Assembly (NCBI RefSeq): GCF_001514065.1
Contig: NZ_KQ948434.1
Location: forward strand, 230,900 to 294,899
Direction of reading: 5' to 3'
Length of the DNA stretch: 64,000 bases
Origin: Streptomyces antibioticus
Lineage (GTDB): Bacteria > Actinomycetota > Actinomycetes > Streptomycetales > Streptomycetaceae
The first letter of the stretch is position 1. Each line of letters opens with the position of its first letter. A program made the translations under genes and the position numbers. The notes beneath the pieces are model-generated. The model made no database searches. It saw only the letters and a program-made list of their open reading frames with translations, and was not told where the DNA came from. Of the stretch, positions 1 to 64,000 are shown piece after piece.

Positions 1-1
1 C

Positions 2-1171
2 GACGAGATCTCGGAGCTCCTCGGCGTCCCGGCGACCCTGGAGAACCGCGACTTCGAGCTGATCGCCTTCGGGGCCTACGACAGCGAGGGCGACCTCGAC
101 CCCTCGGCCCTGGACCCGGTCCGCACCCGCTCGATCCTGACCCGCCGCTCGACCACGGCCGTCCGGACCTGGTTCGAGGGCTTCGGCATCACCCGCGCGA
201 CCGGCCCGGTCCGCATCCCGCCGACCCCGGAGGCGGGCGTCTACCGCGGGCGGATCTGTCTCCCCGTACGCCATCGGGGTGTCGTCCTGGGTTACGTCTG
301 GCTGCTGGAGTCCGAGCCGGGGCCCACCGACGCCCAGCTCACCGCCGCCATGGAGGTGACCGTCCGCATCGGCGCGCTGCTCGCGGACGAGGCGCAGCAC
401 GGGGCGGACCTCAGCCGCGAGCTGCGGGCGGTGCTGACCGCCGAGCGCGGCTGGCAGGGCGACATGGCGGTGGCGGCGCTGCGTACGGCCCTCGGCCCGC
501 GCGGCGACGGCCCGCACGCGGTGGTGTGCGTCGCCCCTTGGCCGTCCGCCGACCCCGACGACGCCCCGTCGGCCCGTACGGTCCCGCACACGACGGCGCT
601 GTGCACGGTGCCGTGGGGTACGTCGGCCCAGAGCCTCGCGCTCCTGGTCAGACTGCGGTCGCCGGAGGCACGGACGCCCGCGCTGACGGCGGCTCAGCGA
701 CTGCTCGGCGAGAGCGAGGCCGGGGCGGGAGCCGGGGCGGCCGGCGCCGGCGCCGGGGTCGCGCGTGCCGCCGGGGTCGGCGAACCGCGCACCGACCTGG
801 CCGACCTGCCGGCGGCCTGGCAGGAGGCCTCGGCCTCGGCCCGCGCGGCCCTGGCGGAACCGGCGCTGGGCCCGATCGCGCACTGGTCCGCCATCGGCCC
901 CTACCGCCTGCTGACCGCGCTCCCCGCGGACACGGCCCACGACCCCGCCGTACGCCCTCTCCTCTCCCCCGCCCACCGCGACCTCGCCCGCACCGCCGAG
1001 ACGTACCTCGACTGCGCGGGCCAGGCGGGCCGCACGGCGGCGGCACTGGGCATCCACCGGCAGACCCTCTACTACCGCCTCTCCCGGGTCGAGCAGCTGA
1101 CCGGCCTCGACCTGGACGACGGCGAGGACCGGCTGCTGCTGCACATGGCGTTGAAGGGGGCGCGGCTCTAG
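2..1171 (+). CDS. PucR/CdaR-family transcriptional regulator, 5' end missing
   Basis: The frame is open from base 2 to the TAG at 1169-1171, so 389 codons are visible and the N-terminus lies outside the window. The last 55 or so residues form the PucR C-terminal helix-turn-helix (HTH_30), with [19 protein letters not shown] as the recognition region followed by the usual L-D-L-D-D-x-x-D-R-x-L-L tail. The visible N-terminal part looks like a GAF-type sensor domain. Such regulators are usually activators of a neighbouring catabolic operon. From memory, the homologue in related streptomycetes lies beside proline catabolism genes, but that neighbour is not in this window, so the ligand cannot be assigned. 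The middle has an Ala/Gly-rich low-complexity insert around 715-780. Confidence 0.85.
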
Positions 1172-1221
1172 GCGAGGGGCGAGGGGGCCGAGGGGTGGCC
1201 GAGGGCGCCGAAGGCAATTAT

Positions 1222-1236
1222 TGAAAACGATTATCA
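1222..1236 (+). promoter_or_regulatory. Fur/Zur-type metalloregulator box upstream of the ABC importer
   Basis: TGAAAACGATTATCA is a 7-1-7 imperfect inverted repeat that closely resembles the Streptomyces Zur box as I recall it (TGAAAATGATTTTCA). It stands out as an AT-rich island between the PucR gene and the importer and lies 57 bp before the lipoprotein start. Repression by Zur under zinc sufficiency would be the simplest reading. A Fur-type iron box is the alternative; the DmdR/IdeR box has a different sequence. Confidence 0.6.
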
Positions 1237-1292
1237 TCATGCTACGGTCGGCGCACACCGTCACTTGACCGCCCCTTTACCCGGAGGGTTCC

Positions 1293-2783
1293 GTGCGCCT
1301 GCCCGCTCGCCGTCTGCTCCCCGTCACCGCCCTCACGGCGACGTCCGCACTGCTCACCGGCTGCTTCTCGGGGGCGGACCCCGCCGCCGAGGGCGACGGC
1401 ACACGCGTACGCGTCGCGATGATGCAGCCGCCCCGCTCGGGGCTCTCCCCGCTGTCGGACGACGCGTTCAAACTGTCCCGCTGGTCGACGGCCGAGACGC
1501 TGGTGAAGCTGGACGCCGAGGGCGACGCCGAGCCCGCGCTCGCCACCAAGTGGCGGCAGAGCGGCCGCACTTGGACCTTCGAGATACGCGACGGCGTCAC
1601 CTTCCACGATGGCAGCGCGCTCGACGCGAAGGCGGTCGTACGGTCGCTCACCACCGTCGCCACCGCCTCCCCCAAGCCCCGCATCCTCGACGGCGTCGAC
1701 CTGACCGTGAAGGCCCAGGACTCCGACACGGTCACCGTCACCACGGCCGACGAGGACCCCCTCGTCCCGCAGCGGCTCAGCTCGCCCCAGCTGTCGATCC
1801 TCGCGGCGAAGGCGTACCGCGGGAAGACCGTGAACCCCGTCGGCGCCGGCACCGGCCCCTTCGAGCTCACGAAGGTCAACGGCACGTCCTCCGCCGCCCT
1901 CGACCGCTACGACGGCTACTGGGGCGAGCGGGCCAAGTCCCCGGGGATCGACGTGAAGTTCGTCCCGGACGGCACCGCCCGCGCCGCCGCCCTCAGAAGC
2001 GGCGAGGCCGACATCGTCGAGGCCGTCCCGGTGTCGCAGGCCGCGCTGCTGGACGAGGATCTCGTCACCGAGGTGCCGATGCCGCGCACCAACACCCTCT
2101 ACCTGAACACCTCCGACGGCCCCTTCCGGGACGCCGGCCTGCGCGCCGCCGCCCGGGAGGCGATCGACGCCGACGCGATCGTGGCGGGCGTGTACGAGGG
2201 GCGCGCCGATGTCGCCGAGGGGCTGCTGGGGCCCGCGCTGCCGTGGGCGGCCGGGCTGCGGTCGAAGGAGAAGCGGGCCGCCGCCTCGAAGCCGGACGGG
2301 CAGACCGTCACCATCGGCACCTTCACCGACCGCGCCGAACTGCCCGAGGTCGCGGCCACCCTGCAACAGCAGCTCCAGAAAGCCGGGTTCAAGGTCGAGC
2401 TGGACATCCGCGAGTACGCCAACATCGAAACCGACGCGCTCGCCGGGGAGTTCGACGCGTTCATCCTGTCCCGCGCCACCGTCCTCGACTCGGGCGACCC
2501 TGCCGCCTACCTCTACAGCGACTTCGCCTCCGACGGCTCCTTCAACATCTCCCAGCTCGCCGACGCCCGGGTGGACGCGGCGCTGAGGAAGGCCGCCGGG
2601 ACCGGCACGGGTGAGGCGCGGCGGAAGGCGGTGATCGACGCGGAGGCCGCCGTGCTGGCCACCGACGCCGCGATCCCGATGCTCCACGAGCGGGTGATCC
2701 AGGGCGACGCCACCGGGGTCGTCGGCGCCGCGCACGACCCGCGCGAGCGGGAGCTGGTCACCACGGACACGTACGTCAAGTGA
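1293..2783 (+). CDS. ABC transporter substrate-binding lipoprotein, peptide/nickel family 5
   Basis: This 496-residue protein starts with GTG at 1293 behind CCGGAGGG. It has a lipoprotein signal peptide ending in the lipobox LLTGC at about residue 24, so it should be anchored outside the membrane. The body matches SBP_bac_5: W-x-F-x-I-R-D-G-V-T-F-H-D-G near residues 90-105 and the G-T-G-P-F motif near 187. Family members bind peptides, nickel or metal-chelate complexes. It is the first gene of a four-gene importer and overlaps the permease gene by GTGA (2780-2783). The Fur/Zur-like box upstream suggests a metal or metallophore cargo, but this is inference; the sequence alone does not exclude peptides. 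Confidence 0.9.
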   Translation: MRLPARRLLPVTALTATSALLTGCFSGADPAAEGDGTRVRVAMMQPPRSGLSPLSDDAFKLSRWSTAETLVKLDAEGDAEPALATKWRQSGRTWTFEIRDGVTFHDGSALDAKAVVRSLTTVATASPKPRILDGVDLTVKAQDSDTVTVTTADEDPLVPQRLSSPQLSILAAKAYRGKTVNPVGAGTGPFELTKVNGTSSAALDRYDGYWGERAKSPGIDVKFVPDGTARAAALRSGEADIVEAVPVSQAALLDEDLVTEVPMPRTNTLYLNTSDGPFRDAGLRAAAREAIDADAIVAGVYEGRADVAEGLLGPALPWAAGLRSKEKRAAASKPDGQTVTIGTFTDRAELPEVAATLQQQLQKAGFKVELDIREYANIETDALAGEFDAFILSRATVLDSGDPAAYLYSDFASDGSFNISQLADARVDAALRKAAGTGTGEARRKAVIDAEAAVLATDAAIPMLHERVIQGDATGVVGAAHDPRERELVTTDTYVK

Positions 2784-4528
2784 GGCCGAGCGCCGCCGGG
2801 GTGACCCGGATCGCCGGGCTCGCGTCGGTGGTCGCCGCCGTGGGTCTCCTTCCCTGGCTCTCCGGCAAGGACCCCGCCCTCACCGTCCTGCGGGCCCGGT
2901 CCGCCGAGCAGGAGCCGACGAAGGAGGCGCTGGACGCCGTACGGCGGGATCTCGGGCTGGACGCCGGTCCCCTGTCGCTGCTGGGGAGTTGGGCCTCCGG
3001 GCTGGTGCGCGGGGACCTCGGCGTCTCGTGGGTGCCGGGGACCGAGGTGCTGCCCTCGGTCGCGGCCGGGGTGCAGGTGTCGCTGGCGTTGATGGGGGCG
3101 GCCTTCGGGGTGGCCCTGGTGCTGTCCTGTGCGCTGGTCGCGCCGGTGCTGGTGCGGGGGCGGCGGTCGGCCGGTGCGTTCGCGGCGATGCTCGCGGCCG
3201 TGCCGGAGTTCCTGCTGGCCACCGTCGCGCTGCTGGTGTGCGGGGTGTGGCTGGGGTGGCTGCCGACGTCGGGGTGGCAGGGGCCGCAGTACATGGTGTT
3301 GCCGGCGCTCGCGCTCGGCGTGCCGGCGGGCGGGCTGCTCGGGCGGCTGGTCGCGGACGCGTTGCCGGGGGTGCTGGACGAACGGTGGGTGGAGCTGTGG
3401 CGGGGCGCCGGGGTGAGCCGGCGGCTGATCGCGGGGGCCGCGCTGAAGCGTGTACTGCCGCCTCTGGTACCGCAGTTCGGGATGGTCGCCGTCGGGCTGA
3501 CGGGTGGCGCGGTCGCCGTGGAGACCGTGTTCGCGGTGCCCGGCATCGGGCGTACGGCGCTCGGCGCGGCCAAGTCGCAGGATCTGCCGTTGCTCCAGGG
3601 GGCGGTGCTGGCGCTGTTGACGCTCGGGTTGGTCATGGGCGCGCTGGCGGCGTTCACACGGCGTCGGCTGCTGGGCCCCGCCCTGCGGGACGCCTCACTG
3701 GCCCTGCCTCCGGCCCGCCCGGTCCGTACACACCCCGCGATCCCGTTGACCCTGTTCACACTCCTCGCCGTGGCCATCGGCTGGGGCCTGCTGCGCGACC
3801 CGTACGCCGTCCACACCGCCGACCGGCTCGCCGCGCCCTCCTGGTCCCACCCGCTCGGCACCGACGGCCTCGGCCGTGACGTCCTCGCCCGGCTCGGTCA
3901 CGGGGCCGCCCCCACCGTCGGCACGGCCGCCGCCGTCTGCCTGCTGAGCCTGCTGGTCGCCCTCGCGCTCGGCTTCCTCCCCGGCGTCGCCGCCGGCGCG
4001 GCGGACATCGCCAACGCCCTTCCGCCGGTCATCGTCGGCATCCTGATCGCCGCGGTGGCGGGTCCCGGCACCGGTGGCGCGGCCCTCGCGGTCGCCCTGA
4101 TCTCCTGGCCACCCCTGGCCGCCCACGCGGCGGCACTGGTCCAGGAAGTACGCGCCTCCTCGTTCCTGCTGGCCCAGCGGGCCATCGGCGCACCCCCGTG
4201 GTGGATCCTCACCCGGCACGTCCTGCCCTCCGTCGCCGCCCCGGTCGCCCGGCACGCCCTCCTCCGGCTGCCCGGCATCGCCCTCGCCCTGGCCTCGCTC
4301 GGCTTCCTGGGCCTGGGCGCCCAGCCACCCGCCCCGGAGTGGGGCCTGCTCCTCGACGAGTCACGCGCCTACGTCGAACGCGCCCCGTGGGCCGCCCTCG
4401 CCCCCGCGGTGGCACTGGCCCTGCTGGCGGGGCTCGCGGTGTCGGGGGCGGCGTACGCGCAGGGGCGCCGAGCGCCTCGTACCGGTGAAGGAAGGAAGGT
4501 CACCCCCGTTGCCCGCGTCGGCGTCTGA
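2780..4528 (+). CDS. Fused DppB-DppC-type ABC transporter permease
   Basis: One 582-residue polypeptide carries both membrane subunits of a peptide/nickel-type importer. The N-terminal half (about 1-300) is DppB-like with a permease coupling loop around WRGAGVSRRLIAGAALKRVL near residue 210 and the V-E-T-V-F-A-V-P-G-I-G motif. The C-terminal half (about 315-565) is DppC-like, with HPLGTDGLGRDVLARL near 355, a second coupling loop RAIGAPPWWILTRHVLPS, and SLGFLGLGAQPPAPEW near the end. These subunits are normally two genes. The two halves are joined by a short linker after the last N-half helix. Its GTG start overlaps the lipoprotein stop, so translation is coupled. Confidence 0.88.
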   Translation: MRPSAAGVTRIAGLASVVAAVGLLPWLSGKDPALTVLRARSAEQEPTKEALDAVRRDLGLDAGPLSLLGSWASGLVRGDLGVSWVPGTEVLPSVAAGVQVSLALMGAAFGVALVLSCALVAPVLVRGRRSAGAFAAMLAAVPEFLLATVALLVCGVWLGWLPTSGWQGPQYMVLPALALGVPAGGLLGRLVADALPGVLDERWVELWRGAGVSRRLIAGAALKRVLPPLVPQFGMVAVGLTGGAVAVETVFAVPGIGRTALGAAKSQDLPLLQGAVLALLTLGLVMGALAAFTRRRLLGPALRDASLALPPARPVRTHPAIPLTLFTLLAVAIGWGLLRDPYAVHTADRLAAPSWSHPLGTDGLGRDVLARLGHGAAPTVGTAAAVCLLSLLVALALGFLPGVAAGAADIANALPPVIVGILIAAVAGPGTGGAALAVALISWPPLAAHAAALVQEVRASSFLLAQRAIGAPPWWILTRHVLPSVAAPVARHALLRLPGIALALASLGFLGLGAQPPAPEWGLLLDESRAYVERAPWAALAPAVALALLAGLAVSGAAYAQGRRAPRTGEGRKVTPVARVGV

Positions 4529-5438
4529 ACCCGTGCTCTCCGTCCGCGATCTGCGGATCGCCTTCGACGGCGTCGAGGTGGTCCGGGGACTCTCCTTCGA
4601 CGTCCACGCGGGCGAAGTCCTCGCCCTGGTCGGCGAGTCGGGCGCGGGCAAGTCCCTGACGGCGAAGGCGCTCCTCGGGATGCTGCCGCCCGAGGCCGTG
4701 CAAACGGGCACCGTGCGGCCGGACTTGTCGAGCGCACGCGGCCGCCGTATCGCCCTCGTCCCCCAGGACGCCCTGTCCGCCCTCTCCGCCGTGCATCCGG
4801 TGGGCGATCAACTCGCTGCCGCCGTAAGGTCGGTGGCCCGCGTCTCCCGTGCGGAGGCCAGGGCCAGGGCGGTGGCGGCGCTCGACCGGGTGGGCATCCC
4901 GGACGCCGCACGCCGGGCACGGTCGTACCCGCACGAGTTCTCCGGTGGCATGCGGCAGCGCGCGGTCGTCGCGATGGCCACGATCAACGCACCCGACGTC
5001 CTGATCGCCGACGAACCCACCACCGCGCTGGACGAGGAGCGCCGCGACCAGGTCCTGCGGCTCCTCACCGAGCAGCGGGAAGCCGTGGGCGCGGCGCTCG
5101 TGCTGGTCACGCACGACCTGGAGGCGGTACGCCGGCATGCGGACCGCGCGCTGGTCATGTACGCCGGCCGGATGTCCGAACTCGGGCCGGTGCGGGACGT
5201 GTGGGAGCGCCCTCTCGCCCCCTACACGGCGGGACTGCTGGCCTGTCTCCCGCAGAACGCGCGAGCTCGCCGCCTCCCCACCCTCCCCGGCACACCCCCG
5301 ACCCCGGACGCGCTGCCGCCGGGCTGCGCCTTCGCGCCTCGGTGCACCCGCGCCACGGAGCTGTGCGGACGCGAGGAACCACGGCCGCAGCAGGTGGACG
5401 GCCGGCTGGTCGCCTGTCACCACGGGGAGAAGGCATGA
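4509..5438 (+). CDS. ABC transporter ATP-binding protein, DppD-like
   Basis: This is the first of two cytoplasmic ATPases of the importer. It has Walker A GESGAGKS near residue 43, signature FSGGMRQR, Walker [13 protein letters not shown] and a switch His (VTHDL). The C-terminal tail has the Cys-containing oligo_HPY pattern (CAFAPRC ... C ... ACHH) typical of peptide and nickel importers. I prefer the TTG at 4509 because GAAGGAAGG ends 9 bases before it; GTG at 4485 is in frame but lacks a good ribosome site. The gene overlaps the end of the permease gene by 20 bp, and its stop overlaps the next start (ATGA). Confidence 0.88.
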   Translation: MPASASEPVLSVRDLRIAFDGVEVVRGLSFDVHAGEVLALVGESGAGKSLTAKALLGMLPPEAVQTGTVRPDLSSARGRRIALVPQDALSALSAVHPVGDQLAAAVRSVARVSRAEARARAVAALDRVGIPDAARRARSYPHEFSGGMRQRAVVAMATINAPDVLIADEPTTALDEERRDQVLRLLTEQREAVGAALVLVTHDLEAVRRHADRALVMYAGRMSELGPVRDVWERPLAPYTAGLLACLPQNARARRLPTLPGTPPTPDALPPGCAFAPRCTRATELCGREEPRPQQVDGRLVACHHGEKA

Positions 5439-6109
5439 GGACAATCCCGCTGCTCGACGTCCGCGACCTCGTCGTCCGCTACGGCGCGGTGACGGCCGTC
5501 GACCACGTCTCCTTCTCCCTCGACGCCGGCGAGACGCTCGCCATCGAGGGCCCGTCCGGCTGCGGCAAGTCGTCGACGGCCATGGCCGTGCTGCAACTGC
5601 GCCGTCCGGACAGCGGCGAAGTCCGCTTCGAGGGGCGGGAGTTGACTGGTCTCACAGAGCCCGGGCTGCGCCCGCTGCGGCCTCGTATGCAGCCCGTCTT
5701 CCAGGACCCGTACGGCTCGTTGAGCCCCCGCCAGCGCATCCGGGACGCGGTGGCCGAACCACTGCGCCTCCAGGGCCTGCGTCCCACCGCCGGCCAGGTC
5801 GCCGCACTCCTCGACCGCGTCGGCCTGGACCCGTCGTACGGCGACCGGCGCCCGCACGAGCTCTCCGGCGGCCAGTGCCAACGCGCCGGAATCGCCCGCG
5901 CGTTGGCCTCGAACCCCCGGCTGCTGGTGCTGGACGAGCCGGTGTCGGCACTGGACCCCTCGGTGCGCGCCGGCATCCTGAACCTCCTGGCCGACCTCCG
6001 GGACGAGCTGGGCCTGGCGTACCTGTTCATCTGCCACGACCGAGCGGTCGTACGGCATTTCGCGGACCGGGTGGTCGAGATGCGGGACGGGCGGATCACT
6101 TCCCGGTGA
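5435..6109 (+). CDS. ABC transporter ATP-binding protein, DppF-like, short
   Basis: This 224-residue ATPase completes the importer. It has Walker A GPSGCGKS, the Q-loop FQDPYGSLSPRQ typical of the DppF branch, signature LSGGQCQR and Walker [13 protein letters not shown] with a switch His in ICHD. It lacks the C-terminal oligo_HPY extension found in full-length DppF proteins and in the other ATPase here. The ATG at 5435 overlaps the preceding stop, giving a fully coupled operon of lipoprotein, fused permease and two ATPases. Its 3' end overlaps the convergent TetR gene by 14 bp, so no terminator fits between them. Confidence 0.88.
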   Translation: MRTIPLLDVRDLVVRYGAVTAVDHVSFSLDAGETLAIEGPSGCGKSSTAMAVLQLRRPDSGEVRFEGRELTGLTEPGLRPLRPRMQPVFQDPYGSLSPRQRIRDAVAEPLRLQGLRPTAGQVAALLDRVGLDPSYGDRRPHELSGGQCQRAGIARALASNPRLLVLDEPVSALDPSVRAGILNLLADLRDELGLAYLFICHDRAVVRHFADRVVEMRDGRITSR

Positions 6110-6674
6110 TGCCCTCGATCACCTGGCGGAGCCCCTCCGTGAGCTGGTCCGCCTCGGGGGCGCTCTTCGGGTCGAAGGTCCACTGCGCCATGAGGCCCAT
6201 CATCAGGGTCGTGTAGAAGGCGCCGACAGTGTCGACGGTCCCCTCCTCGACGTCCTCCTCGCGCCCGCCCATGAAGAGCGGGACGATCCCGCGCGACCCC
6301 TCCCGCTGCGCCTTCGCCAAGTGCTCGGCCAGCTCGGGCAGTTGGTCACGCATCGCCACGATCTCCACGCTGAGCCGCCACAGCGAGCCGGGCCCTCGCA
6401 TGGTCTCGATGATGTTCGCCCACACCTCCTGGAAGCGTTCCAGGGAGCCGGGCTCCGCGTCGATCCCGGCCACTCCGTCGAAGGCCTCGGCCATCCCCTC
6501 GACCAGCGCCACATACGCCTGCGCGAGCAGCGCGTCCTTCGAGCCGTAGTGGTAGCCGATCGAGGCCAGGTTGGTCCCCGACTCCTTGACGATGTCGCGC
6601 GCGGTGGTGCGCGCGAAGCCCTTGGCCAGCAGGCAGCGCTTGGCGCCTTCGAGCAGATCCTCACGGTGTCCCAT
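6096..6674 (-). CDS. TetR-family repressor of the adjacent MFS gene
   Basis: This 192-residue protein has an N-terminal TetR helix-turn-helix (about residues 10-55: G-F-A-R-T-T-A-R-D-I, then ASIGYHYGSKDALL) and a variable ligand-binding C-terminal domain. It is divergent from the MFS exporter gene, with 76 bp between them holding phased repeats. The standard arrangement is a repressor controlling itself and the pump, released by a pump substrate. The ligand cannot be read from the sequence. Confidence 0.88.
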   Translation of the reverse strand: MGHREDLLEGAKRCLLAKGFARTTARDIVKESGTNLASIGYHYGSKDALLAQAYVALVEGMAEAFDGVAGIDAEPGSLERFQEVWANIIETMRGPGSLWRLSVEIVAMRDQLPELAEHLAKAQREGSRGIVPLFMGGREEDVEEGTVDTVGAFYTTLMMGLMAQWTFDPKSAPEADQLTEGLRQVIEGITGK

Positions 6675-6690
6675 GCGCCCACTCTATCTA

Positions 6691-6742
6691 GACAAGCGAC
6701 TTATACAAGCGTCATAGACAAGCGTTTAAGACGTGCGTATAG
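6691..6742. promoter_or_regulatory. Four phased 13-bp repeats, probable TetR operator
   Basis: Four consecutive 13-mers start at 6691, 6704, 6717 and 6730: GACAAGCGACTTA, TACAAGCGTCATA, GACAAGCGTTTAA and the weaker GACGTGCGTATAG. The core ACAAGCG recurs exactly every 13 bp in the first three. The array fills the space between the divergent TetR and MFS genes and overlaps the predicted MFS promoter, as expected of an operator. Direct rather than inverted symmetry is unusual for TetR. Confidence 0.65.
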
Positions 6743-6743
6743 T
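6715..6743 (+). promoter_or_regulatory. Predicted sigma-70-type promoter giving a leaderless MFS mRNA
   Basis: TAGACA (6715-6720) and TATAGT (6738-6743) are separated by 17 bp. Transcription would start about 7 bases later, at or next to the ATG at 6751. There is no Shine-Dalgarno sequence before that ATG, which fits a leaderless message. Confidence 0.55.
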
Positions 6744-6750
6744 CCCTGGC

Positions 6751-8268
6751 ATGACGAACTCGACGAGCACCGACTCCCGTGCCGGACGCCGGGAATGGAC
6801 CGCACTCGGCGTGCTGATGCTCCCGCTGCTGCTGGTCTCGATGGACGTCTCCGTCCTCTACTTCGCGATCCCGTCGATCAGCGCGGACCTGGAGCCGTCC
6901 GGCACCCAGCAGCTGTGGATCTTCGACATCTACGCGTTCGTGCTGGCCGGTCTGCTGATGACGATGGGTGCGCTGGGCGACCGCATCGGACACCGCCGGC
7001 TGCTGCTGATCGGCGCCACCGCCTTCGGCGCCGCCTCCCTGCTCGCGGCGTACGCGAACAGCGCCGAGACCCTGATCGCGGCCCGCGCGGTCCTCGGCAT
7101 CGGCGGCGCGACCCTGATGCCGTCGACGATGGCGCTGCTGCGCACGATGTTCACCGACCCCGGCCAGCGCGCGAAGGCGATCGGCCTGTGGTCCGGCGTG
7201 ATGACCGCCGGCATCGCGCTGGGCTCGGTGATGAGCGGGGTGCTGGTCGAGTACTTCTGGTGGGGCTCGGTCTTCCTGGTCAACCTGCCCGCGATGGCGC
7301 TGCTGCTGGTGCTCGGCCCGCTCCTGCTCCCGGAGTCCCGCAACCCGCAGGCCGGCCGCTTCGACTGGCTGAGCGTCCCCCTGTCCATGGCGGCCGTGCT
7401 CCCCGTGATCTACGGCCTGAAGGAGATCCCCTCCGAGGGCTGGAACGTCCGCTACGTCGTCTCGATCACCGTCGGCCTGCTGTTCGCGGCCCTGTTCGTC
7501 CACCGCCAGCGCACCACCGCCTCCCCGATGATCGACCCGGCCCTGTTCCGCAACCGCGGCTTCGCCCCCTCCGTCGCGCTGAACCTCGTCTCGGCGTTCG
7601 GGATCATGGGGTCGGCGTACTTCACCACGCAGTACCTCCAGTCGGTGCTCGACAAGAGCGCCCTGGAAGCGGCGCTGTGGGCGCTGCTGCCGTCGGTGCC
7701 GATCGGTGCGGCGGCGCCGGTGGCGACGAGCCTGGTCCAGAAGGGCGTGCCCCGCGCCCGGGTCGTCACCGCGGGCTTCGTGATCGCCGCGGCCGGGTTC
7801 GTGGTGCTGGCCTTCGCCGGTACGGACTCGCTGTGGCTGGTGCTGACCGCGTGCGCGGTGCTCGCCGTCGGCGGAGTCGTGGTGATGTCCCAGATCATGG
7901 ACCTGGCCATGGGTGCGGCTCCGGCCGAGCGGGCGGGCACCGCGTCCTCCCTGATGGAGACCGGCTCGGAGTTCGGCGGCGCGCTGGGCATGGCGCTGCT
8001 CGGCTCGATCGGTACGGCGGTCTACCGCCACGAGATGCCGGCTTCGGCCCCGGACGCGGCCCGCGAGACCCTGGGCGGGGCGCTGGCGGTGGCCGACCGG
8101 GTACCCGGCCTCGCGACGGTGGCCCGAGAGGCGTTCACCAGCGGGATGCAGGGGGCGGCGATCGGAGGAGCGGTGTTCCTGACGCTGGCCGCGGTGGTGG
8201 CGGCGGTGACACTGCGGGGCGTGGAGACGCCGGAGCCGGTGGCGGAGCCGGAGAAGGTGTCCGCCTGA
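6751..8268 (+). CDS. MFS drug efflux transporter, DHA2 (14-helix) family
   Basis: This 505-residue membrane protein has the length and helix pattern of the 14-TM EmrB/QacA/LfrA-SmvA group. Motif A-like GALGDRIGHRRLLLIG follows the second helix near residue 75, and a motif C-like stretch (G-V-M-T-A-G-I-A-L-G) lies in helix 5. Members export cationic drugs, dyes or endogenous toxic metabolites by proton antiport. I start at ATG 6751, which matches the predicted transcription start; GTG 6733 lies within the promoter -10 region and is unlikely. It is controlled, by inference, by the divergent TetR protein. Confidence 0.9.
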   Translation: MTNSTSTDSRAGRREWTALGVLMLPLLLVSMDVSVLYFAIPSISADLEPSGTQQLWIFDIYAFVLAGLLMTMGALGDRIGHRRLLLIGATAFGAASLLAAYANSAETLIAARAVLGIGGATLMPSTMALLRTMFTDPGQRAKAIGLWSGVMTAGIALGSVMSGVLVEYFWWGSVFLVNLPAMALLLVLGPLLLPESRNPQAGRFDWLSVPLSMAAVLPVIYGLKEIPSEGWNVRYVVSITVGLLFAALFVHRQRTTASPMIDPALFRNRGFAPSVALNLVSAFGIMGSAYFTTQYLQSVLDKSALEAALWALLPSVPIGAAAPVATSLVQKGVPRARVVTAGFVIAAAGFVVLAFAGTDSLWLVLTACAVLAVGGVVVMSQIMDLAMGAAPAERAGTASSLMETGSEFGGALGMALLGSIGTAVYRHEMPASAPDAARETLGGALAVADRVPGLATVAREAFTSGMQGAAIGGAVFLTLAAVVAAVTLRGVETPEPVAEPEKVSA

Positions 8269-8277
8269 CGAAACGAA

Positions 8278-8321
8278 AAGGCGGGGCGCGCCGAGGATCG
8301 GTCCTCAGCGCGCCCCGCCTT
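8278..8321. terminator. Bidirectional terminator between MFS gene and serA
   Basis: A 14-bp perfect stem (AAGGCGGGGCGCGC at 8278-8291 with its complement at 8308-8321) surrounds a 16-base loop. Short A and T tracts at the two ends let it serve both convergent genes. Confidence 0.8.
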
Positions 8322-8333
8322 GTGCTGTGTACG

Positions 8334-9923
8334 TCAGACGAGGTTCACCGCACGCGCCGACGTGGCGCCGATCTCCTCGGCCACCTCGGCGAGAACGTTC
8401 GCCGGGACCGTGTCGTCGACCGTCAGGACGGCCAGCGCCTCGCCACCGGCGACGGCACGCGACACCTGCATGCCGGCGATGTTGATGCCCGCCTCGCCGA
8501 AGACGCGGCCCACGGTGCCGACGACGCCGGGACGGTCCTCGTACTTGAGGACGACCATGTGGTCGGCGAGCGCCAGGTCGACGTCGTAGTCGCCGACGGC
8601 CACGATCTTCTGCAGGTGCTTCGGGCCGGCCAGCGTGCCGGAGACCGACACCTCCTCGCCGCTGCCGAGCGTGCCGCGCACGGTCACCACGTTGCGGTGG
8701 TCGGCCGACTCCGAGCTGGTCGTCAGGCGCACCTCGACGCCGCGCTCCTGGGCGAACAGCGGGGCGTTGACGTAGGAGACCGTCTCGTCGACGACGTCCT
8801 CGAAGACACCCTTGAGGGCGGAGAGCTCCAGCACCTTCACGTCGTGCTGGGTGATCTCGCCGTACACCTCGACGTCCAGGCGGACCGCCACCTCGCCGGC
8901 GAGGGCGGTGAAGATCCGGCCGAGGCGCTCGGCGAGCGGGAGGCCCGGCTTGACGTCCTCGGCGATGACACCGCCCTGGACGTTGACCGCGTCGGGGACG
9001 AGCTCACCGGCAAGCGCGAGACGCACGGACCGCGCCACGGCGATACCGGCCTTCTCCTGGGCCTCGTCGGTGGAGGCACCGAGGTGCGGGGTGCAGACGA
9101 CCTGGTCGAGCTCGAAGAGCGGGGAGTCCGTGCAGGGCTCCTTCGCGTACACGTCGAGACCGGCGCCGGCGACGCGGCCCTCCTTGAGGGCGGAGAACAG
9201 CGCGGCCTCGTCGACGATGCCACCGCGCGCGGCGTTGACGATCCGGACGCTCGGCTTGACCTTGTGCAGGGCCTCGTCGCCGATGAGACCGAGGGTCTCG
9301 GGGGTCTTGGGGAGGTGGACGGTGATGAAGTCGGAGACCTCGAGCAGCTCGTCCAGCGACAGCACCTTGACGCCCATCTGCGCGGCGCGCGCGGGCTGCA
9401 CGTAGGGGTCGTAGGCGACGACCTTCATGCCGAAGGCGGACATGCGCTGGGCGACCAGCGCGCCGATCCGGCCCAGACCCACGACACCGAGGGTCTTCTC
9501 GGCGAGCTCGACGCCCGTGTACTTGCTGCGCTTCCACTCGCCGTTCTTCAGGGCGGTGTTGGCCTGCGGAATGTGGCGGGCCGTGGCGAGCAGCAGACCG
9601 CAGGCCAGTTCGGCGGCGGTCACGATGTTGGAGGTCGGGGCGTTGACGACCATCACGCCGGCCTTGGTGGCGGCGGAGACGTCCACGTTGTCCAGGCCGA
9701 CGCCGGCTCGCGCGACGACCTTCAGCTTGTTCGCGGCGGCGATCGCCTCGGCGTCCACCTTGGTGGCGGAGCGGATCAGGATCGCGTCGACATCGGCGAT
9801 GGCGGGCAGCAGCTCGGCGCGGTCCGCGCCGTTGCACTGCCGGATCTCGAAGTCGGGGCCAAGCGCGTCGACGGTCGCGGGCGACAGCTCTTCAGCGATG
9901 AGTACGACAGGTTTCGAGCTCAC
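8334..9923 (-). CDS. serA: D-3-phosphoglycerate dehydrogenase
   Basis: This enzyme oxidises 3-phosphoglycerate to 3-phosphohydroxypyruvate, the first step of serine synthesis. At 529 residues it is the long actinobacterial form: catalytic and NAD domains (GLGRIGALVAQR near 150; His in CTPHLGAS near 280), an intervening ASB domain (about 315-450) and a C-terminal ACT domain (VVLKYEDRPGVVGTV near 460) for serine feedback. I choose GTG 9923 (MSSKPVVLIAEE), 6 bases after GAGG, over GTG 9935. It stands alone downstream of ilvC, with a terminator and 230 bp between them. Confidence 0.95.
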   Translation of the reverse strand: MSSKPVVLIAEELSPATVDALGPDFEIRQCNGADRAELLPAIADVDAILIRSATKVDAEAIAAANKLKVVARAGVGLDNVDVSAATKAGVMVVNAPTSNIVTAAELACGLLLATARHIPQANTALKNGEWKRSKYTGVELAEKTLGVVGLGRIGALVAQRMSAFGMKVVAYDPYVQPARAAQMGVKVLSLDELLEVSDFITVHLPKTPETLGLIGDEALHKVKPSVRIVNAARGGIVDEAALFSALKEGRVAGAGLDVYAKEPCTDSPLFELDQVVCTPHLGASTDEAQEKAGIAVARSVRLALAGELVPDAVNVQGGVIAEDVKPGLPLAERLGRIFTALAGEVAVRLDVEVYGEITQHDVKVLELSALKGVFEDVVDETVSYVNAPLFAQERGVEVRLTTSSESADHRNVVTVRGTLGSGEEVSVSGTLAGPKHLQKIVAVGDYDVDLALADHMVVLKYEDRPGVVGTVGRVFGEAGINIAGMQVSRAVAGGEALAVLTVDDTVPANVLAEVAEEIGATSARAVNLV

Positions 9924-10113
9924 GTGAGTCCTCACAAGTCCAATGCGGACGGCCGTCCCGACGGCCGCAGGCGGTGGAGGTTACTGGCCGCGTGGAAGAC
10001 GCACGACGCTGTGGGCCTGACGCGTATGTGTGCAGCAGTGTAGTGGCGTGTGCGTTGGGCTTTTACGCCGCTGCGGAAGGATCACCCGTCCGTGGTGGGA
10101 CAGGTTGGACAAC

Positions 10114-10140
10114 GGGGCCGGAGCATGCCGCTCCGGCCCC
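10114..10140 (-). terminator. Terminator after ilvC
   Basis: GGGGCCGGAG and its complement form a 10-bp stem with a 7-base loop, 14 bp downstream of the ilvC stop. It separates the ilv operon from serA. The following T run is minimal, as is common in streptomycetes. Confidence 0.7.
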
Positions 10141-10153
10141 GTCGGTCGAGGAC

Positions 10154-11269
<1,116 letters not shown>

Positions 11270-11794
11270 TCAGGCGGATCGGTCGAGCGCGCGCAGCGAC
11301 CGGTCGGTGATCGACCGCGCCCCGCGGCCGATCGCGATGGTGCCGGACTGGACGAGCTCCTTGATGCCGAAGGGCTCCAGCATCTTGAGCATGGCCTCCA
11401 GCTTGTCGCTGGAGCCGGTGGCCTCGATGGTGACGGCCTCCGGGGAGACGTCGACGGTCTTGGCGCGGAACAGCTGGACGATCTCGACGATCTGCGAGCG
11501 CGTCTCGTTGTCGGCGCGCACCTTCACCAGAACGAGTTCACGCTGAACGGCGCTCGACGGCTCCAACTCGACGATCTTGAGGACCTCGACGAGCTTGTTG
11601 AGCTGCTTGGTGACCTGCTCCAGCGGCAGCGCCTCGACGCTCACCACGATCGTGATGCGGGAGATGTCGGCATGCTCGGTGACCCCGACGGCGAGGGAGT
11701 CGATGTTGAACCCGCGGCGGGAGAACAGGGCCGCGATGCGGGCCAGGATGCCGGGCTTGTTCTCCACCAGGACGGAGAGCGTGTGCTTGGACAT
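11270..11794 (-). CDS. ilvN: Acetolactate synthase small (regulatory) subunit
   Basis: This 174-residue protein starts with an ACT domain (LVENKPGILARIAALFSRRG near residues 9-28) and continues with the ALS_ss C-terminal domain. It binds valine and activates and feedback-inhibits the large subunit. The ATG lies 21 bp after the ilvB stop with AGAGAGACG as ribosome site, so the two subunits are co-expressed. It can equally be called ilvH. Confidence 0.95.
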   Translation of the reverse strand: MSKHTLSVLVENKPGILARIAALFSRRGFNIDSLAVGVTEHADISRITIVVSVEALPLEQVTKQLNKLVEVLKIVELEPSSAVQRELVLVKVRADNETRSQIVEIVQLFRAKTVDVSPEAVTIEATGSSDKLEAMLKMLEPFGIKELVQSGTIAIGRGARSITDRSLRALDRSA

Positions 11795-11815
11795 GATCTT
11801 TTACGTCTCTCTCGC

Positions 11816-13669
11816 TCAGTCGTCTTCGCTGTCGCCGAAGTCGGGGCGGACGTCCCGGGCGGCCAGGATCTCGTCGTTGGAGGTGCCGGCGGCGACCATC
11901 GGCCACACCATGGCGTCCTCGTGGACGATGAAGTCGACGACGACCGGGCGGTCGTTGATGGAGTTCGCCTCTTCGATGACCTTGTCGAGGTCGGCCGGGT
12001 CCTCGCAGCGGATCGCGTAGCAGCCCATGGCCTCCGACAGCTTCACGAAGTCGGGAACGCGGGTGCCGCGGGCGTCCGGGTTGACGTCGTCGGGCCCGGA
12101 GTGCAGCACGGTGTTGGAGTACCGCTGGTTGTAGAAGAGGGTCTGCCACTGGCGGACCATCCCGAGGGCGCCGTTGTTGATGATGGCGACCTTGATCGGG
12201 ATGTTGTTCAGGGCGCAGGTGGTGAGTTCCTGGTTGGTCATCTGGAAGCAGCCGTCGCCGTCGATGGCCCAGACCGCCCGGTCCGGCCGGCCGGCCTTGG
12301 CGCCCATCGCGGCCGGGACCGCGTAGCCCATGGTTCCGGCGCCGCCGGAGTTCAGCCAGGTCGCGGGCTTCTCGTACTCGATGTAGTGCGCGGCCCACAT
12401 CTGGTGCTGGCCGACGCCCGCCGCGAAGATCGTGCCCTCCGGGGCGAGCTGCCCGATGCGCTGGATGACCTGCTGCGGCGACAGCGAGCCGTTGTCCGGC
12501 TGGTCGTAGCCGAGCGGGTAGGTCTCGCGCCAGCGGTTGAGGTCCTTCCACCAGGCGGTGTAGTCGCCCTGGTGACCCTCGCTGTGCTCCTTCTGCACGG
12601 CCTGGACGAGGTCGGCGATGACCTCACGGGCGTCACCGACGATCGGCACGTCCGCGGCACGGTTCTTGCCGATCTCCGCGGGGTCGATGTCGGCGTGGAC
12701 GATCTTGGCGTACGGGGCGAAGCTGTCCAGCTTGCCGGTGACGCGGTCGTCGAAGCGGGCTCCGAGGGCGACGATCAGGTCGGCCTTCTGCAGCGCGGTG
12801 ACGGCGGTGACCGCACCGTGCATGCCCGGCATTCCCACGTGCAGCGGGTGGCTGTCGGGGAATGCGCCGAGCGCCATCAGGGTGGTGGTGACGGGCGCTC
12901 CGGTGAGCTCGGCGAGAACCTTGAGCTCGGCGGTGGCCTGTGCCTTGATGACACCGCCACCGACGTAGAGGACGGGCCGCTTGGCGGCCGTGATGAGCTT
13001 GGCGGCCTCGCGGATCTGCTTGGCGTGCGGCTTGGTCACCGGACGGTAGCCGGGCAGGTCCATGACCGGCGGCCACGAGAAGGTGGTCTGCGCCTGGAGG
13101 ATGTCCTTCGGGATGTCCACCAGCACCGGGCCGGGGCGGCCGGTCGAGGCGATGTGGAACGCCTGCGCGATGGTCCGCGGGATGTCCTCGGCCTTGGTGA
13201 CCAGGAAGCTGTGCTTGGTGATCGGCATCGTGATGCCGACGATGTCCGCCTCCTGGAAGGCGTCCGTGCCGATCGCCTTGGAGACCACCTGGCCGGTGAT
13301 CGCCACGAGCGGCACCGAGTCCATGTTGGCGTCCGCGATCGGGGTCACCAGGTTGGTCGCGCCCGGTCCCGAGGTCGCCATGCAGACGCCGACCTTGCCG
13401 GTGGCCTGCGCGTAACCCGTGGCCGCGTGACCGGCGCCCTGCTCGTGGCGGACCAGGACGTGACGCACCCGGGTGGAGTCCATCATCGGGTCGTACGCCG
13501 GCAGGATCGTGCCGCCGGGGATACCGAATACCGTGTCGACGCCGACCTCTTCAAGCGAACGGATGAGCGACTTCGCGCCCGTGACGCTCTCGGGAGGGGA
13601 CTGCTGTCCTCCGGATCGGGGCCGCGGCTGCGGATGATGGGCCCCGGTGGCCTGCTCGGTCATCGTCAT
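11816..13669 (-). CDS. ilvB: Acetolactate synthase large (catalytic) subunit
   Basis: This 617-residue ThDP enzyme makes acetolactate from two pyruvates or acetohydroxybutyrate from pyruvate plus 2-oxobutyrate, the first step to valine, leucine and isoleucine. The catalytic Glu is in [15 protein letters not shown] near residue 76, and the ThDP-Mg motif [19 protein letters not shown] is near residue 485. A Ser/Pro/Gln-rich N-terminal extension precedes the conserved region. It heads the ilvB-ilvN-ilvC operon and is preceded by a leader peptide and attenuator. Confidence 0.96.
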
Positions 13670-13742
13670 TCTCTTCTCGATGCTGAGGGTTTTTGCGAGG
13701 TTCGTGCGATTTGAGCGGCTCTACGCTCGGTGCCTGTGCAAC

Positions 13743-13776
13743 AAAAAACCCCTCGTGCCGTAAGGCAAGCGAGGGG
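13743..13776 (-). terminator. Transcription attenuator of the ilvB operon
   Basis: Read on the minus strand, a GC-rich stem (CCCCTCGCTTGCC against GGCACGAGGGG with loop TTAC and one bulged region) is followed directly by six Ts at 13748-13743. It is a textbook intrinsic terminator lying between the leader peptide and the ilvB start, so it would reduce read-through when branched-chain aminoacyl-tRNAs are plentiful. Confidence 0.8.
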
Positions 13777-13817
13777 AGCGCGCCGGGAGGGGTCGCTGAG
13801 CGGTCAAGGGCTCAGCT

Positions 13818-13859
13818 TCAGCCGACGCGCTTTCCAAGTACGAGAATTCGGGTGCGCAT
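13818..13859 (-). CDS. ilvB leader peptide MRTRILVLGKRVG
   Basis: A 13-codon frame runs from ATG 13859 to TGA 13818 with GGGAGAGGG about 8-16 bases upstream. Ile-Leu-Val-Leu occur consecutively at positions 5-8, matching the products of the operon. The intrinsic terminator lies 42 bases past its stop. Ribosome stalling at these codons when any branched-chain amino acid is short would be expected to favour an antiterminator. Similar ILVL-type leaders precede ilvB in other actinobacteria as I recall. Confidence 0.8.
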   Translation of the reverse strand: MRTRILVLGKRVG

Positions 13860-13892
13860 GGCATTGACCCTCTCCCTGGCGCACACCGCGTG

Positions 13893-16800
13893 TCAAGTGG
13901 GTGGGACGGGAGTCTCATTATGTGAGCGAAGGGCACTTCCGCCTCCGAGGACAGCGGTACCGCCCCCGAGGACGGCCGTCACACCACTGGTGACCCCACT
14001 TGTGTACACCCCCGCGCCGCCGCCCGCGAACGCCGGCTCGGCCGGTCCGTGCGGCACCGGGAAGTGGCCGGAAGTGAGCGCCCGGCGCAGCCGGTACTCG
14101 TCCAGCGGCCCGGAGAACGCCATCCCCTGCCCGTGCGTGCAGCCCATCGCCCGCAGCGCCACGACCTGCTCCGGCAGGTCCACCCCGTCGGCCACGGACT
14201 GCAGTCCCAGGTCACCGGCGATCCTGAGCAGCCCGCTGGTGATCTTGTGCAGCCGCGCGGACTCCACGACGCCGTCGACCAGGCTGCGGTCGAGCTTGAG
14301 CACGTCCACGGGGAGTCTGCGCAGGGCCGTGATGGCCGCGTAGCCGCTGCCGAACCCGTCGAGCGCGATCCGGACCCCGAGCCTGCGCAGCGCCGCCAGC
14401 CGGCGCTCCAGCTCGTCCAGGGAGACCCGGGGGTCGGTCTCGGACAGCTCGATCATCAGCGATCCGGACGGCAGTCCGTGCCGGGTCAGCAGCGCCTCGA
14501 TGGAGCCGGGCGGCAGCGAGCGGTCCAGGAGCCGGCGGGCGCTCATCCGGACCGTCACCGGCACGGACACCCCGGTCCCGGTCCGCTCGGCGGCTTGCGC
14601 CACCGCCTCTTCGAGCATCCAGCGGCCCAGCTCGGCGGTCTTGTCGCTGTCCTCCGCGACCCGCAGGAACTCGGCCGGCGTGAACAGGACACCCTGCGAG
14701 GAACGCCAGCGCGCCTGGGCGGCGACCGAGGTGATCCGGCCGTCCTCCAGACACACCACCGGCTGGTGCAGCAGCGCGAACTCGCCGTCGTGCAGCGCGG
14801 CACGCAGCCGGGTGGCCAGTTCCGCCTTGCGGACGACGTCCTGCTGCATCTGGGGCGCGTACAGCTCGACGCGGCCCTTTCCGGCCGACTTGGCGCGGTA
14901 CATCGCGAGGTCCGCGTTGCGCAGGATCTCGCCCGCGCCCAGGCCGGGCTCGGAGAAGGCGACGCCGATGGAGGCGGCGACCCGGACATCGTTGCCGTCG
15001 ATGAGGTAGGGCTGGGAGAGCGTGATCCTGAGGCGGTCGGCGAGCTCCAGGATGTGGCGTTCCCTGGCGGAGCGGTCACGGGTGCCGTCGCCGACGATCA
15101 GGGCCGCGAACTCGTCGCCGCCCAGCCGGGAGGCGGTGTCGCCGTACCGGACCGCGTCCTGGAGTCTGCGGGCTGCCTGGACGAGCAGCTCGTCCCCGGC
15201 CTGGTGCCCGATCGTGTCGTTGACGGCCTTGAAGCCGTCGAGGTCGATGAAGAGAACGGCGGTGCCGCGGTCGGAGGAGCGGCGGCCGGAGAGCGCCTGC
15301 TGGACGCGCTTGGTGAACAGGGCGCGGTTGGGCAGGTCGGTGAGCGGGTCGTGCTCGGCGTTGTGCTGGAGCTGCGCCTGGAGGCGGACTCTTTCGGTCA
15401 CGTCCCGGCTGTTGAAGATGAGGCCGCCGTGGTGGCGGTTGACGGTGGACTCGACGTTGAGCCAGCCTCCGTCGCCCGACTTGAAGCGGCACTCGATGCG
15501 GGTGGTGGGCTCCTCCAGCGGGCTGGCGGCGAGGAAGCGGCGCACCTCGTGGACCACGCAGCCCAGGTCCTCCGGGTGGATGAGATTGGCCAGTTCCGTA
15601 CCCACCAGATCCTCGGCGGAGCGTCCGTAGACCCCGGCGGCGGCCGGGGAGACGTACCGGAGGATGCCGTTGGGCGCGGCGATCATGATGACGTCGCTGG
15701 AGCCCTGCACCAGGGAGCGGAAGTGGCTCTCCTTCTGGGCCAGTTCCTGGGTGAGGGTGATGTTGTCGAGCAGCATGATGCCCTGGCGCACCACGAGGGC
15801 GAGAACCACCGTGCCGCAGGTGAGCAGGACGACGCGGTCGACGCTGCGGCCGTTGAGCACGTTGTAGAGGATGCCCAGGGTGCAGACGGCGGCGGCGAGG
15901 TAGGGCGTGAGGGCGGCCAGGGAGCCGGCGATGGGCCGGGCGGCCGGGTACCGGCTGTGATCACCTCCCGGGGCCGGTGCGGGCGGATGGTGGTGGATGC
16001 CGCCGCGCCGCCTCGGCAGGTGTTCGTGGACCACGCGCGTGTGCGGCTCGTCGTCCAGGTGCCCGTGCCGGGGCGTGGCCCAGGGGGCGTAGGCGAGGAG
16101 CAGCGAGCCGGCGAACCAGCCCGCGTCCAGCAGCTGGCCCGAGCGGTAGTCGTTGTGCAGCAGCGGTGAGGTGAACAGGGCATCGCACATGACGGTCAGG
16201 GCGAGTGCGCCGATCGCGGTGTTGACCGCGGAGCGGTTCATCGCCGAGCGCCGGAAGTGCAGCGCGAGCACCATGCTGACCAGGGCGATGTCGAGCAGCG
16301 GGTACGCCAGCGATAGGGCGGTGTGCGCGACGCTCGGCCCCTCGGACTTCGCCGCCTGGGCGAGCGCGAGGCTCCACGACAGCGTGAGCAGCGAGCCGCC
16401 GATCAGCCAGGCGTCGAGCGCCAGGCAGACCCAACCGGCCTTCGTCACCGGCCTTTTGGCCAGGACCAGCAGGCCCACGATGGCGGGCGGCGCGAAGCAC
16501 AGGAAGAAGCCGTCGGCGTAGCTCGGGCTCGGCACGGGCCGCTCCAGGACGACCTCGTACCACCCCCAGACGAGGTTGCCGAGGGAGGCCATGGCCGAGG
16601 AGAGCGCGAAGAGCAGCCAGGCCGGTCGAAAGCGGATGCGGCGTCGACGGGCGTAGAGGAAGCAGGACACGGCGGCGATTCCCGCCGCGGCGCTCAGCCC
16701 GAAGTCGCCCATGATCAGTGCGAGTTCGTCCGAACCCCAGCCGAGCGCGGAACCGACGGCGTATCCCGCGCAGATCAGGGCCAGGACGAGTTGGTGGACC

Positions 16801-17105
16801 AGGCTCGACCCACCGCCGGCGGACGGCGGTCGGGACAGCAGCATCCCTGGCGAAGGCCGGTCCCGCAGCGCTCCGTTGAGCGTGGTCGTGGGGGGCGGCG
16901 GCGAGCTCACCGGACCCTCCAGGTCCGCTGTGCCCCGGGGTCCAGCGGTTCCCGAGTCGCTGGGTGCGCATGCCTTTTGCGGCCGCTGTGCCTGCGGTGG
17001 TGATGGCTGTGACGGCAGTTGTGGCTGCCGTGGTGACCGCGTCTGCGCGCGGCCGTGTGCCAGGGTCGCCGCCGGCTGCCCCGCCGCGTCGGATCGTTCG
17101 TCCAT
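13893..17105 (-). CDS. Membrane PAS-GGDEF-EAL protein with degenerate EAL domain
   Basis: This protein of about 1,070 residues has a Pro/Gln-rich start, eight to ten hydrophobic segments (about 100-430), a PAS domain (near 462-570), GGDEF ([10 protein letters not shown] near 663) and a C-terminal EAL-like domain. The GGDEF signature is intact, so diguanylate cyclase activity is plausible. In the EAL half the signature reads A-Q-A, the DDFGTGY motif reads DGFGSGY and V-A-E-G reads V-A-D-G, so phosphodiesterase activity is unlikely; it may bind c-di-GMP or be inactive. The start is uncertain: ATG 17105, GTG 17135 and TTG 17144 share the frame. It ends 33 bp before the ilvB leader peptide. Confidence 0.88.
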   Translation of the reverse strand: MDERSDAAGQPAATLAHGRAQTRSPRQPQLPSQPSPPQAQRPQKACAPSDSGTAGPRGTADLEGPVSSPPPPTTTLNGALRDRPSPGMLLSRPPSAGGGSSLVHQLVLALICAGYAVGSALGWGSDELALIMGDFGLSAAAGIAAVSCFLYARRRRIRFRPAWLLFALSSAMASLGNLVWGWYEVVLERPVPSPSYADGFFLCFAPPAIVGLLVLAKRPVTKAGWVCLALDAWLIGGSLLTLSWSLALAQAAKSEGPSVAHTALSLAYPLLDIALVSMVLALHFRRSAMNRSAVNTAIGALALTVMCDALFTSPLLHNDYRSGQLLDAGWFAGSLLLAYAPWATPRHGHLDDEPHTRVVHEHLPRRRGGIHHHPPAPAPGGDHSRYPAARPIAGSLAALTPYLAAAVCTLGILYNVLNGRSVDRVVLLTCGTVVLALVVRQGIMLLDNITLTQELAQKESHFRSLVQGSSDVIMIAAPNGILRYVSPAAAGVYGRSAEDLVGTELANLIHPEDLGCVVHEVRRFLAASPLEEPTTRIECRFKSGDGGWLNVESTVNRHHGGLIFNSRDVTERVRLQAQLQHNAEHDPLTDLPNRALFTKRVQQALSGRRSSDRGTAVLFIDLDGFKAVNDTIGHQAGDELLVQAARRLQDAVRYGDTASRLGGDEFAALIVGDGTRDRSARERHILELADRLRITLSQPYLIDGNDVRVAASIGVAFSEPGLGAGEILRNADLAMYRAKSAGKGRVELYAPQMQQDVVRKAELATRLRAALHDGEFALLHQPVVCLEDGRITSVAAQARWRSSQGVLFTPAEFLRVAEDSDKTAELGRWMLEEAVAQAAERTGTGVSVPVTVRMSARRLLDRSLPPGSIEALLTRHGLPSGSLMIELSETDPRVSLDELERRLAALRRLGVRIALDGFGSGYAAITALRRLPVDVLKLDRSLVDGVVESARLHKITSGLLRIAGDLGLQSVADGVDLPEQVVALRAMGCTHGQGMAFSGPLDEYRLRRALTSGHFPVPHGPAEPAFAGGGAGVYTSGVTSGVTAVLGGGTAVLGGGSALRSHNETPVPPT

Positions 17106-17327
17106 AGGCCGTGCATCGCCCGTCGCCCCCCTCACAGTCTGCAATGTCCATCCCCGGCGCCGAACGGTGCGCGGCGCAGCCCCTGTCGGGACGATACACC
17201 AGTCTCGTCACTCAGGGACATAGTTCCTCTACGCTCCGTGACGACCAGCGGCGTTGTGAGCACGGACCGCGTCCGGAAGATTGCGGAGGGTACCGGAAGC
17301 GGATTACGCGCTTGTTGCCCGGAGTGC

Positions 17328-18290
17328 TCAGGCCCTTGTGGGACCCGTCGTAAGGATCACGTTGCGCAAGGGCTCCTGGTTCACGAAACGCCCCAACTGA
17401 TCCACCAGCAACCGTTTTGCGCGCGGCAGAAAGGCGGACGTGGGTCCGCCGACGTGCGGGCTGATGAGCACGCCGGGCGCCTGCCAGAGCGGGTGTCCCT
17501 TGGGCAGGGGCTCGGGGTCGACCACGTCCAGGGCGGCGGTGAGGCGACCGGTCTCCAGCTCGGCGAGGAGCGCCTCGGTGTCGACGACGCCTCCGCGCGC
17601 GACGTTCACGAGGAGCGCGCCGTCCTTCATCCGGGCCAGGAACCCGGCGTTCACCAGGCCACGCGTGGAGTCATCGAGCGGCGTGGAGAGGATGACGACG
17701 TCCGCGTCGGGGAGCAGGGCGGGCAGGTCGGTGAGCGGGTGCACCGGTCCGCGCTCCGTGGTGCGCGCGGAGCGCGCGACGCGCGCCACCCGCGCGACCT
17801 CGAACGGCACGAGCCGGTCCTCGATCGCGGCGCCGATGGAGCCGTACCCGACGATGAGCACGTTTTTGTCGGCGAGGGCGGGGTGGAAGTCGCCCTGCCA
17901 GTGCTCCTGTTGCTGGGCCCGGACGAAGCCGGGGATGCCGCGCAGGGAGGCGAGGGTCAGGGTGAGGGCGAGCTCGGCGGTGCTGGCCTCGTGCACCCCG
18001 CGCGCGTTGCACAGCCGTACGCCGGGGGCGATGTCGGACAGCTGTGCCATGACGTCGTCGACGCCGGCGGTGAGCGTCTGGACGAACTGGAGGTTCCGCA
18101 TCTCCTTCAGCGGGCGGACCTTGACGGGCTGCCTCTTCATGTACGGCACGACGTAGACGACGCAGTCGGCCGGGTCGCCCGGGAACTCCTGCTCCCCTGT
18201 CTCACCCCCGTCCCAGAACAGGTAGTTCGGGCCCTCGGGGAGACCCGCGATCTCGTCCGGCGGGATGGGAAGCCACACGTCAGCGCTCAT
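17328..18290 (-). CDS. D-isomer-specific 2-hydroxyacid dehydrogenase
   Basis: This 320-residue NAD(P)-dependent enzyme of the lactate/phosphoglycerate dehydrogenase superfamily has the Rossmann motif VGYGSIGAAIEDRL near 144, catalytic Arg in NVARGGVVD near 230, and catalytic His in SPHVGGPTS near 278. It probably reduces 2-oxo acids of undetermined identity. It is a stand-alone gene, divergent from the aldo/keto reductase. ATG 18290 is preferred; GTG 18296 is two codons upstream. Confidence 0.88.
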   Translation of the reverse strand: MSADVWLPIPPDEIAGLPEGPNYLFWDGGETGEQEFPGDPADCVVYVVPYMKRQPVKVRPLKEMRNLQFVQTLTAGVDDVMAQLSDIAPGVRLCNARGVHEASTAELALTLTLASLRGIPGFVRAQQQEHWQGDFHPALADKNVLIVGYGSIGAAIEDRLVPFEVARVARVARSARTTERGPVHPLTDLPALLPDADVVILSTPLDDSTRGLVNAGFLARMKDGALLVNVARGGVVDTEALLAELETGRLTAALDVVDPEPLPKGHPLWQAPGVLISPHVGGPTSAFLPRAKRLLVDQLGRFVNQEPLRNVILTTGPTRA

Positions 18291-18367
18291 GGTCACGAGG
18301 CTATGTCAGGTGCGTGAGGACGCAGAGGTTAGGTTGTGGGGTGCCGGAAGAGGAGGGTCACGAGCAG

Positions 18368-19366
18368 GTGGAGCGCAGGACGATCGGCGCGGGGGCACTC
18401 GCGGTGGGGGCCGTCGGACTCGGCTGTATGCCGATGAGCTGGGCGTACAGCGGGTCACGGCAGCGGGGCGAGGAGTCGCTGCGGGCCGTGCACACAGCGC
18501 TCGACGCGGGCACGACGCTCCTGGACACGGCCGACATGTACGGCCCGTTCACCAACGAGCTGCTGGTGGGGCGGGTGTTGAAGGAGCGGCGCGCGGACGC
18601 GTTCGTGTCGACCAAGGTCGGCCTGCTGGTGGGCGAGCAGCACATCGTGGCCAACGGCCGCCCCGGGTACGTGAAACGGGCGTGCGACGCCTCACTGCGC
18701 CGCCTCCAGACCGACGTCATCGACCTCTACCAACTGCACCGCGCGGACCCCGAGGTCCCGGTCGAGGAGACCTGGGGCGCGATGGCGGAGCTGGTACGGG
18801 CCGGGAAGGTGCGGGCGCTGGGCTTCTGCGCGATGGGAGCGAGGGGCGGCCGCCGCTCCGGGGCTCATCTCTACGACGCGACGATCAGGCAACTGACACG
18901 GGTGCAGCAGGTCTTCCCGGTGAGCGCGGTGGAGGCGGAGCTGTCGGTGTGGTCGCCGGAGGCGCTGGAGTCCCTGCTGCCGTGGTGCGGGGCCCGGGGC
19001 ATCGGCTTCCTGGCGGCGATGCCGCTCGGCAACGGCTTCCTGACCGGCACGCTGACGCCCGGCGAGGGTTTCGAGCCGGACGACCTGCGCGCCCGGCACC
19101 CCCGCTTCACCGCCGAGATGATGGCCGCCAACCAGCCGATCATCGCGGGCCTGCGCCGCACGGCGGCCCGCCACGGCGAACACGTCACACCCGCCCAGGT
19201 GGCCCTGGCGTGGACCCTGGCCCAGGGCCCCCACGTGATCCCGATCCCGGGCACGAAACAGGAGCGGTGGGCCAGGGAGAACGCCGGTGCGGCGGACCTA
19301 CGACTGACGGCCCGGGACCTGACGGAGCTGCGGGAGCTGCCGGGGGCGTTGGGGTCGTGGGACTGA
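18368..19366 (+). CDS. Aldo/keto reductase
   Basis: This 332-residue NADPH-dependent TIM-barrel oxidoreductase belongs to the AKR11/YajO-like group. The catalytic tetrad is visible: Asp and Tyr in LLDTADMYGP, Lys in VSTKVG, His in YQLHRAD. The C-terminal cofactor motif is IPIPGTKQERWARENAGAA. I start at GTG 18368, with AGGAGGG ending 10 bases upstream and the first residues MERRTIGAGAL matching family N-termini; GTG 18314 is in frame but would add an unlikely extension. The stop codon falls exactly where the repeat array begins. Confidence 0.88.
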   Translation: MERRTIGAGALAVGAVGLGCMPMSWAYSGSRQRGEESLRAVHTALDAGTTLLDTADMYGPFTNELLVGRVLKERRADAFVSTKVGLLVGEQHIVANGRPGYVKRACDASLRRLQTDVIDLYQLHRADPEVPVEETWGAMAELVRAGKVRALGFCAMGARGGRRSGAHLYDATIRQLTRVQQVFPVSAVEAELSVWSPEALESLLPWCGARGIGFLAAMPLGNGFLTGTLTPGEGFEPDDLRARHPRFTAEMMAANQPIIAGLRRTAARHGEHVTPAQVALAWTLAQGPHVIPIPGTKQERWARENAGAADLRLTARDLTELRELPGALGSWD

Positions 19367-19955
19367 GGTCTGGGGGCGGGGGCAACGGGGTCCGGGGGCG
19401 GGGGCGACGAGGACGGGGCTCAGTTCCGGGGCGCGGGGGCGACGAGGTCCGGGGGCGGGGGCGACGAGGTCCGGGGGCGGGGGCGACGAGGTCCGGGGGC
19501 GGGGGCGACGAGGACGGGGCTCAGTTCCGGGGCGCGGGGGCGAGGAGTGCGGGGCTGCGTCCCACGGGGCGCGGGGGCGAAAGGGCCGGGGCTCACAGCC
19601 GAGGCCCGGGGGGCGAAGGCCCCAGGGCCGAGAACCACGGCCCTGCCGCCCAGGGCACGGGACTGAAACCCACAGCCCAGACGCGAAGAGCCGGTGCTGA
19701 GCCCCGAGGAACGGCGAGCGACAGACCCCCGACTGAGAAATACGGCTCGGCGCCACCCAGGGCCCGCGACTGAGATCCATGGCCTGGTGGCGAGGAGGCC
19801 GGGGGCTGAATCCACGGCCCAGAGGCGAAGCACCCGGGACGGAACCCACGGCCCAGACGCGGAAGTACCGGCGCTGAGATCCACAGCCCCGAGGCGAAGG
19901 ACCCGGGCGCTGTGATCCGCGTCCGGCGCGAGGAGTCACGGGCTGGGATCCTGGA
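19367..19955. repeat. Degenerate tandem array of about 35-bp units (minisatellite-like)
   Basis: This 689-bp gap between genes is filled for about 590 bp by related units 34-37 bp long, roughly 16-18 copies. Typical units begin CTGAGATCCACAGCCC and continue GAGGCGAAGGACCCGGGCG. Good copies start at about 19663, 19769, 19805, 19839 and 19873. The 5' part contains an exact 35-bp duplication (19406-19440 and 19507-19541) flanking three exact 22-bp units (19441-19462, 19463-19484, 19485-19506), which look like shortened copies. Unit lengths are not multiples of three, so it is not a coding repeat. The 5' part has many GGGGG runs on the plus strand, giving G-quadruplex potential. No reported element is recognised. 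Confidence 0.8.
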
Positions 19956-20055
19956 GGGGTGGGGGCGTTCCTGCATCGGCTCGTGGAGATCGGGAACCCG
20001 TGAGGCGCGAGCGGTGTATGAAAAGTAGAACCCGCCGCTTCGAAGGGACCAGATC

Positions 20056-21240
20056 GTGCAACGTCGAGTTGTGACGGCCGTGTTGGCCGCGACCACGCTT
20101 CTGCTGACGGCCGGCTGTTCCTCGGACGACGGCGGCGAAGGCCCCGCCGGTGGCGGTACGACGCCAGGCGGTACGACGCCAGGCGGTGCGGCGTCCAAGT
20201 CCGCGTCCTCCCCCAGCCGACAGGCCGCCGAGGAGACACCGCCCGCGAAGGGCTCGGTGAAGGTGCTGCGCACCGTCACCACCGGCCTGAACACCCCCTG
20301 GGGCCTGGCCCCACTGCCCGACGGCGACCTCCTGGTCTCCTCCAGGGACAAGGGGACCATCACCCGGGTCGACGCGGAGACCGGGAAGAAGACGGAGCTG
20401 GGCGAGGTCCCCGGGGTGTCCCCGGCGGGCGAGGGCGGTCTCCTGGGCCTGGCCCTCTCCCCCGACTACGCCTCGGACCACATGGTGTACGCCTACTTCA
20501 CCTCGGCCTCCGACAACCGCATCGTCCGCATGCTGTACGAGGAGCAGAAGCCGTCCGGCGAGCAGCTCGGCGCACCGGACACGGTCTTCAAGGGCATCCC
20601 GAAGGGCGTCATCCACAACGGCGGCCGGATCGCCTTCGGCCCCGACAAGATGCTCTACGCGGGCACCGGCGAGAGCGGCAACACCGGTCTGGCCCAGGAC
20701 AAGAAGTCCCTCGGCGGCAAGATCCTTCGCCTCACCCCGGAGGGCGAGCCGGCCCCGGGCAACCCGTTCCCCGGCTCCCCGGTGTACTCCTACGGCCACC
20801 GCAATGTGCAGGGCCTCGCCTGGGACGCCAAGCAGCGGCTGTTCGCCTCGGAGTTCGGCCAGGACACATGGGACGAGCTGAACGCGATCAAGCCGGGCGA
20901 CAACTACGGCTGGCCCGAGGCGGAGGGCAAGTCGGACGACTCCGGTTTCCACAATCCGACAGCCCAGTGGGCCACGGACGACGCCTCCCCCAGCGGCATC
21001 GCCTACGCCGAGGGCTCGATATGGATGGCGGGCCTCAAGGGCCAGCGCCTGTGGCGCATCCCGTTGAAGGGCACGGAGGCCTCCGCCGACCCGCAGTCGT
21101 TCCTGAAGGGCGAGTACGGCCGGCTGCGCACGGTGGTGTCGGCGGGCAGCGACAAGCTGTGGCTGGTCACCAGCAACACGGACGGGCGGGGGGACCCGAA
21201 GGAAGGGGACGACCGGATTCTGGAGCTCCAGGTGAGCTGA
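20056..21240 (+). CDS. PQQ-type glucose/sorbosone dehydrogenase family lipoprotein
   Basis: This 394-residue protein has a lipoprotein signal peptide (LLLTAGC, Cys at about residue 21), a Gly/Thr/Pro linker with the repeat PGGTTPGG, then a six-bladed beta-propeller of the GSDH/Yli I family. Visible motifs are the opening T-G-L-N-T-P-W-G-L-A, SPAGEGGLLGLALSP, NGGRIAFGPDKMLYAGTG and YSYGHRNVQGLAWD. It is an extracytoplasmic aldose-type dehydrogenase whose sugar and cofactor are unproven. GTG 20056 follows AAGGGA by 7 bases. It lies just downstream of the repeat array. Confidence 0.87.
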   Translation: MQRRVVTAVLAATTLLLTAGCSSDDGGEGPAGGGTTPGGTTPGGAASKSASSPSRQAAEETPPAKGSVKVLRTVTTGLNTPWGLAPLPDGDLLVSSRDKGTITRVDAETGKKTELGEVPGVSPAGEGGLLGLALSPDYASDHMVYAYFTSASDNRIVRMLYEEQKPSGEQLGAPDTVFKGIPKGVIHNGGRIAFGPDKMLYAGTGESGNTGLAQDKKSLGGKILRLTPEGEPAPGNPFPGSPVYSYGHRNVQGLAWDAKQRLFASEFGQDTWDELNAIKPGDNYGWPEAEGKSDDSGFHNPTAQWATDDASPSGIAYAEGSIWMAGLKGQRLWRIPLKGTEASADPQSFLKGEYGRLRTVVSAGSDKLWLVTSNTDGRGDPKEGDDRILELQVS

Positions 21241-21277
21241 ACCTGGATATACCGGCGAGCTGAGCCGGCGGGCGCTT

Positions 21278-21484
21278 TCAGCCGTCCTCCGGCACCTGCT
21301 CCGACGCGTCCGTCTCCGCCTCCCCCTCCGGTCGGCGTATGAGGACCTTCCCGGACGAGAGGTCTATCGGCCCATGTCCGGGATCGCCGTCACCGACATC
21401 GACCCGGGTCAGTTCCAGTCGGTTCTGTTCGTCCCGGGTGTGCTTTCGACCGGGTTGGAACAGCTCCTCGAAGGGGTTGAACAC
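21278..21484 (-). CDS. Conserved small protein, DUF6191-like
   Basis: This 68-residue protein starts with GTG behind GGGAGG. MFNPFEELFQPGRKHT followed by R-L-E-L-T-R-V-D-V-G-D and P-I-D-L-S-S-G-K-V matches a small family widespread in streptomycetes that I recall as DUF6191. It has no signal peptide or membrane segment and ends in an acidic tail. No function is known. It sits just downstream of the LuxR gene on the same strand (39 bp away) and may be co-transcribed. Confidence 0.78.
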   Translation of the reverse strand: MFNPFEELFQPGRKHTRDEQNRLELTRVDVGDGDPGHGPIDLSSGKVLIRRPEGEAETDASEQVPEDG

Positions 21485-21523
21485 AGGACCTCCCTAGGCC
21501 GGCGTCACTTACAGCGTAAGACG

Positions 21524-24500
21524 TCACCCCGCCGTCCGGCTCGGGAGCCGCTCGGCGGGGAACAGCCCCAGCCGGTGGGCCACCGCGGCCGCCTCGCCGC
21601 GCCCCGAGACACCGAGCTTGGCCAGGATGTTCGACACATGGACGCTGGCCGTCTTCGGGGAGATGAAGAGCTCCTCGGCTATCTGCCGGTTGGTGCGGCC
21701 GGCGGAGACCAGGCGCAGTACGTCGCGTTCCCGGCCGGTGAGGCCGAGGGCCTCGGCCTGGTCGGCGGGGGCCGGGGTGTGCTTCGGGGCGTGGGTCAGG
21801 CCCAGGCGGGCGCGCTGGGCGAGCCGGGCGACGGCATCGGCCAGGGGGCGGGCGCCGAGGTGCTCGGCGACGGCGTGGGCGAGGCGGAGCAGTTCCGTGG
21901 CGCGGTCGCGCTCGTCCTCGCCACCGACGGAGAGGAGGGACTCGGCGAGGCGGTGGCGGACGCGGGCGAGGTCGTAGGGGCGGTCCAGGGTTTCGAAGGC
22001 GGCGGTGACCGCGGCCCAGTCGTCGGGGTCGCTGTGGCCCTCGGCGCGGCGGAGTTCGGCGCGGACCCAGTGCTCGTAGGCGTGCCAGACGGGCACATTG
22101 GTGGCCAGGGTCTTGGCGGCCGTGCGGATGTCCTGGAGGACCTCGGCGCGGCCGGTCTCGGTGGCGGGCAGGCCGAGCGCGTCGGCCTCGGCGGTGGCGG
22201 CGGTCAGGAGCAGCGGCCAGGCGTAGCGCTGGGTGTCGGGCGGGAAACCCTCGTCCAGGGCGCGGCGCAGGGCGGTCCGGGCGTCCAGGAGGCGGCCTTC
22301 GCCGGCGGTGGCCCCGAGGGTGATGCGGGCGAGGGGAAGTTCGTGCTGGGGCGCCCGGTCGTGGGTGCCGAAGTGGCCACGGGCCGCGGCGAGTTGGACG
22401 GCGCACTCGGCGAGGTCGCCGCGGGCGAGGGCGAGTTCGGCGCGCAGGGTGGCGTGGAAGCCGCGGGGTATCGCGCTCTGGCCGACGCGTTCCGCCTTGC
22501 CGGCGGCCGTGGCGGCCTCGTCCCAGCGGCCGAGGCTGAAGAGGGACTCGGCGAGGTTGCCCCAGACCCAGGCCTCGCTGTCGAGGAGGCCGAACTTCCG
22601 GGTGTGGGCGACGCCTTCCTCCAGGATGGGCACGGCTTCGGCGGAGCGGCCGACGGCTTCGAGGGCGTCGGGCAGGTTGACGTAGACGCGGGCGGCGATG
22701 GCGGTCATGCCGTTCTCGGTGGTCTGCCGCCTGACCTCGAACATCTCCTTCAGGCCGGATTCGAGGTCGCCGGAGTGGACGATGAGGCTGCCGAGGGTGA
22801 GCCGGGCGCTCATCTCGATCTCGCGGGCGCCGACCATGCGCGCGTACTCCACGGCCCGTTCGGCGGCCGTGAAGGCCTCGGGGCCGGGGACGTGCACCAT
22901 GGACCAGTTGGCGACCTGGGCGAGGACGTCGGCGTGCACTTCCGAGGGCGGCAGGCCGCGGACCAGGTCCTGGGCGGTGGCCAGTTCCTGCCAGCCGTTG
23001 CCGCGCGCGAGCGCCTGCACCAGCCGGGAGCGCATCACCCAGAACCAGGCGGCGCGCACCGGGTCACCCTCCTCCTCCAGCAGGTGCAGGGCCCGTTTGG
23101 TGATCTTCAGGGCGCGCTCCCGCTCCCCGGCGAGCCGGCCGGCGACGGCGGCCTCGGCCATCAGGTCGAGATAGCGGAGCGGCGTGGTGGCGGGGTCGCA
23201 GCCGCAGGGTGGGAAGGCCTCGGTGTAGTCGACGGGGCGCAGGGCGGCCCGGACCTCCTCGGGGGCGGTGTCCCACAGCTCCATCGCGCGTTCCAGGAGC
23301 CGGAGTTGTTCGGAGAAGGCATGCCGGCGGCGGGCGATGACGGAGGCGTCCAGGACGGCGGGCAGGGCCTTGGCGGCGTCATGGGCCTGGTACCAGTAGC
23401 TGGCCAGCCGCATGACCCGGGCGTCGGCCGCGACGAGGGTGGGGTCGGCCTCCAGGGCCTCGGCGTAGCGGCGGTTGAGGCGGGAGCGTTCGCCGGGGAG
23501 CAGGTCGTCGCTGACGGCCTCGCGGACCAGGGAGTGCCGGAAGCGGTAGCCGTCGCCGTCCGGGGCGGCGCTGAGGATGTTGGCGTTGACGGCGGCGCGC
23601 AGGGCCTCGATGAGGTCGTCCTCGGCGAGCCGGGCGACGGCGGCGATCAGCCGGTACTCGACGGTGGAGCCGCCTTCGGCGACGATCCGGGCGACCCGCT
23701 GGGCGCTCTCCGGCAGCCCTTCGACCCGTACGAGGAGCAGGTCGCGCAGGGAGTCGGTGAGGCCGGTGCAGCAGCCCTCGTGAGAGGCGACGGCGAGTTC
23801 CTCGACGAAGAAGGCGTTGCCGTCGGAGCGTTCGAAGATCTCGTCGACCTGGGCCGGGTCGGGTTCGGCGGCGAGGATGCCGGCGATCTGGCGGCCGACC
23901 TCGGTGCGGTTGAAGCGGCCGAGTTCGAGGCGGCGGACGGTGCGGAGCCGGTCGAGTTCGGCGAGCAGGGGGCGCAGCGGGTGGCGGCGGTGGATGTCGT
24001 CGGCGCGGTAGGTGGCGACGACGACGAGGCGGCCGGTGCGCAGGGTGCGGAACAGATAGGCGAGGAGGTGCCGGGTGGAGGCGTCGGCCCAGTGGAGGTC
24101 CTCAAGGCCGACGACGACCGTGCGGTCGGCGGCGACGCGTTCCAGGAGGCGGGCGGTGAGTTCGAAGAGGCGGGCCATGCTCTGCTCGTCATGGCGTCCG
24201 GCGGGGGCCTCGCCCAGTTCGGGCAGGAGCCGGGCGAGTTCCTCCTCCTGGCCGGCGGCTGCGGCGGCGAGTTCGTCGGGCAGGGCGCGGCGCAGGGCGC
24301 GCAGGGCGGTGGAGAAGGGGGCGAAGGGCAGTCCGTCGGCGCCGATCTCGACACAGCCGCCGAGCGCGACGACCGCGCCCCGGCCGCAGGCGGTGGTGGC
24401 GAACTCCTCGACGAGACGGGTCTTGCCGACTCCGGCCTCACCGCCGATCAGCAGCGCCTGGGGTTCGCCTGCGGCGGCGCGGGCGAGCGCGTCGTTGAGG

Positions 24501-24763
24501 GTGTCGAGCTCGTCTGCGCGGCCGACGAACACGGGACTGACGGACCTGGTCTCCACGGGCCCGAGCATCGCACGCGGGTCCGACAGCGCGGCACCGGTTT
24601 TCGCCGAGGGCGCGATCTTGATGTCCCCCACGGGGGCGTCAACGCCCTCCGACGCCGCCCCGGCATACGGGACGGCGTCGGAGGTGGGTGGTGCGTCGGT
24701 TGTGGGGAGGACGGCCGCCTGTGGTGTCGGCGTCCGGCCGTCCTCCCTCCCCCCGGCGCTCAT
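21524..24763 (-). CDS. LAL-type LuxR regulator with AAA ATPase domain
   Basis: This large regulator (1,079 residues) has an N-terminal ATPase with Walker A GGEAGVGKT near residue 68 and a Walker B-like segment VVVGLEDLHWAD, a long helical TPR-like middle, and a C-terminal LuxR helix-turn-helix (LTGRERDVLRLVSAGRTNRQ near 1010, then SPKTASVHVSNILAKLGV). Such proteins are ATP-dependent activators, often of transport or specialised metabolism genes; the target here is unknown. ATG 24763 overlaps the stop of the preceding 61-residue gene (ATGA), so its translation is coupled to that gene. Confidence 0.9.
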   Translation of the reverse strand: MSAGGREDGRTPTPQAAVLPTTDAPPTSDAVPYAGAASEGVDAPVGDIKIAPSAKTGAALSDPRAMLGPVETRSVSPVFVGRADELDTLNDALARAAAGEPQALLIGGEAGVGKTRLVEEFATTACGRGAVVALGGCVEIGADGLPFAPFSTALRALRRALPDELAAAAAGQEEELARLLPELGEAPAGRHDEQSMARLFELTARLLERVAADRTVVVGLEDLHWADASTRHLLAYLFRTLRTGRLVVVATYRADDIHRRHPLRPLLAELDRLRTVRRLELGRFNRTEVGRQIAGILAAEPDPAQVDEIFERSDGNAFFVEELAVASHEGCCTGLTDSLRDLLLVRVEGLPESAQRVARIVAEGGSTVEYRLIAAVARLAEDDLIEALRAAVNANILSAAPDGDGYRFRHSLVREAVSDDLLPGERSRLNRRYAEALEADPTLVAADARVMRLASYWYQAHDAAKALPAVLDASVIARRRHAFSEQLRLLERAMELWDTAPEEVRAALRPVDYTEAFPPCGCDPATTPLRYLDLMAEAAVAGRLAGERERALKITKRALHLLEEEGDPVRAAWFWVMRSRLVQALARGNGWQELATAQDLVRGLPPSEVHADVLAQVANWSMVHVPGPEAFTAAERAVEYARMVGAREIEMSARLTLGSLIVHSGDLESGLKEMFEVRRQTTENGMTAIAARVYVNLPDALEAVGRSAEAVPILEEGVAHTRKFGLLDSEAWVWGNLAESLFSLGRWDEAATAAGKAERVGQSAIPRGFHATLRAELALARGDLAECAVQLAAARGHFGTHDRAPQHELPLARITLGATAGEGRLLDARTALRRALDEGFPPDTQRYAWPLLLTAATAEADALGLPATETGRAEVLQDIRTAAKTLATNVPVWHAYEHWVRAELRRAEGHSDPDDWAAVTAAFETLDRPYDLARVRHRLAESLLSVGGEDERDRATELLRLAHAVAEHLGARPLADAVARLAQRARLGLTHAPKHTPAPADQAEALGLTGRERDVLRLVSAGRTNRQIAEELFISPKTASVHVSNILAKLGVSGRGEAAAVAHRLGLFPAERLPSRTAG

Positions 24764-24945
24764 GCGGTGCGCAGGAACCGGTGCCGACGGGAGCGCCCGG
24801 TATGCACCTCGCTCTCGGCCTCGCGGCCGGCTGCCTCGCGGCGGGCGGCGCGACGGCCCTGGACGGCCTCGCGGACGAGACGGTCGTGCTGGGCCTGGCG
24901 GATCAGTTCGTCGGAACGGAGCTGGGAGAGCTCGTACTCGTACAT
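24760..24945 (-). CDS. Small basic hypothetical protein coupled to the LuxR gene
   Basis: This 61-residue protein begins MYEYELSQLRSDELIRQA and is Arg/Glu rich, with a predicted long helix and a basic C-terminus (SRRHRFLRTA). AAGGGA lies 6 bases before the ATG. I recall similar proteins with the same MYEYELxQLR start near LuxR genes in other streptomycetes, which supports a real gene. It has no signal peptide or membrane segment. The stop overlaps the LuxR start, so it may be an accessory factor or a translational leader for the regulator. Confidence 0.75.
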   Translation of the reverse strand: MYEYELSQLRSDELIRQAQHDRLVREAVQGRRAARREAAGREAESEVHTGRSRRHRFLRTA

Positions 24946-25077
24946 GGTGTGTCCCTTGTGAGATTCGGTTTCGTGCTTCGCTTTCTGCGATGCCTCTACC
25001 TTCGTCTCCAAGGCGGGTGCGCCACATCGGGAGAGTTCCGCATCTTCGGCGGCCGCCGGGACCTTAGACGTGCGTGA

Positions 25078-25124
25078 GGGGCCTCAGTCACTGCCTAAGG
25101 TGCTTACGGCAGTACTAAGGCCCC
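25078..25124 (-). terminator. Large hairpin between membrane protein gene and LuxR operon
   Basis: GGGGCCT and ACTGCC blocks on one arm pair with GGCAGT and AGGCCCC on the other, with small internal mismatches and a 12-base loop. It lies 29 bp past the stop of the minus-strand gene at 25153. A terminator fits best. CCTTAG/CTAAGG hexamers recur at 25062, 25095 and 25115. Confidence 0.6.
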
Positions 25125-25152
25125 TCGGGACCTGCGTCGACTCTGCGGCTCC

Positions 25153-25734
25153 TCAGCTGGTGGAAGGCAGCCCGAGCAGGATGTCGGTGTACTTGAGGAC
25201 GGCCAGGAGCAGGCCGATGACGCCGAGCGCGACGCCCGCCCAGGAGACCGACTTGATCCAGGCGGCCTGCGGCTTGCCGGGCGCCCCGAAGGCGGGCCGG
25301 GCCAGCACCACGACGCCGACGACCAGCGCGGCGAGCGCGAAGAGGCCGCCCCACAGCGCGGTGGTGTGCCAGGCGTCGCCGTAGACCTCCTTGACCTGCG
25401 TGGCGACGCTCGCGGTGGACGAGGTCTGCAGCTGGCCGACGAGGGTCTCGCGGGCGGAGGCGACGGTGGCGATCCAGCCGCCGGTGAGCGAGACGAGGCC
25501 GAGCGCGGCCGAGACGACGGCGGCGGCACCCTGGCCGACGCCGGTCGGGCCCTCCGGCTCGGTGTCGGCGAGACCCTCGGGCTCGTCGACGTCGTCGGTG
25601 TCGTCGCTCTCGACCTCGGCGCCGGCCTCGGTCCCGGTCGTCTCGTCGACCTTGCTGACGTCCACCTTCTCGTCGTCGGTCTTCGCCTCGGGGCCGGTCT
25701 CGACCCCGGTCTCGTCAACAGTCTTGGTTCCCAT
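25153..25734 (-). CDS. Hypothetical membrane protein with acidic N-terminal region
   Basis: This 193-residue protein has a Glu/Asp/Thr-rich, probably unstructured first 70 residues, followed by four hydrophobic segments (about 75-95, 125-145, 160-180 and the end) with short loops. The acidic part has repeats of the kind DETGVETG and DETTGTEAG. No family is recognised. ATG 25734 is preferred; the only ribosome-site-like GAGG is very close to it. It is followed by a hairpin terminator and divides the GNAT gene from the LuxR operon. Confidence 0.7.
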   Translation of the reverse strand: MGTKTVDETGVETGPEAKTDDEKVDVSKVDETTGTEAGAEVESDDTDDVDEPEGLADTEPEGPTGVGQGAAAVVSAALGLVSLTGGWIATVASARETLVGQLQTSSTASVATQVKEVYGDAWHTTALWGGLFALAALVVGVVVLARPAFGAPGKPQAAWIKSVSWAGVALGVIGLLLAVLKYTDILLGLPSTS

Positions 25735-25769
25735 ACCTCGCACCGTACGGACGCAGTATGAGAGGTTTC

Positions 25770-26342
25770 TTAATGATCGTTGTGAGCCGCACGCGCGCGG
25801 GCCGCGCGCCACTCGGGCGCCAGCACCGACCAGATCTCCAGGTCGTGCCGCACCCCGTGGTGGAGGTGGCTCTCGCGGCGCACCCCGTCCCGGGTCAGCC
25901 CCAGCCGCCGGGCGACGTTCAGGCTGGCGGTGTTGCCGGCGGCGGCGACCCATTCGACGCGGTGGATACCGCGTTCCTCGATCACGTGGTCGATGAGCAG
26001 CCGCATCGCCCGGGTGATCAGCCCGCGCCCGGTGGCGGCGGGCTCCAGCCAGCAGCCGACCTCGGCATTGCCCTGAGCGGCGTCGAAGTTGAGGGTGAGG
26101 ATGCCGCCGACGAGCTTTCCGTCCAGCCAGATGCCGTGGTAGCCGCCGGTGTCGTCGGCGCGCATCTGGGCGTAGCGCTGGAGGGTCGCCCGCGCGGAGT
26201 CGACGTCGACCGCCTGGGAGCCGAAGGCGATGAACTGCCCGATGAACTCCCGCCCGCGCTCCAGGTTCGCCAGGAACTCCTCGGCGTGCCAGGGCTCCAG
26301 GGGTCGCAGTTCCGCGCCGTCACCCAGCGATATCGCGTACAT
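25770..26342 (-). CDS. GNAT-family N-acetyltransferase, RimJ/RimL-like
   Basis: This 190-residue protein has the RimL arrangement: an N-terminal L-R-P-L-E-P-W-H-A-E-E-F region, the central beta strands (G-K-L-V-G-G-I-L-T-L-N-F), acetyl-CoA loop EPAATGRGLITRAMRLLIDH (R/Q-x-x-G-x-G/A type) and the NTASLNVARRLGLTRDG motif typical of ribosomal-protein or small-molecule acetyltransferases. The acceptor is unknown. ATG 26342 (MYAISLGDG) lies inside the end of the MMPL gene (23-bp overlap), suggesting co-transcription with that transporter. Confidence 0.87.
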   Translation of the reverse strand: MYAISLGDGAELRPLEPWHAEEFLANLERGREFIGQFIAFGSQAVDVDSARATLQRYAQMRADDTGGYHGIWLDGKLVGGILTLNFDAAQGNAEVGCWLEPAATGRGLITRAMRLLIDHVIEERGIHRVEWVAAAGNTASLNVARRLGLTRDGVRRESHLHHGVRHDLEIWSVLAPEWRAARARAAHNDH

Positions 26343-28554
26343 CCTCGTCCCGCTCCTTCTCGATGTCCCCCACAACGGCGTCCACCCTTTCATGAGCGGC
26401 CCTGCACTCGGGCGGCTCGATGCTGATGCGGGGCATGTTGCGGTCCAGCCAGCGCGGCAGCCACCAGTTGGCGCCGCCGAGCAGATGCATCAGGGCGGGG
26501 ACGAGGAGCGTACGCAGGACGAAGGCGTCCAGGGCGACCGCGGCGGCCAGCGCGATGCCGAACATGGCGATCACGCGGTCGCCGCTGAGGACGAAGGCGA
26601 GGAAGACCGAGATCATGATGACCGCGGCGGAGTTGATCACCCGGCTGGTCTCGGCGAGCCCGACCCGGACGGCCCGCCGGTTGTCGCCGGTCTCCAGCCA
26701 CTCCTCGTACATCCGGCTGACCAGGAACACCTGGTAGTCCATGGAGAGCCCGAACAGCACGGACACCATGATCACGGGAAGGACGGGCTCGATCGGCCCG
26801 GCCCGGCCCAGGCCGAGGAGCTCGCTCCCCCAGCCCCACTGGAAGATCGCGACGACCACGCCGAACGCGGCGGCCACGGCGGCGACGTTCATCGCGGCGG
26901 CCTTCAGCGGAATCCCGACGGACCGGAAGGCGAGCAGGAGCAGCAGACAGCCGAGCCCGATGACGACCCCGACGAACAGCGGCAGCTTGCCGACGATCAC
27001 CTCGGCGAAGTCGTCGTAGGAGGCCGTCACCCCGCCGACCTGGATGTCGAGGGCGGAGCCGGTCTCGGCGCGGGGCAGCACCTCGGTGCGCAGCCGGTCC
27101 ACGAGATCGCTGGTCTGCTGGGACTGCGGGGACGAGGTCGGGACGATCGTGAAGTACCCGGTGTCGCCGCCCGCGTTGTAGGTGACCGGCGTCACCGAGG
27201 CGACGCCCTCGGTGGTGCGGATGGTGGCGTCGAGGTTGTCGAGCAGCAGCTTGTCCTCGGCGCTGTCGACGTGCGTGACCAGGGTCAGCGGGCCGTTGAC
27301 GCCGGGTCCGAAGCCGTCGGCGAGGAGGTCGTAGGCCTGGCGGGTGGTCGACGAGGTGGGGTTGTTGCCCTGGTCGGAGGTACCGAGGCGAAGGCCCAGG
27401 GTGGGCAGGGCGAGGACGGTGATGACCACGAGGGCGATCGCGCCGAGCAGCTTGGGGTGCCGTTCGACGAAGGCCGACCAGCGGGCGGCGAGCCCGGTGG
27501 GCAGCTCGGGCTGGGGCCCGTGCTCGGTCAGGTGCCGCCGTTCGCGCCGGCTCAGGGCGCGCATGCCGATGAGGGACAGCAGGGCGGGCAGCAGGGTGAC
27601 GGAGGCGGCGACGGTCAGGACGACGGTCAGCGAGGCGGCGATCGCGACGCCGTTGAGGAAGCTCAGCCGGAGGATCAGCATCCCGAGCAGGGCGATGCAA
27701 ACGGTGGCACCCGCGAAGACGACGGCCCGCCCGGTGGTGGCGACGGCGTTCTGGATGGACTCGGTGACGTCCAGCCCGCGTTTCAGCCCGCGACGGTGCC
27801 GGGTGACGATGAACAGGGCGTAGTCGATGCCGACGCCGAGCCCGATCAGCATGCCGAGCATGGGTGCGAAGTCGGCGACGGTCATGGCGTGCCCGAGCAG
27901 CACGATCCCGGCGTAGGCGGTGCCGACGCTGACCAGGGCGGTCGCGATGGGCAGCAGCGAGGCGGCGAGCGAGCCGAAGGCGAGGAACAGCACGAGCGCG
28001 GCGACGACCACGCCGACGATCTCGGCGACATGCCCGCCCGAGGACTCGGTGAGCGCGATGGCGCTGCCGCCCAGCTCCACCTGGAGCCCGTCGGACTCGG
28101 CCCCTTCGGCCGTCTTCACGACGGCCTCGACCTGGGCCTTGTCGAGGTTCTCGGTCCGCTCACCGAAGGTGACGGTCGCGTACGCCGTACGGCCGTCGGA
28201 GCTGATCTGCGCGCTGCCCTGGCTGTCGTACGGGCCGACGACGGACGCCACTCCCGGCAGGTCGGCGATCTTGTCCAGGGTCTGCGTCATGGTCTGTTCG
28301 ACGGCGGCGGCGCGCACGGTGCCGGTGCCGGACGTGGTGTGCCAGACGACGGTGTCGCTGTCCCCGCCGAGCCGCGGGAACCCCTCCTGGAGCAGCTGGG
28401 TGGCGCGGCCCGACTCGGTGCCGGGGACCTCGTAGTCGTTCGAGTACGCGGAGCCGGTGAGCGCGGCGGCCGTGCTGACCCCGCCGAGGGCGAGGAGCCA
28501 CAGGAGGACGACGACGAGACGGCGTCGGACACACCAGCGCGCGAGGGCTGCCAC
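26320..28554 (-). CDS. MMPL/RND-family membrane transporter
   Basis: This 744-residue protein has two repeats of one membrane helix, a large periplasmic-side loop and five further helices: twelve helices in total. Motifs include GLGVGIDYALFIVTRHRRGL in the first half and FGLSMDYQVFLVSRMYEEWL in the second, with the paired Asp-Tyr residues used for proton coupling in RND proteins. MMPL proteins export lipids, pigments or drugs. GTG 28554 follows GGGAG. A divergent regulator is absent, but two inverted repeats sit upstream. Confidence 0.9.
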   Translation of the reverse strand: MAALARWCVRRRLVVVLLWLLALGGVSTAAALTGSAYSNDYEVPGTESGRATQLLQEGFPRLGGDSDTVVWHTTSGTGTVRAAAVEQTMTQTLDKIADLPGVASVVGPYDSQGSAQISSDGRTAYATVTFGERTENLDKAQVEAVVKTAEGAESDGLQVELGGSAIALTESSGGHVAEIVGVVVAALVLFLAFGSLAASLLPIATALVSVGTAYAGIVLLGHAMTVADFAPMLGMLIGLGVGIDYALFIVTRHRRGLKRGLDVTESIQNAVATTGRAVVFAGATVCIALLGMLILRLSFLNGVAIAASLTVVLTVAASVTLLPALLSLIGMRALSRRERRHLTEHGPQPELPTGLAARWSAFVERHPKLLGAIALVVITVLALPTLGLRLGTSDQGNNPTSSTTRQAYDLLADGFGPGVNGPLTLVTHVDSAEDKLLLDNLDATIRTTEGVASVTPVTYNAGGDTGYFTIVPTSSPQSQQTSDLVDRLRTEVLPRAETGSALDIQVGGVTASYDDFAEVIVGKLPLFVGVVIGLGCLLLLLAFRSVGIPLKAAAMNVAAVAAAFGVVVAIFQWGWGSELLGLGRAGPIEPVLPVIMVSVLFGLSMDYQVFLVSRMYEEWLETGDNRRAVRVGLAETSRVINSAAVIMISVFLAFVLSGDRVIAMFGIALAAAVALDAFVLRTLLVPALMHLLGGANWWLPRWLDRNMPRISIEPPECRAAHERVDAVVGDIEKERDEDVRDIAG

Positions 28555-28593
28555 GTTGCTGCTCCCAGGGGTGAATTGTGGATCTTTGACCGG

Positions 28594-28659
28594 GAACAGT
28601 CGTTCAGATGGTGAACAGCCCGCAAAGAACGCATGAGCAATGCAAGGACCACTCTTGCA
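28594..28659. promoter_or_regulatory. Inverted repeats upstream of the MMPL gene
   Basis: GAAC-AGTC-GTTC (28594-28605) overlaps GTTCA-GATGG-TGAAC (28602-28616), and a third repeat TGCAAG-N7-CTTGCA lies at 28641-28659. They sit 40-105 bp before the MMPL start, where an operator would be expected. No binding protein can be assigned, and some may be chance palindromes. Confidence 0.4.
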
Positions 28660-28746
28660 GGCAGAAATGATCGTTTATGCCATTCGTGGGTTTATTCACA
28701 GGAGTGGGAGGCAGATCACAGGACAGTAACGACCGCTCTGTCACCC

Positions 28747-29049
28747 TCAGTCGAACTGGTCGCCCCACGCCATCACCATCACGCCGGCGATCAGCAGCCA
28801 CAGCGCCCGCCGGGTGCGCCCCCGGGAGCCGAGGAGCGCCGCGAGCGCGCACACCACGGCTCCGAACGCGTAGGCGGCCGGCACCCGCGCGGGCGCGGCC
28901 CCGCTCAGCCGGAGGGCCGACGCCGCGAGGCCGGCGAGGGCCAGCAGCGCCCCGGTCCCGGACGCCGTCCAGCGGGCCCGCCGGGCGTCAAGGATCTGGT
29001 CGTCGTACTCCTCCTGTATGTCGGAGTCGGAATCCGGGTGCGCGTTCAT
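28747..29049 (-). CDS. Small hypothetical membrane protein
   Basis: This 100-residue protein starts MNAHPDSDSDIQEEYDDQIL, an acidic cytoplasmic segment, then has three or four hydrophobic segments separated by Arg-rich turns (DARRARW, SRGRTRRALW). No family is recognised. The ATG at 29049 is chosen because upstream in-frame starts fall in an unlikely leader. No clear ribosome site is visible, so expression could be leaderless. It is followed by 192 bp holding the MMPL control region. Confidence 0.65.
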   Translation of the reverse strand: MNAHPDSDSDIQEEYDDQILDARRARWTASGTGALLALAGLAASALRLSGAAPARVPAAYAFGAVVCALAALLGSRGRTRRALWLLIAGVMVMAWGDQFD

Positions 29050-29188
29050 GGCGGGCGAGCGTAGCGTGTCCGGCTGAGAATCCCCCGGGCTGTCCGCCCC
29101 TGGCCGAAGCAGGTGCATTGTTTGAGCGTCCGACCGAGCTCCGACGTATCCCCTTCCGTTCTTCCGGACTCAAGGAGCCCGTTCACCG

Positions 29189-29998
29189 ATGCCAGACATC
29201 ACCCCGACGACGAGGCCCTCGGATGAGGACCTCGCGCGGCTGCTGACCCACCCGCGCTACCCGCGCAGCAACGGCTACGACGTCCGCTGGGTCATCGAGA
29301 ACCAGATGGGCCCGAACGCGCTGTGGCTGCTGGAGTGGCTCGCGCCCGCGCTCGGCCTGGACACCCTGCGCCCCTGCGCCCGCGTCCTCGACCTCGGCTG
29401 CGGCCGGGCGATGACGTCGGTGTTCCTGGCCAGGGAGTACCACGCCCAGGTCACCGCGGCCGACCTGTGGGTCAAGCCGGACGAGAACGCGGCACGCATC
29501 GCCGAGGCCGGTTTCGCCGACCGGGTGCTGCCCGTGCACACCGAGGCGCACGACCTGCCGTTCGCCGAGGGCAGCTTCGACGCGATCGTGAGCATCGACG
29601 CCTACCAGTACTTCGGTACGAACGACCTGTATCTGCCCACCCTGACCCGGCTGTTGAAGCCGGGCGGGAAGATCGGGATCGTCGTACCGGCACTGCGCGA
29701 GGAGATCGACGGCGTGGAGCCGCCGGAGCACCTCGCGCAGTGGTGGGAGCCGGACTTCTGGTGCTTCCACACCGCCGACTGGTGGCGCCGCCACTGGACC
29801 CGCAGCGGAGCCGTAGAGGTCGAGACGGCCGACTGGCTCGACGACGGCTGGCAGGACTGGCTGTTGTGGGTCGACGTGGTCGCCGAGGAGAGCCCTCAGG
29901 AGTTCCACCGCACGATGGCCCGCTGGGTGCGCGACATGGTGCGCGCCGACGAGGGCCGGACGTTCGGGTTCGTACGACTCGTGGGACGCCGTAAGTAG
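29189..29998 (+). CDS. Class I SAM-dependent methyltransferase
   Basis: This 269-residue protein has motif I VLDLGCGRAMTS near residue 66, motif II region VTAADLWVK near 88, and the Methyltransf_11-type IVSIDAYQYFG and LLKPGGKIGIVVPAL motifs. The C-terminal part is Trp-rich (H-T-A-D-W-W-R-R-H-W). The substrate is unknown; the Trp-rich end resembles cyclopropane or small-molecule methyltransferases. It stands alone, with a 36-bp perfect palindrome after its stop. Confidence 0.86.
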   Translation: MPDITPTTRPSDEDLARLLTHPRYPRSNGYDVRWVIENQMGPNALWLLEWLAPALGLDTLRPCARVLDLGCGRAMTSVFLAREYHAQVTAADLWVKPDENAARIAEAGFADRVLPVHTEAHDLPFAEGSFDAIVSIDAYQYFGTNDLYLPTLTRLLKPGGKIGIVVPALREEIDGVEPPEHLAQWWEPDFWCFHTADWWRRHWTRSGAVEVETADWLDDGWQDWLLWVDVVAEESPQEFHRTMARWVRDMVRADEGRTFGFVRLVGRRK

Positions 29999-30000
29999 CC

Positions 30001-30036
30001 GTACGGCCCCGGAGGACATGTCCTCCGGGGCCGTAC
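30001..30036. terminator. Perfect 36-bp palindrome, bidirectional terminator
   Basis: Bases 30001-30018 are exactly complementary to 30019-30036 (arms begin GTACGGCCCCGGAGGACA). It lies 2 bp after the methyltransferase stop and 13 bp before the gatB stop of the converging transcript, so it can end both. Confidence 0.85.
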
Positions 30037-30049
30037 TCGGCGCTTGGGC

Positions 30050-31564
30050 TCAGCCCTCGCTGACGCCCAGCTTCTCCAGGATCAGTTCCTTCACGCGGGC
30101 CGCGTCGGCCTGACCGCGGGTCGCCTTCATGACCGCGCCGACCAGGGCGCCGGCAGCGGCCACCTTGCCGGAGCGGATCTTGTCGGCGATGCCCGGGTTG
30201 CCGGCGATGGCCTCGTCGACGGCGGTGCCGAGGGCACCCTCGTCGGAGACGACCTTCAGACCGCGCTTCTCGACGACCTCGTCCGGGGTGCCTTCGCCCG
30301 CGAGGACGCCCTCGATGACCTGACGGGCCAGCTTGTCGTTCAGGTCGCCCTTCGAGACCAGCTCGGAGACGCGGGCGACCTGCACCGGCGTGATGGCCAG
30401 CTCGTCCAGCGACGTGCCGGACTCGTTGGCGCTGCGCGCCAGTTCACCCATCCACCACTTACGGGCGGAGGCCGCGTCGGCACCGGCGTCGATCGTGGCG
30501 ACGATCGGGTCCAGCGCACCGGCGTTGAGGATCGCCTGCATGTCGGTGGCGGAGATGCCCCACTCGGCGAGCAGCCGGTTGCGGCGGGCCAGCGGCAGCT
30601 CGGGCAGACCGGCGCGGATCTCCTCGACCCACTCACGCGAGGGGGCGACGGGGACCAGGTCCGGCTCCGGGAAGTACCGGTAGTCCTCGGCCTCTTCCTT
30701 CACACGGCCTGAGGTCGTGGACCCCGTGTCCTCGTGGAAGTGCCGGGTCTCCTGGATGATCGTGCCGCCGGACGAGAGAACGGCCGCGTGCCGCTGGATC
30801 TCGAACCGGGCCGCACGCTCCACGGAACGCAGCGAGTTGACGTTCTTGGTCTCCGAACGGGTGCCGAACTTCTCGGTGCCGTGCGGGCGCAGCGACAGGT
30901 TCACGTCGCAGCGCATCTGGCCCATCTCCATGCGGGCCTCGGAGACGCCGAGCGCCTTGATGACCTCGCGCAGCTCACGGACGTACGCCTTGGCGACCTC
31001 GGGAGCGCGCTCTCCGGCGCCCTCGATCGGCTTGGTGACGATCTCGATGAGCGGGATGCCGGCGCGGTTGTAGTCCAGGAGCGAGTGCGAGGCGCCGTGG
31101 ATACGGCCCGTCGCGCCGCCCACGTGGGTCGACTTGCCGGTGTCCTCCTCCATGTGGGCGCGCTCGATCTCCACACGGAAGGTCTCGCCGTCCTCCAACT
31201 GCACGTCGAGGAAGCCGTTGAAGGCGATCGGCTCGTCGTACTGGGAGGTCTGGAAGTTCTTCGGCATGTCCGGATAGAAGTAGTTCTTCCGGGCGAAGCG
31301 GCACCACTCGGCGATCTCGCAGTTCAGCGCGAGACCGATCTTGATCGCCGACTCGACGCCGGTCGCGTTGACGACCGGGAGCGCGCCGGGCAGGCCGAGG
31401 CAGACGGGGCAGGTCTGCGTGTTGGCGTCCTGACCGAGTTCGGTCGAACAGCCGCAGAACATCTTGGTCTTGGTGCCGAGTTCGACATGGACCTCAAGGC
31501 CCATGACGGGGTCGTACGACGCGAGTGCGTCCTCGTACGACACCAGGTCGGTCGTGGTGGTCAC
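30050..31564 (-). CDS. gatB: Asp-tRNA(Asn)/Glu-tRNA(Gln) amidotransferase subunit B
   Basis: This 504-residue subunit binds tRNA and activates the mischarged Glu or Asp carboxyl with ATP before amidation. It starts with GTG behind GAGGGAAG. The conserved opening [12 protein letters not shown], the zinc-site cysteines (CGC and CPVC), the segment [11 protein letters not shown] and the C-terminal GatB_Yqey domain are all present, and the length is typical. It is the last gene of the gatC-gatA-gatB operon. Streptomyces lacks GlnRS, so this enzyme makes Gln-tRNA. Confidence 0.96.
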
Positions 31565-31579
31565 GGTGAAACTTCCCTC

Positions 31580-31819
31580 TCAGCCCAGCAGGACGTCGTC
31601 GTCGCCCAGCCGCTTCAGCTCGCGGTACAGGATGGCGAGGCCGGTGACGATCGCGACCGCGGAGACGGTGGCGTCGATCAGCCGGAGCGTGTCCTGCTCG
31701 GTGCGGGCCTTCTTGATCTGCTTGGCGACACCCAACGCGCCGAACGCGGTGGTGGCCATCGACAGGTACGTACCGGACTTGGACTTCTTGAAGTCCTTGG
31801 CCTTGGTCAGCTTGCTCAC
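31580..31819 (-). CDS. Small conserved membrane protein between gatA and gatB
   Basis: This 79-residue protein has a Lys-rich start ([16 protein letters not shown]), one clear membrane segment (about 43-62, [20 protein letters not shown]) and possibly a second amphipathic helix before it. GTG 31819 overlaps the gatA stop (GTGA) with GAGGAGG 10 bases upstream, so it is translationally coupled. Its place in the gat operon is seen in other streptomycetes as far as I recall. No function is known; the protein has no amidotransferase feature. Confidence 0.8.
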
Positions 31820-33318
31820 AGCGACGGTGCCTCCTCGAGAAGCGGGTGCCCCCACTTTTCCACGAAGGCGGCCTCGACGGCGGCGCCGACCTTGTACAGC
31901 CGGTCGTCCTTCAGCGCCGGGGCGATGATCTGGAGGCCCACCGGGAGGTTGTCCTCGGGCGCCAGACCGCACGGCAGCGACATCGCCGCGTTGCCCGCGA
32001 GGTTCGTCGGGATGGTGCACAGGTCGGCCAGGTACATCGCCATCGGGTCGTCGGCGCGCTCGCCGATCGGGAAGGCGGTGGTGGGCGTCGTCGGCGAGAC
32101 GATGACGTCGACCTGCTCGAAGGCCTTCTCGAAGTCGCGCGTGATGAGCGTGCGGACCTTCTGGGCGGAGCCGTAGTAGGCGTCGTAGTAGCCGCTGCTC
32201 AGCGCGTACGTGCCGAGCATGATGCGGCGCTTCACCTCGGGGCCGAAGCCCGCCTCACGGGTGAGGGAGGTGACCTCCTCGGCGGAGTGCGTGCCGTCGT
32301 CGCCGACCCGCAGGCCGTAGCGCAGGCCGTCGAAGCGGGCGAGGTTGCTCGAACACTCGGAGGGCGCGATGAGGTAGTACGCCGACAGGGCCAGGTCGAA
32401 GGACGGGCAGTCCAGCTCGACGATCTCGGCGCCCAGCTCCTTGAGGAGGGCGACGGACTCGTCGAAGCGCTGGATGACACCGGCCTGGTACCCCTCGCCG
32501 CGGAACTGCTTCACGACGCCGACGCGCATGCCCTCGACGCTGCCGTTGCGGGCGGCCTCGACGACCGGCGGGACCGGGGCGTCGATGGACGTGGAGTCCA
32601 GCGGGTCGTGGCCGGCGATGACCTCGTGCAGCAGCGCCGCGTCCAGGACCGTACGGGCACAGGGCCCGCCCTGGTCCAGCGAGCTGGAGAAGGCGACCAT
32701 GCCGTAGCGGGAGACCGCGCCGTACGTCGGCTTGACGCCGACCGTGCCGGTGACGGCGGCCGGCTGGCGGATGGAACCGCCGGTGTCGGTGCCGATGGCG
32801 AGGGGCGCCATGTGCGCGGCGAGCGCGGCGGAGGAACCGCCGCCGGAGCCGCCGGGGATGCGGGTGAGGTCCCACGGGTTGCCGGTCGGCCCGTACGCGC
32901 TGTTCTCCGTCGACGACCCCATGGCGAACTCGTCCATGTTGGTCTTGCCGAGGATGACGACGTCGGCGGCCTTGAGCCGCTTGGTGAGGGTCGCGTCGTA
33001 CGGCGGGATCCAGCCTTCGAGGATCTTGGAGCCGACGGTCGTCGGGATGCCCTCGGTGGTGAAGATGTCCTTCAGTGCGAGGGGCACACCGGCGAGCGGC
33101 CCGAGCTTCTCGCCCTTGGCCCGCTTCTCGTCGACGGCACGGGCCTGCGCCAGCGCACCCTCGCGGTCGACGTGCAGGAAGGCGTGCACCTTCTCGTCGA
33201 CGGCCTCGATGCGGGCGAGGTGGGCCTCGGCGACCTGGACCGCGGTGAGCTCGCCGGAGGCGATCTTCGCGGCGGTCTCGGCGGCGGTCAGCTTGATGAT
33301 GTTGACGTTGTCCGTCAT
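31816..33318 (-). CDS. gatA: Glu-tRNA(Gln)/Asp-tRNA(Asn) amidotransferase subunit A
   Basis: This 500-residue amidase-signature subunit releases ammonia from glutamine for the amidation. The Ser-cisSer-Lys triad is in place: Lys in PLALKDIF near residue 79 and the two serines in the [13 protein letters not shown] stretch near 155. Conserved [20 protein letters not shown] precedes it. ATG 33318 lies 5 bp after the gatC stop with GGAGGA upstream. Confidence 0.97.
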
Positions 33319-33323
33319 GGCGA

Positions 33324-33620
33324 TTAGTCCTCCCCCAGGATCTGCGGCACCTTGAAACGCTGCTGCTCCTGGGCCGGGGCGCCGGAGAGCGCCTGCTCGG
33401 GGGTGAGCGACGGACGGACCTCGTCCGCCCGCATGACGTTCGTCAGCGGGAGCGGGTGCGAGGTCGGCGGTACGTCTTGGTCGGCGACCTCACTGACGCG
33501 TGCGACCGCGCCGATGATGTCGTCCAGCTGTCCCGCGAAGTGCTCGAGCTCTTCGGGCTTCAGCTCCAGACGCGCCAGCCGGGCGAGGTGGGCGACCTCC
33601 TCGCGCGTGATGCCAGGCAT
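33324..33620 (-). CDS. gatC: Amidotransferase subunit C
   Basis: This 98-residue protein stabilises the GatA-GatB interface. It starts [20 protein letters not shown] and has the typical F-A-x-Q-L-D-D-I helix and Pro-rich middle ([14 protein letters not shown]-x-D). It is the first gene of the operon, with about 170 bp upstream that must hold the promoter; a possible -10 TAGGAT lies at 33661-33666. Confidence 0.95.
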
Positions 33621-33789
33621 GCAGCGATCCTCTGGGGTGAGTGTGTGTGGTTTGGGGCCAATCCTAGGGGGCAGGCGGCTCGGGCCGTTAAACGGTTTGC
33701 CCGGCCGCGGCCGCCGACGGCGCTTCCGCCCCACAGGGGCCACCCGCACCCGACCACGAAACCCGCTGGGGTACTGCCGGTGGGACCGG

Positions 33790-36039
33790 CTACTCGGCGG
33801 CCGGCAAGGCCGCGCGAGGCCGCTGCCAGCCCCGCGATCCCCGCGCCCGCAGCCACGCCGTCGTCTCCTCCGGCGGCATCGCCGCCGCGACCAGCCAGCC
33901 CTGTACGGCGTCGCAGCCCAGGTCGCGCAGGCGTTCCCAGGTCTCGTCGTCCTCGACGCCCTCGGCGACGACCAGCAGGCCGAGGGAATGGGCGAGGTCG
34001 ACCGTGCAGCGGACGATCTCGGCGTCCTCGGTGTCGATGGCGAGGCGGGCCACGAACGAGCGGTCGATCTTCAGTTCGCTGACGGGGAGGCGACGCAGGT
34101 GCACCAGGGACGAGTAGCCGGTGCCGAAGTCGTCCAGGGACATCTTCACGCCGTGGCCGGTCAGCCCGGCGAGGGTGTCGGCGGCGCGCTGCGGGTCCTC
34201 CAGCAGCACGTGTTCCGTTATCTCCAGCTGGAGGGAGCCGGCGGGGACGCCGTGCCGGGCCAGCCGGGCGGCGACCGAGCCCGCGAAGCCGGGGGTGTGG
34301 ACGTCACGCGGGGAGACGTTCACCGCGACCGGGACGTACAGCCCCTGCGCGCGCCACTCGGCGACCTGGGCGAGCGCGGTGTCGAGGACGTACTCGGTGA
34401 GGTGGGGCATCAGCCCGGAGGACTCGGCGATGGCGATGAACTCGTCCGGCGGCACCTTCCCGCGCTCCGGGTGCACCCAGCGGACCAGGGCCTCCAGGCC
34501 CGCCACCTGTCCGTCGAAGCGGACCTTGGGCTGGTAGTGCAGCTCGACCTCGTGCGCGTCGAGGGCGCGGCGCAGGTCGCCGAGGAGCCCGAGCCGGTCC
34601 GGGGTGTTCGAGTCCCGTTTCGACTCGTAGACCTCGACGCCCGTACGGTCCCGCTTCGCCTGGTACATCGCCACGTCCGCCCGGCGCAGCAGCCCCTCGG
34701 CGTCGAGGGCGTGGTCGGGGAAGACGGCGACTCCGGCGCTGGCCTCCAGGACGAGGGTGAGGCCGTCGAGGTCGAGCGGGGAGCTGAGGGCCGAGACGAG
34801 ATTGCGGGCGACTCGGGTCGCGGACGTCGTGGAGTCGGCGACCGGCAGTAAGACGGCGAACTCGTCGCCGCCGAGCCGCGCGGCCTCCGCCCCGCGCGGC
34901 AGGGCCTGTTGCAGCCGGTCCGCTATCTGCAGGAGCAGCCGGTCTCCGGCGAGATGGCCGAGCGTGTCGTTGACCGACCGGAAGCGGTCGAGGTCTATGA
35001 GCATCAGGGCCGAGCGGGCGCCGATGCGTTCGGCGTCGTCCAGGGCGGTCCAGATGCGTTCGAGGAGCCACTGGCGGTTGGGCAACCCGGTCAGCGGGTC
35101 GCGCAGCTGCTCCTCCGCCCGGGCCCGGGCCATCCACAGGGTGGAGTCGAGGGCTATGAGCGGGATGGCGAAGAGCGGCAGCAACAGCGGCTTGGCCTCG
35201 GCGACCACGCAGACCAGCGGGGCGATGCCGAGCAGCGCGACCGCGACCAGGCCCTGTCTGACCAGGGCGGTGCGGGCGACGGTGGGCAGTCCGCCGGTGC
35301 GCGGGGCGTGCAGGTACCACAGCAGGGTGCGGGTGACCGCGAGATAAGCCGCCGCGACGAGGACGATCTCGGGGACCGTGTAGAGGGTCCAGGTGTCGGG
35401 GTTCCAGGGGGCCTCGACGCTCGGTACGCGGCCGAAGGCGGCCAGGATCAGTGCGCCGCCGGCGATGCCGAGGATGTCCACCGCGCCGTGCAGGACGCCC
35501 TGCCGCCAGCGGTGGCGCCTGGCTATGCCGACCAGGACGACGACGGTGAGGCTGACCATGCCGGCCGGGACCCAGCCGTAGAGCATCAGGACGGCGAGGG
35601 TGAGGGCGGCGCCGGAGCCGGTGCCGCCCCACCAGCGGGCGCGGCCGAGCGCGACGAGGTGGCCGACGATGACGCCGGTGAGCACGGCGAGGGCCCAGCC
35701 GACGGTGCCGGACGGAAAGAGGGCGTGGCTTCCGGTGAACGCCCGGTAGAAGCCCGCCCCCAGCACGAACCCGGCCGCCGCGACGACCGCCGCGGGCAGT
35801 GCGGGCCAGGACAGATGCCGCTCGTGCTCGGCCCCGGGCAGTCCGTGGGTGTGGTCGGCGGTGAGCGGTACGGTGCGGTCGTCCACGGCGGTGTACGGTC
35901 CGGCCGGCAGGGCGGGGCCGGTGACCCGCGCCTCGTCCCGCGGCCGCTCCGCGGTGCCCGGTGCCCGACGGCTCCCCCGCCATGCGCCGGCCAGCCGGCG
36001 CAGCCGTGAGTACGGGGCGGCGCTCTCGGTCGGTTCCAT
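33790..36039 (-). CDS. rmdB: Membrane GGDEF-EAL protein, RmdB-like c-di-GMP phosphodiesterase
   Basis: This 749-residue protein has about nine membrane helices (60-300), a GGDEF domain ([10 protein letters not shown] near 390) and an EAL domain with intact signature ([10 protein letters not shown] near 516), [10 protein letters not shown] and V-A-E-G-V-E. Both domains look catalytically competent by signature. Position beside ligA and the domain order match RmdB of S. coelicolor, reported as a c-di-GMP phosphodiesterase affecting development; the symbol rests on that memory. ATG 36039 follows AGAGGG. It differs from the other GGDEF-EAL protein in this window, which has a PAS domain and a degenerate EAL. 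Confidence 0.9.
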
Positions 36040-36126
36040 TCCCGTCCCTCTCACAGCCGGCGGTGCCCACGCCACGCGGCCCGTTGCCCGACAAACCCTC
36101 TACGGCGCCGCGTTGGAAAACCCTTT

Positions 36127-36149
36127 CCCGTCCTCCTGAGGAGCACGGG
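36127..36149 (-). terminator. Possible terminator between ligA and the GGDEF-EAL gene
   Basis: CCCGT-C-CTCC-TGA-GGAG-C-ACGGG folds into a short hairpin in the 270-bp gap (36040-36309). It is 160 bp past the ligA stop and 88 bp before the next gene, so it may end ligA read-through or lie in the 5' leader of the next message. Nothing else is recognised in the gap. Confidence 0.35.
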
Positions 36150-36309
36150 GTTGCCCCAACCGCAGCTGGGCACGGCAGGCGCACATCTCAACAGTAGGCC
36201 GCAGAAGGCTTCCACGGGCAGCGGTCGTCGACGGTTGCCCGAATGCGCCCCGGCCACCCGTATGCATCTGGTATGCGCCGATCGGGTGGCCTTCAACCGC
36301 TGCTCCGCC

Positions 36310-38517
<2,208 letters not shown>

Positions 38518-39525
38518 TTACTCTGGGTTGTCCGCGAGAGATCTCGCCGCCTGGACGCAGTGGGCGAGAGCCCTGCGCGCGTACTCCGGGGAGGCCCCCG
38601 CGAGGCCGCACGCCGGAGTGACCGTCACCGCCTCCGCGAGAAGCCCCGGATGCAGCCCCAGCCTGCGCCACAGCGTCCTGACACCCATGACGCTACCGGC
38701 AGGGTCTGACAATGCCGTGTCCGTGCCCGGTACGACACCGGCGAAGAGCCGGGTCCCCCCTTCCACCGCCTCACCGATCGCGTCGTCGTCACGCTCGGTG
38801 AGGAGCGAGAAGTCGAAGGAGACCGCCGCCGCGCCCGCCCGGCGCAGCAGGGCGAACGGGACGTCCGGTGCGCACGAGTGGACCACGACGGGGCCGTCGG
38901 CGTGAACCCCGACGACGTCGCGCAGCGTGGACTCGACGATCTGCCGGTCGACGGCGCGGTGGGTGCGGTAGCCGCTGGCCGTCCTGACCTGCCCGCGGAG
39001 CACGGAGATGAGGGAGGGCTCGTCGAGCTGGAGGACGAGCTGGGCGCCGGGGATGCGGCGCCGCACCTCGGCGAGATGCTGCCGCAGGCCCTCCGCGAGC
39101 GAGCCGGCGAGGTCGCGGCAGGCGCCGGCGTCGGAGAGGGCGGACTCGCCGTTGCGCAGCTCCAGGGCGGCGGCCAGCGTCCAGGGGCCGACGGCCTGCA
39201 CCTTCAGCTGTCCCTCGTACCCCTGGGTGAACTCCTCCAGCGCGTCGAGGTCTTCGCCGAGCCAGGACCGGGCCCGTTTGGTGTCCCGGCCCGGCCGGTC
39301 CCCTAGCCGCCAGCCGCTGGGCTCCACGCGTGCGTACAGCTCGACGAGCATCCCCGCGGTCCGGCCGATCATGTCGGCGCCGGGTCCGCGGGCGGGCAGC
39401 TCGGGCAGGAACGGGAAGTCCTCGAAGGAACCCGTCGCCGTCTTGGCGGCTTCCCGGGCGTCCCCGCCGGGCAGGGAGCCGACGCCGGTGGCGGGGGCAA
39501 AGGTGAACTGGCTAGTGGCACTCAC
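38518..39525 (-). CDS. MetE C-terminal-like cobalamin-independent methionine synthase family protein
   Basis: This 335-residue protein has only the catalytic half of MetE. Zinc ligands are conserved: His and Cys in VVHSCAPDVPFALL near 215 and Cys in TVTPACGLAGAS near 310; the opening ATGVGSLPG and L-Q-L-D-E-P-S-L are also typical. Single-domain relatives include archaeal core methionine synthases and proteins of unproven methyl acceptor. The canonical MetE N-terminal domain is missing by nature, not by truncation. GTG 39525 lacks a strong ribosome site. Confidence 0.85.
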   Translation of the reverse strand: MSATSQFTFAPATGVGSLPGGDAREAAKTATGSFEDFPFLPELPARGPGADMIGRTAGMLVELYARVEPSGWRLGDRPGRDTKRARSWLGEDLDALEEFTQGYEGQLKVQAVGPWTLAAALELRNGESALSDAGACRDLAGSLAEGLRQHLAEVRRRIPGAQLVLQLDEPSLISVLRGQVRTASGYRTHRAVDRQIVESTLRDVVGVHADGPVVVHSCAPDVPFALLRRAGAAAVSFDFSLLTERDDDAIGEAVEGGTRLFAGVVPGTDTALSDPAGSVMGVRTLWRRLGLHPGLLAEAVTVTPACGLAGASPEYARRALAHCVQAARSLADNPE

Positions 39526-39559
39526 CTGGACAGCGTATGCAACCCCGCCGGCCGCTTTG

Positions 39560-40258
39560 TCAGCGTCCCGGCCGCACGGTCAGGTCGTTGACCTCCGCGT
39601 CCCGGGGCAGGTCGAGCGCCATCAGGAGGGTCGTCGCCACGGACTCGGCGTCGATCCACTTCGAGGCGTCGTACTCCTTGCCCTCCTGCTGGTGGACCTT
39701 GGCCTGCATCGGGCTCGCAGTGCGGCCGGGGTACACCGAGGTGACCCGGACGCCGTTGCCGTGCTCCTCGTGCCGCAGGGAGTCGGCGAGGGCCTTGAGG
39801 CCGTGCTTGGAGGCGGCGTACGCGGACCAGTCGGCGTGGGCGTTCAGGCCCGCGCCCGAGTTCACGAAGACCACATGGCCGCGGGCGGCGCGGAGTTGGG
39901 GCAGGAAGTGGCGGGTCAGCTCGGCCGGGGAGATCAGGTTGACGTTCAGCTGGTGGCGCCAGGACTTCGGGGTGAGGTCGCCGACCGGGCCGAGGTCGAC
40001 GACGCCGGCGATGTGCAGCAGGGAGTCGACCCGGTCCGGGAGGCTCTGGTGGGAGAACGCCCAGCTCAGCTTGTCGGGGTCGGCGAGGTCGCCGACGAGC
40101 GTCTGCGCGCCGGGGAACTCCGCGGCGAGTTCCTTCGCGCGGCCCGCGTCGCGCGCGTGCAGGACGAGGTCGTCCCCGCGCGCGTGGAGGCGGCGGGCGA
40201 CGGCCGCGCCGATGCCGGAGCCCGCACCGGTGATCACATGAGTAGCCATGGTCGTCAT
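39560..40258 (-). CDS. Short-chain dehydrogenase/reductase
   Basis: This SDR of about 232 residues has the cofactor motif ITGAGSGIGAAVARRL near residue 9, N-A-G-like H-I-A-G near 83, catalytic Ser (VNSGAGL) and Y-A-A-S-K (WSAYAASKHGLKAL near 147), so it is a complete classical SDR. The substrate is unknown. ATG 40258 and ATG 40249 share the frame and neither has a clear ribosome site. It begins 7 bp after the stop of the LOG gene, suggesting a two-gene unit. Confidence 0.88.
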   Translation of the reverse strand: MTTMATHVITGAGSGIGAAVARRLHARGDDLVLHARDAGRAKELAAEFPGAQTLVGDLADPDKLSWAFSHQSLPDRVDSLLHIAGVVDLGPVGDLTPKSWRHQLNVNLISPAELTRHFLPQLRAARGHVVFVNSGAGLNAHADWSAYAASKHGLKALADSLRHEEHGNGVRVTSVYPGRTASPMQAKVHQQEGKEYDASKWIDAESVATTLLMALDLPRDAEVNDLTVRPGR

Positions 40259-40265
40259 CGTCGCA

Positions 40266-40805
40266 CTACGCGACGCCCTGTCCTTCCTCCAGGTACGCCA
40301 GCGCCCCCACCGGCTCCTCCGCGAAGAACACCAGGTCGGTGAGGGGCAGGGGCAGGAAGCCCTCGTCCTCCATGCGCCGGAACTGCTCCTTCAACCCGTC
40401 GTAGAAACCCGCGGTGTTGAGCAGGACCACCGGCTTGTCGGTGTGGCCGTGCTTCTTCAGCTCCAGGATCTCGGTGGCTTCGTCGAGCGTGCCGGTGCCG
40501 CCCACCATGACGACGACCGCGTCGGCCTTCTCCAGGAGGAGCCGCTTGCGCTCGGCGAGGTCCTTGGCGACGACCATCTCGTCGACACCCGGGCGGACCT
40601 TGGCGGAGAGGAACTCCACCGACACCCCGACGAGCTTGCCACCCGCCTCCTGCACACCGTCGGCGACGACCTTCATCAGGCCGACGTCCGAGCCGCCCCA
40701 CACGAGCGTGTGCCCGCCCTTGCCCAGCAGTTTCGCGAACTCACGCGCGGGGCGCGTGTAACGGTCGTCGAGGTCGGCGGCGGAGAGGAAGACACAAATA
40801 CGCAT
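40266..40805 (-). CDS. LOG-family (TIGR00730) nucleotide phosphoribohydrolase-like protein
   Basis: This 179-residue Rossmann-fold protein carries the LOG signature: V-W-G-G-S-D-V-G-L-M near 37, arginine in A-E-R-K-R near 85 and V-G-G-T-G-T-L-D-E near 102 (canonical PGGxGTxxE with Val for Pro). LOG proteins cleave cytokinin-type nucleoside monophosphates to free base and ribose 5-phosphate; many bacterial members act on AMP. The Val for Pro change may alter activity. It is divergent from the DUF427 gene with 51 bp between starts. Confidence 0.87.
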   Translation of the reverse strand: MRICVFLSAADLDDRYTRPAREFAKLLGKGGHTLVWGGSDVGLMKVVADGVQEAGGKLVGVSVEFLSAKVRPGVDEMVVAKDLAERKRLLLEKADAVVVMVGGTGTLDEATEILELKKHGHTDKPVVLLNTAGFYDGLKEQFRRMEDEGFLPLPLTDLVFFAEEPVGALAYLEEGQGVA

Positions 40806-40856
40806 GGGGCCACCGTACGCGGGAAGAATCGGCGGCCCGCGCGCGCTCTTCCTCGC

Positions 40857-41183
40857 ATGGCCTCAGGACACACGATCACCATCGAGCAAGGCGACCGGCA
40901 TGTGCGCGTGGTGCACGGCGACCAGGTGCTGGCGGAGAGCGAACGGCCGCTGATCCTGAAGGAGACGGGCTCTCCGGTGCGGTACTACCTGCCCCCCGAG
41001 GACGTCCGCCTCGACCTCCTGACCCCCTCCGACACCCACACCTACTGCCCCTTCAAGGGCACGGCGTCCTACTGGTCGCTGCCCGACGCGGCGGACCTGG
41101 TGTGGTCCTATCCCGACCCCAAGCCGGACGTCGCGCAGATCAAGGACCATCTCTGCTTCTACGAGGTGGAAATCACCGATTAG
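40857..41183 (+). CDS. DUF427-domain protein
   Basis: This 108-residue protein is a complete DUF427/NTP-transferase-like beta-tent domain: G-D-x-V-x-A-E-S, VRYYLPPEDVRLDLLTPS, then HTYCPFKGTASYWSL and the ending LCFYEVEITD. The family's biochemical role is not established. It has no ribosome site before ATG 40857, so a leaderless message is likely. The 49 bp after it lead directly to the hydrolase gene. Confidence 0.9.
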   Translation: MASGHTITIEQGDRHVRVVHGDQVLAESERPLILKETGSPVRYYLPPEDVRLDLLTPSDTHTYCPFKGTASYWSLPDAADLVWSYPDPKPDVAQIKDHLCFYEVEITD

Positions 41184-41232
41184 TTCCCGGCGTCCCCGAT
41201 TAACTCCGTGCCGCGTGGAAGTCTCCACAGGC

Positions 41233-42015
41233 ATGGACAAGAAGACTCTTTCCCGCGACGGCACCCCCATCGCCTACGAGACCTCCGGCCGGGGCCCGGC
41301 CGTGATCCTGGTGAGCGGCGCGATGTCGACCGGCGGCACCGTGGCGCCGCTGGGCGCGCTCCTCGCCGACCGGTTCACGGTCCTCTGGTACGACAGGCGG
41401 GGCCGCGGTGCGAGCGGCGACACGGCCCCGTACGCGGTGGAGCGTGAGGTCGAGGACCTCGCCGCGCTCATCGACGCGGCGGGCGGTGAGGCGTGTCTGT
41501 ACGGCATCTCGTCGGGCGGGGCGCTGGTCCTGGAGGCGGCGGCGAGCGGGCTTCCGGTCCGCAAGGCCGCCGTGTACGAGACGCCGTTCGCCGACTTCTC
41601 CGAGCAGGGGGCGAAGGAGCGCGCCGCGTACACCGAGAACCTCACGGCGGCGCTCGCGGACGGCCGGCGCGGGGACGCGGTGGAGCTGTTCCTCACGCTG
41701 ACCGGCCTGGCGCCCGAGATGATCCAGGGCGCCCGGCAGTCCCCGATGTGGGCCGGCATGGAGGCGGTCGCCCCGAGCCTCGCCCACGACGACGCCGTCA
41801 TGGGCGGCGGTCTGCTGCCCCGGGAGCGGCTGGCCTCGATCTCCGTCCCCGTCCTGGCGGTCGCGGGCGGGGCGAGCCCCGACTGGCTGCGCGAGGCCAC
41901 GCGCGCGGTGGCGGAGGCGGTGCCGCAGGGGTCGTACCGGAGCCTGGAGGGTCAGACCCACATGGTGGATCCGAACGTCCTGGCCCCGGTGCTCGCCGAG
42001 TACTTCACGCCGTAG
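41233..42015 (+). CDS. Alpha/beta hydrolase
   Basis: This 260-residue protein has the nucleophile elbow [12 protein letters not shown] (G-x-S-x-G, Ser near 96), the opening beta strand with oxyanion segment [11 protein letters not shown], a cap region and catalytic His in GQTHMVDPN near 244. The reaction cannot be specified. ATG 41233 has GGAAG about 12 bases upstream; GTG-type 41215 is also in frame. Its 3' end overlaps mnmA by 11 bp, tail to tail. Confidence 0.87.
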
Positions 42016-43132
42016 CGGCGGCCGGCGCGCGCGTGGTCGAGGCGATCGTCGCCGAGCCCACCACGCGCGTGCCGTCGTACAGCACGATCGCCTGGCCGGG
42101 GGCGACCCCGCGGACCGGCTCCGTGAAGGAGACCTGGAGCTCGCCGTCGACCAGTTCCGCGCGCACCTCGGTCTCGCCGCCGTGGGCGCGGAGCTGGGCG
42201 GTGTAGGTGCCGGGGCCCACGGGGGCCGTGCCGCACCAGCGGGGCTTGATGGCCGTCAGGGCGCTGACGTCGAGGGAAGCGGCCGGGCCGACCGTCACCG
42301 TGTTGTTCACCGGGGAGATGTCCAGGACGTAGCGCGGCTTGCCGTCGGCGGCCGGGGTGCCGATCCGCAGGCCCTTGCGCTGGCCGATGGTGAAGCCGTA
42401 CGCGCCCTCGTGGGTGCCGATCTTCGCGCCGGACTCGTCGACGATGTCGCCCTCGGCCTTGCCGAGCCGGTTCGCGAGGAAGCCCTGGGTGTCGCCGTCG
42501 GCGATGAAGCAGATGTCGTGCGAGTCGGGCTTCTTCGCCACCGCCAGGCCCCGGCGCTCGGCCTCCGCGCGGATCTCGTCCTTCGTCGTCACCGTGTCGC
42601 CCAGCGGGAACAGCGCGTGCGCGAGCTGCTTCTCGTCCAGGACGCCGAGGACGTACGACTGGTCCTTGGCCATGTCGGAGGCGCGGTGCAGTTCGCGGGT
42701 GCCGTCCTCGCGGACGATCACCTGGGCGTAGTGGCCGGTGCAGACCGCGTCGAAGCCCAGCGCGAGCGCCTTGTCGAGGAGCGCGGCGAACTTGATTTTC
42801 TCGTTGCAGCGCAGGCACGGGTTGGGGGTGCGGCCGGCCTCGTACTCGGCGACGAAGTCCTCGACGACGTCCTCGCGGAAGCGGTCGGCGAGGTCCCAGA
42901 CGTAGAACGGGATGCCGATGACGTCGGCGGCGCGGCGGGCGTCGCGGGAGTCCTCGATGGTGCAACAGCCACGCGCGCCGGTGCGGAACGATTGCGGGTT
43001 CGCCGAGAGGGCGAGGTGGACACCGGTCACGTCATGGCCGGCTTCCGCGGCGCGGGCGGCGGCGACGGCGGAGTCCACGCCGCCGGACATGGCGGCGAGG
43101 ACGCGGAGGGGGCGCTGCGTGGAGTGAGTCAT
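42005..43132 (-). CDS. mnmA: tRNA-specific 2-thiouridylase
   Basis: This 375-residue enzyme adds sulfur to U34 of the Lys, Glu and Gln tRNAs. PP-loop motif [13 protein letters not shown] near residue 13 binds ATP, and the two catalytic cysteines are in [12 protein letters not shown] near 105 and DSHDICFI near 205. The start ATG 43132 has GGAGGGG close by. The cysteine desulfurase that supplies persulfide is encoded 760 bp upstream on the same strand, separated by the amidase gene on the other strand. Confidence 0.95.
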
Positions 43133-43192
43133 AACCCCTCCAGGGTACGGGGGCGCGGGAACCGGAGCCCACGAGTATCCGTTCACGATCAC

Positions 43193-43858
43193 ATGGGGGC
43201 GGCAGAGGCATCCAAGGACGGCGACCGGCGCATCGGGCGGCGCGCCCTGCTGATCGGCGGCGCGGCGGCCGCCGTCGGCACGGGCGTGCTGGCCCGGGAC
43301 GAGCTGGCGCGGCTGTGGTGGCGTACGCCCGGGGTGGAGAAGCCCCGCAAGGAGGGCGAGGTCGACTTCGCGGGCGCGCGGTGGGTGGCGGCGTCGGAGG
43401 CGAACTGGCGGCGCGCGGACCGGCCCGACGACTACGACATCGACATGGTGATCATCCATGTCACCCAGGGCAGCACCGCCAGCGCGGTGAAGGCCTTCCA
43501 GGACCCCGGCCACCGGGCGGCGGCGCACTACATAGTCGGCCAGGACGGCCGCGTCACCCAGATGATCCGCGAGCTGGACGTGGCGTACCACGCGGGCAAC
43601 CGCGACTACAACGAACGCAGTGTCGGCATCGAGCACGAGGGCTTCGTGGACCGGCCCGAGGACTTCACCGCCGCGATGTACGCGTCCTCGGCCCGGCTGA
43701 CGGCGAGGATCTGCGCGCGCTACGACATACCCGTCGACCGCGAGCACATCATCGGCCATGTGGAGGTGCCGGGGACGGACCACACCGACCCGGGCGACCA
43801 CTGGGACTGGGACCGGTACATGAAGCTGGTACGAAGGGCGCGCACGACGACGGCGTGA
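43193..43858 (+). CDS. Secreted N-acetylmuramoyl-L-alanine amidase, amidase_2 family
   Basis: This 221-residue protein has a twin-arginine-type signal ([19 protein letters not shown]) and then a complete amidase_2/PGRP fold. Zinc ligands are visible in the first motif [13 protein letters not shown][12 protein letters not shown] and the last [10 protein letters not shown]. It cleaves the lactyl-peptide bond of peptidoglycan. It has no cell wall binding domain. It is divergent from mnmA and converges with the cysteine desulfurase gene. Confidence 0.9.
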
Positions 43859-43891
43859 GCCCGGTCCCCTAGGCCGGCCCCCCACCGCCCG

Positions 43892-45055
43892 CTACGTCAG
43901 CCCCGCCGCCCGCGCCCGTTCCACCGCCGGGCCGATCGCCTTGGCCACCGCCTCCACGTCGGCCTCGGTGGAGGTGTGGCCGAAGGAGAAGCGGAGGGTG
44001 CCGCGGGCCAGGTCCGGGTCGGTGCCGGTGGCGAGGAGGACATGGCTGGGCTGGGCGACACCGGCGGTGCAGGCGGAGCCGGTGGAGCACTCGATGCCCT
44101 GGGCGTCGAGGAGCAGCAGGAGCGAGTCGCCCTCGCAGCCGGGGAAGGTGAAGTGGGCGTTGGCCGGGAGCCGGTCCACCGGGTCGCCGCCGAGGATCGC
44201 GTCCGGCACCGCCGTACGGACCGCCTCGACCAGGGAGTCGCGCAGGGCGCCGATCTCGCGGGCGAACCACTCGCGCTGCTCGGCGGCGAGCCGGCCGGCG
44301 ACGGCGAAGGAGGCGATGGCGGGGACGTCGAGGGTGCCGGAGCGGACATGGCGCTCCTGGCCGCCGCCGTGCAGGACGGGGACGGGGGTGTACTCGCGGC
44401 CCAGCAGCAGGGCGCCGATGCCGTAGGGGCCGCCGACCTTGTGGCCGGAGACGGTCATCGCGGCGAGCCCGGAGGCGGCGAAGTCGACGGGGATCTGGCC
44501 GTAGGCCTGGACCGCGTCGGCGTGCAGCGGGACGTCGAACTCGGCGCAGACGTCCGCCAGTTCGCGGACCGGCAGGATGGTGCCGATCTCGTTGTTGGCC
44601 CACATGACGGTGGCGAGGGCCACGTCGTCGGGGTCGCGGGCGATGGCCTCGCGCAGGGTCTCGGGGTGGACGCGGCCGTACGCGTCGACGGGGAGGTACT
44701 CGACGGTGGCGCCCTCGTGTTCGCCGAGCCAGTGGACGGCGTCCAGGACGGCGTGGTGCTCCACGGGGCTGGCGAGCACCCGGGTGCGGGCCGGGTCGGC
44801 GTCGCGGCGGGACCAGTACAGGCCCTTCACGGCGAGGTTGTCGGCCTCGGTGCCGCCGGAGGTGAAGACGACCTCGCTGGGGCGGGCGCCGAGGGATTCG
44901 GCGAGCGCCTCACGGGACTCCTCGACGGTGCGCCTCGCGCGGCGGCCGGCCGCGTGGAGGGCGGAGGCGTTGCCGGTGACGGCCAGCTGGGCGGTGAGCG
45001 CCTCGACTGCCTCGGGAAGCATCGGGGTGGTCGCGGCGTGGTCGAGGTAAGCCAT
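43892..45055 (-). CDS. Cysteine desulfurase, NifS/IscS class V aminotransferase family
   Basis: This 387-residue PLP enzyme removes sulfur from cysteine to form a persulfide used for thiolation or Fe-S clusters. It has the start [15 protein letters not shown] Lys in [13 protein letters not shown] near 198 and catalytic Cys in [11 protein letters not shown] near 325, the short-loop group I pattern. In actinobacteria this copy accompanies mnmA and is a likely sulfur donor for tRNA thiolation; Fe-S assembly usually uses SufS elsewhere. Confidence 0.94.
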
Positions 45056-45120
45056 GGTGCGTTGATTCTACGGGGCCGCGTTCGGAAGCCTCATGGCAAG
45101 GCTCCCCGGCGCCGGAGGCG

Positions 45121-45405
45121 TCAGAAGCTCCAGGACACGGTGCTGTCCATCTGCATGACCGTCACCAGGACCAGGAGGTCGGCGACGCCCAGGCCCATGC
45201 CCAGGAAGGCACGGCCGCGGCGGGCGGTGCCGCGCCACAGGGCCACGGCGGCCAGGGCGATGGCGACCGGGCCCAGGAAGACGTTCAGGACGAGCAGGCC
45301 CAGGAGGCCGAGGATGAAGGACGCCACGGCCATGCCGTCGGCGTCGCGGGCGCCGGTGCGGCGGCTGGTGGTGGTGCTGCTGCTGGCCGGTGCGGTGAGC
45401 TGCAT
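45121..45405 (-). CDS. DUF4190-type small membrane protein
   Basis: This 94-residue protein has a Ser/Thr-rich start followed by the DUF4190 two-helix pattern (GMAVASFILGLLGLLVLN and GVADLLVLVTVM), with a conserved A-I-A-L-A-x-x-A-L turn and R-R-G-R-A-F. ATG 45405 follows GGGGGAT. No function is known. It is co-directional with a 54-residue membrane gene 38 bp upstream. Confidence 0.75.
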   Translation of the reverse strand: MQLTAPASSSTTTSRRTGARDADGMAVASFILGLLGLLVLNVFLGPVAIALAAVALWRGTARRGRAFLGMGLGVADLLVLVTVMQMDSTVSWSF

Positions 45406-45443
45406 GGTGATCAATCCCCCAGGATCAGTTGGGTGCGGCGGGC

Positions 45444-45608
45444 TCAGTGAGCGGACGAGTTGCGGCGGGCGTGGCGCTCGCGGAGCGCGAAGATGCCCAG
45501 CCAGGCGGCGATGACGGCCGCTGCGACGGCGGTGAAGGCGAACGGCGCGTGGGCGACGGTGCCCAGGACGGCGCCGAAGAGCAGAAGTGCGGCGACGAGG
45601 AACAGCAT
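45444..45608 (-). CDS. Small hypothetical membrane protein
   Basis: This 54-residue protein has two hydrophobic segments (MLFLVAALLLFGAVLGTVAH and a second about 26-44) and a basic tail RERHARRNSSAH. GAGGGGG lies 9 bases before the ATG. It is divergent from the TetR gene and shares a 146-bp control region with it, so it and the DUF4190 gene are candidate targets of that repressor. The function is unknown. Confidence 0.65.
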   Translation of the reverse strand: MLFLVAALLLFGAVLGTVAHAPFAFTAVAAAVIAAWLGIFALRERHARRNSSAH

Positions 45609-45661
45609 GGGATGCAACCCCCTCCGAGACGCCCCTCGTGGGCATCTCTCGTTACGTTTCG

Positions 45662-45746
45662 GTGAACAGTTGTAGTAACACTTGTTCACTGACTACAGAG
45701 TCTAGCGCGTACAACGACTTCTCAATTCCAGAGAACAGTTGTTTAC
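45662..45746. promoter_or_regulatory. GAACA/TGTTC inverted repeats, probable TetR operators
   Basis: GTGAACA at 45662-45668 and TTGTTCAC at 45682-45689 are mirror arms of one site, and GAACA-GT-TGTTTAC at 45733-45746 is a second related site 9 bp before the TetR start. Both share the core GAACAGTTGT. They lie between the divergent TetR gene and the small membrane genes. Confidence 0.55.
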
Positions 45747-45754
45747 TGCATGGC

Positions 45755-46381
45755 ATGAGTCACACCCTCGGCATCCGACAGGCCCAGAAGCAGAAGACCC
45801 GACAGGCGCTCCTGGACGCGGCGTTGGGACTGCTGGAGGAGCAGAGCCTGAGCAGCCTGGGCCTGCGCGAGGTCACGCGCGCGGTCGGCGTCGCCCCGAC
45901 GGCCTTCTACCGGCACTTCCGCTCCACCGCGGATCTCGGCGTGGCCCTGGTCGAGGACACGCTGGGCAGCCTGCACCCCATGATCCGGACGACGGTGTCC
46001 ACGGCGGACGACAGCGAGCAGCGCGTGGTGCGCGCCGTCGAGCTGATCGCCCGTCATGTGGACGCGTACCCCGCACACATCAGGTTTATCGCCCGGGAAC
46101 GGCATGGCGGGGTCCAGCCGGTGCGGGAGGCCATCCGGGAGCAACTGGCCCGGTTCGGCCAGGAGGTGAAGGACGAGCTGGCCAAGGACTGCGAGTCGGC
46201 CGGCTGGAGCGACGACGACCTCCTCATGCTCGCCAACCTGTACGTCGACCAGATGCTGATCACCGCCTCCCTGTTCCTGGAGGCCCAGGAGTCGACGCCG
46301 GAGGAGCGGGACCGGGTGATCCAGGTGGCGACCCGCCAGATGCGGCTGATCAGCATCGGCCGCCATCACTGGCTGGACTGA
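45755..46381 (+). CDS. TetR-family regulator, FabR-like
   Basis: This 208-residue protein has an N-terminal helix-turn-helix (KTRQALLDAALGLLEEQ, then ALREVTRAVG-type helix and APTAFYRHFRS near 45) and an all-helical C-terminal domain. The sequence resembles the fatty-acid-related TetR group (TetR_C_33-like), and GAACA...TGTTC operators also fit that group, but this is inference. ATG 45755 is preceded by its own candidate operator. The 3' end overlaps the convergent lipoprotein gene by 16 bp. Confidence 0.87.
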   Translation: MSHTLGIRQAQKQKTRQALLDAALGLLEEQSLSSLGLREVTRAVGVAPTAFYRHFRSTADLGVALVEDTLGSLHPMIRTTVSTADDSEQRVVRAVELIARHVDAYPAHIRFIARERHGGVQPVREAIREQLARFGQEVKDELAKDCESAGWSDDDLLMLANLYVDQMLITASLFLEAQESTPEERDRVIQVATRQMRLISIGRHHWLD

Positions 46382-46740
46382 GCCCCCGTCTGCCCGCCGG
46401 CCGCACCGCTCGGCGCGCCGCTGGGCATCCCACCGCCCCCGCCGGGGCCACCGCAGCCGCCGCCCTGGCCACCGCCGGGACCACCCTGGCCGCCCCCCGG
46501 CCCACCGCTCGGCATACCCGAGGGCGCGCCGGACGGCTGGGCGGTGCCGTTGGCCGTGGGAGCGCCGCTGGGCCTCCCCGAGGGGTTGCCGCTGGGCGCG
46601 CCGGACGGCGCCTGGCACGACTGCTGCCCGGAGTTGCCGCTGTTCGAGGAGGACGACGAGTCCCCCGAGCCGCAGGCCACCAGGGCGAGGGGCGAGAGCG
46701 CCAGCAGGGCCACCGCGGGGACGAGACGCACACGCTTCAT
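46366..46740 (-). CDS. Gly/Ser/Pro-rich lipoprotein
   Basis: This 124-residue protein starts MKRVRLVPAVALLALSPL and has a lipobox (ALVAC, Cys near 23). The mature part is low complexity: a Ser/Asn-rich linker, PSGAPSG-type repeats and GGPGGGQGG repeats, with two further cysteines. TTGGAG lies 8 bases before the ATG. It resembles other streptomycete small secreted low-complexity proteins. The function is unknown. Confidence 0.7.
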   Translation of the reverse strand: MKRVRLVPAVALLALSPLALVACGSGDSSSSSNSGNSGQQSCQAPSGAPSGNPSGRPSGAPTANGTAQPSGAPSGMPSGGPGGGQGGPGGGQGGGCGGPGGGGGMPSGAPSGAAGGQTGAQSSQ

Positions 46741-46854
46741 GAGAGACAACTCCAAGGAGAATGAGGGGAGTCTTGAGGCGGGCACTCAATCAACGCGCCT
46801 TAGGGCTTCCTTGGGCCCGCGCTGTCCTCGGCCTGTGCGTCAGGCAATGCGGGC

Positions 46855-47860
46855 CTAAAGCCGCCCCTCTGACCTGGGGTTCCCTTCCGACTCCCGGCCT
46901 GCGCGCCGGTACAGCTCCGTGACAGAAGCGGCCGCCCCGGCCAGTTCCGCGCGCACCTCGGGCGGCGAGAGGACCTCCACCCGGTCGGAGAACGCGAGGA
47001 GTTGACGGGCCTCGCCCAGCTCGCCGTACGACAGCCGGGCGGTCACCCAGTCCCCTGTGCCGTCGTCGGCGGGCAGCTCGGTCAGCCAGCCGGTCATCAT
47101 CCGCAGGAACAGGTCGAGCCGGTCGCGGCGGACCCGGACGACGACGTCGATGCCGCCGGGGCGTTCCTCGACCTGGCGGCGCAACCGCTCCCAGGCGTCG
47201 GCGAGTTCGACGCCCGGCCGTCGCCGTACGGCGTCCTCCAGCACGGTCGCCGCGCGCACCCGGTCGGCCCGGAACAGCCGGGGCCCGCCCCTGCGGTCGG
47301 CGACCAGGTACCAGACACCGGCCTTGGAGACGAGGCCGTACGGGTCGACGGTGTAACGTCCGGATCTCGCGCTCCCCGCTGTGCCGGTACCGCAGCCGCA
47401 GCCTGCGGTCGGTGAAGACGGCGTCCTGCAACACCTGGAGGTCCACGGCGGGTTGGGGGCCGCCCTTCCAGCGGGTGGCGTCGACCAGGATGCGCCGCGC
47501 GGTCACGTCGGCGGCGGGGCGGTGCGGGGCCGGGAGCGCCGCCATCACCTTGCGCAGGGCGGAACCGAGCGCGGTGTCGAGGCCGAGGGCGGCGTGCGCG
47601 CCCTGCGCGGCCAGGATGAACAGGGCGCGGGACTCATCGGCGGTCAGTCCGGTGACGTCCGTGCGGAAGCCCGCGAGGAGTTCGATGCCGCCGTACCGGC
47701 CGCGCTCGGCGTAGACCGGGACGCCGGCGGCGGACAGGGCCTCGACGTCCCGGTAGATGGTCCGGACGGACACCTCGAGGCGCTCGGCCAGTTCGGGCGC
47801 GGGGACGCGGCCGCGGGTCTGGAGGAGCAGCAGGATGGACAGGAGGCGGTCGGACTTCAC
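46855..47860 (-). pseudogene. WYL-domain transcriptional regulator, disrupted by a one-base frameshift
   Basis: The first part (from ATG 47860) reads MKSDRLLSILLLLQTRGRVP, an HTH_11 DNA-binding domain and the start of the WYL domain to about residue 168. The frame then jumps: ...REIRT continues as YTVDPYGLVSKAGVWYLVAD only in the next frame, which runs to the stop at 46855. The join needs removal of one T in the minus-strand TTA at 47354-47356. Without it the frame would end at 46790 with an unrelated Arg-rich tail. The restored protein would be about 334 residues, normal for the YafY family. It is a pseudogene, a phase variant or a sequencing error. Confidence 0.82.
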
Positions 47861-47897
47861 GGCACCAGGATGCCTCCGTCCCCGCCTCCCCCCTTCC

Positions 47898-48752
47898 TCA
47901 AGCCAGCCTGACCCGCGCCAGCTGGCGGGACTGGGCGACCAGCCGGTCCGCGCTGTCCCAGACCTCGGCGTCCTCCTCCAGGAAGCCGCCGGCGAGGTTG
48001 CGGGTGGTGATCGAGACGCGGAGGGGGCCGGGGGCCGGGCGGCAGCGGACGTGGACCGTCAGCTCGACCGTGGGGACCCAGCCCTTGAGGCCGATCTCGA
48101 AGGCGGTCGGCGGCAGCGCGTCCACCGCGAGCAGCAGGGAGAAGGGGTCGGCGTCGCGGCCGTCGGCGAGGCCGAACCAGGAGCGCATCTCCCCCTTGCC
48201 GGACGGAGCGCCGAGGGCCCAGCCCAAGGTCGAGGGGTCCAGCTTGAGCATCAGCCGGTCGGTGATGGCCGAGCTGCCGTCGACGGGGGCCGGCCCGTCT
48301 TCGGGGCCGAAGCACTGGTCCATGGGCGGGAGCGCGGGCGGCTTCGCCGTCGTACGGACGTCGTCGGGGAGGGAGTCGAGGTCGCCGTAGGAGGCGAGGA
48401 CGCGGATGCGCTCGACCTCGGCGCCCTGCTCGTCGTACTGGAAGAGCGAGGCCTGGCCGGTGGAGAGGGTGCGGCCGGTGCGGACCACGTCCGTGCGGAT
48501 CACCGCGGGGCCCGGCTGGGACGCGGTGAGGTAGTGCGCGGAGATGGTGAACGGGTCGGCGTGCGGCAGGGCGTCCGCGAGGGCGCGGCCGAGGACGGCC
48601 AGCAGATAGCCGCCGTTGACGGCGTTGATGATCGTCCAGCCGGCGGAGAGGTCGATGTCGTAGACACCGGGTTCCCGGCGGGTGACCGCGGTGTCCCGGT
48701 CGAACTCGCTGTCGCCGATCGCGGCGCGCGTGACGGGGGCTGCTTCTGGCAT
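47898..48752 (-). CDS. Acyl-CoA thioesterase family protein (double hotdog)
   Basis: This 284-residue protein has the TesB-like double-hotdog layout: an N-terminal hotdog with N-A-V-N-G-G-Y-L-L-A-V-L-G and a C-terminal hotdog with H-V-R-C-R-P-A-P-G-P-L and E-D-A-E-V-W-D-S. It hydrolyses acyl-CoA or a related thioester by family; the chain is unknown. ATG 48752 (MPEAAPV) is used. It lies 37 bp upstream of the frameshifted WYL gene start on the same strand. Confidence 0.83.
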   Translation of the reverse strand: MPEAAPVTRAAIGDSEFDRDTAVTRREPGVYDIDLSAGWTIINAVNGGYLLAVLGRALADALPHADPFTISAHYLTASQPGPAVIRTDVVRTGRTLSTGQASLFQYDEQGAEVERIRVLASYGDLDSLPDDVRTTAKPPALPPMDQCFGPEDGPAPVDGSSAITDRLMLKLDPSTLGWALGAPSGKGEMRSWFGLADGRDADPFSLLLAVDALPPTAFEIGLKGWVPTVELTVHVRCRPAPGPLRVSITTRNLAGGFLEEDAEVWDSADRLVAQSRQLARVRLA

Positions 48753-48897
48753 GGGTGAACGGTACAACAGCTAACTACTAAGCGGTAGCTTTGCCCGGTA
48801 GCTCAACAGACCTTCCCAGGTGAGACCCGGGCAATTTCTCGGTAAGTGTCCGTACTCGTCCGTAAACCCGGGGCCCGGCCCTGCCCTCTGTAGGGAC

Positions 48898-50124
48898 ATG
48901 AGCCTCACCGGGACCACGTTCCTTTACACGCTGATCGTGCTGTCCGTCGTCGCCGTCCTGCTTCCACTGGCGCTGTGGTCGCGGCTGCGCGGGCCGAAAC
49001 CGCTGCGGGCCCTGGGCCGGCTGCTGATGGTGCTGTTCGCCCAGGGCACGGCCGTCGCGCTCGTCTTCGTGCTGGTCAACAACGAGAACAACCTGTACGA
49101 CAACTGGGCCGACCTCCTCGGCACCGGCAACCACGTCGAGCAGGCCGCCAACCTCGGCGCCGACGGCACCGGCGGCATCGCGCTGAAACGGTTGCCCAAG
49201 GTCCGCCAGCACTTCTCCCCCGCCTCCGGCCCCGGCATGGGCGGCGTCCGCGTCACCCAGCTCAAGGGCCGGGTGTCGGGCGTGAACGCCGAGGTCTACG
49301 TCTGGCTGCCGCCGCAGTACCACCAGGCCGCCTACCGGCACCACAGGTTCCCCGTCGTGGAGCTGCTGTCGGGCTACCCGGGCTCGGCGAAGGCCTGGTT
49401 CGGGTCGCTGCACGCCGTGAACCAGCTCCAGCCGCTGATGCGGGAGGGCAAGGTCGCGCCGTTCATCCTGGTCGCCCCGCGGATGAACCTGCTGGCCGGG
49501 GTGGACACCGGGTGTGCCAACATCACGGGCACCGTGAACGCCGACAGCTGGCTCAGCATCGACGTGCCGAGGATGGTCACGGACAACTTCCGCGCCCAGC
49601 CGGGCCCCACGGGCTGGGCCGCCGCCGGGTACTCCGCGGGCGGGCACTGCGCGACCAAGCTCGCCGTCGCCCACCCCGACCGCTACCGCGCCGCGATCAG
49701 CATGTCCGGCTACAACGACCCGATCGGCGAACGCAACTCGCTGGCCGCCGAGACCCCAGCGCTGCGCCGCGCCAACAACCCCTACGTCCTGCTGCGCGAG
49801 GCCCGCACCCCGCCCGCGATCGCGCTCTACCAGTCGGGCCAGCCGGGCGACGGCTACGAGGCGGCCACCGGGCTCGAACAGATCGCGAAGGCCCCGACGA
49901 CCGTGCACGTCGTCTACATCCCCAGGAGCGCGGGCGGCCACAACATGGCGCTGTGGCGGCCCCAGGTGATCCCGGCCTTCCACTGGCTGACGGAGGAGAT
50001 GGGACTGCTGCACGGCCGGGCGGGCGGCCGCCCTACTCCTCGCGCACGGTCGACCGCCGGTTCCAGGCCCGCGGAGCTCGCCAGTGGTAGCGCATCGCCA
50101 GCAGCCGCAGCACGAAGGCCGTGA
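48898..50124 (+). CDS. Membrane-anchored alpha/beta hydrolase, esterase D/antigen 85-like
   Basis: This 408-residue protein has two N-terminal membrane helices (LTGTTFLYTLIVLSVVAVLL and a second at about 45-62), then an extracytoplasmic esterase domain. G-x-S-x-G is AAGYSAGGHC near 245 and the His is in GGHNMALW near 353, as in antigen 85 and S-formylglutathione-type esterases. The C-terminal 30 residues are low complexity and overlap the convergent gene by 92 bp, so the true end is as annotated but functionally doubtful. ATG 48898 follows TAGGGA closely. Confidence 0.83.
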   Translation: MSLTGTTFLYTLIVLSVVAVLLPLALWSRLRGPKPLRALGRLLMVLFAQGTAVALVFVLVNNENNLYDNWADLLGTGNHVEQAANLGADGTGGIALKRLPKVRQHFSPASGPGMGGVRVTQLKGRVSGVNAEVYVWLPPQYHQAAYRHHRFPVVELLSGYPGSAKAWFGSLHAVNQLQPLMREGKVAPFILVAPRMNLLAGVDTGCANITGTVNADSWLSIDVPRMVTDNFRAQPGPTGWAAAGYSAGGHCATKLAVAHPDRYRAAISMSGYNDPIGERNSLAAETPALRRANNPYVLLREARTPPAIALYQSGQPGDGYEAATGLEQIAKAPTTVHVVYIPRSAGGHNMALWRPQVIPAFHWLTEEMGLLHGRAGGRPTPRARSTAGSRPAELASGSASPAAAARRP

Positions 50125-50689
50125 TCGCGGCGAGGGAGCTGGTGAACGGCGTCAGGGCGTCGTAGCGGATGCAGAGCACCACCATCGTGGCGCCGACCAT
50201 CGCCGGGACCGCGTACAGGTCGCGGTCCCAGCGCAGCAGCGACGGCACCTCGTTGGCGAGCACGTCACGCAGCACACCGCCGCCGACCGCGGTGGCGAGG
50301 CCGAGGGTGGCGGACTGGGTGAGGCCGAGACCGTGGTCGTACGCCTTCGTCGTCCCCGTGACGCAGAACAGGCCGAGGCCCGCCGCGTCGAAGACGTTCA
50401 CGCCGAGCTGGATGCGTTCGACCTGCGGGTGCAGGAAGACGATCAGCAGCGCGGCGAGCAGCGGGGTGACGAAGTACCCCAGGTCGGTGAAGGCGGCCGG
50501 GGGTACCGCGCCGATGATCAGGTCCCGGAACAGCCCTCCGCCCAGCGCGGTGACCTCGGCGAGGACGGCGATGCCGAAGACGTCGAAGTTCTTGCGCACG
50601 GCCAGCAGCGCGCCGGAGATGGCGAAGACGAAGATGCCGATCAGGTCGAGCGTGTGCTGGACGGAGGGGGCAAACAGTGGCTCAAGCAC
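50033..50689 (-). CDS. UPF0126/TRIC-family membrane protein, putative cation channel
   Basis: This 218-residue protein has two UPF0126 repeats of three helices each: GIFVFAISGALLAVRK, then GGGLFRDLIIG, and in the second repeat DAAGLGLFCVTGTTKA and GGGVLRDVLANEVP. Prokaryotic TRIC proteins form potassium-conducting trimers. GTG 50689 is used; the predicted transcript starts only a few bases upstream. A near-perfect palindrome covers its -35 region. Confidence 0.9.
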   Translation of the reverse strand: MLEPLFAPSVQHTLDLIGIFVFAISGALLAVRKNFDVFGIAVLAEVTALGGGLFRDLIIGAVPPAAFTDLGYFVTPLLAALLIVFLHPQVERIQLGVNVFDAAGLGLFCVTGTTKAYDHGLGLTQSATLGLATAVGGGVLRDVLANEVPSLLRWDRDLYAVPAMVGATMVVLCIRYDALTPFTSSLAAITAFVLRLLAMRYHWRAPRAWNRRSTVREE

Positions 50690-50714
50690 CCCACATTCTT
50701 ACCTATGCGCGGGG

Positions 50715-50739
50715 GTGAACCTTGCAATGCAAGGGTCAC
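50715..50739. promoter_or_regulatory. 25-bp near-perfect palindrome overlapping a predicted promoter
   Basis: CCTTGCA-A-TGCAAGG (50720-50734) is a perfect 7-1-7 palindrome extended outwards by one mismatch and then GTGA/TCAC. It lies between the aminopeptidase stop and the UPF0126 gene. On the minus strand TTGCAA (-35) is followed 16 bp later by TAGGTA (-10, 50705-50700), so a bound protein would block the promoter. The one-base centre makes an RNA hairpin unlikely. Confidence 0.6.
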
Positions 50740-52136
50740 GGGGCCGGAAGAGCCGGTTTTCCTGTGGTGAACAGCCAGGTCTGGAACAGGTCGTCCAGCT
50801 GCTGTCCGGAGATCTTCTCGGCGAGCCGGACGAAGTCGGCCGTGTTCGCGTTGCCGTAGCGGTGGATCTTCGTCCAGGTCGGCAGCAGCTTGAAGAAGGC
50901 CGCGTCGCCGATGCGTTCGCGCAGCACCTGGAGGGTCATCGCGCCGCGCTGGTAGACCGCGGAGGCGAACATGGTGTCGCGCTGCGGGTCGCCGACGGTG
51001 ATCTGCCAGAAGGGGGCGTCGGCCGGGCGGGCGTTGTAACCGGCCAGGAACGAGTCGTGGGCGCTGCGGGTGCCCTGGTGCTCGGCCCACAGCCACTGGG
51101 CGTAGGTGGCGAAGCCCTCGTTGAGCCAGATGTCCTTCCAGCGCTCCACCGACACCGAGTCGCCGAACCACTGGTGGGCCAGCTCGTGCACGATCGTGGT
51201 CTCGTTGCGCACGGCCGAGTAGACCGGTTTCGACTGCACCTCCAGCGAGAACCCCGCCTCGGGCATGTCGTCGACGATCGCGCCGGTCTCCTCGAAGGGG
51301 TATGGCCCGAAGACCTCGGACCAGTAGTCGGTGGCGGCGGCCGTGACGGCGTACACGTCGACGCTGTTGCCGTTCGCGAGGACCGGGTCGATCGCGACGT
51401 AGATCGGGGTGCCGCCGGGGGTGGTGCCGGTCCGGACGTCGAACTTCCCGATCGTCGCGGTCGCGAGATAGGTCGCCATCGGCTTGCTCTCGCGCCAGTG
51501 GGTGTACGTCGAGTCGCCCTTGTCGTACGTCGAGACGAGCCGGCCGTTGGAGACCCCGGTCAGGCCCTTGGGCGCCTTGATGCGGATGTCGTAGGTGGCC
51601 TTGTCGTCGGGGTGGTCGCTGGACGGGAACCAGGTGGAGGCGGCGTTGGGTTCGCAGGCGACGAAGACACCGTCGGTCGTCTTCATCCAGCCGTAGTTCG
51701 AGCCGAACACGATGGGGCCGCCGAGGGGTTCGGGGACGCCGCCGTAGGTGACGGCGACGGTGAAGTCCTTGCCTTTGCGGAGTGACGCGCGCGGGGTGAT
51801 CACGATCTCGTCGCCGTCGCGGGTGAACCGGGCCCGTCTGCCGTTCACTTCGACTCTCGTGACCTCCAGCTGCTGGAGGTCGAGGTCGAAGGAGGAGAGG
51901 TTCTGGGTGGCGCGGGCGGTGAGGGTCGTACGGCCGTCGAGGCGGTCGGTGTCCGGGTTGTACGCCACGTCGAGGTCGTAGTGACGGGCGTCGAAGCCGC
52001 CGTTGCCGAGGAGGGGGAAGTAGGGGTCGCCGAGGCCGGCCCCTCCGGGGGTGGGCGCGGAGGAGGCTGCGATGACCATGAAAGAAGCCGCCGCGGTAGC
52101 GACGGCTCCTAAGCGTGCCGAACGGGAGAGTCCCAT
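50736..52136 (-). CDS. Secreted M1-family metalloaminopeptidase
   Basis: This 466-residue protein has a signal peptide (MGLSRSARLGAVATAAA...), the M1 N-terminal beta domain, and the gluzincin site HELAHQWFGD near 302 with the second Glu in LNEGFATYAQW. Exopeptidase motif G-x-M-E-N is not canonical, but the position is occupied by PEAGFSLEVQ. It is shorter than four-domain PepN proteins, as in the small streptomycete secreted aminopeptidases. Family members remove N-terminal residues from extracellular peptides, which would feed the peptide importer next to it. AAAGGGA precedes ATG 52136. Confidence 0.9.
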   Translation of the reverse strand: MGLSRSARLGAVATAAASFMVIAASSAPTPGGAGLGDPYFPLLGNGGFDARHYDLDVAYNPDTDRLDGRTTLTARATQNLSSFDLDLQQLEVTRVEVNGRRARFTRDGDEIVITPRASLRKGKDFTVAVTYGGVPEPLGGPIVFGSNYGWMKTTDGVFVACEPNAASTWFPSSDHPDDKATYDIRIKAPKGLTGVSNGRLVSTYDKGDSTYTHWRESKPMATYLATATIGKFDVRTGTTPGGTPIYVAIDPVLANGNSVDVYAVTAAATDYWSEVFGPYPFEETGAIVDDMPEAGFSLEVQSKPVYSAVRNETTIVHELAHQWFGDSVSVERWKDIWLNEGFATYAQWLWAEHQGTRSAHDSFLAGYNARPADAPFWQITVGDPQRDTMFASAVYQRGAMTLQVLRERIGDAAFFKLLPTWTKIHRYGNANTADFVRLAEKISGQQLDDLFQTWLFTTGKPALPAP

Positions 52137-52234
52137 GTTGTCGTCCCTTTCGAGCGCGTGCCGATAAGTCGGACACGGACGACTGTGGACGCTCCCGTTC
52201 GGACATGTGCATGACTTTGCCAAGTCGTCATGCG

Positions 52235-53524
52235 TTACTTGTCAGTTGACTCCTGACCGTCCGCTTCTGCTTCTGCTTCCGCGGGTTCGTCGGTCGGCTG
52301 CGGGTCGGTGGGGGCTGGTCGCGCAGTTCCCCGCGCCCCTGGGTCCGTCGCCTCAACCTCGGCTGCAACGGCTGCCGACGTCTCCGCGCTCTCCGCCAGG
52401 ACCTCGTCGGCCACCAGCTCCGCCGCTTCCTTCGCGACCGTCAGCAGGACCGTGTCCTGCGGAGCCTGGTCCTCGAAGTTCTCCGGGTGGTGGCAGGCGA
52501 CCTGCTGCCCCGGCTTCAGCTCGGTGAGCTTCGGCTCGGTCGTCGTGCAGATCTGCGTCGCCTTCCAGCACCGGGTATGGAAGCGGCAGCCGCTCGGCGG
52601 GGAGATCGGCGAGGGCACGTCGCCCTTGAGGAGGATGCGCTCGGACTTGGCGTTCTTGCGCCGCGGGTCCGGGATCGGCACCGCCGACATGAGCGCCTTG
52701 GTGTACGGGTGCATCGGCGCCTTGTACAGCGACTCGCGGTCCGCCAGCTCGACGATCTTGCCGAGGTACATCACCGCGATCCGGTCCGAGACGTGCCGGA
52801 CGACCGAGAGGTCGTGCGCGATGATCACGTACGTCAGGCCGAGTTCCTGCTGGAGGTCGTCGAGCAGGTTCACGACCTGGGCCTGGATCGACACGTCGAG
52901 CGCGGAGACCGGCTCGTCGGCCACGACCAGCTTCGGGTTCAGGGCCAGCGCGCGGGCGATGCCGATGCGCTGGCGCTGACCGCCGGAGAACTCGTGCGGA
53001 TAGCGGTTGTAGTGCTCGGGGTTGAGGCCCACGACCGACAGCAGCCGCTGGACCTCCGCCTTGATCCCGCCCTCGGGCGTGACGCCCTGGAGCCGGAACG
53101 GGGCGCCGATGATCGTGCCGATGGTGTGGCGCGGGTTCAGCGACGAGTACGGGTCCTGGAAGATCATCTGCACGTCACGGCGGAGCGGACGCATGCCGCC
53201 GACGCCGAGGTGCGTGATGTCCTGGCCCTCGAACTCGACCTTGCCGGCCGTCGGTTCGAGCAGCCGGGTGATCAGCCGGCCCATGGTCGACTTGCCGCAG
53301 CCGGACTCGCCCACGACACCGAGGGTCTCGCCGGACTTGACCTCGAAGTCGATGCCGTCGACCGCGCGGACCGCGCCGACCTGCCGCTGGAGCAGGCCCT
53401 TCTTGATCGGGAAGTGCTTCTGGAGCCCGGTCACCTTCAGCAGGGTCTCGCCGGGGGCGGCGTCGGCCTTGGTGACCAGCGTGCCGTCGCTCTGCGCAGG
53501 GATGCTCACTTTGTCCTCGCTCAC
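52235..53524 (-). CDS. Dipeptide/oligopeptide ABC transporter ATP-binding protein DppF-like
   Basis: This 429-residue ATPase has Walker A GESGCGKS near 78, the Q-loop [12 protein letters not shown], signature [15 protein letters not shown], Walker [15 protein letters not shown] and the Cys-containing oligo_HPY tail ([11 protein letters not shown]). Beyond that lie about 85 Ala/Glu/Asp-rich residues not found in normal DppF proteins; codons in that tail include a dispersed repeat. GTG 53524 overlaps the DppD stop (GTGA). It is the last gene of the dpp operon. Confidence 0.92.
52311..52340. repeat. Dispersed streptomycete GC palindrome within coding sequence
   Basis: The 30 bases start GGGGCTGGTCGCGCAG and end CCCCGCGCCCCT. 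I recognise this as a repeat that recurs in many Streptomyces intergenic regions. Here it lies in the C-terminal tail of the ATPase, reading [10 protein letters not shown] on the minus strand. No other copy was noticed in this window. Confidence 0.65.
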
Positions 53525-54618
53525 AGCTTCGGCGCAATCTCTTCGGTCCAGATCCGCTCCCGCTGCTCCTGCGTCATGTGGCAGGCGGCCCAGTGCTGGC
53601 TGCCGACCTCGGACAGCTCGGGGCGGACCGTGCGGGTGACGTTGTCCTTCGGGATGTCCGCGTACGGGCAGCGCGGGTTGAAGGCGCAGCCGGACGGGAT
53701 GTTGATCAGCGAGGGCGGCGAACCCTTGACCGGGATCAGGCGCTCCTGCTGGTCGCGGTCGAGACGCGGCATCGAGCCGAGCAGACCCCAGGTGTAGGGG
53801 TGGCGGGGCTCGTAGAACACCTTCTCCGCCGGACCGCGCTCGACGCAGCGGCCGCCGTACATCACCAGGATGTCGTCGGCCAGCTCGGCGACGACACCCA
53901 GGTCGTGGGTGATGATGATGACCGCGGAGCCGAACTCCTTCTGCAGATCCCGGATCAGGTCGAGGATCTGCGCCTGGACGGTCACGTCCAGGGCGGTCGT
54001 CGGCTCGTCCGCGATCAGCAGCTCGGGGTTGTTGACCAGCGACATCGCGATCATCGCGCGCTGGCGCATACCGCCGGAGAACTCGTGCGGGTAGTTGTCC
54101 ACCCGCTTGTCCGGCTGCGGGATGCCGACCCGGTCGAGCATCTCGACCGCGCGCTTCTTCGCGGTCTTCTTGTCCACGTTGTGGTGGATGCGGTACGCCT
54201 CCACGATCTGCTGGCCGATCGTGTAGTACGGGTGCAGCGCGGACAGCGGGTCCTGGAAGATCATCGCCATCTCGCGGCCACGCAGCCTGCGCACGTGGTC
54301 CGGGTCGGCGGTGAGCAGCTCGGTGCCGTCCAGCCAGATCTCGCCGGAGATCTGCGCCTTGCGCTTGCCGTACTGGCCGGCGGTGTGCAGGCCCATGATG
54401 CCGAGCGAGGTCACCGACTTGCCGGAGCCGGACTCGCCCACGATGCCGAGGGTCTTGCCCTTCTCCAGCTGGAAGGAGAGCCCGTCGACGGACTTGACCA
54501 GGCCGTCGTCGGTCGGGAAGTGCACCTTCAGGTCGCGCACTTCCAGGAACGCGGACGGCGGGGGCGAGGCGGGGGTGGGCTCGCCCACGGCCGCTCCGCT
54601 CTTGCTGAGTTCGGTCAT
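53521..54618 (-). CDS. Dipeptide/oligopeptide ABC transporter ATP-binding protein DppD-like
   Basis: This 365-residue ATPase has Walker A GESGSGKS near 61, Q-loop [15 protein letters not shown], signature [15 protein letters not shown], Walker [15 protein letters not shown] and the oligo_HPY Cys motif [11 protein letters not shown] near 313. It pairs with the DppF-like protein to energise the importer. ATG 54618 overlaps the DppB stop (ATGA) and its own stop overlaps the DppF start, so the three genes are translationally coupled. Confidence 0.93.
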
Positions 54619-55613
54619 GCGAGCCTCACTCGGGGGTCGATCACGGCGTAGAGGATGTCCACCACGAGGTTGGCGATCAGCACCGCGAGAGAAGTGATCA
54701 GGGTGACGCCCAGAATGATGGGCAGGTCCTGGGTCTTGATGCCGTTGAGCACCGCCTGGCCGAGGCCCGGCAGGCTGAACGTGGTCTCGGTCAGGATCGC
54801 GCCGCCGATCAGGGCGCCGAGGTCCATGCCGAGCATGGTCAGGATGGGGGTCATCGTGGAGCGCATGGCGTGCTTGCCGATGACGACGCGCTCCTTGAGG
54901 CCCTTCGCGCGGGCGGTGCGGATGTAGTCCTCGCCGAGGATCTCCATCATGGTCGCCCGGGTGATCCGGGCGTACATCGCCGCGTAGAGGAAGGCGAGGG
55001 TGATCCAGGGGAGGATCATGCCGCCGAGCCAGCCGGTGAAGCTCTCGTCGAGGGGCACGTACTCGCCCTCGACCCAGCCGAGACCGTACGAGAAGATCGC
55101 GAGGCTCAGCAGACCGGTGAAGTAGATCGGGAGGGAGACACCCGCGAGGGCGACGACCATCGCACCGCGGTCCCACAGGCTGCCCCGCTTGAGCGCGGAG
55201 AGCACACCGGCGGCGACACCGAACAGCAGCCACAGCACGGCGGCACCGAGCGCCAGACCCAGGGTCACCGGGAAGCGGTCCGTGATCACCGGCCAGATGG
55301 CCTGCTCGGTGCGGAAGGAGTACCCGAAGCACGGCGCGGCACAGTGCACGGAGTCGCCACCGCCCACGTAGGTGCGGCCGGCGAAGAGACCCTTGAAGAA
55401 CTCCCAGACCTGGGAGTAGATCGGGTCGCTCAGTCCGAGCTTCTGCCGCACGCCCTCGACGGCGGCGGGGTCGGCCTGCTTGCCCACGAAGCTCAAGGCG
55501 ACGTCGACGCCCGCCCACTTGGGGACGAGGAAGAAGATGCCGAAGACCACCATGATGATGACCACGAGCATCACTGCGGCGGCGAACAGCCGCCTGATGA
55601 GGTAAGCGAGCAC
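54615..55613 (-). CDS. Dipeptide/oligopeptide ABC transporter permease DppB-like
   Basis: This 332-residue permease begins [17 protein letters not shown], contains six membrane helices and the coupling loop [17 protein letters not shown] near 235. The start is GTG 55613. It includes a long external segment with two cysteines ([10 protein letters not shown] near 92). It follows the binding-protein gene, which ends 110 bp upstream across a strong hairpin. Confidence 0.93.
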
Positions 55614-55635
55614 AGCTCTCGGCCCGCCGCGGGCC

Positions 55636-55666
55636 GCGGGCCACCGGAGGTCGTCCGGTGGCCCGC
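55636..55666 (-). terminator. Hairpin between binding-protein and permease genes
   Basis: GCGGGCCACCGGA pairs with TCCGGTGGCCCGC, a 13-bp perfect stem with a 5-base loop, between the binding-protein stop and the DppB start. It has no T run. Such elements after binding-protein genes typically protect the upstream message and lower read-through, giving excess binding protein. Confidence 0.7.
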
Positions 55667-55723
55667 GCTCCCGCGTCGCCGGCCTTCACCTGCCTTTCGT
55701 GCCGTACGGCGGGTGTGCCGGGA

Positions 55724-57523
55724 TTACTTCGCGGACTTCAGACCGAGGTTGACGAAGTCGTACATGCCGCTGAAGGCGTCCGACGTGTAGACGTTCGCGA
55801 GTCGGTCACCGCGCCAGTTGACGAACTTCTCGAAGACGAAGGGCAGGTAGTAGCCGCCCTCCATGACCGCGTGGTTGATGTCCTTGGCGATCGCCAGCTT
55901 GCCCGCGTCGTCCTGCGTCTTCACGTAGGTGTCGAACAGACCGTTGATCTTCTTGTCGTCGATGAGCGCGAAGTTGTTGTTGCCGCTCTCGAGGATGTAC
56001 TTGCCGTCCCACAGCGGCAGACCGAAGCCCTGGACCGAACCGAAGTCGGCGCCCCAGCCCATGATGATGATGCCGTAGCCCTTCTTCTTCACGTTCGAGG
56101 GGCTGCCGATGATGCCGGACGTCTGCGAACCGTCGAACTGGTCGATGTTGACGTCGATGCCGACCTTCTTCAGGGAGGCCTGGAGAGACTCGGCGGTCGC
56201 GACCTCGACCGGCTTGTTGTTACGGACGGCGATGGTGGTCTTGAAGCCGTTCGGCTTGCCGCAGGCCTTCAGCTCTTCCTTGGCCTTGGCGACGTTGCCG
56301 TTCTTGTTCGCGCCGTTCAGCTCGTACGGGTCGTACGACTGGCCCTCGGAACCGGGGACGGTCGGCGGGAGCATGTTGGTGCCGATGTCACCACCGGCGA
56401 CCGGGCCACCGCGCGCGGTCTGCAGCGAGACGTGGTCGGCGCCGTAGATCACGGCCTTGCGGCAGTGCTCGTTGTCGAACGGCTTCACGCTCTGCGGGAA
56501 GGTCGCGTAGCGGATGTAGCCGGAGACCGGGTTGTCCAGGTTGGCCTTGTGCTCCTGGAGAGCGGTGGTGCGGCCCTGCGGGGACAGACCGGTCTGGTTG
56601 ATGTCCAGGTCGTAGTCACCGGCGAGCAGACGGGCGTCCAGGTCGTTGGCGTTCGAGAAGAACTTGACCGAGATCTTGTCCGGGTAGGCCTTGCGGATCG
56701 GGTCCGAGGCCTGGCTCCACTTGTCGTTGCGGACCAGGACCAGGTCCTTGCCCGGGCTGTACGACTGGAACTTGTACGGGCCGGAGGAGAACGGCTTCAG
56801 GCCGTACTTGGACTTGGTGTCCTTGTCCTGGCGGACCGGGGAGGCCGAGACCAGGGCGAGGATCTCCTCGAAGTCGGCGTTGGCCTCCGGCAGGTGGAAG
56901 ACGATCGTCTTGTCGTCCGGAGTGTCGATCGCCTTCAGACCGAGCTTGTCGGCGGAGGAGTCCTTGTACGGGCCCTTGTACTCGCCCTTGGGGTCGAGGA
57001 CGTCCTTCAGGTAGACCGGGCCGCCGGACAGCACGTCCTGCGCCCAGACGCGCTCGATGCCGTACTTGACGTCCTTGGACGTGATCGGCTTGCCGTCCTC
57101 CCACGTGATGCCGTCACGCAGGGTGTACGTGTAGGTCTTGCCGTCGTCGGTGACCTTGGCGAGACCCGTGGCGAGGTCCGGGGTGAGCGCCGCGCCCTTG
57201 GCCCCGGGCTCCGTGGCGCTCGTGACCAGCTGGCGGCTGTAGTAGCGCGCGAAGTTCCACATGAAGCCGTAGTAGCCACGCGTGGTGTCCCACGAGTCGG
57301 CGTCCTGGGCACCGGCGAACTTCAGCTCGCCGCCCTTCTTGGCGAGCGAGGCCTGGGCGACCTTGTTGTTCGCGGCGTTGAAGCCGGCCGCGCCGGTCGC
57401 AGAGCCCTTGTCGCCGCCGTCGTCTCCGCCGCCGCCGCACGCCGCCGTGGTCAGCAGCGCGGCGACCGCGGCGACAGCGGCAAATGCCTGCTTCCGCCGC
57501 CCTGAGGTGCGTTGGGTAGTCAC
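55724..57523 (-). CDS. Peptide ABC transporter substrate-binding lipoprotein DppA-like
   Basis: This 599-residue SBP_bac_5 protein has a lipoprotein signal (LLTTAACGGGG, Cys near 29), a Gly/Asp-rich linker and the family motifs Y-T-L-R-D-G-I-T-W-E-D-G-K-P near 116 and S-G-P-Y-K near 208. Its size is typical of oligopeptide binders. GTG 57523 is used. It is second in an unusual order, after the DppC-like permease. Confidence 0.92.
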   Translation of the reverse strand: MTTQRTSGRRKQAFAAVAAVAALLTTAACGGGGDDGGDKGSATGAAGFNAANNKVAQASLAKKGGELKFAGAQDADSWDTTRGYYGFMWNFARYYSRQLVTSATEPGAKGAALTPDLATGLAKVTDDGKTYTYTLRDGITWEDGKPITSKDVKYGIERVWAQDVLSGGPVYLKDVLDPKGEYKGPYKDSSADKLGLKAIDTPDDKTIVFHLPEANADFEEILALVSASPVRQDKDTKSKYGLKPFSSGPYKFQSYSPGKDLVLVRNDKWSQASDPIRKAYPDKISVKFFSNANDLDARLLAGDYDLDINQTGLSPQGRTTALQEHKANLDNPVSGYIRYATFPQSVKPFDNEHCRKAVIYGADHVSLQTARGGPVAGGDIGTNMLPPTVPGSEGQSYDPYELNGANKNGNVAKAKEELKACGKPNGFKTTIAVRNNKPVEVATAESLQASLKKVGIDVNIDQFDGSQTSGIIGSPSNVKKKGYGIIIMGWGADFGSVQGFGLPLWDGKYILESGNNNFALIDDKKINGLFDTYVKTQDDAGKLAIAKDINHAVMEGGYYLPFVFEKFVNWRGDRLANVYTSDAFSGMYDFVNLGLKSAK

Positions 57524-57592
57524 GATCTCGGATCCTCCGGATTTGATGAGAGACCCCGTGTCGGTGCCACGGGACGCTTTAGGTACGGCAGT

Positions 57593-58600
57593 TCAGCGGG
57601 AGCCCTTCGGGTCCAGCGCGTCCCGCACGCCGTCGCCGAAGAGGTTGAAGGCAAGAACGGTGATGAAGATCGCCACACCCGGGACCACCATGTAGGTGGG
57701 GTCCGACTTGTAGTAGTCGATCGCGTTCGAGAGCATCTGCCCCCAGGAGGCCGTGGGGGGCTTGACGCCCACGCCCAGGAAGCTGAGCGCTGCCTCGGTG
57801 AGGATGTTGGTGGGGATCATCATCGTCGTGTAGACGATGATCGGCGCGACCAGGTTGGGCAGCAGTTCCTTGAACAGGATGTAGAGCCGCCCGGCGCCGA
57901 GCGAGCGAGCCGCCTCGACGTATTCGCGCTCGCGCAGCGAGAGCGTCTGGCCGCGCACCACGCGTCCGATGTAGGGCCAGCCGAAGAAGCCGATGACGAG
58001 GATCATCACGAACAGGCGGACGCCCGTACCGGAGAGTCCCAGCATGTTGTTCGGCATGACGGAGACCAGCGCGATGATGAACAGCAGCTGCGGGAAGGCC
58101 AGCAGACCGTCCATGACCCGGCTGATGGCCGAGTCGACCCAGCCGCCGAAGAAGCCGGCCAGGACGCCCAGGACGGTGCCGATGATCACGGCCACGATCG
58201 CGGACAGGAAGCCGACGAGCAGCGAGATCCGGGCGCCGTAGACGATGCGCGCGAAGATGTCGCGGCCGTTGACGGGCTCGACGCCCAGCCAGTGGTCGCC
58301 GCTGATGCCGCCGAAGGACCCCTTGGGGGTGCCGAACAGCGGGTCGATCAGGTCCTTGTCGTTGTACGCGTTCGGGTCCTGCCCGTAGAGGCTGGTGATC
58401 ACGGGCGCGAGCAGCGCGACCGCGATGAGGAAGAGGACGACGATGCCGCCCGCGAGGGCGAGCTTGTCCCGCTTCAAACGCTCCCAGGCGATCCGGCCCA
58501 GGGAACGTCCCTGTACGGCCTTGACGCCGGCGTTGACCGCCGCTTCTTCGGCCGCGCTCGGGGCCGCTTCCGCGGTCGGCTCGTGCAATGGTGCCGTCAT
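57593..58600 (-). CDS. Dipeptide/oligopeptide ABC transporter permease DppC-like
   Basis: This 335-residue permease has an N-terminal cytoplasmic Ala/Glu-rich stretch, six helices, the WLGVEPVNGRDIFARIVYG motif near 108 and the coupling loop EYVEAARSLGAGRLYILFKE near 229. The final region FLGVGVKPPTASWGQMLSN is typical. ATG 58600 has AGGGG 10 bases upstream. It is the promoter-proximal gene of the five-gene operon, 69 bp before the binding-protein gene. Confidence 0.93.
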   Translation of the reverse strand: MTAPLHEPTAEAAPSAAEEAAVNAGVKAVQGRSLGRIAWERLKRDKLALAGGIVVLFLIAVALLAPVITSLYGQDPNAYNDKDLIDPLFGTPKGSFGGISGDHWLGVEPVNGRDIFARIVYGARISLLVGFLSAIVAVIIGTVLGVLAGFFGGWVDSAISRVMDGLLAFPQLLFIIALVSVMPNNMLGLSGTGVRLFVMILVIGFFGWPYIGRVVRGQTLSLREREYVEAARSLGAGRLYILFKELLPNLVAPIIVYTTMMIPTNILTEAALSFLGVGVKPPTASWGQMLSNAIDYYKSDPTYMVVPGVAIFITVLAFNLFGDGVRDALDPKGSR

Positions 58601-58914
58601 CTGGCAGGGACCCCTCTCAACCGGCGGTAGCCGGCCCGCACTTGCCGCTGTAGCGGCGTGATCAGTCCGTCGTACACAGGGGCGAACCCACCCCCTGGTG
58701 CGGGAGTCTTCAACGCTTTGGCGATCTGTTGCCAGACTTGACGAGGAAAGGATGCATAAACGTGATGCGGGCTGCAGGGTTCCGTTATCCGGACAGCGGG
58801 TAACAGCCGCCGGACGCAAGCCAGTTGGGGCAATACGGACCTCACGGGGCCTTCCGCCCTCATCTACGCGCGCAGACACACTGCCGTAACACGGAAGTCT
58901 GTGAACGGTACTCC
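58601..58914. other. 314-bp intergenic region, dpp promoter area
   Basis: This gap separates the dpp operon from the SseB-like gene on the same strand. It must hold the dpp promoter and the end of the SseB transcript. An AT-richer patch (ATGCATAAACGTGAT near 58749-58765) is the best promoter candidate, but no convincing -35/-10 pair, terminator or RNA element was seen. A frame covering most of it lacks codon bias and was rejected. Confidence 0.5.
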
Positions 58915-59709
58915 TCAGTAACCGCCGGGTGCCGGAGGGTAGCCGTACCCGGCCGCGGGAGCCTGCGCCGGGGCCGCGTGCGCCTCTCGGTCGTAGAAGG
59001 GGCGGGCGCCGGCCCGCATCCACATCGCGACCGGGTCGTACTCGTCGGACATGGCGACCGTCGACACCGGCAGCCCGTCCGGGACGGCGCCGATGGACTG
59101 CTGCATCATCGCGCGCACCGAGTCCACCGCGGGCGGGCTGGTGTCGTAGACGTCGAGACCGATGGCGAGGTACGGCGCCCCGAGCGCGGGCTGCACCCAG
59201 GCGCGGCGCAGCGAGCGGACGGCCGGGGTACGGTGGGCGTTCTGCGCGATCAGGGCGTAGAACTGCGGGATCTCGATACCGGGTTCCGACAGGCGCAGGG
59301 GGCCGGCGGGCTGACGCTCCAGACCGGTGGCGATCCGGCGCAGGTCGAGCCAGGGGATGCCGACGCCGCCGCCGGGGGCGTGCGGGTTGAGCCAGAGACC
59401 GTAGTGGTCGGGGTAGAGGGTGCGCGCCACGTCGACGCCGTCGACGACCTCGTAGGAGCGGTTCCAGCCGCTCGCCGAGAGTTCCTGGGCGGAGGTGACG
59501 CAGGGCGCGTAGCCGAAGCCGTCGACCTCCATGTTCCCGTACTGGGCGTCCGGGGAGCCCGCCTGGCCGTGCCAGAGGAGCATCCAGACCTGGCCGGAGG
59601 AGGGGGTGGCGAGGGCGCGGAGGAGTGCCTCGTAGGCGTCGTAGCGCCCCGGCGTCACCTGGCGCAGCATGTGCTCGACCGTGCCGGTCGCTGTGCCGCT
59701 CGCGCTCAC
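58915..59709 (-). CDS. SseB C-terminal-domain protein (enhanced serine sensitivity family), copy 1
   Basis: This 264-residue protein has the SseB-type layout: an N-terminal region Y-D-A-Y-E-A-L-L-R-A-L-A with L-L-W-H-G-Q, and a C-terminal SseB_C domain ending D-P-V-A-M-W-M-R-A-G-A-R-P-F-Y, plus a Pro/Gly/Tyr-rich tail. GTG 59709 is chosen over upstream starts because AAGGGG lies 12 bases before it and VSASGTATGTVEHML fits relatives. SseB is linked by name to serine tolerance; mechanism unknown. Confidence 0.82.
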   Translation of the reverse strand: MSASGTATGTVEHMLRQVTPGRYDAYEALLRALATPSSGQVWMLLWHGQAGSPDAQYGNMEVDGFGYAPCVTSAQELSASGWNRSYEVVDGVDVARTLYPDHYGLWLNPHAPGGGVGIPWLDLRRIATGLERQPAGPLRLSEPGIEIPQFYALIAQNAHRTPAVRSLRRAWVQPALGAPYLAIGLDVYDTSPPAVDSVRAMMQQSIGAVPDGLPVSTVAMSDEYDPVAMWMRAGARPFYDREAHAAPAQAPAAGYGYPPAPGGY

Positions 59710-59836
59710 CTTGTATTCGCCCCTTCGGGAAAGTTGCGTAGTCGGAAACAGCTTAAGCGTTGGGAGCTCGGGGCTTGCGGTGGTCGGGCGGGCTGCGAGC
59801 CGGTGGGGGTCGGTCACACCTCCGGGGCGGCGATCC

Positions 59837-60616
59837 CTACGCCTGATGGAAGGGGCGGACCGTCTCCCGCATCCAATGGCCCACCGGGTCGTCCGCCACG
59901 TCCAGCAGGACCAGGTTCACCGGCCACTGCACCGGGGCCCGGCCCAGGGCCCTGCCCAGCGCGTCCATCGGGAGGGTACGCAAATCGCCCTCCCATGAGG
60001 AGAGTTCCACGCCCACGAACAGCACGGGGTCGGCCGTCTCGATCGCGGCGAGGCAGCGGCGGGCCGTCCGGACGACTCCCGTCGCGGCGAACTCGGCGGA
60101 GGCGGCGGCGAGGAAGTCCACCGGGTCGTCCTGCCAGTCGGGCTCGTAGAGCTTGACCCGGCCGCCGCTGCTGGGGCCGTCCAGCGGGGTCCGGCCGCCC
60201 CGGCACAGGTCCGCCACGGCGGGCGGCGGGAGCGGGACGCCGACCACGCCGTCCGGGTTCAGGGCGATGCCGACCTGCGGCGGGAGGCCGCGCGCGAACT
60301 CCACCGCCGGGGCGATCGTGTACGCCATGTGCGCCCCGGCGACCTGGCGGAACTGTTCCTCGGAGCTGAAGACCGGGACGTAGGCCTGGCCCTCGATCTG
60401 GAGGGTGGGCAGGTCGAGCGGGCCGGTGTGGGCGCCGCCGCCGTTCGGCAGCGGGACCCAGACGAAGCTGCGGCCGAGGACCTCGATGATCCGGCCGCCG
60501 GCGCCGGGCACGCCGAGGGCGGCCGAGAGCACCTCCTCCAGCTCGTTGCCGGGCCATCCGCCGCCGTGCGGATGAGGGTGCGCCTGTGCCGGGAAGTCCT
60601 GTGCCGGGAAGTCCAT
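59837..60616 (-). CDS. SseB-family protein, copy 2
   Basis: This 259-residue paralogue of its downstream neighbour has a His/Pro/Gly-rich start, the SseB N-terminal strand region (N-E-L-E-E-V-L-S-A-A-L; F-V-W-V-P-L-P) and an SseB_C ending D-P-V-G-H-W-M-R-E-T-V-R-P-F. The C-terminal pattern W-M-R-x-x-x-R-P-F is shared by both copies. It lies 127 bp upstream of copy 1 on the same strand, so they are probably co-transcribed. Its name-based role, serine tolerance, fits the glycine/serine genes next door. Confidence 0.84.
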   Translation of the reverse strand: MDFPAQDFPAQAHPHPHGGGWPGNELEEVLSAALGVPGAGGRIIEVLGRSFVWVPLPNGGGAHTGPLDLPTLQIEGQAYVPVFSSEEQFRQVAGAHMAYTIAPAVEFARGLPPQVGIALNPDGVVGVPLPPPAVADLCRGGRTPLDGPSSGGRVKLYEPDWQDDPVDFLAAASAEFAATGVVRTARRCLAAIETADPVLFVGVELSSWEGDLRTLPMDALGRALGRAPVQWPVNLVLLDVADDPVGHWMRETVRPFHQA

Positions 60617-60691
60617 CTGTCCGTCCGCCTGCCGAGTACCGCTGATGTGGCTGAAAGGCTAACGGGTGCGGGCCGCTGGGCGCCCTGGTCG

Positions 60692-61354
60692 TCAGCCCGT
60701 GAACCCGATCCGGCGCAGGGCGTCCGCCGCCTCCCGGTCCAGGAGCACCGCCGAGCCCACGCCCTGCGGCAGTTCGCCCTTCTCCACGGAACGGATCAGG
60801 CGGGCGGCCGCCGTGCGGTGACGGAGGAAGGCGTAGCGCGAGACGCCCCGGCCGCGCTCGCGCTGGCCCTGCCGGGCGGTGTCCGCGGTGACGTCGAGCA
60901 GCAGCAGGTGCAGGGTGCCGCCGCGGCGGTGGGCCGCGCGGGCCAGCCAGCCGCGCACCCAGGACTGGGTGCCGCAGTCGTGCACCACGACCCCTTGGCC
61001 GGAGCGCAGGGCGCGGTACAGGCCGAGGTAGTGGGCGGCGCGGACGAGGGGGCGGTAGACCGCGTACGGCAGGAGGCGGGGCGCTCGGGCGTCCCAGCGG
61101 TCGCGGGTGTCCTGGGAGTCGATCCGGATGCCCTTGACGGCGCGTCGCATCAGGGTGGACTTGCCGCTGCCGGGCAGGCCGGTGATCACGACCAGGTCGT
61201 CGGGGGCGAAGAGCAGGGCGTGCGGGCTGTGGCCGGCACGGTCGCGCAGGTCGCGGACGACCGGCTGCGGTGCGCAGGTTTCCTGGGCCGGAGCTGCCGG
61301 CTGCGCGGGCAGCGCGACGGCCGAGGTGGTGGCGTACGCAGTGGGCCTGTTCAC
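60692..61354 (-). CDS. Small P-loop NTPase, kinase-like
   Basis: This 220-residue protein has Walker A VVITGLPGSGKSTLMRRA near 53 and an Asp/Thr-rich second strand (G-I-R-I-D-S-Q-D-T), with L-L-L-D-V-T-A-D-T-A-R-Q-G-Q later, a layout seen in AAA_33 / zeta-toxin and nucleoside or polynucleotide kinases. The substrate is unknown. GTG 61354 follows GGAGGAGG by 9 bases; the open frame upstream is a shadow. It is divergent from gcvT and begins 437 bp from it. Confidence 0.83.
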   Translation of the reverse strand: MNRPTAYATTSAVALPAQPAAPAQETCAPQPVVRDLRDRAGHSPHALLFAPDDLVVITGLPGSGKSTLMRRAVKGIRIDSQDTRDRWDARAPRLLPYAVYRPLVRAAHYLGLYRALRSGQGVVVHDCGTQSWVRGWLARAAHRRGGTLHLLLLDVTADTARQGQRERGRGVSRYAFLRHRTAAARLIRSVEKGELPQGVGSAVLLDREAADALRRIGFTG

Positions 61355-61466
61355 CGTGATCGTCCTCCTCCGGGTTCGAGGGGTTCCCCTCCCCACCGAG
61401 CGTAAAGAGAAGGTAATGAGGTGTCTCTCTTGTTTTGGTGCTCGTCCTGCCACAAGCCAGTTACAA

Positions 61467-61488
61467 AGGGCCGCACCGATGCGGCCCT
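61467..61488. terminator. Perfect hairpin between the P-loop gene and the glycine riboswitch
   Basis: AGGGCCGCA-CCGA-TGCGGCCCT is a 9-bp stem with a four-base loop. On the minus strand it is followed by TTTGTAA, like a weak terminator; on the plus strand no T run follows. It is 113 bp before the P-loop gene start, so it could end an antisense transcript, attenuate that gene, or be an operator. Confidence 0.45.
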
Positions 61489-61548
61489 GCCGTCGATGCC
61501 CGATGCGTGCAATGATGTCCGCGCCAACTGCATACCGGCCGTTCGAAT

Positions 61549-61746
61549 CCGCGCGGGAGAGTCCCCAGCAGCATGTCTGGTCGCTGGGGCGCCGAAGGAG
61601 CAAGTCCCTCCCTTGAATCTCTCAGGCCCCGTTACCGCGCGGGCGAGGCACATCTGAAAAGCGAGCCGCCCTCCGGTGGCTCCACCCAAGGTGCAAGTCA
61701 TGTCCCCTGCGGTCATGGCGAACCTCTCAGGTTCCGATGACAGATG
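61549..61746 (+). promoter_or_regulatory. Tandem glycine riboswitch of the gcvT operon
   Basis: Two glycine aptamers lie in series. Aptamer 1 spans 61549-61642: the P1 arms are the self-complementary octamer CCGCGCGG at both ends, and the core holds GCCGAAGGAGCAA and CTCTCAGGC. Aptamer 2 spans 61651-61746: P1 arms are CATCTG and CAGATG, and it holds CCAAGGTGCAA and CTCTCAGG. Such dimers sense excess glycine and in Streptomyces are reported to switch on the cleavage system. GATGGGGAGG follows, then the ATG 45 bp later. I see no intrinsic terminator, so translational control or Rho is possible. Confidence 0.92.
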
Positions 61747-61790
61747 GGGAGGAACGACCTCGCCGTCATGCCTTGGGAGACATCCGTCCG

Positions 61791-62924
61791 ATGAGCAGCA
61801 CTCACCCCCGCCTTACCGCGCTCGACGCCCTGCATCGTGCGCTCGGCGCGACGATGACCGACTTCGCCGGCTGGGACATGCCCCTGCGCTACGGCTCCGA
61901 GCGCGACGAACACAACGCCGTGCGCACGAAGGCCGGGCTCTTCGACCTCTCCCACATGGGGGAGATCACGGTGACCGGGCCGCAGGCGGCCGCCCTGCTG
62001 AACTTCGCCCTCGTCGGCAACATCGCCTCCGTCGGCGTCGGCCGCGCCCGCTACACCATGATCTGCCGCGAGGACGGCGGCATCCTCGACGACTTGATCG
62101 TCTACCGGCTCGAAGAGACCGAGGCCGCTTCTTCTGAATACCTGGTCGTCGCCAACGCCTCCAACGCCCAGGTGGTGCTGGACGCCCTCGTCGAGCGCTC
62201 GGCCGGCTTCGACGCCGAGGTCCGCGACGACCGCGACGCCTACGCGCTGATCGCCGTCCAGGGCCCCGAGTCCCCCGGCATCCTCGCCTCCCTCACCGAC
62301 GCCGACCTCGACGGCCTGAAGTACTACGCCGGGCTGCCCGGCACGGTCGCGGGCGTCCCGGCGCTGATCGCCCGCACCGGCTACACCGGCGAGGACGGCT
62401 TCGAGCTGTTCGTGAAGCCCGAGCACGCCGTCGAGCTGTGGCAGGCCCTGACCAAGGCGGGCGAGGGCGTCGGCCTGGTCCCGTGCGGGCTGTCCTGCCG
62501 GGACACGCTCCGCCTGGAGGCGGGCATGCCGCTGTACGGGCACGAGCTGAACACCTCGCTCACCCCCTTCGACGCCGGGCTCGGCCGGGTGGTGAAATTC
62601 GAGAAGGAGGGGGACTTCGTGGGCCGCGAGGCGCTCACCGAGGCCGCCGCCCGCGCCGAGACCGCGCCGCCGCGCGTCCTCGTCGGCCTCATTGCCGAGG
62701 GCCGCCGCGTCCCGCGCGCCGGGTACGCCGTCGTCGCCGACGGCCGGGTGATCGGCGAGGTCACCTCCGGCGCCCCCTCGCCCACGCTGGGCAAGCCGAT
62801 CGCGATGGCGTACGTCGACGCCGCGCACGCCGCGCCGGGCACCTCCGGTGTCGGGGTGGACATCCGGGGCAGCCACGAGCCGTACGAGGTCGTGGCGCTG
62901 CCCTTCTACAAGCGTCAGAAGTAG
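61791..62924 (+). CDS. gcvT: Glycine cleavage system T protein (aminomethyltransferase)
   Basis: This 377-residue protein transfers the methylene carbon from aminomethyl-lipoate on GcvH to tetrahydrofolate and releases ammonia. Motifs include [20 protein letters not shown] near 24, catalytic Asp in FDLSHMGEI, and the folate site region [13 protein letters not shown] near 200. ATG 61791 lies 45 bp after the riboswitch with GGGAG upstream. It is followed by gcvH with 98 bp between. Confidence 0.96.
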
Positions 62925-63022
62925 CCGCCGTAGGTGATGCTGAGCACACGGACGCTGCTCACGCACGCCTTCCGCAGTCCCCCATTCATCAGCAGTCCCC
63001 CGCGTACAGGAGAATTCAGGCC

Positions 63023-63400
63023 ATGAGCAACCCCCAGCAGCTGCGCTACAGCAAGGAGCACGAGTGGCTGTCGGGCGCCGAGGACGGCGTCTCGACGGTC
63101 GGCATCACGGAGCACGCGGCGAACGCGCTCGGCGATGTCGTCTTCGTCCAGCTCCCGGAGGTCGGTGACACGGTGACCGCGGGCGAGACCTGTGGCGAGC
63201 TGGAGTCGACCAAGTCGGTCAGCGACCTGTACTCCCCTGTCTCCGGTGAGGTCACCGAGGTCAACGAGGACGTCGTCAACGACCCGTCGCTGGTGAACTC
63301 CGCCCCCTTCGAGGGCGGCTGGCTGTTCAAGGTACGCATCGCGGAGGAGCCGGCCGACCTGCTCTCCGCCGACGAGTACACCGCCTTTTCCGCCGGCTGA
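63023..63400 (+). CDS. gcvH: Glycine cleavage system H protein (lipoyl carrier)
   Basis: This 125-residue protein carries the lipoyl arm that shuttles the aminomethyl group between the P, T and L proteins. The lipoylated Lys is in [14 protein letters not shown] near 64, with the flanking [12 protein letters not shown] and N-x-x-P-x-L-V-N-x-x-P motifs. AGGAGA lies about 9 bases before ATG 63023. It shares the riboswitch-controlled transcript with gcvT and glyA. Confidence 0.96.
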
Positions 63401-63415
63401 GGAGTCGTACACCTG

Positions 63416-64000
63416 ATGTCCGCACTGAACACGCCCCTGCACGAGCTCGACCCGGAGATCGCCGCCGCGGTCGACGCCGAGCTCGGCCGTCAGCAGTCCA
63501 CCCTCGAGATGATCGCCTCGGAGAACTTCGCTCCGCTCGCGGTCATGGAGGCGCAGGGCTCGGTCCTGACCAACAAGTACGCCGAGGGCTACCCGGGCCG
63601 GCGCTACTACGGCGGCTGCGAGCACGTCGACGTCGCCGAGCAGATCGCCATCGACCGGATCAAGGAGCTGTTCGGCGCCGAGTACGCCAACGTCCAGCCC
63701 CACTCCGGCGCCTCCGCCAACCAGGCCGCGCTGTTCGCGCTGGCCTCCCCCGGCGACACGATCCTCGGCCTGGACCTGGCGCACGGCGGCCACCTCACCC
63801 ACGGCATGCGCCTGAACTTCTCCGGCAAGCAGTTCAACGTGGTCGCCTACCACGTGGACGACGCCGGTCTGGTCGACATGGCCGAGGTCGAGCGCCTCGC
63901 CAAGGAGCACCGCCCGAAGGTGATCATCGCCGGGTGGTCGGCGTACCCGCGGCAGCTGGACTTCGCGGAGTTCCGCCGCATCGCCGACGAGGTCGAGGCC
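63416..64000 (+). CDS. glyA: Serine hydroxymethyltransferase, 3' part outside the window
   Basis: This enzyme interconverts serine and glycine with tetrahydrofolate and PLP. The first 195 residues are present: [17 protein letters not shown] near 35, [17 protein letters not shown] near 55, and [14 protein letters not shown] near 100. The PLP lysine lies beyond the window. ATG 63416 is 15 bp after the gcvH stop, so it is in the same operon; GGAGT is 12 bases before it. A normal protein is about 420 residues. Confidence 0.95.

Follow-up and report, generated by a model that had tools for sequence, protein, structure and literature searches.

MIRU elements are linked to stop and start sites. In Mycobacterium tuberculosis their units measure 40–100 bp, often stand in tandem and are dispersed over 41 sites of one chromosome, according to the sections of PMC2734929 that deal with them. 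The same sections describe the intergenic VNTR between rnc and fpg1 (ETR-F/VNTR3239), which spans 279–358 bp, varies between strains, is linked to expression, and is present in one lineage and absent from the same gap of the other mycobacteria listed there (PMC2734929). The tandem repeats of archaeal Borgs are described as perfect, A-rich copies (passages of PMC9879509), and a survey of prokaryote satellites counts 38 satellites in S. coelicolor; its passages on that species deal with neither orthologous spacers nor arrays in decay (PMC6749651).

The array described here belongs to a Streptomyces genome of 10.1 Mb in 29 contigs and lies on contig 13, in a window (the whole stretch of DNA analysed) of 64,000 nucleotides. 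It fills the spacer from the stop codon of an aldo/keto reductase (AKR) gene to the promoter-like block of a glucose/sorbosone dehydrogenase (GSDH) gene, both read on the plus strand (Table 1). Its head-to-tail units fall within the range of about 10–100 bp of bacterial intergenic minisatellites and repeat above chance, and the array is non-coding and lies outside genes, between members of PF00248 and PF07995. Such a minisatellite is an ordinary, known kind of object; the interesting part is its recurrence at one spacer. Like ETR-F/VNTR3239, as portrayed in the passages cited, the array consists of tandem repeats in an actinobacterium, placed between one gene's stop codon and the gene that follows, and is limited to a lineage; it differs in being much decayed and in having been compared between species only, whereas ETR-F/VNTR3239 varies between strains and is linked to expression. 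It shares with MIRU elements its actinobacterial host and its tandem arrangement, but the unit of its 3′ part appears to have no convincing second site in the genome. Its units are GC-rich and mostly decayed, unlike the Borg repeats, and the S. coelicolor satellites provide a precedent for tandem arrays across a Streptomyces genome. A search of the mainly open-access literature by titles and abstract openings found no report of recurrent arrays at one orthologous Streptomyces spacer.

Table 1. Coordinates of the array and its flanking features in the window
Feature	Coordinates	Strand	Evidence
Aldo/keto reductase gene (AKR)	18314..19366	+	Pfam PF00248, E 1e-60
Array, 5′ part	19367..19583	+	TRF, unit placement, shuffles
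Array, 3′ part	19584..19969	+	Lag 35 above shuffles; unit profile scores
Promoter-like block and leader of dehydrogenase gene	19987..20055	+	Motifs conserved among 104 species
Glucose/sorbosone dehydrogenase gene (GSDH)	20056..21240	+	Pfam PF07995, E 6.8e-72

The 5′ border of the array is the TGA stop codon of the reductase gene (19364–19366), where the sequence-only reading of this stretch had also placed it. The reductase start may lie a few codons further downstream than given in Table 1, at 18341 according to our own gene finder, and a relative at E ≤ 1e-80 is present in 288 of 295 genomes of the genus, the source genome included. The promoter-like block forms the 3′ border: GGGAAC (19992–19997) is followed after 16 bp by GTGTATGA (20014–20021). 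The dehydrogenase gene begins with GTG, and its N-terminus, judged by eye, is lipoprotein-like.

Between these borders we placed 19 units by eye, in the order 22, 22, 35, 22, 22, 22, 35, 37, 35, 35, 35, 35, 37, 35, 35, 35, 34, 35 and 35 bp. Five units of 22 bp and fourteen of 34–37 bp, eleven of them exactly 35 bp, replace the earlier count of 16–18 units of 34–37 bp. Aligned with the 35-bp units, the short ones lack about 13 bp, and the consensus of all 14 long units is GGCCGGGGCTGAGATCCACGGCCCGGGGGCGAAG. TRF reports repeats of 101 bp (1.9 copies, score 336), 22 bp (4.0 copies, 98% match) and 34–35 bp (2.9–4.2 copies). Shuffle tests exclude chance for both halves of the array. Over 19367–19967 the self-match at lag 35 is 0.484, against a mean of 0.338 (sd 0.018, n = 1000) in dinucleotide shuffles, and the observed maximum over lags 10–139 is reached by 0 of 1000 shuffles; the degenerate 3′ part alone gives 0.441 against 0.311 (sd 0.025), with 0 of 1000 as high. 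TRF and the 1000 shuffles thus bear out a minisatellite-like tandem array after the reductase gene, with a unit shared beyond base composition.

The two parts of the array differ in state. The 5′ part is nearly clonal, with five 22-bp units (four identical, where three exact copies had been counted), two 35-bp units with one base difference and one 37-bp unit. It carries a 101-bp higher-order repeat and a 54-bp exact duplication (19389–19442 and 19490–19543), of which the exact 35-bp duplication noted earlier, correct in itself, is only a part. The 3′ part comprises 11 degenerate units of 34–37 bp that are strongly decayed and keep their spacing. The weakest are the last two (19900–19969), with scores of 14.8 and 14.3 on a profile that includes both units themselves; the background averages 8.4 (sd 1.8). 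Unit alignment and the exact duplication support the proposal of recent expansion at the 5′ end and a decayed 3′ part. Against the consensus, the 14 long units carry 142 substitutions in total (6 to 21 per unit) and three units are of other length; with few length changes and many substitutions, decay appears to proceed mainly by substitution. For wild-type mutation lines of S. ambofaciens, the relevant part of PMC11109965 gives 147 substitutions and 9 small indels.

The 601-bp array used as a query finds two weak matches in its own genome, both to the G-rich 5′ part, on contig 7 (E 3.2e-12) and contig 3 (E 1.2e-4). The contig 7 match scores 110 against 77.7 for 60 shuffles (sd 8.6, highest 96), about 3.7 sd and slightly above chance, and the signal is absent for the array's 3′ part. 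A query from the decayed region (19770–19920) gives eight matches in the genome: itself, one within the array and six elsewhere at E 0.06–0.71. Weak matches to the array occur in 24 of 40 other genomes; among the matches listed (60 besides the array itself), 56 fall within the G-rich opening 230 bases of the query. The plasmid collection gave no match to the array. A dispersed family or MIRU-like repeat was rejected on these grounds: the matches in other genomes are weak and mostly to the G-rich part, and the 3′ unit has no convincing second site. A CRISPR array was also rejected, since the units are contiguous rather than separated by unique spacers, the whole unit is repeated, and Rfam over 19200–20300 returns no match above any family's gathering score. 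On contig 7 (L021, 1600–2200), two different degenerate arrays adjoin in one spacer, as judged by eye.

Two long mechanical open reading frames span the array, 18265–19773 (+) and 19298–20239 (−), as they might if it belonged, on one strand or the other, to a gene for a repetitive protein. We give this practically no credence: the 22- and 35-bp units shift the frame, these two longest frames crossing the array have no Pfam match, and species that retain both neighbour genes show no conservation of the sequence. The array is accordingly treated as non-coding, in agreement with the sequence-only reading.

The orthologous spacer was taken from 104 species, one genome per species, and all comparisons are between species. 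One search supplied its 30 best loci and another the best 80 of its 589 stretches, a sample biased to near relatives; all 80 relatives from the second set are named Streptomyces. The initial 110 loci became 104 when L071, L108 and L124 (no dehydrogenase before the contig end) and L063, L067 and L121 (duplicates) were dropped. The shortest spacer measures 28 bp and the longest 799 bp. L059 has a misplaced dehydrogenase start, so that its true spacer is about 80 bp shorter than given, and the start looks odd in several other loci (e.g. L066, L069 and L078).

Lying directly after a stop codon and ahead of the next promoter-like block, the array could mark the transcription end of the reductase gene by means of many weak hairpins, one of the roles suggested earlier. 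This role is unsupported and we consider it unlikely. Stems followed by a T run, as in an intrinsic terminator, number 0 in 19200–20300 with 0.6 expected, and for neither strand does RNA folding of the array improve on that of 20 shuffles (z −0.40 and +0.25). Moreover, in 31 of the 104 species the distance from stop to start is at most 120 bp and is mostly taken up by the promoter-like block, which leaves little room for a terminator common to all.

The stretch that varies between species lies between the stop codon and the promoter-like block. GGGAAC is present in 94 of the 104 species and GTGTA[TA]GA in 79, and their spacing is exactly 16 bp in 68; the nearest relative, L059, is without the second motif. 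With the array just upstream of this conserved block, it might tune the dehydrogenase promoter through spacer length or copy number, by analogy with the rnc-fpg1 repeats of M. tuberculosis, whose length is linked to expression in the passages cited (PMC2734929). The block is mostly kept between species, however, while the sequence, strand composition, unit length and very presence of the array differ, and such tuning is improbable.

We called arrays from the gapped self-alignment score of each spacer of at least 60 bp relative to 12 shuffles per spacer (z > 4). Self-similar arrays occur in 32 of 101 such orthologous spacers. Compared as array bodies minus the last 75–95 bp, they fall into 22 groups with no detected similarity between them (z > 6), and the array of the window joins none of these (best z 3.2). 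The group of L055, L069 and L135 rests on a shared dispersed-looking repeat, and L056 and L057 were joined at a borderline z of 6.2. On a quick tree of the reductase gene, in which 29 of 101 inner branches are weak, the array was gained or lost at least 21 times and the group changed at least 25 times. Alignment of the window with its two nearest relatives (AKR identity 97% and 94%) is largely confined to the last unit and the promoter-like block. TRF makes a call in 20 of the 32 arrays; its best stretch can begin right at the stop codon (0 bp) but stays 84 bp or more away from the dehydrogenase start. These comparisons indicate that arrays of unrelated repeats arose repeatedly in the AKR–GSDH gap of related species. 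As separate observations, a sequence like GTGGCTGGTCGCGCAGTTCCCCGCGCCCCT, with variants, recurs after the reductase gene in L135, L069, L058 and L055, resembles a dispersed Streptomyces repeat and is part of the 96-bp unit of L135; the 799-bp spacer of L056 contains a run of CCCGT pentamers.

The G-rich plus strand with many G5 runs that had been pointed out is seen in the 5′ half of the window's array, on the coding strand (skew 0.21), and a G-rich DNA structure, either a G-quadruplex or an R-loop, could in principle be the selected trait. On the other strand, L135 has 2 quadruplex motifs against a shuffle mean of 0.07 and L056 has 2 against 0.20. The coding strand of the window has 2 motifs against a mean of 1.4 in mononucleotide shuffles (P 0.42), a coding-strand P under 0.05 is reported for none of the 32 arrays, and the same strand is C-rich in 10 of the 32. 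A selected structure of this type is very unlikely, and neither the folding scores nor the motif counts support the structure-forming spacer proposed earlier.

We judge it likely, with a probability of roughly 0.8, that the array is a locally born, private, non-coding minisatellite that grew by tandem duplication, decays by substitution, is bounded by the stop codon and the promoter, and has no dedicated function. It would have begun when a short piece of the DNA separating the reductase stop codon from the dehydrogenase promoter was tandemly duplicated and then multiplied, probably by slipped-strand replication or unequal recombination. Old copies would decay almost only through base substitution, so the 35-bp spacing survives, and at the 5′ end a variant shorter by 13 bp would have multiplied recently. 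The array is limited on one side by the stop codon and on the other by the promoter-like block, and it probably has no function of its own. The earlier suggestion of a slippage hot spot fares best among the proposed roles in that a duplication-prone site is the best fit to data that compare one genome per species. More broadly, Streptomyces spacers that tolerate extra DNA may repeatedly acquire arrays that are unrelated to one another. The 3′ end of the reductase gene itself may have been the seed in some lineages, because a duplication across the stop codon leaves the gene intact.

The AKR–GSDH spacer carries arrays more often than other spacers of the same loci. Among spacers of 250 bp or more, arrays are present in 21 of 26 at this site and in 60 of 242 elsewhere; for 150 bp or more the counts are 30 of 52 and 71 of 398 (p 3.6e-9). 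When the site is represented by the best-80-of-589 loci alone, the difference holds at 150 bp or more (13/30 versus 71/398, p 0.002) and weakens to p 0.08 at 60 bp or more with z > 4. TRF scores of 100 or more occur in 6 of 71 spacers here and 20 of 831 others. Genes in these loci were called by our own GC-frame finder, which missed some, and the 25 arrays classed as 'non-coding' include one tRNA and apparent coding repeats. Length-matched spacers of 180–350 bp were sorted into bins of like orientation and like distance to the reductase stop codon, a stand-in for orthology, and range from 0 of 30 to 7 of 17 arrays per bin (heterogeneity p 3.6e-7), with 10 of 24 for the AKR–GSDH spacer. Some other nearby spacers are thus array-prone too, whereas others of similar length almost never carry arrays.

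Arrays are common across whole genomes: in three sampled genomes, with 8 shuffles per spacer, 70 of 562 spacers of 150–1200 bp have a self-alignment z > 6 (33/327, 18/105 and 19/130). A preferred period near 35 bp is unsupported, as the lags of these array spacers run from 15 to 188, many of them 15–27. When the 35 array spacers of one genome (G000) were compared pairwise, a few pairs reached z values up to 11.

Copies of the reductase 3′ end are found in the arrays of a few relatives. The last 45–60 bp of the gene recur inside the array of L102 (S. flaveolus) and of the sister pair L051/L054, with scores of 58–62 that are the best of all gene windows; the stop codon within the copy is intact in L051/L054 and changed by one base in L102. 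L056 has a copy of a reductase stretch that stops 55 bp short of the last base of the stop codon. A similar origin of the window's own array had been suspected by eye and is unsupported by the score tests (p 0.23), in which 20% of window positions score as high. The gene-window test covered 68 of the 104 spacers, the remainder being too short. Among the gene windows, the 3′ end scores best in 4 of 32 array spacers and in 4 of 36 non-array spacers, and reaches p ≤ 0.01 in 4 of 32 and 1 of 36, respectively. Since it is best about as often in non-array spacers, the case for seeding rests on a few strong examples.

Across the three genomes, copies of a gene's 3′ end in the adjoining spacer are more frequent than copies of a 5′ end: 13 of 436 versus 6 of 688 at z > 4 (p 0.008), 12 of 436 versus 1 of 688 at z > 5 (p 9e-5) and 7 versus 0 at z > 7 (p 0.001). 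One 3′-end case, L199, resembles a second, missed gene; removal of the doubtful case and a double count leaves 10 versus 1 at z > 5 (p 5e-4). Only 5 of the 12 copies at z > 5 lie in array spacers (self z > 6), and in the neighbourhoods of the relatives 3′-end copies are rare (4/452 versus 0/344 for 5′ ends at z > 4). Spacers of all lengths that adjoin a gene 3′ end carry arrays in 50 of 362 cases, and divergent spacers in 20 of 200 (p 0.23); under 400 bp, a cut chosen post hoc, the counts are 32 of 266 and 4 of 137 (p 0.0016). Arrays do not lie significantly closer to the stop than to the start (15 versus 9, p 0.31).

A wider interpretation is that Streptomyces spacers divide into array-prone and array-free ones, and that repeated birth of arrays, partly via 3′-end duplication, is a main route of intergenic growth. 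We hold this only tentatively, and slightly less so in view of the non-array controls for 3′-end copies. Should our reading of the array be right, this single orthologous spacer supplies about twenty natural replicates of array gain or loss, cleanly bordered by a stop codon and a promoter and with close array-free relatives as controls, so that birth, growth and decay of bacterial minisatellites become comparable. It would also counsel caution against reading G-rich, repeat-rich spacers as regulatory RNAs or genes.

Two further duplications at predicted gene ends were seen. At L141 (16846–17212), a 184-bp tandem duplication, 99% identical, runs across the ends of two convergent predicted genes. 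At L202 (414–666), the final 60 bp of a predicted gene, with its stop codon, recur exactly in a copy that begins about 100 bp downstream of the gene.
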